Translations under genes and position numbers: made by a program
From: a virus
Reading direction: 5' to 3' (one strand)
DNA: 21,427 nucleotides
Virus record (IMG/VR): IMGVR_UViG_3300017757_000196
Coordinates: 1-21,427 of that record
Part shown: positions 1 to 21,427 of the stretch, piece after piece
Layout: every line of letters begins with the position of its first letter
How positions within the stretch are numbered: position 1 is the first letter of the stretch
Notes under the pieces: generated by a model
The model's database searches: none
Told to the model about the DNA's origin: nothing
What the model saw: the letters and a program-made list of their open reading frames with translations, nothing else

Positions 1-121
1 ACAACACGATCTCTCGTGCGTGTTCTAAATTTTTAGCTTTGATTCCTTGGGCGGTGTAAACCATGTCGCCCTGGTCATCTAGGAACTCTAAATCGTAGTA
101 TTTATCCGCTTCCTGTGCCAT
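1..121 (-). CDS. Hypothetical protein after portal, 5' part only
   Basis: The first 40 codons of a minus-strand gene are present and the rest lies beyond the left edge of the window. The ATG at 121 lies inside the last codons of the portal gene in another frame, giving a 20-nt overlap, which suggests translational coupling. The visible residues begin MAQEADKYYDLEF and are rich in acidic and aromatic residues. I do not recognise a family. In P22-like late operons the gene after portal is often scaffold or another small head-assembly protein, so a head-assembly role is possible, but nothing in these 40 residues shows it. Confidence 0.6.
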   Translation of the reverse strand, partial: MAQEADKYYDLEFLDDQGDMVYTAQGIKAKNLEHAREIVL

Positions 122-2231
122 TAAACAATCCCGCAGCTTGTGACTTGGCAAGTTGTCGAATGGTCTCTCGATCTCGTTCCATCAATGCATTTATCTCAGC
201 AATGTTGATCTCTGCGCCATACTTGGCAGACAGTTCAGCAGCCTTTAAGCGTATATCCGCTTCGGCTTCATCGCGTTTAAAGTCATCTTCCATAATCAGT
301 TTCATGCGATCCGTCTCAGAATCGATGATTGCCTTTTGTGCTTGCACTTGAGCTTTTTGTATTTCTGCTTGTGCCAACATTTCAGCAGCATCGGGCTTGT
401 CATCTTGTGGCTGTGGTGGCATTGGCGGTATATCGGTGTTGATAAACGCACTCACATCCTTGAATCCAGCCAATTCGATGATCCGACCCAAAGTATTTGC
501 GTATTGTTGCAAGCTCACCATTGGGTTTTGTGGCCCCAAGGTTTGTAAAATCTGCTCTTGTTTGCCCGCCATTTGTGCCAGAACTTGCATTTTTTCTTCA
601 TCCGAGCCTTTGGATATAGCGACATTGACCACAATGTCCTTGTTTGCATCCCAGTATCTGGGATCAACAGGCACAAACTCGTTGTTTAAGCGAAACACAT
701 CTTGTTTGTCTTGGTTTTTAATAACCAGGTTGTTTACAAGCGAATACAAGTCACGCAGACCCTCGCCAAAGTGACGGCAAATCAGCTCGATTCTGCCTTG
801 CGCCCCTGACATGGTGGCAGCAACGGCAGCTTTGGTGGATGATTGCAACGCATCGGCGTTTAGACCCGCGCTGGCTTTGGAAACACCCGTGCGATTCTCT
901 TTTGCCTCGTCTAAATAGCCAAGCACAGGAAATGCCTCACGACCTTGAAACGGCGTGGTCAGTTGTTGCACCATACCAGGCGCGCGCATACGAATCGGTT
1001 GCCCGATATCGGTATTTAAAACGTCATCAATGTTCACTTGGCCTTCAACGATTCCGAGCCTAGGGAAGATGGCGTGGCCCAATGAATCAAGGGTGTCTCG
1101 CATGATCTGAGACTTCGCCGCTTGTATAGGGATGAGGTAGTCTGCTGGGCATGAGCCAATGGCAGTATGCGGTTCGGGATCGGGGGAGAAGATGGTGATC
1201 GGTAGATCATCCCAAGGCATCGCATTGACAATGTTCATTCCATTGCCCAGTGTGCAAACTCGCACTCGTTCATCAATGCCATCGCCATCCAAATCGTAAA
1301 ATAAATAATGTTCGACATACAGTATTTCTTGACCAGCGGGGTCGGGGCGGTCGGCATACATAACCTCACTCATGGGGTTCCTTGCTTGTTCCGCCTCATA
1401 CTCAGCCGAGTCATACGCTCCGCCTGTACCCGAATATTGTTCAATCTCTTCTTTTTCATAACCCATGGCAATCAGCTCGCTCATGGTTTTCACCATGCGA
1501 TGTGCCACATAAGGTGCAGTGTGTATGTCTCTTGCAGAACGAGAAATCAACACTTCTTCGGGCGGTACTGCCTCAATGACCACTTGGTCTTTTGCTTTGA
1601 CTCGTCTGATTTTTAAATCGTAACTGATCGGGCGTTCTTCGGTGATCTCATCGCCTGTCATTTCGTTTATGATCGTCAGCGTTTCCATTTCCATTTTCTC
1701 TTCAACGATCTCGACATCCTCATCCATGATGAGTGCGGTGTAATCCTCAGGTGAAATATTGCTGAACTCGTGGCAAGTGGATGTAATCGAATCATCCCAA
1801 TAGGCTTTTACAAAGCCCGTTTTACGAATGAGTGCATCCTTGAAGGCGTTGTACATGACCTGAAAGCCTGGATTCTTCTCTTGGATGATGTGATTGATAT
1901 ACGCCGTTTGCTGCTCGGCAAAGGGTATGTCCTCGGCAGAGTGCGGTACAAACTCAACCACTTTCTTTGTGCCAAAGAAGGTACGCATGATCGATGGCAG
2001 CATGAATAACACGCTGTCTCTGACATCGGTCGAGATGTATTCCGATTGCAACTCAGAAGTTGCGCCAGGTTCTTTGCCTAAATAATAACGAGTTGCCTCG
2101 TCACGCTCTTGCCCAATCTGTTCGATGAAATCCTGTGCGGATTCCATTTCGCTTTTGACGACCGCTTGCAAATCAAGCATCTCTTCGTCATCTTTAATTC
2201 CGTATGACCCTTTGGTATCTGTATATTCCAT
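102..2231 (-). CDS. Portal protein (P22-like head-tail connector)
   Basis: A 709-residue protein that would form the dodecameric ring at the capsid vertex through which DNA is packaged and ejected. Size and layout fit the large portals of short-tailed P22-like phages. The N-terminal third has the alpha/beta portal-core pattern, followed by the conserved stretch around GVSKASAGLNADALQ near residue 450 that recurs in this family. The C-terminal 90 residues are rich in Ala, Gln, Lys and Glu and are predicted helical or coiled coil, like the portal barrel. The gene lies 6 nt after the large terminase stop, the classic terL-portal order. The ATG start is preceded by a weak GTGGGA site. The assignment rests on the recognised family pattern and context; there is no single catalytic motif to check. 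Confidence 0.9.
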   Translation of the reverse strand: MEYTDTKGSYGIKDDEEMLDLQAVVKSEMESAQDFIEQIGQERDEATRYYLGKEPGATSELQSEYISTDVRDSVLFMLPSIMRTFFGTKKVVEFVPHSAEDIPFAEQQTAYINHIIQEKNPGFQVMYNAFKDALIRKTGFVKAYWDDSITSTCHEFSNISPEDYTALIMDEDVEIVEEKMEMETLTIINEMTGDEITEERPISYDLKIRRVKAKDQVVIEAVPPEEVLISRSARDIHTAPYVAHRMVKTMSELIAMGYEKEEIEQYSGTGGAYDSAEYEAEQARNPMSEVMYADRPDPAGQEILYVEHYLFYDLDGDGIDERVRVCTLGNGMNIVNAMPWDDLPITIFSPDPEPHTAIGSCPADYLIPIQAAKSQIMRDTLDSLGHAIFPRLGIVEGQVNIDDVLNTDIGQPIRMRAPGMVQQLTTPFQGREAFPVLGYLDEAKENRTGVSKASAGLNADALQSSTKAAVAATMSGAQGRIELICRHFGEGLRDLYSLVNNLVIKNQDKQDVFRLNNEFVPVDPRYWDANKDIVVNVAISKGSDEEKMQVLAQMAGKQEQILQTLGPQNPMVSLQQYANTLGRIIELAGFKDVSAFINTDIPPMPPQPQDDKPDAAEMLAQAEIQKAQVQAQKAIIDSETDRMKLIMEDDFKRDEAEADIRLKAAELSAKYGAEINIAEINALMERDRETIRQLAKSQAAGLFNGTGSG

Positions 2232-2237
2232 GTGTGA

Positions 2238-3773
2238 TTATCCCACTCGTATAATTTTTGATTTCAGGGGTTTCTTGAAATTATACCCCATCGAGGAAAT
2301 CGTGCCACCTGTAAAGGTTGCAGCGGTGCTTGCCATCGTTAGTGCCAGCGCATCGGCTTTGTCGGGAGACTTGATGCCGCGTTTACGCATTGCCTCTTTT
2401 GCTTCAATCTTTATCTTGCCAGCACTTGTATAAGTATATTGCGGAGAGGTCAGTTCTGCAATCAATTCATCATCCTCTGGCAAACGACAATCTCTTTTTG
2501 TGAGCCAGTCTTTGATCGCAAACCACAACTCGGCGCGTAGATTTAAATAGTTTCTGCGACTTGCGGGCGATTCCGCAACATTGACACCGCGCACTGGCAT
2601 ACCCAACTCAGAAAGACGATCCACCACACCCGAACCCAGACCAATGACATCGACCAATATCTCTTGCGGTTTATTCATTGCGGTCGCAGAGTCATAAATA
2701 TTTTTGACCGCACCGCAAAGCTGCATCAAATCCATTGAGCGAAATGTTTTAATCTCAAATACCGTGTTGCCTTGACGAATACACAGCGCAGAATTATCGC
2801 CCCCGAAGCGGGCCACATCCAAACCCCACACAATCGCTTCAGATGCGGTTAATTCCACATCCCGATTAACCGCTGCTCTTGCCAACTCCAAAGGAATCAC
2901 AGTGTCGTCATCGGCTTTTGGAAACTCACCCATGACCTCGACTCTGGCAACGGTGGAATCCTCGCCGTATTGCTCAATCATTTTATGAAACAACGCCTGG
3001 TCTGTGCCTTCGACATCGCGTGAGTCGATCTGTTCCGTGTTCCAAAACGCTCGTTTTGAGTGAAACGCATCAAAGAATGGCCCCGTGTTGCGCCTTGGGT
3101 TTGAAAACGTCAGCCAAAAACGATTCTTTGTGGGTTCTGTGAAAAAGCCCTCAGACACGGAATAAATCGGTGCGGGAATACCGCTTGCCTCATCCATAAT
3201 CAGTAAGATACCCAAGGTACTGTGCAGCCCCGCATATGCATCGGGGTTCTCTTCTGACCACAAAGAAGCCATTGCATAGTAATAGCCGCAATCGATGTTT
3301 AGGTCTCTGACTAATAATTCTTCAAACCATGCTTGCGGTCTTAATGTGGTCGCTGTCTTTGCGAACCAATGACCGTTGATGGATAGGGTGAGCCACTTGC
3401 CCAGCTCTGCCCATGTTCTCGATCTAAGCTGTTGTTCTGTGTTGGCAGATACAACGACTGTGCCACCAAGGCGCGTGGATAAAAACCAAAGAATGATCCA
3501 AGCGACCAAAGCCGACTTGCCAATGCCACGACCAGAGGCAACCGCGAGTCTAAACATCTCAGGCAGATCGATTGTTTCGTTCTTGCGAATGTGATTGCCA
3601 ATGTCTCGTAAAATTTTTTCTTGCCACTTACGCGGGCCAGTGAAGTCCTCAAGGGGGGTGTTTTCGATGCCCCAAGGGAAGGCATAACGCACAAAGTTTA
3701 AAGGCGAATCCTTTATGGTGAGTGACCATATATCGGTCATCAGTTCTTCTTCTTGTTTAGGGGTGTATTTCAT
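2238..3773 (-). CDS. terL: Terminase large subunit (packaging ATPase/nuclease)
   Basis: The motor that pumps phage DNA into the prohead and cuts the concatemer. Counting from ATG 3773 (511 aa), the ATPase domain shows Walker A GRGIGKS at 81-87, Walker B LLIMDE at 190-195 and the coupling motif TFSNP at 222-226. The RNase H-like nuclease domain shows Asp319 in LDVARFGGD, Asp375 in LVDVIGLG, and Asp471/Asp474 in SPDKADAL. All key residues appear intact. An in-frame TTG at 3785 would add four residues; I prefer the ATG, though neither has a strong ribosome site. The start overlaps the end of the radical SAM gene by 17 nt, so the two are probably translated together. Confidence 0.96.
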   Translation of the reverse strand: MKYTPKQEEELMTDIWSLTIKDSPLNFVRYAFPWGIENTPLEDFTGPRKWQEKILRDIGNHIRKNETIDLPEMFRLAVASGRGIGKSALVAWIILWFLSTRLGGTVVVSANTEQQLRSRTWAELGKWLTLSINGHWFAKTATTLRPQAWFEELLVRDLNIDCGYYYAMASLWSEENPDAYAGLHSTLGILLIMDEASGIPAPIYSVSEGFFTEPTKNRFWLTFSNPRRNTGPFFDAFHSKRAFWNTEQIDSRDVEGTDQALFHKMIEQYGEDSTVARVEVMGEFPKADDDTVIPLELARAAVNRDVELTASEAIVWGLDVARFGGDNSALCIRQGNTVFEIKTFRSMDLMQLCGAVKNIYDSATAMNKPQEILVDVIGLGSGVVDRLSELGMPVRGVNVAESPASRRNYLNLRAELWFAIKDWLTKRDCRLPEDDELIAELTSPQYTYTSAGKIKIEAKEAMRKRGIKSPDKADALALTMASTAATFTGGTISSMGYNFKKPLKSKIIRVG

Positions 3774-4746
3774 TGAATATATCAACCTGTCTTGTGTCTT
3801 TTTTATAAAACTTGTTTCTGTTCACTTTCGAATAATCATCCCAAGGTATAAATTGGTAATGCCTCATAATGACCCAACGCTGAAATTTTTTTAGTTCTGT
3901 GCTGTTGTTGTTATAAACCATAGGGTAGGGCATACAACCAAGGTCAATAAGCGTGTTAAAACGATGAAATATGTCATCCCATGTCTCGTTCTTTTTAAAA
4001 CCAATCAACATATAAACCATTAAGTGACCCATTGGTATTCCGTTTTTGGCTAGTTTCTCAGCACCTTTTGTAAATATTTTTTCATCGCCTAAGTTATCCC
4101 ATGCTGTGTAGAGCCTTCTGGTTTTGAATTTCGCATCGTAATATTTAATATTTGGCAGTGTCTCAGCAGCACGGTCATCAACCAGTCTTATATTAATGCC
4201 TTGGTTAAAACTGACCTTATAGTTGCCATCTATGATTTGATTGGCTTTTTCTTCCCAATCGGGTTGACCAAAGAAATCATTGTCCAATAACAATAAATTT
4301 TTTGGGTGTGGATCGCCGCGATAGATTTCATCGATCCAATTACTATGCACATTTTTACCTTCTTTTTTGCTTACGACACAAAATTTACATTTCAAACGAC
4401 ATCCTCTTTGTGAGAAACCGATGCTGTGTTCAAAATCAGGATAGATTTCGTAATCGTAATTTTCATAAACAGACTTGCCGATAATTTGCTCTATTGTCAC
4501 GCCGTTCTCGAAGCCTGTGCCGCCTACAATAGCATTGGGAAAGTTTTGCAAAAATTTTTGTTGCTTCTTCTCGCTGAACGTAAAAATAGAAGAACCATAA
4601 ACTCGGTCATATTTAGCCTCAAACATATCGGGCGCGGATCGTTTAGTAAAGTAAACATCATCGCCTTTCTGTTTATGCCAGTGTGATAGCTTCATCAGTG
4701 CCAAATTGGGTATCTTGCCGTCTAAATGTGTAATCCTTACTTTCAT
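3757..4746 (-). CDS. Radical SAM protein, function unknown
   Basis: A 329-residue protein with the radical SAM cluster-binding motif C116-x3-C120-x2-C123 in RGCRLKCKFC, which binds a [4Fe-4S] cluster and S-adenosylmethionine to make a radical. The first ~100 residues (MKVRITHLDG, PNLALMKLS, then IVGGTGFEN near 73) resemble the Rossmann-like domain that precedes the radical SAM core in cobalamin-domain families, but I see no DxHxxG cobalamin motif. After the core come LLLLDNDFFG and a long barrel-like region; the C-terminus has no obvious extra cluster-binding cysteines. The gene sits inside the packaging operon just before terL, with overlaps on both sides. Substrate unknown: modification of DNA, a virion protein or a host RNA are all open. 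The superfamily call is firm, the role is not. Confidence 0.85.
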   Translation of the reverse strand: MKVRITHLDGKIPNLALMKLSHWHKQKGDDVYFTKRSAPDMFEAKYDRVYGSSIFTFSEKKQQKFLQNFPNAIVGGTGFENGVTIEQIIGKSVYENYDYEIYPDFEHSIGFSQRGCRLKCKFCVVSKKEGKNVHSNWIDEIYRGDPHPKNLLLLDNDFFGQPDWEEKANQIIDGNYKVSFNQGINIRLVDDRAAETLPNIKYYDAKFKTRRLYTAWDNLGDEKIFTKGAEKLAKNGIPMGHLMVYMLIGFKKNETWDDIFHRFNTLIDLGCMPYPMVYNNNSTELKKFQRWVIMRHYQFIPWDDYSKVNRNKFYKKDTRQVDIFNEIHP

Positions 4747-5132
4747 AAAAAATTAAAAAATTTTAGTTCGGGGGTACGAATACAAACGCCCCCCGTTTGC
4801 AATCGACCTGGGGGGTCTAGCAGCGATCCAGCTGCCGAAACGAGCTGGAATGGCGGTGCCATTTCTATAACAGAAACGGCTCTGCCCAATGTTTTCAGGC
4901 GTTTCAGAGCATTTCCCTGATTAAAAACTGCGATTGCCTGGTTAAATTTTGCATTTGCTGGCAGCGATGGCCCAACTCGAACCCAGTTTCGGTTCCTGAA
5001 CTGGTTTGACGGTTTGAACTGTCGCTCCCCTCTTTTATGAGGCTCAAAACTATCAGAGTAATTGTCTTTGATTCCTCTGATTGTCAACGTCAACAATGCT
5101 TTCATTGGCTTTAGTGCAATGACCAATATCAT
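4743..5132 (-). CDS. Doubtful 129-residue ORF between terS and radical SAM gene
   Basis: An open frame that begins with an ATGA overlap on the small terminase stop and ends with another ATGA overlap on the radical SAM start. Both junctions have the form used by real coupled genes in this phage. Against this, the predicted product is basic and proline-rich with no recognisable fold or family, and the DNA is full of short inverted repeats unlike its neighbours: CAAACG/CGTTTG around 4773-4789, CCAGCT/AGCTGG around 4828-4848, and ATCAGAG/CTCTGAT around 5051-5080. It may be a real orphan gene or a structured non-coding spacer, for example a packaging-site or RNA element. Confidence 0.35.
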   Translation of the reverse strand: MILVIALKPMKALLTLTIRGIKDNYSDSFEPHKRGERQFKPSNQFRNRNWVRVGPSLPANAKFNQAIAVFNQGNALKRLKTLGRAVSVIEMAPPFQLVSAAGSLLDPPGRLQTGGVCIRTPELKFFNFL

Positions 5133-5545
5133 TCAGACACATCCAATTTGGTAATCTTTTTTGGTTCAGGAGTGATGTCAATGAGTCTTTTTTTAGCTGA
5201 ATCAATGACATTTGTGAGACTTAATGTGTGATCGTGAGTTGTTTCTACTCTGTCGCGCCATCTCGCCTCATCTCTATTCTTTAAGAAGAATATGGATGCA
5301 GTTGTATTCCCATCAAGTGCTTGCTCAAACAAAGAGTTAGTCACGGCATCTAGTCCATCAGCAACGCCTTGTTCAAATGCCTCATTGAATGACTTGGATC
5401 GTTTGCGATTACGATTGAGTGTATTCCAGGACACACCCAATGATCTTGCAATTTGTTTCTGACTCAGTCCTTGTGCAGCCAATCGTTTAACTTTGATTGG
5501 ATCAAGGTTGATCCTCTTCCTTCCAACTTTCTTTTTTGCAGCCAT
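5129..5545 (-). CDS. terS: Terminase small subunit
   Basis: A 138-residue protein that would recognise the packaging site and recruit the large terminase. After a lysine-rich start, residues ~14-50 form a helix-turn-helix (KVKRLAAQGLSQKQIARSLG, then VSWNTLNR), the DNA-binding domain of many small terminases. The stretch ALDGNTTASIFFLKNRDEARWRD near 77-99 is typical of phage small terminases. The ATG at 5545 is preceded by AAGGTG and directly abuts the stop of the upstream 58-residue gene (TAGATG). Its own stop overlaps the next ATG by ATGA. Position upstream of terL and portal supports the call. Confidence 0.85.
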   Translation of the reverse strand: MAAKKKVGRKRINLDPIKVKRLAAQGLSQKQIARSLGVSWNTLNRNRKRSKSFNEAFEQGVADGLDAVTNSLFEQALDGNTTASIFFLKNRDEARWRDRVETTHDHTLSLTNVIDSAKKRLIDITPEPKKITKLDVSE

Positions 5546-5722
5546 CTACTCACACACCTTGCAAGCATCATTGCCATTGTCTACGATTTCACCACGACTC
5601 ATTGTCTCTGCGATTCTTATGGCAAGCTCTTTGCCTACAAAGCCACGATGAGTCCAATAGGCAGCCACCGTTTCCAATGTCAGTTCTTGCTTCTGGTTTT
5701 CGTTTTCATTTTCATTGTTCAT
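5546..5722 (-). CDS. Hypothetical 58-residue protein upstream of terS
   Basis: Found by reading the minus strand. ATG at 5722 runs to TAG at 5546-5548, immediately followed by the terS start with no spacer. The product begins MNNENENENQKQ, a polar acidic tail, continues with LTLETVAAYWTHRGFVGKE, which looks like a helical segment, and ends with a CxxC pair (CKVCE). I do not recognise a family. The seamless junction and a GGGTTA element before the ATG support real coding. It could assist packaging-site recognition, but that is only inferred from position. Confidence 0.65.
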   Translation of the reverse strand: MNNENENENQKQELTLETVAAYWTHRGFVGKELAIRIAETMSRGEIVDNGNDACKVCE

Positions 5723-5730
5723 AATTATAA

Positions 5731-5747
5731 CCCTATGGTAGTTGTAA
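5731..5747 (-). promoter_or_regulatory. Candidate operator TTTACAACTACCATAGG
   Basis: Read on the minus strand this 17-nt site lies 9-25 nt before the 58-residue gene that heads the packaging block. Closely related sites occur at 11127-11143 (ATTGCAAATACCATAGG, minus) and 13570-13586 (plus). The repeated use at gene starts suggests binding by a phage regulator. No experiment or motif search supports it. Confidence 0.35.
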
Positions 5748-5750
5748 ACT

Positions 5751-6158
5751 TTATTTAATTTTTTTTAGCATCTCGACAAATGATTGTTCTTCTGCTTTCT
5801 TAGTGAACGAATCCAATGTTGCAGCCTTACTCTTCTGGCCCCAGTTGTGATAAAACAAGATGAGTTTTGTTCTTAGATCAACGCAAGCAAATATGTGAAC
5901 GACCTCTTGGTCATAAGGAACACTTGTTGAGCTGTGCTTCAAGTTAAACTTATATCGTGTTTTATTTCTTTTTGGGTCTATCCAAGGATTCATGGCACTC
6001 TTTACCTGTACGCCATAATATTTGCCTTGACTAATCTCCACGAGTAAATCCCTTGAGCTTGTCGCAATCGGTTGAAACACATTGAAGCCTTTCAATAGAA
6101 AATAGGTCGCTGTTAGCATTTCCCCTGAAATGCCAAATTGTTTTTTGTAGTGGGCCAT
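5751..6158 (-). CDS. PD-(D/E)XK nuclease-like protein (I-Ssp6803I-type)
   Basis: A 135-residue protein with a minimal PD-(D/E)XK nuclease layout: Glu13 in GEMLTATYFLLKG, Asp37 in SSRDLLVE and the strand YYGVQVKS giving Gln51-x-Lys53. A QxK in place of the usual ExK is, as I recall, a feature of the group I intron homing endonuclease I-Ssp6803I and relatives, which are also small. The remaining ~80 residues form an alpha/beta tail with VVHIFACVDL. It could be a free-standing homing-type nuclease, a resolvase-like enzyme, or a housekeeping phage nuclease. It begins 2 nt after the stop of the upstream gene. There is no sign of an intron around it in this window. Confidence 0.65.
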   Translation of the reverse strand: MAHYKKQFGISGEMLTATYFLLKGFNVFQPIATSSRDLLVEISQGKYYGVQVKSAMNPWIDPKRNKTRYKFNLKHSSTSVPYDQEVVHIFACVDLRTKLILFYHNWGQKSKAATLDSFTKKAEEQSFVEMLKKIK

Positions 6159-6160
6159 TA

Positions 6161-6748
6161 TTAATAAAGTATTTCATCTTCAATAAAGCTCTGTGATTCC
6201 TTATCAATGTCAATCGGTTTACGACTGACAATCCTCACATCTCCAAAGTTCTCCTTAAATCTTTTCTTAATATCAAATGTATCTTCTGGAACCATGCAAA
6301 ATATCTCATTGATACTGAAATACAGGCTCGGTGGTTCTGCCTGACAAATGGCAGCACATTTCGCCAAAGCATCTCGATCCAATGCAATCAATATTTGCAC
6401 ACCCAATTTGTGATGCTTGGTAATCCATATGTTCGGATCGAGTTCTTGAAATCCTTGTTCAGATACATATTCAACCAGGGCAGTTATGCCACGCATCATG
6501 CCCTCGGATTGTTTAATGATCTCGTCTGGGTCGTTCTCCATCAATGAGTTCGTCAACAGTTGTTGTTGCCGAAAGAATCGTTTTCTCAAATCAGGCGATA
6601 TGATCTCTATGATTCGATCCCACCCATAACGAGCCGATGCCTCTGCTTTGTGTTTCAACATCTTTGAATAGATCGCGTTGGACTCTTTCTTTTTCTTTTT
6701 AAAAGCCTCGTCTCTGATGTTCTTCATTCTGTAATTTAAATCACTCAT
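6161..6748 (-). CDS. Hypothetical 195-residue protein
   Basis: A full-length minus-strand gene between the iteron array and the small nuclease gene. The first 60 residues are strongly basic, with a KKKKK run near residue 20, and probably helical. The middle contains ELDPNIWITKHHKLGVQ and the C-terminus is acidic. I recognise no catalytic motif, signal or membrane segment. Being the first gene after the iterons and 2 nt ahead of a nuclease gene, a role in DNA metabolism is possible. The ATG at 6748 has no strong ribosome site, so an alternative start (for example the internal Met8) cannot be excluded. Confidence 0.75.
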   Translation of the reverse strand: MSDLNYRMKNIRDEAFKKKKKESNAIYSKMLKHKAEASARYGWDRIIEIISPDLRKRFFRQQQLLTNSLMENDPDEIIKQSEGMMRGITALVEYVSEQGFQELDPNIWITKHHKLGVQILIALDRDALAKCAAICQAEPPSLYFSINEIFCMVPEDTFDIKKRFKENFGDVRIVSRKPIDIDKESQSFIEDEILY

Positions 6749-6815
6749 AAGTATATAAGCCCCAAAAAGTGCAATTTTTGCCTATGCCAACTGCAACCCT
6801 GTCTTTATTAACAGG

Positions 6816-7003
6816 GTTTGCATGTTTGCACTTTGCATCGAAGGTTTGCAGTGAGGTTTGCACCCATGTTTGCACCCCTCTGAAACCCCTGTATTTATTG
6901 ACTTTAAGTGAGAACCCCATATTGGCAAAAGGTTTGCACCCATGTTTGCACCCCGCAAACCTGACCCCTTTTTTAGAGCCATTTTTTGAAAACAGGGTTT
7001 GCA
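6816..7003. repeat. GTTTGCA iteron array, candidate replication origin
   Basis: Eight exact GTTTGCA copies on the plus strand start at 6816, 6824, 6844, 6856, 6868, 6932, 6944 and 6997, with a degenerate copy (CTTTGCA) at 6831 and an inverted GCAAAC at 6955. Copies at 6844/6856/6868 and 6932/6944 are spaced by exactly 12 bp. A 25-bp block at 6854-6878 recurs perfectly at 6930-6954, and 13 bp at 6810-6822 recur at 6991-7003. An AT-rich stretch near 6890-6925 separates the two main clusters. The array lies directly after the primase-helicase gene. Directly repeated short boxes with regular spacing plus an AT-rich element are typical of iteron-type origins, as in P4-like replicons. Confidence 0.7.
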
Positions 7004-7005
7004 CC

Positions 7006-8808
7006 CTAAAATTCTGGCTCATCGTCATATAACATAAGGCTTTTAGCCGTTTTTGCATCTTTGTTGATGGTTGTGCTACTCACACCCAATTCTTTCGATA
7101 TTTGCCGATTAGACAGCCCCTCACGTTTCATTTTGGCAACTATTTCGATCCTTGATTCTCGATCCGTTTTCTCTTTTATGAGCAATCCATTGCCGTATCG
7201 CCAGTTGATATCTGCCACATCATATCCGTATATGTGACGACCTTTTTCAAACCGCCAGATGAAATTGGTCTCATAATCAGCTGTGTCTATCCCCAATAAA
7301 CCATCATCCGAGTCCTCATCTTCTTTGACAGTAATCGAGATCACGCCATCTAAGAGTATTTCTTTACTCATTGAGCCGAGTTGTTTCCCCGATTTACCCG
7401 CATGATGCAGCATCCAAACCACTCGGTTCTCAGCTCTCATTTTGAGGAGTAGGGGATTAATAGTCGCCACAAACTCTTCTGCCGAGTTGTTGTCTTCGAA
7501 GCTAGTAAGGTTCAGAAGGTTGTCCCAGCAAATCCAGGTTGGTTGTACACGCTCTATCAAGTCCAAATACCATTCTCGACCCTCTGGCGTATTGAGTGGT
7601 GCCAACCCTTCGGGCTGATCGTAATGGCTCACAATGGTAAAATTTTCATTGACTCGTTTCAACAGCTCATCTCTCTGCGGTTCACCCGCAAAGATACCTG
7701 TTGTCATACTTTTTAGCCTTGTCTGGATACTGCGAGGGTTCATCTCTGCATCGATTAGCAAAACCTTTTGAGGCTCTGAAACATGATAATGAGCAAAGTC
7801 CACTCCCGCAGACAGAGCAATAGCCATGTATTGGCTCACGATACTCTTCCCCGATCCTGGTGGCCCAAACAGCATCCACAGATCGCCATGATGCACGAGC
7901 TTGTTGTTGTCATCACCGATCATCAGTGTCATCTCAGGGTATTCATAGTCCTTAAAGTCGCCGTATTTCTGATACACAACCCGTTTGGCTGCTTCATACT
8001 CGCGCGCATCTGCCAACTCAATCACATTGATCGGCTCCTCGCGCTCAAACGCATCCATGAGGTCGTCTTTGGGCTGGAAGTGTTCAGGCGGTTCAATAAT
8101 GACCGTGTCAATGCTGTGCGATTGCAGCTCATCTTTGATCGACTTGGCAACCTCAAAACCCGCCTCATCGTTATCGGGCCATATGATCGCTTTGGGGAAG
8201 CGTTTAAGCTGTGACCAATCTTGATTCTTCCAACTGCCCGTGCCGCCGTGCCATGTGACCACAATGCCCTCGTACAATGCTCGTGCGCCCAAATGTGCAT
8301 TTTCACCCTCTACAATCAAACAGGGCAAACGCTGATCGCCCTCGCTTGAGATCAGCAGTGGAAGTTGCCCCTTGGGGCGTTTCATTTGCCATGTGCCATC
8401 GCTTAATCGACTGAACGGTCGTATGACCTTGTTTGGAAACCGCATGACACAGAATGTGTCTGAATAACGAGACACCAACTCGGCTTTCTTCGCCATGTTG
8501 CGCATCTCGTCATTGCTGTAACTCTTTACGGGCTTTTCTGCTTGTGCTGTAACCGATACGGGTTGCAAATCCTCGATGCCCATCGACCTTAAAAACTGGC
8601 TTACATCCTCGCCGTGGTATTTCTTAATAAAGCTGATCATGCCACCGCCTTCATCGGCTTCGTGGTCAAACCAAGTGCCTTTGTTGAGATCGACCGACAA
8701 GCTGCCCTTGTTGCCGTATCTCAACTCATATGCACTGCTGAGTCGCTTGTTCTCCTCGCCCAGTAGGGCCAGAGCGATCTCTTTGCTGTGTTGACTGATT
8801 TCAATCAT
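7006..8808 (-). CDS. Primase-helicase (Toprim plus RecA-fold ATPase, C-terminal HTH)
   Basis: A 600-residue replication protein. Residues 44-55 (GTWFDHEADEGG) match the N-terminal region of bifunctional phage primases. A Toprim domain follows, with LIVEGE at 164-169 and WPDNDEAG at 210-217 providing the acidic metal-binding residues. A RepA/DnaB-like RecA-fold ATPase has Walker A GPPGSGKS at 315-322, Walker B VLLIDAE at 349-355 and a further strand ICWDNLLNL at 426-434. Residues ~551-587 form a helix-turn-helix (EGLSNRQISKELGVSSTTIN), unusual for such enzymes and suggesting site-specific DNA binding, perhaps to the iterons just downstream of the gene. The start has a strong AGGAG site that a pseudoknot may occlude. 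No DNA polymerase gene is visible here, so host polymerase or a gene outside the window would be needed. Confidence 0.9.
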   Translation of the reverse strand: MIEISQHSKEIALALLGEENKRLSSAYELRYGNKGSLSVDLNKGTWFDHEADEGGGMISFIKKYHGEDVSQFLRSMGIEDLQPVSVTAQAEKPVKSYSNDEMRNMAKKAELVSRYSDTFCVMRFPNKVIRPFSRLSDGTWQMKRPKGQLPLLISSEGDQRLPCLIVEGENAHLGARALYEGIVVTWHGGTGSWKNQDWSQLKRFPKAIIWPDNDEAGFEVAKSIKDELQSHSIDTVIIEPPEHFQPKDDLMDAFEREEPINVIELADAREYEAAKRVVYQKYGDFKDYEYPEMTLMIGDDNNKLVHHGDLWMLFGPPGSGKSIVSQYMAIALSAGVDFAHYHVSEPQKVLLIDAEMNPRSIQTRLKSMTTGIFAGEPQRDELLKRVNENFTIVSHYDQPEGLAPLNTPEGREWYLDLIERVQPTWICWDNLLNLTSFEDNNSAEEFVATINPLLLKMRAENRVVWMLHHAGKSGKQLGSMSKEILLDGVISITVKEDEDSDDGLLGIDTADYETNFIWRFEKGRHIYGYDVADINWRYGNGLLIKEKTDRESRIEIVAKMKREGLSNRQISKELGVSSTTINKDAKTAKSLMLYDDEPEF

Positions 8809-8812
8809 GTTC

Positions 8813-8860
8813 TCTCCTATAGGTCTAGGGTGGGAAGATAGGAGAACAAACCCACCCTAG
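8813..8860 (-). promoter_or_regulatory. Candidate RNA pseudoknot covering the primase-helicase RBS
   Basis: In the minus-strand mRNA, CTAGGGTGGG (8860-8851) pairs perfectly with CCCACCCTAG (8834-8825), a 10-bp stem with a 16-nt loop. The loop holds TCTCCTAT (8845-8838), an exact 8-nt complement of ATAGGAGA (8820-8813), which is the Shine-Dalgarno region of the gene starting at 8808. The pairing order is stem 1, loop, stem 1', RBS, an H-type pseudoknot that would hide the RBS. A CACCC at 8870-8866 could instead pair with GGGTG of stem 1 (8857-8853), offering an alternative fold. The upstream gene encodes the SSB-like protein, a natural ligand by analogy with T4 gp32 and its leader pseudoknot. 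Confidence 0.6.
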
Positions 8861-8871
8861 CCATTGGGTGA

Positions 8872-8896
8872 CGATATTACTCAGAAAGGAATATCG
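8872..8896 (-). other. Hairpin spanning the SSB-like stop codon
   Basis: CGATATT and AATATCG form a 7-bp inverted repeat with an 11-nt loop that contains the stop codon. No T-run follows in the transcribed direction, so it is not a standard terminator. It may help insulate the downstream RNA structure or be incidental. Confidence 0.3.
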
Positions 8897-9471
8897 CTGT
8901 CGTCACTTGCTGGGTTTTCATCTGCCACTGGCTCATCAAAGCTAGGCTCCTCATAAGCACCGTTGAGTTCATTCTTCTCGAACTCATCCGACTCGACCCA
9001 TTTGACCAACTTAAACTGAGGCACTCGTGTATTGCCTTTGCCTATTTTGATCGCCTCTGAACCCGTGTATTCGATCACGGGAAACTTGCCCACGTTCTCT
9101 CCTTGTTGGGCATGAATCTCGGTGTAGGCGTTCTCAAAACCAATGTTTGATCCAGTGGTTGTGGTTGACCATGTTCTTAGTCCTTCCTCTTGGATAAACA
9201 TGTCCACTGAGAAACCACGTTTGAAGTTCATCTTCTCTTCTTCCGTGTCACCTGGTCGAATCGCTCTTTTTCCAAGAGCTTCATCAAACACCCATTCAGG
9301 GGCTTCTCCTTTTGTGATTTTGCCCCATCCTGTTTTCACAGAACTTGGGTTCAAGATAAAGTATTTCAAATCCACTTCATCTTCTTTGCCGACAAACCAT
9401 CCATTAGTAGACGGCATATATCGGATGAACAGCTTGTCATCTGCTGCATCGTTTAGTCCTAATAAGCTCAT
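8881..9471 (-). CDS. Single-stranded DNA-binding protein-like
   Basis: A 196-residue protein whose last ~30 residues are acidic and end in SDDSDIPF, the signature C-terminal tip by which SSB proteins recruit partners. The body (TGWGKITKGEAPEWVFDEALG at ~47-67, KRGFSVDMFIQ near 84, and GKGNTRVPQFKLVKWVES near 145) matches, as I recall it, a phage family annotated as ssDNA-binding, but it lacks an OB-fold signature I could verify by eye. The ATG at 9471 has a good AAGGAG site. It is followed by a long hairpin leader and the primase-helicase gene, so it belongs to the replication operon. The C-terminal tip is the strongest evidence. Confidence 0.75.
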   Translation of the reverse strand: MSLLGLNDAADDKLFIRYMPSTNGWFVGKEDEVDLKYFILNPSSVKTGWGKITKGEAPEWVFDEALGKRAIRPGDTEEEKMNFKRGFSVDMFIQEEGLRTWSTTTTGSNIGFENAYTEIHAQQGENVGKFPVIEYTGSEAIKIGKGNTRVPQFKLVKWVESDEFEKNELNGAYEEPSFDEPVADENPASDDSDIPF

Positions 9472-9481
9472 ATTCTTCTCC

Positions 9482-9568
9482 TTATAAATTATTAGTGATT
9501 AAAATTACGATGGCCCCCAAAAATAGAGCGACCACCACCCGTTTAAAATCTTCAAACTTAGGATTCAT
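9482..9568 (-). CDS. Putative 28-residue single-span membrane peptide
   Basis: A very short frame between the methyltransferase and SSB-like genes. It starts inside the last codons of the methyltransferase (ATG 9568) and ends at TAA 9482-9484, where the SSB gene's ribosome site begins. The peptide begins MNPKFEDFKR and continues with a hydrophobic run, VVVALFLGAIVILI, long enough for a membrane helix, then TNNL. The coupled start and the exact fit of the gap favour coding, but the start lacks a good ribosome site. Function unknown. Confidence 0.35.
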   Translation of the reverse strand: MNPKFEDFKRVVVALFLGAIVILITNNL

Positions 9569-10307
9569 TCTTTTTATACACCAACAGAGACTCATGCACT
9601 CTGACCGAATAACCAAGCCTCTTTGCTTGTGGCAGCATAATTTTTATTTTGCTGACTTTTTTTCTGCTCACGACAACTTGATCAAAAAGTATTGCGCCAA
9701 GCTCTTCAAATATTTTTCTTGTAACAAACTCTAAATCATAAAAAACATGGTTTTTTCTCCACTCGCCGACCATTACGCAGTATGTTGAACCTTTGTCTGC
9801 TTTTTTATAACAGCGATCCCAAATTTGTTTGTATTCTTTTTTGAACTCTTCCCATGTTTTTGCTTGGTCGATTCCTTGCCCATCGTATTTTTCTAAATTC
9901 CAATATGGTGGGCAAGTCAACAATCCATCATGTTTCGGAATTTCATCATGGAGACTGTTAGCGTGTATGTTTGCAAACCCCTTGTTTTTAGCTGAGATAA
10001 TTGCTTCTTCAGAAGTATCGAAACCGATATAATTTTTTTGATATTGCATTGCTTTTTCTGCTCTCTCGCCCCAACCAGCAAAAGGATCAAAAATATTTTC
10101 TGAATCTCTTAAATAATATTCATAACAAATATCAGAAATTTCTTCTGGAAACGGACTAAACGCAGATCGTGAGCTATTGCTTTCATGGCTTATTTCTTGC
10201 CTTTTTTTCTGAGCAGATATATCTAAAACGGAGACAGGCATAATCTTTAACTGCCCTTCCTTGTTTGGCTTTAGTTTTTCTTCATTAAAAAAATCTTTTT
10301 GATTCAT
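9558..10307 (-). CDS. DNA methyltransferase (N6-adenine/N4-cytosine type)
   Basis: A 249-residue SAM-dependent DNA methyltransferase. Motif I is DPFAGWGER at residues 74-82, the SAM-binding loop, followed by the acidic strand end IGFD near 94-97. Motif IV is TCPPYW at 131-136, a PPY-type catalytic motif with Cys replacing the more common Asp/Asn/Ser before PPY. A motif X-like SPFPEEI precedes motif I. The order X-I-IV and the small size suggest a stand-alone amino-methyltransferase with a short target-recognition part. It may protect phage DNA from host restriction or mark DNA for replication or packaging. The ATG at 10307 shares one base with the upstream stop (TGATG); an in-frame TTG at 10310 is less likely. 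Confidence 0.85.
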   Translation of the reverse strand: MNQKDFFNEEKLKPNKEGQLKIMPVSVLDISAQKKRQEISHESNSSRSAFSPFPEEISDICYEYYLRDSENIFDPFAGWGERAEKAMQYQKNYIGFDTSEEAIISAKNKGFANIHANSLHDEIPKHDGLLTCPPYWNLEKYDGQGIDQAKTWEEFKKEYKQIWDRCYKKADKGSTYCVMVGEWRKNHVFYDLEFVTRKIFEELGAILFDQVVVSRKKVSKIKIMLPQAKRLGYSVRVHESLLVYKKNES

Positions 10308-10489
10308 CAATGCACCAACCCTTTAAACTCTTTGTATCGATCCACGAGCCAAAAGAATCGTGTGTCCACATAAGCCTCGTATTCCAATGGTTCTTTGTCA
10401 TCTGATTTGCAAGATTCCACATAACCCTGATAAAAGGATTTGATGAAATCCAAAAAGTCAACGAAATCGCCTTTCTCAAGACTGCTCAT
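10307..10489 (-). CDS. Hypothetical 60-residue acidic protein
   Basis: A small gene that starts inside the end of the nuclease gene (14-nt overlap) and ends in a TGATG overlap with the methyltransferase. The product (MSSLEKGDFVDFLDFIKSF...) is acidic, aromatic and probably helical. I recognise no family. Overlaps at both ends support this frame over the competing frame at 10285-10479. Likely co-expressed with the nuclease and methyltransferase. Confidence 0.65.
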   Translation of the reverse strand: MSSLEKGDFVDFLDFIKSFYQGYVESCKSDDKEPLEYEAYVDTRFFWLVDRYKEFKGLVH

Positions 10490-10913
10490 GCTTCGCCTTT
10501 ATATAAGAGATGAATGGGTGCAAGAATTTATCGAAATCCATGCGTACAAAATATTCGTTGAACTCAGGTTGATGCTCATCCTCTGTGATGAACATCATCA
10601 AGGGGAATTGCACTTCTGATTGCATCCGATCAAATCGGTAGATGAGTAGGGGGATTGCATTTTGATAATCGGCAGCAGTAGTGACTTGATCCCACCAAGC
10701 GGTGAGGGGTTTGTTGCCTTTGGCATATCGTTTGCACTCAATCACAAAACCATAGTCCTCAAGACCAACGAGATCGCCTCGGTCTCTTTCCTGATATTGA
10801 CTGAGATCGCGTTGTAGTTTGATGGGTAGATCGGCGAGGTAAAAAGCCTCGTTTAGAATTAGCGCAACTTCTCTTTCAAAGTTATGGCCCTTCGTTCTAC
10901 TCTTCTTTGACAC
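10476..10913 (-). CDS. PD-(D/E)XK nuclease, Holliday-resolvase-like
   Basis: A 145-residue protein with a PD-(D/E)XK core resembling archaeal-type resolvases and phage RecB-like nucleases. It has a basic N-terminus with KGHNFEREVALILN (Glu13 or Glu15), Asp47 in RDRGDLVGL, and the strand VIECKRY giving Glu59-x-Lys61. The C-terminus carries VRMDFDKFLHPF. A role in resolving recombination or replication intermediates, or in removing branches before packaging, fits. I chose GTG 10913 as start because AGGAG lies 8 nt upstream; TTG 10919 is too close to that site. It lies ~25 nt after the regulator gene. Confidence 0.7.
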   Translation of the reverse strand: MSKKSRTKGHNFEREVALILNEAFYLADLPIKLQRDLSQYQERDRGDLVGLEDYGFVIECKRYAKGNKPLTAWWDQVTTAADYQNAIPLLIYRFDRMQSEVQFPLMMFITEDEHQPEFNEYFVRMDFDKFLHPFISYIKAKHEQS

Positions 10914-10937
10914 GCGCAAATCTCCTATATTTCGCTG

Positions 10938-11102
10938 TTATTTTTCACCGTTTTCAACTTTCTCGGCTTCTTCTCTGATTGCTGTTTTAAGTATTCTTTC
11001 CACTACATTTTTGATGCTGCGCTTCTGAAAGTCCGATAAACAAAGGATTTGAGCATGTATCTCTGGATCAATCCACAATGCTTTGTATTTGGGTTTATTC
11101 AT
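10938..11102 (-). CDS. Ribbon-helix-helix regulator (Arc/CopG-like), 54 residues
   Basis: Found by reading the minus strand: ATG 11102 to TAA 10938-10940. The sequence has the ribbon-helix-helix pattern: a short basic beta strand (KYKALWIDPEIHAQI), helix 1, a turn (SDFQKRSI) and helix 2 (KNVVERILKTAI), then a charged tail. Such 45-60 residue proteins bind DNA as dimers, often on repeated half sites one helical turn apart. It is the first minus-strand gene beside the divergent control region, opposite the integrase operon, so it probably represses one or both promoters. Its ATG has no clear ribosome site. Fold call by eye only. Confidence 0.65.
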   Translation of the reverse strand: MNKPKYKALWIDPEIHAQILCLSDFQKRSIKNVVERILKTAIREEAEKVENGEK

Positions 11103-11214
11103 AATTTACAACTTAAAAAGAATAGACCTATGGTATTTGCAATTTCTATATATGTCTATATATTAGATATAAATAGAACAATACTTATACACAAAAAATA
11201 CATAGGAGAACGAA
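11103..11214 (+). promoter_or_regulatory. Divergent control region with candidate early promoter
   Basis: An AT-rich gap between the leftward regulator and the rightward early genes. A plausible sigma70 promoter for the plus strand is TTGCAA at 11137-11142 and TATATT at 11159-11164, 16-bp spacer. Between and over these elements lie two tandem copies of TCTATATAT at 11145-11153 and 11155-11163, 10 bp apart, a layout suited to a ribbon-helix-helix operator. The -35 overlaps a motif (ACCATAGG family) also found at 5731 and 13570. TTATACACA at 11185-11193 matches the DnaA box consensus. The first early gene has ATAGGAGAAC at 11202-11211. Confidence 0.55.
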
Positions 11215-11409
11215 ATGGATAGAGCAACCAAAAAACTATATTACAAAGGCAAAGCCCTTCTTGATGCCCTAGTTAAATATGATCACACAACAGGATCATA
11301 TGATGACTATGAGGAGATCATTCTTTCAGCTGGTATTAAATGGGATGATTTCAACGAGGCCAGGAATCAATACGAGCAAGATTTAAAAACGTCTGTGATA
11401 CCTGATTAA
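11215..11409 (+). CDS. Hypothetical 64-residue early protein
   Basis: First gene of the rightward operon, with a strong ATAGGAGAAC ribosome site identical to that of the next two genes. The product is acidic and probably all-helical (KKLYYKGKALLDALVKYD, then YDDYEEIILSAGIKWDDF). No known family recognised. Its place between the control region and the integrase makes an excisionase or small regulatory role possible, but there is no visible helix-turn-helix and I make no claim. Confidence 0.75.
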   Translation: MDRATKKLYYKGKALLDALVKYDHTTGSYDDYEEIILSAGIKWDDFNEARNQYEQDLKTSVIPD

Positions 11410-11429
11410 GTTTTATATAGGAGAACGAA

Positions 11430-12278
11430 ATGGAAACCCTTAACAATGCTTTTGATCTTTATGTGTGCGACCTCAATCGCCGAGAGAAGAAAACTGTATC
11501 TTCCATGCAACGAATATGGTCGAGACACATCAAAGACACATTGGGCAAGAAGAACATCAAACGCATCAAGCGAATGGATGTGGTCGATTTATTCTACGAC
11601 ATCAGCAAAAGTGGAAAGGGCATTGCCAACCGTTGCATCGGCATTATGAGTTGCACCTTTGACATTGCCATGCGATACGAAATGGTCGAGCAGAACCCAT
11701 GCAAGGGCATCAAGAGACACCCTGACATTAAACGCAAAAGATATTGCACCCAAGACGAGCTGAAACGCATTTTCAGTGCCTTAGAAACCGAGAAACAAAA
11801 CCCACGCAACCGAGCATCGGCACAGTTCATTGAATTGTTGATCTGGACAGGTTGCAGAAAGGGTGAGCTGGCATCTGCCACATGGAATGATTTGCACGGC
11901 AATCACATCATCCTTGAGCAACACAAGAGCGATGACCACGATGGCCCTAGAGTGATTCATTTGAACGATCAAGCCATGGCAGTCATCAATTCATTGCAAC
12001 GCACAGGCACGAAATTACTGCCTGTAAACAACCCGAAAGGACTGTGGAAGAAGATCAAAGCACAAGCCTCGATTGACGATTTGCGACTGCACGATCTGAG
12101 ACACACGTTTGCGACACAAGGATTGCAAGCGAATTTGACATTGCCTGAGATCGGCAACTTGCTCGGACACAAAAACCCAATGACCACGATGCGATATGCA
12201 CACGTCATGGATGAAACCGCCAAAGAAAATGTGAACGATATTGGCAACAAGATATTCAATTCAATACAATCATCATAG
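11430..12278 (+). CDS. int: Tyrosine recombinase (phage integrase)
   Basis: A 282-residue integrase for site-specific insertion into the host chromosome. The N-terminal ~100 residues form a SAM-like core-binding domain. The catalytic domain shows all key residues: Arg143 in WTGCRKGELA, a likely beta-hairpin Lys166 in LEQHKSDDH, His221 and Arg224 in LHDLRHTFATQ, His247 in LLGHKNP and the nucleophile Tyr256 in MRYAHV. The length lacks the extra arm-binding domain of lambda Int, so it belongs to the shorter P4/XerD-like group. The ribosome site is ATAGGAGAAC at 11417-11426. I could not identify an attachment site with a tRNA-like core in the window. Confidence 0.95.
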   Translation: METLNNAFDLYVCDLNRREKKTVSSMQRIWSRHIKDTLGKKNIKRIKRMDVVDLFYDISKSGKGIANRCIGIMSCTFDIAMRYEMVEQNPCKGIKRHPDIKRKRYCTQDELKRIFSALETEKQNPRNRASAQFIELLIWTGCRKGELASATWNDLHGNHIILEQHKSDDHDGPRVIHLNDQAMAVINSLQRTGTKLLPVNNPKGLWKKIKAQASIDDLRLHDLRHTFATQGLQANLTLPEIGNLLGHKNPMTTMRYAHVMDETAKENVNDIGNKIFNSIQSS

Positions 12279-12287
12279 GAGAACAAT

Positions 12288-13007
12288 ATGACAAAAGATG
12301 ATTTCGCAGATGTCGGGAAGGTGAAAGTAGGGCGCACATCACGGTTCGTGACTTACTACATCAGTGACGATGACATCGAAGAGAAACGCATCCAGCTCAA
12401 GGAAGCGACCGATCCACCCCTTCGTGATAAGGGCAAGACACGACACATATTAAAGGAATACATCGAAGAGAAATCGAGGAATCCTTATCACATGCCAAAA
12501 CTCGAATTGGCAATCAAATATGCAGTCAAAAACAAAGCCAACATATTGAGTCCAAAGCTCGGTTCCAGGATCAACAACTTAAAGTTTGTGAGCCTGATGT
12601 TAGAGGCATACAACAAGTATGGCCTGAAATTTGCAGCACTCGACATTTGGGGCATCCATTGGATTCCGATGGACATGATGGCAAACATCGTGGCACAGAA
12701 TCGCAAAAAGATTTCTCGCAACACAAAAAAGGCAATGGCAAAGCTGAAAGCCAAAGGCATGAAGTTTGGCAATCCAAACATCAAGGAAGCCACCAAAAAA
12801 GCCTCGGAAGATCACACCAGACGAGCCAATGACTTTGCGGTCACGATGCGCCCTGTGGTGAAGAAGATTCAAAAGGGTGGGGCAAACACCTATCAGGACA
12901 TTGCCAATCAGCTTAACGGCGATGGGGTGAAGTCACGCTATGGGAGAACCTGGCATCCAAGCAATGTCAGAAACTTAGTTTTGAAGATAGAAGAATTAAA
13001 AAAATAA
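12288..13007 (+). CDS. Serine-recombinase-like protein, probably catalytically inactive
   Basis: A 239-residue protein that lines up by eye with small serine recombinases along most of its length. FVTYYISDDDIE near residues 20-31 corresponds to the catalytic YxRVSxxxQ segment. ILSPKLGSRINNLKFV (86-101) corresponds to the LDRLxRN segment. ISRNTKKAMAKLKAKGMKFG (142-161) is the conserved E-helix end, and the C-terminus (TYQDIANQLNGDGV at ~201, then GRTWHPSNVRNLV) is the recombinase DNA-binding helix-turn-helix. The alignment keeps a serine (Ser26) but puts Tyr at the usual catalytic Arg before it and Asn97 at another catalytic Arg, so strand cleavage is unlikely. It may act as a DNA-binding regulator or accessory factor for the integrase. 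Ribosome site ATAGGAGAAC overlaps the integrase stop. Confidence 0.65.
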   Translation: MTKDDFADVGKVKVGRTSRFVTYYISDDDIEEKRIQLKEATDPPLRDKGKTRHILKEYIEEKSRNPYHMPKLELAIKYAVKNKANILSPKLGSRINNLKFVSLMLEAYNKYGLKFAALDIWGIHWIPMDMMANIVAQNRKKISRNTKKAMAKLKAKGMKFGNPNIKEATKKASEDHTRRANDFAVTMRPVVKKIQKGGANTYQDIANQLNGDGVKSRYGRTWHPSNVRNLVLKIEELKK

Positions 13008-13022
13008 ATAGAATTGATAAAA

Positions 13023-13057
13023 AATTGTTGACAATTAATAAACAAAAAAAATATATT
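13023..13057 (+). promoter_or_regulatory. Sigma70 promoter with palindrome over the -35
   Basis: TTGACA at 13028-13033 is a perfect -35 hexamer, followed after 18 bp by TATATT at 13052-13057. The -35 lies inside a 14-bp palindrome, AATTGTTGACAATT (13023-13036), which could be an operator. The promoter would start transcription near 13064, so the next gene may use ATG 13067 or more likely 13094. Confidence 0.55.
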
Positions 13058-13360
13058 ATGCAAACAATGAAGAAACACGAGAACAAAACAGGCATGACTT
13101 TACCCACCACCAAGAAAAAAAATCAGGAACTTTACCACCTTGATTATTTTGGATGGGGAACCAAACGACTCGATATACCCATGCTGACCATAGATGATTT
13201 GGATAACACCATCGATGTATTTAAAGAAGTATTGGAAGAATTAAGGGCCATTAAACGCGCCGAGCTTCGCATGTCGATGAAGGCTGCTATTGCCCAGCGC
13301 ATCTTGGATTATGCTCGTTTAACCCTTCGTGAACGTAGATTATCAAGGGATGTTCAATGA
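13058..13360 (+). CDS. Hypothetical protein, ~90-100 residues
   Basis: An open frame with a lysine-rich start and a helical C-terminal half (DNTIDVFKEVLEELRAIKRA, then RMSMKAAIAQRILDYARL). The middle contains YHLDYFGWGTKRLDIPMLT. No family recognised. The start is uncertain: ATG codons at 13058, 13067 and 13094 are in frame; if the promoter just upstream is used, 13094 (89 aa), with GAGAACA ahead of it, fits best. The stop overlaps the next ATG as ATGA. Confidence 0.6.
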   Translation: MQTMKKHENKTGMTLPTTKKKNQELYHLDYFGWGTKRLDIPMLTIDDLDNTIDVFKEVLEELRAIKRAELRMSMKAAIAQRILDYARLTLRERRLSRDVQ

Positions 13361-13674
13361 TTGACCCTTTGGTAAATAATAACCGAAAACCCCTTGTTAG
13401 GTGTTTATCCTATGACACACCTAGAATATTACTAACCGATGAGGCAGAAATCTTGCCCATCCCAATAAAATCAAGCGAAAGCACCGTATCGTTAAAAAAA
13501 ATTTACTCTGAATATATGCGTATAATATATATTCAGTTAAATTCGGTAATTGAAGCTATACAAGTAGCTTTTACAACTACTGTAGTTGATGCTGTATCGT
13601 TACCGTTGGTAAATGTACGCGCGCAATCGCTTTTAAAGAAAGGAGATTGCAATGTACCAACATGCAACAAGTAA
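13357..13674 (+). CDS. Hypothetical 105-residue ORF, doubtful
   Basis: The frame begins with an ATGA overlap on the previous gene, which favours translation. The N-terminal half (VRCLSYDTPRILLTDEAEILPIPIKSS, in two segments) looks protein-like but matches nothing I know. The second half crosses two strong palindromes and a TATAAT box, and the end overlaps the next gene and its ribosome site by 23 nt. It may be a real gene with embedded control sites, or a shorter coding region followed by a regulatory spacer. Confidence 0.45.
   Translation: MIDPLVNNNRKPLVRCLSYDTPRILLTDEAEILPIPIKSSESTVSLKKIYSEYMRIIYIQLNSVIEAIQVAFTTTVVDAVSLPLVNVRAQSLLKKGDCNVPTCNK
13508..13536. promoter_or_regulatory. 10-bp inverted repeat enclosing TATAAT
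   Basis: CTGAATATAT (13508-13517) and ATATATTCAG (13527-13536) are perfect inverted repeats around a 9-bp centre that contains TATAAT (13521-13526). This looks like an operator sitting on a -10 box, though no good -35 lies at the right distance. It would control the YqaJ-exonuclease gene cluster. Confidence 0.4.
13570..13588. promoter_or_regulatory. Palindrome CAACTAC-T-GTAGTTG, candidate operator
   Basis: A perfect 15-bp palindrome at 13574-13588, preceded by TTTA so that TTTACAACTAC also matches the site at 5736-5746 on the other strand. It lies 64 nt upstream of the gene at 13652, which has a strong ribosome site, in a position for a dimeric regulator. Confidence 0.4.
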
Positions 13675-13885
13675 GCCCAAATACATTAACCCATATGTGC
13701 CACAAATAAAAGGTTGTCTCAAGATACCTGTGGATTGTATCGCATCGTATCGAAAGATTGATCAAGGCGAATACACAGGGTTGACATACATCAATTATTT
13801 CGACTTCCAAGACAAGAACTGGAACCGTGTCTTAACCACATGGTCTGTTGAGGACATCGTTGATGCAACAAAAGGGGGTGAGTAA
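13652..13885 (+). CDS. Hypothetical 77-residue protein
   Basis: Starts at an ATG with an AAAGGAG site 6 nt upstream and ends in a TAATG overlap with the exonuclease gene. The product is aromatic-rich (KYINPYVPQIKG, YTGLTYINYFDFQ, WNRVLTTWSVEDIVDA) and looks like a small beta-rich protein. No family recognised. Coupling to the exonuclease suggests a related role in recombination, but that is context only. Confidence 0.75.
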   Translation: MYQHATSKPKYINPYVPQIKGCLKIPVDCIASYRKIDQGEYTGLTYINYFDFQDKNWNRVLTTWSVEDIVDATKGGE

Positions 13886-14862
13886 TGGTTGGCAAAAAAA
13901 GCCCAGACTATCAATTATCATGTTCTGGACTAGCGGTATTTGATCCCAACTACCCCTATGGCCTGACCAAGAATGAGTTGCTGGATCGCTGTATCAGGGC
14001 AGCACGATTTGAGAATGTCAGAGACGATAAGCAACCTCTCTTTATGAGAGTGGGCGATGTCCTGGAGAATCCAATTTTAGAGGAAGCCTGTTTGAGACTC
14101 GGTCTAAAAAACCCGCAGTTAGACATCGATGAGCCTTTAATACATAAAACGCTTCCGCTTGCTGGATCGCCTGACGGCATCGCAACCGCAACGGAAGGAG
14201 ATGAACCCCCCTTGGTTGTCAAAACCGATCTGACTGAAAATATCTTTACCCCTAGTAACGAAGAAGTGCGTTTGATTGGTGATGGCATCCTAGAAGCCAA
14301 GACCACAAGAGACTATGGAGATGATGATCTTCCAGACTGGCGAGGCAAGTTCCAAGCCCAAGGGCTTATGGAATGTGCTGGATTAGACTGGTGCGCTGTT
14401 GTGGTCTTGTACGCTTCGACCGATCTCAGGGTTTACGTGTATGAGCGTGACCCTGAGTTCAGTTCGTGGTTGGAAGAGATTGCAACCGATTTTGATGAAC
14501 GCATAAAGACTCGCAATTACTTCGAGCCTGAAAACAGTCTTGATGCAAACATCATTTGGTCAGAGTCGGTCGATAAGATTGTTGAACTGCCAGATGACAT
14601 ACAAACCAAGGTGCAAGACATTCAAGCTGCCAAACGCATTATTGAGAACGCCAAGCAGATCATTGATGACAGCGAGACCGCCATCAAAGTACAGATGCAA
14701 GAAAGCGATCATGCCATGGTGGGCGATTATCAGATCAAATGGGGTTCTAGGCGATACAAGGCGAAGCCAGAGGTCACAAAGGTTATACCCGCCACAGAAG
14801 CGCGTGTTGTACGCAATAAAACCCTCACAATCAAGGAGATTCAAAATGACGACATCGATTGA
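13885..14862 (+). CDS. YqaJ-type recombination exonuclease
   Basis: A 325-residue phage exonuclease of the lambda-Exo/YqaJ group in the PD-(D/E)XK superfamily, which degrades one strand of duplex ends to give single-stranded tails for annealing. Visible core elements are Glu66/67 in ENPILEEACLRLG, Asp97 in LAGSPDGIA, Glu137-x-Lys139 in GDGILEAKTT and the following helix FQAQGLMECAGLDW, then VVVLYASTDLRVYVYERD. An insertion at ~100-130 separates the Asp and ExK strands. Residues ~235-285 are helical and possibly coiled coil. No annealing protein is obvious next to it; the SSB-like protein on the other strand might cooperate. Confidence 0.8.
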   Translation: MVGKKSPDYQLSCSGLAVFDPNYPYGLTKNELLDRCIRAARFENVRDDKQPLFMRVGDVLENPILEEACLRLGLKNPQLDIDEPLIHKTLPLAGSPDGIATATEGDEPPLVVKTDLTENIFTPSNEEVRLIGDGILEAKTTRDYGDDDLPDWRGKFQAQGLMECAGLDWCAVVVLYASTDLRVYVYERDPEFSSWLEEIATDFDERIKTRNYFEPENSLDANIIWSESVDKIVELPDDIQTKVQDIQAAKRIIENAKQIIDDSETAIKVQMQESDHAMVGDYQIKWGSRRYKAKPEVTKVIPATEARVVRNKTLTIKEIQNDDID

Positions 14863-15070
14863 AAACAGGCGACAAAGAAACGCCATTGAAACACTTGAGG
14901 TAATAAAAAAACATTATAAGCGACATGGGTTTACTCCCACACAACATCAGATTGCCGATGAAATTGGCAAGAGTCGCGGTGCAATTTATCCACGCTTGCA
15001 GCTTTTAGCAGAGATGGGCGAGATACATTTTGATCTCAACGGACAAATCATTATGGGTAAGAAACAATGA
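14846..15070 (+). CDS. Winged-helix DNA-binding protein, LexA N-domain-like
   Basis: A 74-residue protein starting at ATG 14846, which has AAGGAG 8 nt upstream; a longer in-frame extension to 14540 runs across the exonuclease gene and is rejected. The sequence RQRNAIETLEVIKKHYKRHG, then FTPTQHQIADEIGKSRGAIYPRLQ with a wing of LNGQIIMG, has the winged-helix pattern of the LexA DNA-binding domain. It has no C-terminal protease or dimerisation domain, so it cannot self-cleave. It may be a small repressor or accessory regulator of lysogeny. It overlaps the exonuclease gene end by 17 nt and the next start as ATGA. Confidence 0.7.
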   Translation: MTTSIENRRQRNAIETLEVIKKHYKRHGFTPTQHQIADEIGKSRGAIYPRLQLLAEMGEIHFDLNGQIIMGKKQ

Positions 15071-15249
15071 GGCTGTCCAAAGGCTTTAAGAGATATGTCA
15101 GAGATAAGAAGTACCAGAACGATCACGAGCGCAGTTACAGTGGACAGCAACCATATAAAAACTTGTTTGCATACTATCGAGTGGCCCGCAATTTTCTAGC
15201 TGACAAATACAGAGACAGAACCAGCAAGGAGCCGTTTAGACATGATTAA
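15067..15249 (+). CDS. Hypothetical 60-residue basic protein
   Basis: Begins with an ATGA overlap on the winged-helix gene and overlaps the next gene by 8 nt. The product is strongly basic and aromatic (RLSKGFKRYVRDKKYQND, then YYRVARNFLADKYRDR), consistent with a small nucleic-acid-binding protein. No family recognised. Confidence 0.65.
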   Translation: MRLSKGFKRYVRDKKYQNDHERSYSGQQPYKNLFAYYRVARNFLADKYRDRTSKEPFRHD

Positions 15250-15454
15250 AAACCACACACGTCTCAATGAGACCAGACCCTATGTTGAGGGCGTTGCATT
15301 TAAACGAGATGATCCTAATTTTATCGCCTGGTTTGAGCAAAACAAAGGCGACTATTCAGAATGGTTTGTGAAAAAGGTCAAAGCCAGAAACACGCATTGC
15401 GTTGCTGTTGCAGTCAACGAATGGGAAGAAGCCACAAAAAATTACAATTATTAA
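15242..15454 (+). CDS. Hypothetical 70-residue protein
   Basis: Overlaps the previous gene by 8 nt in a different frame. The product is mixed-charge with tryptophans (FIAWFEQNKGDYSEWFVKKV and AVAVNEWEEATKNYNY). No known domain is visible. It ends 13 nt before the start of the next gene, which has its own AAGGA site. Confidence 0.65.
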   Translation: MIKNHTRLNETRPYVEGVAFKRDDPNFIAWFEQNKGDYSEWFVKKVKARNTHCVAVAVNEWEEATKNYNY

Positions 15455-15467
15455 ATAAGGAAAAACA

Positions 15468-15779
15468 ATGAACGAAGAAGTGAAAAACGAAGCAACCGAA
15501 GAAGAAGTAACACCCGTCATCAAGTATGAGAATGCAGAAGGCGTTGAAACCGAGATACCTGAAGATGAATTGAATGAAGTTGAGGCAAACCTTGTCAACG
15601 ATCTCAAAAACATCAATCAGGCATTGCAGACACACGATGATACACATATGCAAGGCTTGTTGAGGCAATCATTGGTGTTGAATCAAAACCTCTTAACGGA
15701 TCGATTGCAACAAGAGTTTGCAAAGCGTGATGAAGAAACACCTCAAATCATTACTGAAACCAAGACGATTGAGTCTTAA
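15468..15779 (+). CDS. Hypothetical 103-residue acidic protein
   Basis: Has an ATAAGGA ribosome site 9 nt before the ATG. The first 50 residues are very rich in Glu (NEEVKNEATEEEV), and the second half is helical with LVNDLKNINQALQTHDD and LLRQSLVLNQNLLTDRLQQ, probably a coiled coil. The composition resembles phage acidic decoy or assembly proteins, but I recognise no family. Its 3' 50 nt overlap the long form of the endolysin gene in another frame. Confidence 0.7.
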   Translation: MNEEVKNEATEEEVTPVIKYENAEGVETEIPEDELNEVEANLVNDLKNINQALQTHDDTHMQGLLRQSLVLNQNLLTDRLQQEFAKRDEETPQIITETKTIES

Positions 15780-16269
15780 ATTTATCATCGTCATTTTGAC
15801 GATTGTTTTACTGGGAGTTCACATGAACAAGATCAACAACAAAGGACTCAATCTCATTAAAGAGTTTGAGGGATTAAAAACAAATGCTTATCGCGATGCT
15901 GCCAATGTACCAACCATCGGCTTTGGTCACACCAAAGGCGTTAAAGACGGCGACACCATCACTGAGAAGTTTGCAGAAATAATGCTTGATAAAGAGTTGC
16001 GAGAATACGAAGGCTATGTCAATCAAATGGTGAATGTGCCTTTGAACCCAAACCAACATGCAGCACTGGTGAGCTTTGTTTACAACTTAGGGCCAACAAA
16101 CCTGAAAGACAGCACATTGCTTAAACGCTTAAACCAAGGCAAATATGAGGATGTGTCAGCACAGCTCAAGCGATGGAACAAAGCCAGAGTCAATGGTGAG
16201 CTGACAGAGCTGGAAGGATTAACTAGGCGCAGACAAGCAGAGGCTGATTTGTTTGACGAGGATGTGTAA
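15730..16269 (+). CDS. Endolysin, GH24 T4-type lysozyme with N-terminal signal anchor
   Basis: A muramidase that breaks peptidoglycan at lysis. Counting from ATG 15730 (179 aa), the catalytic triad is Glu47 (EFEGLKTNAYRD), Asp56 and Thr62 (PTIGFGHT), with the same E-9-D-6-T spacing as T4 lysozyme. The C-terminus has LTRRRQAEADLF, typical of this family. Residues 1-31 are a basic stretch (KKHLKSLLKPRRLSLK) followed by the hydrophobic run FIIVILTIVLLG, which looks like a signal anchor as in SAR endolysins, though with few of the Gly/Ala residues that ease release. A second in-frame ATG at 15823 has a much better GGGAG site 5 nt upstream and would give a 148-residue cytosolic form. Both forms may be made. 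An in-frame TTG at 15718 is less likely. Confidence 0.9.
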   Translation: MKKHLKSLLKPRRLSLKFIIVILTIVLLGVHMNKINNKGLNLIKEFEGLKTNAYRDAANVPTIGFGHTKGVKDGDTITEKFAEIMLDKELREYEGYVNQMVNVPLNPNQHAALVSFVYNLGPTNLKDSTLLKRLNQGKYEDVSAQLKRWNKARVNGELTELEGLTRRRQAEADLFDEDV

Positions 16270-16526
16270 TGATACAAAATGAATTTCAAGTGGATGAACT
16301 GATCCACACCAAAGGACTCGAATACGGTCATCCAAGACGATTCATGCGCCAGTTGGCGAGAGTGTGGAGTGGGGTGCTTGATGTCGATATCACACCCGAA
16401 CAAGCAGCAACGATGATGGTGTTGTTCAAATCAGTGCGTTTGTATAACAATCCAGACAAAGCCGATACCCAAGATGACATACAGGGCTATCTGAAAATAA
16501 TAGATATTCTAAATGACTTTGAATAA
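16269..16526 (+). CDS. DUF6378-like phage protein
   Basis: An 85-residue protein with the pattern of a small phage domain family: YGHPRRFMRQLARVWSG, a middle PEQAATMMVLFKSVRLYN, then NPDKADTQDDIQGYLKIID. This matches my recollection of DUF6378, all-helical and of unknown function. The ATG shares one base with the endolysin stop (TAATG). Proximity to lysis genes may reflect only operon order. Confidence 0.7.
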   Translation: MIQNEFQVDELIHTKGLEYGHPRRFMRQLARVWSGVLDVDITPEQAATMMVLFKSVRLYNNPDKADTQDDIQGYLKIIDILNDFE

Positions 16527-16528
16527 TT

Positions 16529-16642
16529 ATGAGTGATGAGGAACGTCAAAAACTGCTTGCTGAAATTGAGCGATTGCGTATGAATTACAAGATTGCTCTT
16601 TATGGTCTTATCATACAAACAATACTATTGGTGTTGGTTTAG
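16529..16642 (+). CDS. Putative 37-residue C-terminally anchored membrane protein
   Basis: Found by direct reading: ATG 16529 to TAG 16640-16642. The first 18 residues are charged and helical (SDEERQKLLAEIERLRMN), followed by a C-terminal hydrophobic run, ALYGLIIQTILLVLV, that would span a membrane. It is the last rightward gene, two genes after the endolysin, so a lysis accessory role (small holin or antiholin-like) is conceivable. Its stop overlaps the stop of the convergent virion gene. The start lacks a strong ribosome site. Small tail-anchored proteins of this layout also occur elsewhere in phages with unknown roles. Confidence 0.5.
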   Translation: MSDEERQKLLAEIERLRMNYKIALYGLIIQTILLVLV

Positions 16643-18795
16643 TTTCCCATCCCTTGTTGCATTTCTCTTGCGCCAGCAGAGCTATAAACCACAGCATTAT
16701 CCATTAATGTACTCAATCTTGATGGCTCAACTTTTGAGAGCTTGATAATTTCTTCTACTGAATTGGGTGAAGTCATTATTTTTGCTAAATCTTCAATGGT
16801 TCTTTTCTCCACAAGCTCTCTAAGAAAATTCCTAGTGGATTGAAAAGGTTGCGCTGAAATTACATCCAATCCTTTACCGATGGTTGATTCGCTTGCCATA
16901 TCCGCCATTTGTTGTCTTTGGAAGGTTGCAGAGTTTCCACCAGGCATTTTACCTGTTCTTTGCAGTACCCTCATCAGTCTTTCAAATCCCACTTTGAAAT
17001 CTTTTGTTTGGCTGAAACTTAAGTTTTTTGCATCAGCCACGCCATCAAGCATTGCCATAAACACCGCCCTTTGTTCAGTGTTGCCACCACTGAATACATC
17101 TTTGGCAAATTTAGGGCCAATATTTATGATTCCACCTTGTGTTGGTTTAGCAGCAGTCTCAAATACATCATCTAAATATTTTCTTGCAATCTCAGGAAAG
17201 AGATCGGGGTCTAAGGTATTCATTACTTTACTTATTTTTTTGACATCGGCTGCGCTGGCGTTTTTTGGATCAAAGACAAGTTTTGTGATTGCAGTGGGCT
17301 TGATGTTCGCCTTATTAAATGCACCCATGTATTTTTCCAAGACATTGACAACCATTTCACTTTCTTTCGCAAACATCTCTCTGCCCGCTTGAAAATTAGG
17401 GTTTGTCAAAAGCACTTCATCAATGTCATTTACAATCGGTCTTATTGATGAGCTTACAATCTTTTTAACGGCTTCTTTTGCATTTGGGTTTCCTGAAAGC
17501 TGTATGACTTCATCAAGGTCTTTTCTTATGCCATCCAATATAACCATTCTTATTTCTGGAACTGGTGGGGTGGTTGTTGCTTGTCCGCTTGCATCGAGTA
17601 CCTTTCCTTTCTTGGCTGGCTCAGAAACTAAACGGCTTTTTATCTCATTCAATTTTTTATAAACAGGCTCACCAGGTTTCGATGCTTTCATCGCCTCGTC
17701 AATGTTTCTAATAATATTGTTCACCAATGTTGGAGAAACCACCTCTGTATCAGCAGCTGTATATCCCGCTGCCTGTGATTTTGCTGTCCTTGTTTGTTGC
17801 GCTCTCTTTATGTATTGTTCAGCCACTCCTTGCACTTTTTCAGCCCATTCTTTTGTGCTTGTTGGTTTTTTTGCAAGCGAGTCAAGAGAACCCATGATCG
17901 CATCCATTGTTTGATCGGGTCTGCCTCGCAAAAAGTCATCCATGATCGGTGCGCCATACCTGTTTTGCCTTGCCAAATCCAATATATCAAGCATTGATTG
18001 TGTGCCAATCGACTCTGCGCCCGTTAATGGTACGCCAACTTGTCTTGCAAATTTCTCAAGCTCTGTGGCATCGCTTAGAACTTTCTTCCGACTTGCATCA
18101 TCCAATCCTGATAATGCTTCTTTCAACATACGGGGGGCATTGCTTCTGTTCATGCCTGAGACTATTTGCATTGGTATCATTGACCCAATGCCAGCAGCAG
18201 CACCACCAACCTCGCTTCCTGTTAATTGTTCTGTGCCTTCAGCGAATAGACCGCCACCAGCACTCAATTTGGTCATCTTTGGCATTAAAGCTGGTTTTGA
18301 TAATAATCCACCAGTGGCCCACTCAGCACCTGTTTGCGCAAACTTTCCAAGACTTGATTCAGGCTCATAGTCTAATACAGGGCCAACACCGACTGCATCG
18401 AGGTTTCGCTTTATATCTTGATAGCCTGGAAAAATATACTTTCCGCTTTGTGATTTTCCGATGCTTTGTTCGCCCCAATCAGTGCCAATAACATCTTTTA
18501 AAATGCCTTGATCCATGCCTGGAATATACGTCATGCCTCTTTCGACCAATCCTGGTAAGGATGCTAATCCAACAGCACCTCTTGCGACTCCAGACCCTGG
18601 AGCTGCAATGGTTTGATCTGCAATTTGTGACTTTTGCCTAAACCTTCTTTCTAGGTATGATTCTTCTTGTGGGGGAGTCTGTTGTTGTGAGGCGCGTATT
18701 CTTTTTATTTCATCAGCAAATGCTTTTGCATCTTCGACATTCCCAGCTGCATCAGCTTTGATTAGAGCTTTTTCTAATTCTTGAAGAGTTGCCAT
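16639..18795 (-). CDS. Large internal virion/DNA-ejection protein
   Basis: A 718-residue protein and the last gene of the leftward virion operon. It begins with a short helical module (TLQELEKALIKADAAGNVED) also found at the N-termini of other phage virion proteins. Residues ~60-220 are rich in Gly and Ala with hydrophobic stretches (GVARGAVGLASLPGLVE; GGAAAGIGSMIPMQIVSG) that could interact with membrane. The remainder is mostly helical. Size, order after two other internal proteins and composition fit the ejection proteins of short-tailed phages (P22 gp16/gp20 class). No catalytic lysozyme or transglycosylase motif is visible. The start shares one base with the upstream stop (TGATG). Confidence 0.7.
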   Translation of the reverse strand: MATLQELEKALIKADAAGNVEDAKAFADEIKRIRASQQQTPPQEESYLERRFRQKSQIADQTIAAPGSGVARGAVGLASLPGLVERGMTYIPGMDQGILKDVIGTDWGEQSIGKSQSGKYIFPGYQDIKRNLDAVGVGPVLDYEPESSLGKFAQTGAEWATGGLLSKPALMPKMTKLSAGGGLFAEGTEQLTGSEVGGAAAGIGSMIPMQIVSGMNRSNAPRMLKEALSGLDDASRKKVLSDATELEKFARQVGVPLTGAESIGTQSMLDILDLARQNRYGAPIMDDFLRGRPDQTMDAIMGSLDSLAKKPTSTKEWAEKVQGVAEQYIKRAQQTRTAKSQAAGYTAADTEVVSPTLVNNIIRNIDEAMKASKPGEPVYKKLNEIKSRLVSEPAKKGKVLDASGQATTTPPVPEIRMVILDGIRKDLDEVIQLSGNPNAKEAVKKIVSSSIRPIVNDIDEVLLTNPNFQAGREMFAKESEMVVNVLEKYMGAFNKANIKPTAITKLVFDPKNASAADVKKISKVMNTLDPDLFPEIARKYLDDVFETAAKPTQGGIINIGPKFAKDVFSGGNTEQRAVFMAMLDGVADAKNLSFSQTKDFKVGFERLMRVLQRTGKMPGGNSATFQRQQMADMASESTIGKGLDVISAQPFQSTRNFLRELVEKRTIEDLAKIMTSPNSVEEIIKLSKVEPSRLSTLMDNAVVYSSAGAREMQQGMGN

Positions 18796-19928
18796 CAGTA
18801 TTTTTGAAGAAGAGCATCTATGTCTGTGTTTGGAACAAGACCAGCGTTTGAATTTGGCACTGTTTTCATCGTGATCATCTGATCTAACATTTTTATTTGT
18901 TCTTCACTTAAATTTGATCTGTCGTAATTCTCAAGTTCGTTTAAACTCATTTGATTTATTTTGTTTGAAAAGACTATGTTTGAAACTGATTCCTCATAAG
19001 GAATAACTACATTATCAACATTTACTTTATTGTTTTTAGCAATATTAGAGTATGTTCCCTTTAATGCTATTTGGTTGTTGTATGCAACCTGATATAGAGA
19101 GTCAGAGCGATCTAAGAAATCTAATCTAGTTTCATCTGATAATCTTTCACCGCTTACGACTTCATTATATTTAGCCTGAATTCTTTGTGGTACACCCGCA
19201 GAGTTTTGTGCGTTTGCAAACTCGCCTTCCCTTACAGTAGAGCCAGGGTCAAGCATCTTCATATAGTTAAAAATCAACGCCAAGTCACCCGCAGCACTTG
19301 GCTCTTTGCCCGCCGCATCAACCCTTGAGTAAGCGTCTCTGACTTTGATAAATTCACCCGACATATTGTTAAATTCATCTCTGAGCTGGTTTTCTAAATC
19401 GCTTTGCGGTTTTGGATCAACTTTTGCCTCTATGTTTGTTGAAACTGGTGTGGGCGGTCTGTTGCCAGTAGGATCAACATAGTAATAGTTCCCATCTCGT
19501 AATTGTTGTATTTTGTATTCTGGTGCTTGCAACGCTGCAATATCTACTTGCCCTTGTATTTGTGTCCACTGTTCAGGTGTATATCGACCCATAATTGCTT
19601 GCATCTGAGGATTTGCTGCTGCAAAAGCCGCATCATATCTTTCCTGTGCCTTTCTCTGTGCATCCATAGCCACCATTTGTTGCTGCCTAGCAATCGTATT
19701 TTGCGTGGGGTCTTGCCCTCTGAATATGTCAGATAAAGCACCCATGATGATTGCTGCCTTTTGATTCTTAGGCGTGGCATTAGGCGTTGCACTCGGCAAC
19801 ATGCCTTGATTCTGTGTAGCTGGGCCACTTGGAACAGGCATATTGAGTTGACCAAAATAACCAGGCGTTTGAGACAGGGTTTGTTGTACCGTTGGTTGCT
19901 GTGGAAATTTAAAAGGTGTGTATGCCAT
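18795..19928 (-). CDS. Internal virion protein (ejection protein family)
   Basis: A 377-residue protein. The first ~60 residues are rich in Gln and Pro (TPFKFPQQPTVQQTLSQ), a low-complexity region. The segment AAGDLALIFNYMKMLDPGS, then VREGEFANAQNSAGVP near residues 215-255 is a conserved block I recognise from phage internal-virion proteins. The C-terminal 100 residues are helical and acidic. The ATG at 19928 shares its A with the upstream TAA (TAATG) and is preferred over the in-frame GTG at 19943, which lies inside the preceding gene. Confidence 0.75.
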   Translation of the reverse strand: MAYTPFKFPQQPTVQQTLSQTPGYFGQLNMPVPSGPATQNQGMLPSATPNATPKNQKAAIIMGALSDIFRGQDPTQNTIARQQQMVAMDAQRKAQERYDAAFAAANPQMQAIMGRYTPEQWTQIQGQVDIAALQAPEYKIQQLRDGNYYYVDPTGNRPPTPVSTNIEAKVDPKPQSDLENQLRDEFNNMSGEFIKVRDAYSRVDAAGKEPSAAGDLALIFNYMKMLDPGSTVREGEFANAQNSAGVPQRIQAKYNEVVSGERLSDETRLDFLDRSDSLYQVAYNNQIALKGTYSNIAKNNKVNVDNVVIPYEESVSNIVFSNKINQMSLNELENYDRSNLSEEQIKMLDQMITMKTVPNSNAGLVPNTDIDALLQKY

Positions 19929-20755
19929 TAGTTTCCACCCCACCTTCCGCCAGAGCCAAATGGCCCGACATTGCCGACAGCCATTGCAGTACCGAGTCCG
20001 AGCAATCCGCCCAAGACATCGCCAACACCTGTGGACTTCCTTTGTGTCGTTTGCCCTTCAAATGGCAAGCCTGAGATCGCTGAACTGAGCAAGCCCGCTT
20101 GTCTGAGTGGATAATCAACGCCTCTGGCAAACTCACCGAATTGTGCATCGAGACCCGCTTGACCAAGATTTTGAGCTTGACCGCCAATGCCGCCGAGTAA
20201 ACCGAGTGTTCTGTATTGATCGCCCAACATGCCTGATTGTATGCCTGTTCTGTAGTCACGATCCATCATGCCGAGCTGACTGGCTTTGTCGAATCCTTGC
20301 GATCTTAATCCAGCCGCAGTTCTGCCGACTGCATCGTAATACGCTCTGTCGCCTTCTGCTTCCAATATGCCCGATCTGGAACCGCCAAAAGCACCCGCAC
20401 GAATGGCACGATCTTCTGCGCCCATTTGTTGCAGTTGTCTTGCACGATTAAGATCGTTGATCGAAGCATCAATGACTTGTTCTTGATAAGGGTTTTGATA
20501 TTGAGAGATGTCCAGTGGGCCAGTTGCCATGCTCGCAAGCTCACCTCTGGGGTTATAACCCATGGCATCGCCAAACATGCCTCTTGTGGCTTCAAACGTG
20601 TCCATTTGATCGGGATTAAATCCTGAAACCAAATCTCCGCTGTATGGCGTGAATGGGATGTCTGCTGCACTCTTAATGCCAGAGTACGCTTCTAAATATC
20701 TTTCCTTGAGTTGTGGATCAAGTTCTGTGGATGCTGTTGCTGCGCCTTTACTCAT
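19928..20755 (-). CDS. DNA-ejection/internal virion protein
   Basis: A 275-residue protein with the conserved block QNPYQEQVIDASINDLNRAR followed by QLQQMGAEDRAIRAGAFGGS at ~86-125, which marks a family of phage DNA-transfer/ejection proteins. The C-terminus is Gly-rich with a hydrophobic stretch (GDVLGGLLGLGTAMAVG) that may insert in a membrane. It begins with an ATGA overlap on the upstream gene and ends in TAATG with the next. Together with the two following genes it probably forms the trio that travels with the DNA into the cell. Confidence 0.75.
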   Translation of the reverse strand: MSKGAATASTELDPQLKERYLEAYSGIKSAADIPFTPYSGDLVSGFNPDQMDTFEATRGMFGDAMGYNPRGELASMATGPLDISQYQNPYQEQVIDASINDLNRARQLQQMGAEDRAIRAGAFGGSRSGILEAEGDRAYYDAVGRTAAGLRSQGFDKASQLGMMDRDYRTGIQSGMLGDQYRTLGLLGGIGGQAQNLGQAGLDAQFGEFARGVDYPLRQAGLLSSAISGLPFEGQTTQRKSTGVGDVLGGLLGLGTAMAVGNVGPFGSGGRWGGN

Positions 20756-21189
20756 AATGTTTTACTTATAATGTGTTCTTTTTTAAATCCGTGTCGTGTT
20801 GCGTATCTTTGCCATCCTTTTCTGCCACCGCCGAAAATCTTTTTGCACTCGGCAATGCGGGCGAAAGTGGTGACTGCTTCTAATATTTCCTCACAATCCG
20901 ACATCTTTCCCGCCAAGAACAATAGGTTCATGGCTCGGTATTGCGGGAACTCGACCAATTCTGTGATTATGCAAGATTGCTGGTCTTTTGAAGGGTGGGG
21001 CCATAACATCAGCCTTCCTGTTGCTATGCCACGCTCAACATCAAGTATATCCCATTCTTCTTGATATTTTAAGCACGATGACACCAATGGCTTACACCAT
21101 TCCCATTGTTTCTCCCACGCCTGTCTATGTGACTGAGGTCGTGGAGAGATTTCCTGAGTTGTCAACGCTGAGTTTGTACTTGGTTCCAT
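20752..21189 (-). CDS. GNAT-like conserved podovirus protein
   Basis: A 145-residue protein. The core AWEKQWEWCKPLV, GRLMLWPHP, MNLLFLAGKMSDCEEIL and GGGRKGWQRYATRHGF match a small acyltransferase-fold (GNAT-like) family common beside the ejection genes of short-tailed phages; the RKGWxR...GF end is the family signature. No acetylation target is known to me. The start is uncertain: ATG 21189 gives a 65-nt overlap with the upstream gene, and the family core begins ~23 residues later, so a shorter form from TTG 21165 is possible. Confidence 0.65.
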   Translation of the reverse strand: MEPSTNSALTTQEISPRPQSHRQAWEKQWEWCKPLVSSCLKYQEEWDILDVERGIATGRLMLWPHPSKDQQSCIITELVEFPQYRAMNLLFLAGKMSDCEEILEAVTTFARIAECKKIFGGGRKGWQRYATRHGFKKEHIISKTL

Positions 21190-21352
21190 CTGGACTAATC
21201 AATACTAATTCGGTTTGGTCGCCGCCATCAATTTCGATTCGTTCACCTTTTTTAAAGGATTGCCCGTCTCGATATTCAACTTCGCTGACCAAATTATTCA
21301 TATAACCTCTGTCGTAATTATCGCCTGGTCTTGTGAGTGCTTGTCTTGCCAT
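21125..21352 (-). CDS. Hypothetical 75-residue virion-operon protein
   Basis: Begins with a TAATG overlap on the upstream gene and runs to 21125, overlapping the GNAT-like gene. The product is beta-rich and polar (NLVSEVEYRDGQSFKKGE, then TELVLISPDGTKYKLSVDN) and could be a small head or tail accessory protein. No family recognised. Confidence 0.65.
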   Translation of the reverse strand: MARQALTRPGDNYDRGYMNNLVSEVEYRDGQSFKKGERIEIDGGDQTELVLISPDGTKYKLSVDNSGNLSTTSVT

Positions 21353-21427
21353 TATCTTCTGCCTCGATTGGTGACATCCAAACGTATATCGCCCAATTTA
21401 AAATCTTGGTTTGTGTCTCCTGTTACC
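21352..21427 (-). CDS. Unidentified virion-operon gene, 3' end only
   Basis: The last 24 codons and stop of a minus-strand gene that begins beyond the right edge. The visible tail reads VTGDTNQDFKLGDIRLDVTN and then RGRR, followed by TAATG shared with the next gene. Too short to assign. By position it is likely a virion structural gene. Confidence 0.6.
   Translation of the reverse strand, partial: VTGDTNQDFKLGDIRLDVTNRGRR

Follow-up and report, generated by a model that had tools for sequence, protein, structure and literature searches.

The sequence analysed is a 21.4-kb virus record (IMG/VR IMGVR_UViG_3300017757_000196, positions 1 to 21,427), hereafter the window, i.e., the whole stretch of 21,427 nt, and its source is an uncultured temperate phage. 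Its leftward genes encode a RusA-like resolvase, a methyltransferase-like protein, an SSB-like protein, a primase-helicase, the terminase and the portal, and a radical SAM domain protein gene (3757-4746, minus strand; PHROG 9298, E 4.8e-56) adjoins the terminase gene. Rightward genes follow from 11,215 on, a phage integrase among them. The hairpin found between the SSB-like gene (ssb) and the primase-helicase gene thus sits in the replication/packaging transcript, and the integrase operon is transcribed in the opposite direction.

The SSB-like protein, whose acidic tail ends in DSDIPF, had no Pfam or PHROG match, and a protein search with it in phage records gave no match. Its structural model (pLDDT 78) superposed on RB69 gp32 with Z 4.9 and an rmsd of 3.6 over 99 aligned residues, values below the level that marks relatedness, and a Foldseek search with the model returned no clear fold match (best E 0.35), which says nothing on novelty. 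The label 'SSB-like' for this 196-aa protein is reasonable rather than proven. The family has dozens of diverse members in IMG/VR, with an acidic tail ending in IPF/PLF and a predicted beta-rich fold; it may represent a phage SSB family not described before.

Read leftward, the junction consists of the TGA stop codon of ssb (ending at 8881), GTAATATCGTCACCCAATGG, the 5' arm of a stem (stem 1), a loop, the 3' arm, ACCT, the primase Shine-Dalgarno (SD) region ATAGGAGA, GAAC and the primase ATG at 8808-8806 (Table 1). Part of the loop, TCTCCTAT, is the exact reverse complement of ATAGGAGA, giving a potential stem 2. From these features a sequence-only reading had proposed an H-type pseudoknot that hides the primase ribosome-binding site (RBS), and its coordinates for the stem, loop, loop complement, SD and CACCC all proved exact when the sequence was re-read. 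Two features of the predicted folds are absent from that reading: the stem is extended past a bulged A, and a UCUCCU hexaloop closed by a mini-stem of 2-3 bp forms inside the loop. The combination of a perfect 10-bp stem and a loop with an 8-nt complement within 24 nt downstream was found once in the window and in 0/60 dinucleotide shuffles. When the loop alone was shuffled, 0.6% of loops reached an 8-nt match to the primase leader; such matches are not so rare by chance because the loop is pyrimidine-rich and the SD purine-rich. The plus-strand loop (ATAGGAGAACAAA) was considered as an RBS and rejected, there being no start codon at a usable distance in the window.

Table 1. Features of the ssb/primase junction and of the rightward ribosome-binding sites in the window
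Feature	Position	Strand	Evidence or remark
Primase-helicase gene, 600 aa	7006..8808	-	PHROG 239, E 1.3e-19; Pfam AAA_25 and Toprim_2
SSB-like gene, 196 aa, acidic tail ending DSDIPF	8881..9471	-	Model with weak matches to OB-type ssDNA-binding proteins
Stem 1 hairpin: arms CTAGGGTGGG (8860-8851) and CCCACCCTAG (8834-8825), 10/10 pairs; 16-nt loop TTTGTTCTCCTATCTT (8850-8835)	8825..8860	-	Sequence, paired changes, terminator position in distant relatives
Extended stem: GG (8862-8861) with CC (8823-8822) past bulged A 8824	8822..8862	-	MFE folds
Loop core GTTCTCCTA, anti-Shine-Dalgarno sequence	8839..8847	-	Invariant in all clade A junctions
Stem 2 5' strand TCTCCTAT of the proposed pseudoknot	8838..8845	-	8 bp to 8820-8813
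Primase SD region ATAGGAGA, stem 2 3' strand	8813..8820	-	Sequence; becomes TTAGGAAT in the sister subclade
CACCC, possible competitor for the stem 1 5' arm	8866..8870	-	CAAAC in the sister subclade
RBS ATAGGAGAACGAA of ORF 11215-11409	11202..11214	+	Complementary to the hairpin loop over 10 Watson-Crick pairs (13 if one G-U is counted)
RBS ATAGGAGAACGAA of the integrase gene 11430-12278	11417..11429	+	10 Watson-Crick pairs, 13 with one G-U, to the loop
RBS ATAGGAGAACAAT of ORF 12288-13007 (weak recombinase/HTH match)	12275..12287	+	12 Watson-Crick pairs to the loop

Relatives were gathered as about 60 loci from SSB and primase searches, and their junctions were read. The window subclade (L002-L005 and L007) shares the same hairpin, loop core and SD, while its sister subclade (L006, L136-L139 and L207), with SSBs 65-73% identical, has a related hairpin and an unchanged loop core; the two together are clade A, and the SSBs of more distant relatives are mostly 30-49% identical. 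The SSB tree is compatible with a single origin of the clade A element at a support of only 64/63; a first tree, which included the long-branch row L165, did not recover clade A. A first version of the element search pattern was too loose (over 100 matches, mostly unrelated), and with the stricter pattern every occurrence of the element was at an ssb junction, the remaining matches being unrelated sequence. No second copy of the hairpin was found in clade A genomes. Searches with the junction itself gave no Rfam family match at gathering scores and no match by DNA similarity in phage records; a scan of genome contigs found no relative, and no matching phage system was found among the papers searched.

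The comparison of these junctions bore out stem 1, which is a real conserved RNA helix with paired changes. In L007 its arms read CTGAGGTGGG/CCCACCTCAG, i.e., two pairs are altered on both sides, and in the sister subclade there is an extra G-C pair and a T-A pair is replaced by C-G or G-U. Stem pairs were counted for each sequence by script, because MAFFT does not align the extra sister-subclade pair correctly. The likeness of stem 1 between the subclades is not one of recent identity, because four-fold sites of ssb differ between them by 0.64-0.66, which is near saturation. The GG and ACC of the extended stem are invariant throughout clade A, and so are the nine loop bases GTTCTCCTA; with neutral divergence at about 65%, the probability that nine sites stay unchanged would be about 0.35^9 = 8e-5. 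The loop core is under strong constraint.

In most of the distant relatives (L140-L150, L154, L163 and others) the ssb stop is followed, within tens of bases, by a G+C-rich hairpin and a direct T-run, i.e., an intrinsic terminator. Exceptions are L151, L155, L156 and L159, which have no such hairpin, and L211; the nearest outgroup, L209, is also an exception and has a hairpin plus TTGCTTTT. The clade A element resembles these terminators in its position after the ssb stop, its strand and its G+C-rich hairpin, but differs from them in its larger loop with a conserved anti-SD core and in having the next RBS immediately after the stem, and a U-tract after the hairpin is absent from every clade A junction, which has ACCTATAGG instead. 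From these junctions, the terminator was probably ancestral at this spot and the clade of the window lost its U-tract.

This history fits an explanation in which only the stem matters, as a degenerate terminator or as a stabiliser or processing barrier at the 3' end of the ssb mRNA, with no pairing role for the loop. The stem covaries, as such hairpins do, and genes inserted downstream of it are tolerated. Furthermore, the window has a weak terminator-like hairpin, TCACCC:GGGTGG (8871-8852, minus strand), with the T-rich tail GTTTGTTCTC, which is absent from the sister subclade and could act before the 3' arm of the main hairpin is transcribed. We consider this explanation possible, though on the unlikely side, since it has to do without a U-tract at any clade A junction and leaves nine invariant loop bases at near-saturated divergence unexplained. 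An inverted repeat between replication genes might also be a DNA-level element beside the primase gene, e.g., an origin, a priming hairpin or a protein site, with the RNA features incidental. This is very improbable: in the relatives just one side of the hairpin has a T-run, the 3' side with respect to the leftward transcript, which marks a transcription signal; the G-U stem pairs in L136 and L138 fit RNA; and the sign of the GC skew switches near 11 kb, together with the direction of the genes, and not at the hairpin.

Stem 2 fared differently from stem 1. The sequence-only reading had proposed to look for paired substitutions in both stems, and these occur in stem 1, but stem 2 has no paired change. 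In every member of the window subclade it consists of 8 bp, all Watson-Crick, and in the window the stem 2 duplex is predicted at -9.6 kcal/mol (about -13.7 kcal/mol without the initiation term, before penalties). With a primase leader that reads ATTAGGAATTTT, the sister subclade is down to the 5 bp of UCCUA/UAGGA in stem 2, a match reached by 23-24% of shuffled loops and so at chance level, and the loop:leader duplex falls from -11.5 to about -6 kcal/mol. A T-to-C change in the sister loop costs one pair of stem 2, uncompensated, and turns a G-U pair of the inner loop stem into G-C. The sequence-only reading had itself named the loss of complementarity in either stem, in phages that keep both genes, as evidence against the pseudoknot, and such a loss is largely what is found outside the window subclade.

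A pseudoknot that acts in cis without any protein ligand would place TCTCCTAT on the primase SD and keep translation of the primase-helicase below that of the SSB; it would replace, in the window subclade, the transcriptional step-down that the terminator gives in the relatives. The intact stem 2 of that subclade, its predicted stability and the result of the window shuffles all argue for such a fold, as does a loop:leader match that is present in the clade, with no notable counterpart in the relatives with terminators. The sister subclade, however, keeps the loop core with a stem 2 no better than chance, and the geometry may be tight: loop lengths read from the sequence would be 5, 3 and 4 nt, and 4 nt (ACCT) looks short for crossing the 10 bp of stem 1. 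Two of the four ACCT bases also pair in the extended stem, which competes with the pseudoknot and would have to open for it. In two lineages, moreover, the element does not stand next to the primase: a GNAT-like gene follows the element and its SD directly in L002/L004, and a Mom-like gene does so in L010/L139, each before the primase. Further on, behind another leader, the primase begins in both L010 and L012 (the L002 contig). We regard it as unlikely that a cis pseudoknot of this kind accounts for the element, although on the sequences one may form in the window subclade; of the earlier proposal, what stands is stem 1 and a constrained, anti-SD loop core, and what is not supported is the RBS-hiding fold as a function conserved in the clade. 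Pairing in cis alone does not explain the conservation of the loop. As to the inserted genes, both are of acetyltransferase type and lie exactly between the hairpin/SD and the primase (4394-5008 in L012, 372-860 in L010), and both places in L012 have the 14 bases with which the primase gene begins.

The further claim, that binding of the SSB-like protein or some other ligand to the pseudoknot couples primase translation to the ssDNA level, in the way that T4 gp32 controls its own message, has in its favour the adjacency of the two genes and the weak fold resemblance to RB69 gp32. That resemblance is below the level of relatedness, stem 2 is not conserved, and the CACCC that was to compete for one arm of stem 1, giving a switch between two folds, is CAAAC in the sister subclade. 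The T4/RB69 gene 32 operator precedes gene 32, depends on a tract rich in UUAAA and has a pseudoknot that is located upstream of the SD (PMC535899). The likeness is therefore limited to a predicted pseudoknot near the gene of a phage ssDNA-binding protein: the present element follows the ssb stop codon, involves the SD of another gene, which would lie inside the knot, and has only ACCTATAGGAGAGAAC between the stem and the ATG, with no UUAAA/UAAA repeats. The gp32 analogy thus does not carry over in layout, protein gating is hardly probable, and if a pseudoknot specific to the primase and gated by SSB exists at all, it is confined to the window subclade.

The best partners of the loop lie elsewhere. 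The rightward integrase operon has a stereotyped RBS, AGGAGAAC, to which the loop core is exactly complementary, and the window loop matches the rightward RBSs better than the adjoining primase SD. Among shuffled loops, a fraction of 3e-4 attain a run of 10 Watson-Crick pairs to these sites and 6e-5 a run of 12, without correction for the roughly 27 sites. Across the window subclade the loop is complementary to rightward RBSs over 10-12 Watson-Crick pairs, and in the sister subclade mostly over 8-9, its integrase RBSs over only 8 bp; once the cost of opening is included, the predicted net energies of interaction are -13.5 to -16.5 kcal/mol and -9 to -12 kcal/mol, respectively. The sister RBSs ACAGGAGAACAGA and AAAGGAGAACGAA differ in their flanks but keep AGGAGAAC, the exact complement of the loop sequence GTTCTCCT, so that GTTCTCCT:AGGAGAAC is retained, as a complementarity of sequence, in both subclades. 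Rightward RBSs rank best as loop targets in all clade A genomes examined except that of L007, where a site on the hairpin strand ranks slightly above them. In clade A, 22/22 AGGAGAAC RBSs with 2-7 nt spacing are on the strand opposite the hairpin, a count that includes many inherited copies and not independent cases; one AGGAGAAC site with a 1-nt spacer is on the hairpin strand in the genome of L007. Such RBSs have a density of 1.38 per 10 kb in clade A, against 0.23 in loci without the loop. When loops were swapped between subclades, the energies gave no clear native preference and no clean signal of coevolution.

The reading we favour, tentatively and at somewhat less than an even chance, is that the element is a terminator-derived anti-SD hairpin whose loop would block RBSs mainly in trans, with cis pairing also possible. 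It is an intercistronic hairpin on the leftward (lytic) mRNA, where most relatives have their post-ssb terminator, and it has a conserved anti-SD loop and no U-tract; this loop would most likely base-pair with RBSs and block their translation. Its best targets would be the AGGAGAAC sites on the rightward integrase message, to which it would bind in trans once the lytic mRNA is made, and in the window subclade the same loop could also reach the adjoining primase SD in cis. We infer that this pairing takes place in the cell and represses translation, that trans contacts prevail over cis ones and that the arrangement follows a lytic/lysogenic logic; the hairpin may be a small lytic/lysogenic switch rather than an SSB-sensing pseudoknot. 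That it silences the whole integrase operon, so that the lytic mRNA hairpin which replaced the ssb terminator shuts off the lysogeny proteins, is rather unlikely. Against action in trans, anti-SD matches come easily between a pyrimidine-rich loop and purine-rich SDs, and a hairpin inside a long mRNA would be an unusual trans regulator.

In the phage C4 RNA an unpaired segment is complementary to ribosome-binding regions and pairs with the SD (Rfam RF01695). The clade A element is likewise a phage-encoded structured RNA with an unpaired anti-RBS segment that could act on another message, but it is a single hairpin between ssb and primase, with its proposed targets in the opposite operon, and RF01695 was not among the matches at E up to 10 for 8600-9600. 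The C-rich hairpin loops of Staphylococcus aureus sRNAs are anti-SD loops with a similar UCUCCU/UCCC-type motif able to pair with SDs; the present element differs in being embedded between cistrons of a phage mRNA. In phages P1/P7 the C4 antisense RNA is a trans-acting repressor of Ant synthesis (PMC8546580), and preQ1-I riboswitches are SD-sequestering H-type pseudoknots (PMC10622847). The window subclade shares with the latter the order stem, loop, stem', SD and a loop that can pair with the SD in cis, but the element has a 10-bp first stem and a 4-nt crossing loop, its second stem is not conserved between subclades, and there is no Rfam match and no sign of a ligand pocket. By analogy, the element may work like C4 antisense RNA and, for the cis contact, like preQ1-type pseudoknots; membership in neither is claimed because no Rfam family matches.

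If pairing in trans is what the loop does, a single loop on the lytic mRNA would control unrelated lysogeny genes via a common RBS, a simple RNA regulon in uncultured temperate phages in which a terminator has turned into an antisense regulator. If only the cis contact is real, the element would be a subclade-specific means of keeping primase below SSB. In either case, the comparison shows how alignment with relatives can weaken the case for a two-stem pseudoknot that looks convincing in a single sequence.

Two smaller observations concern neighbouring signals. The rightward genes of clade A share a near-identical RBS, ATAGGAGAACGAAATG (11202-12287 in the window and 6184-8321 in L244, both plus strand), and in the genome of L007 seven rightward starts have an RBS of the ATAGGAGAACGAAATG type, before genes without evident mutual similarity. 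Among the relatives with terminators, the primase SD (GGGG) of L145 (5487-5550) and L140 (5493-5555) lies directly behind the terminator and could pair with the CCCC arm of the latter, which suggests another SD-hiding fold.
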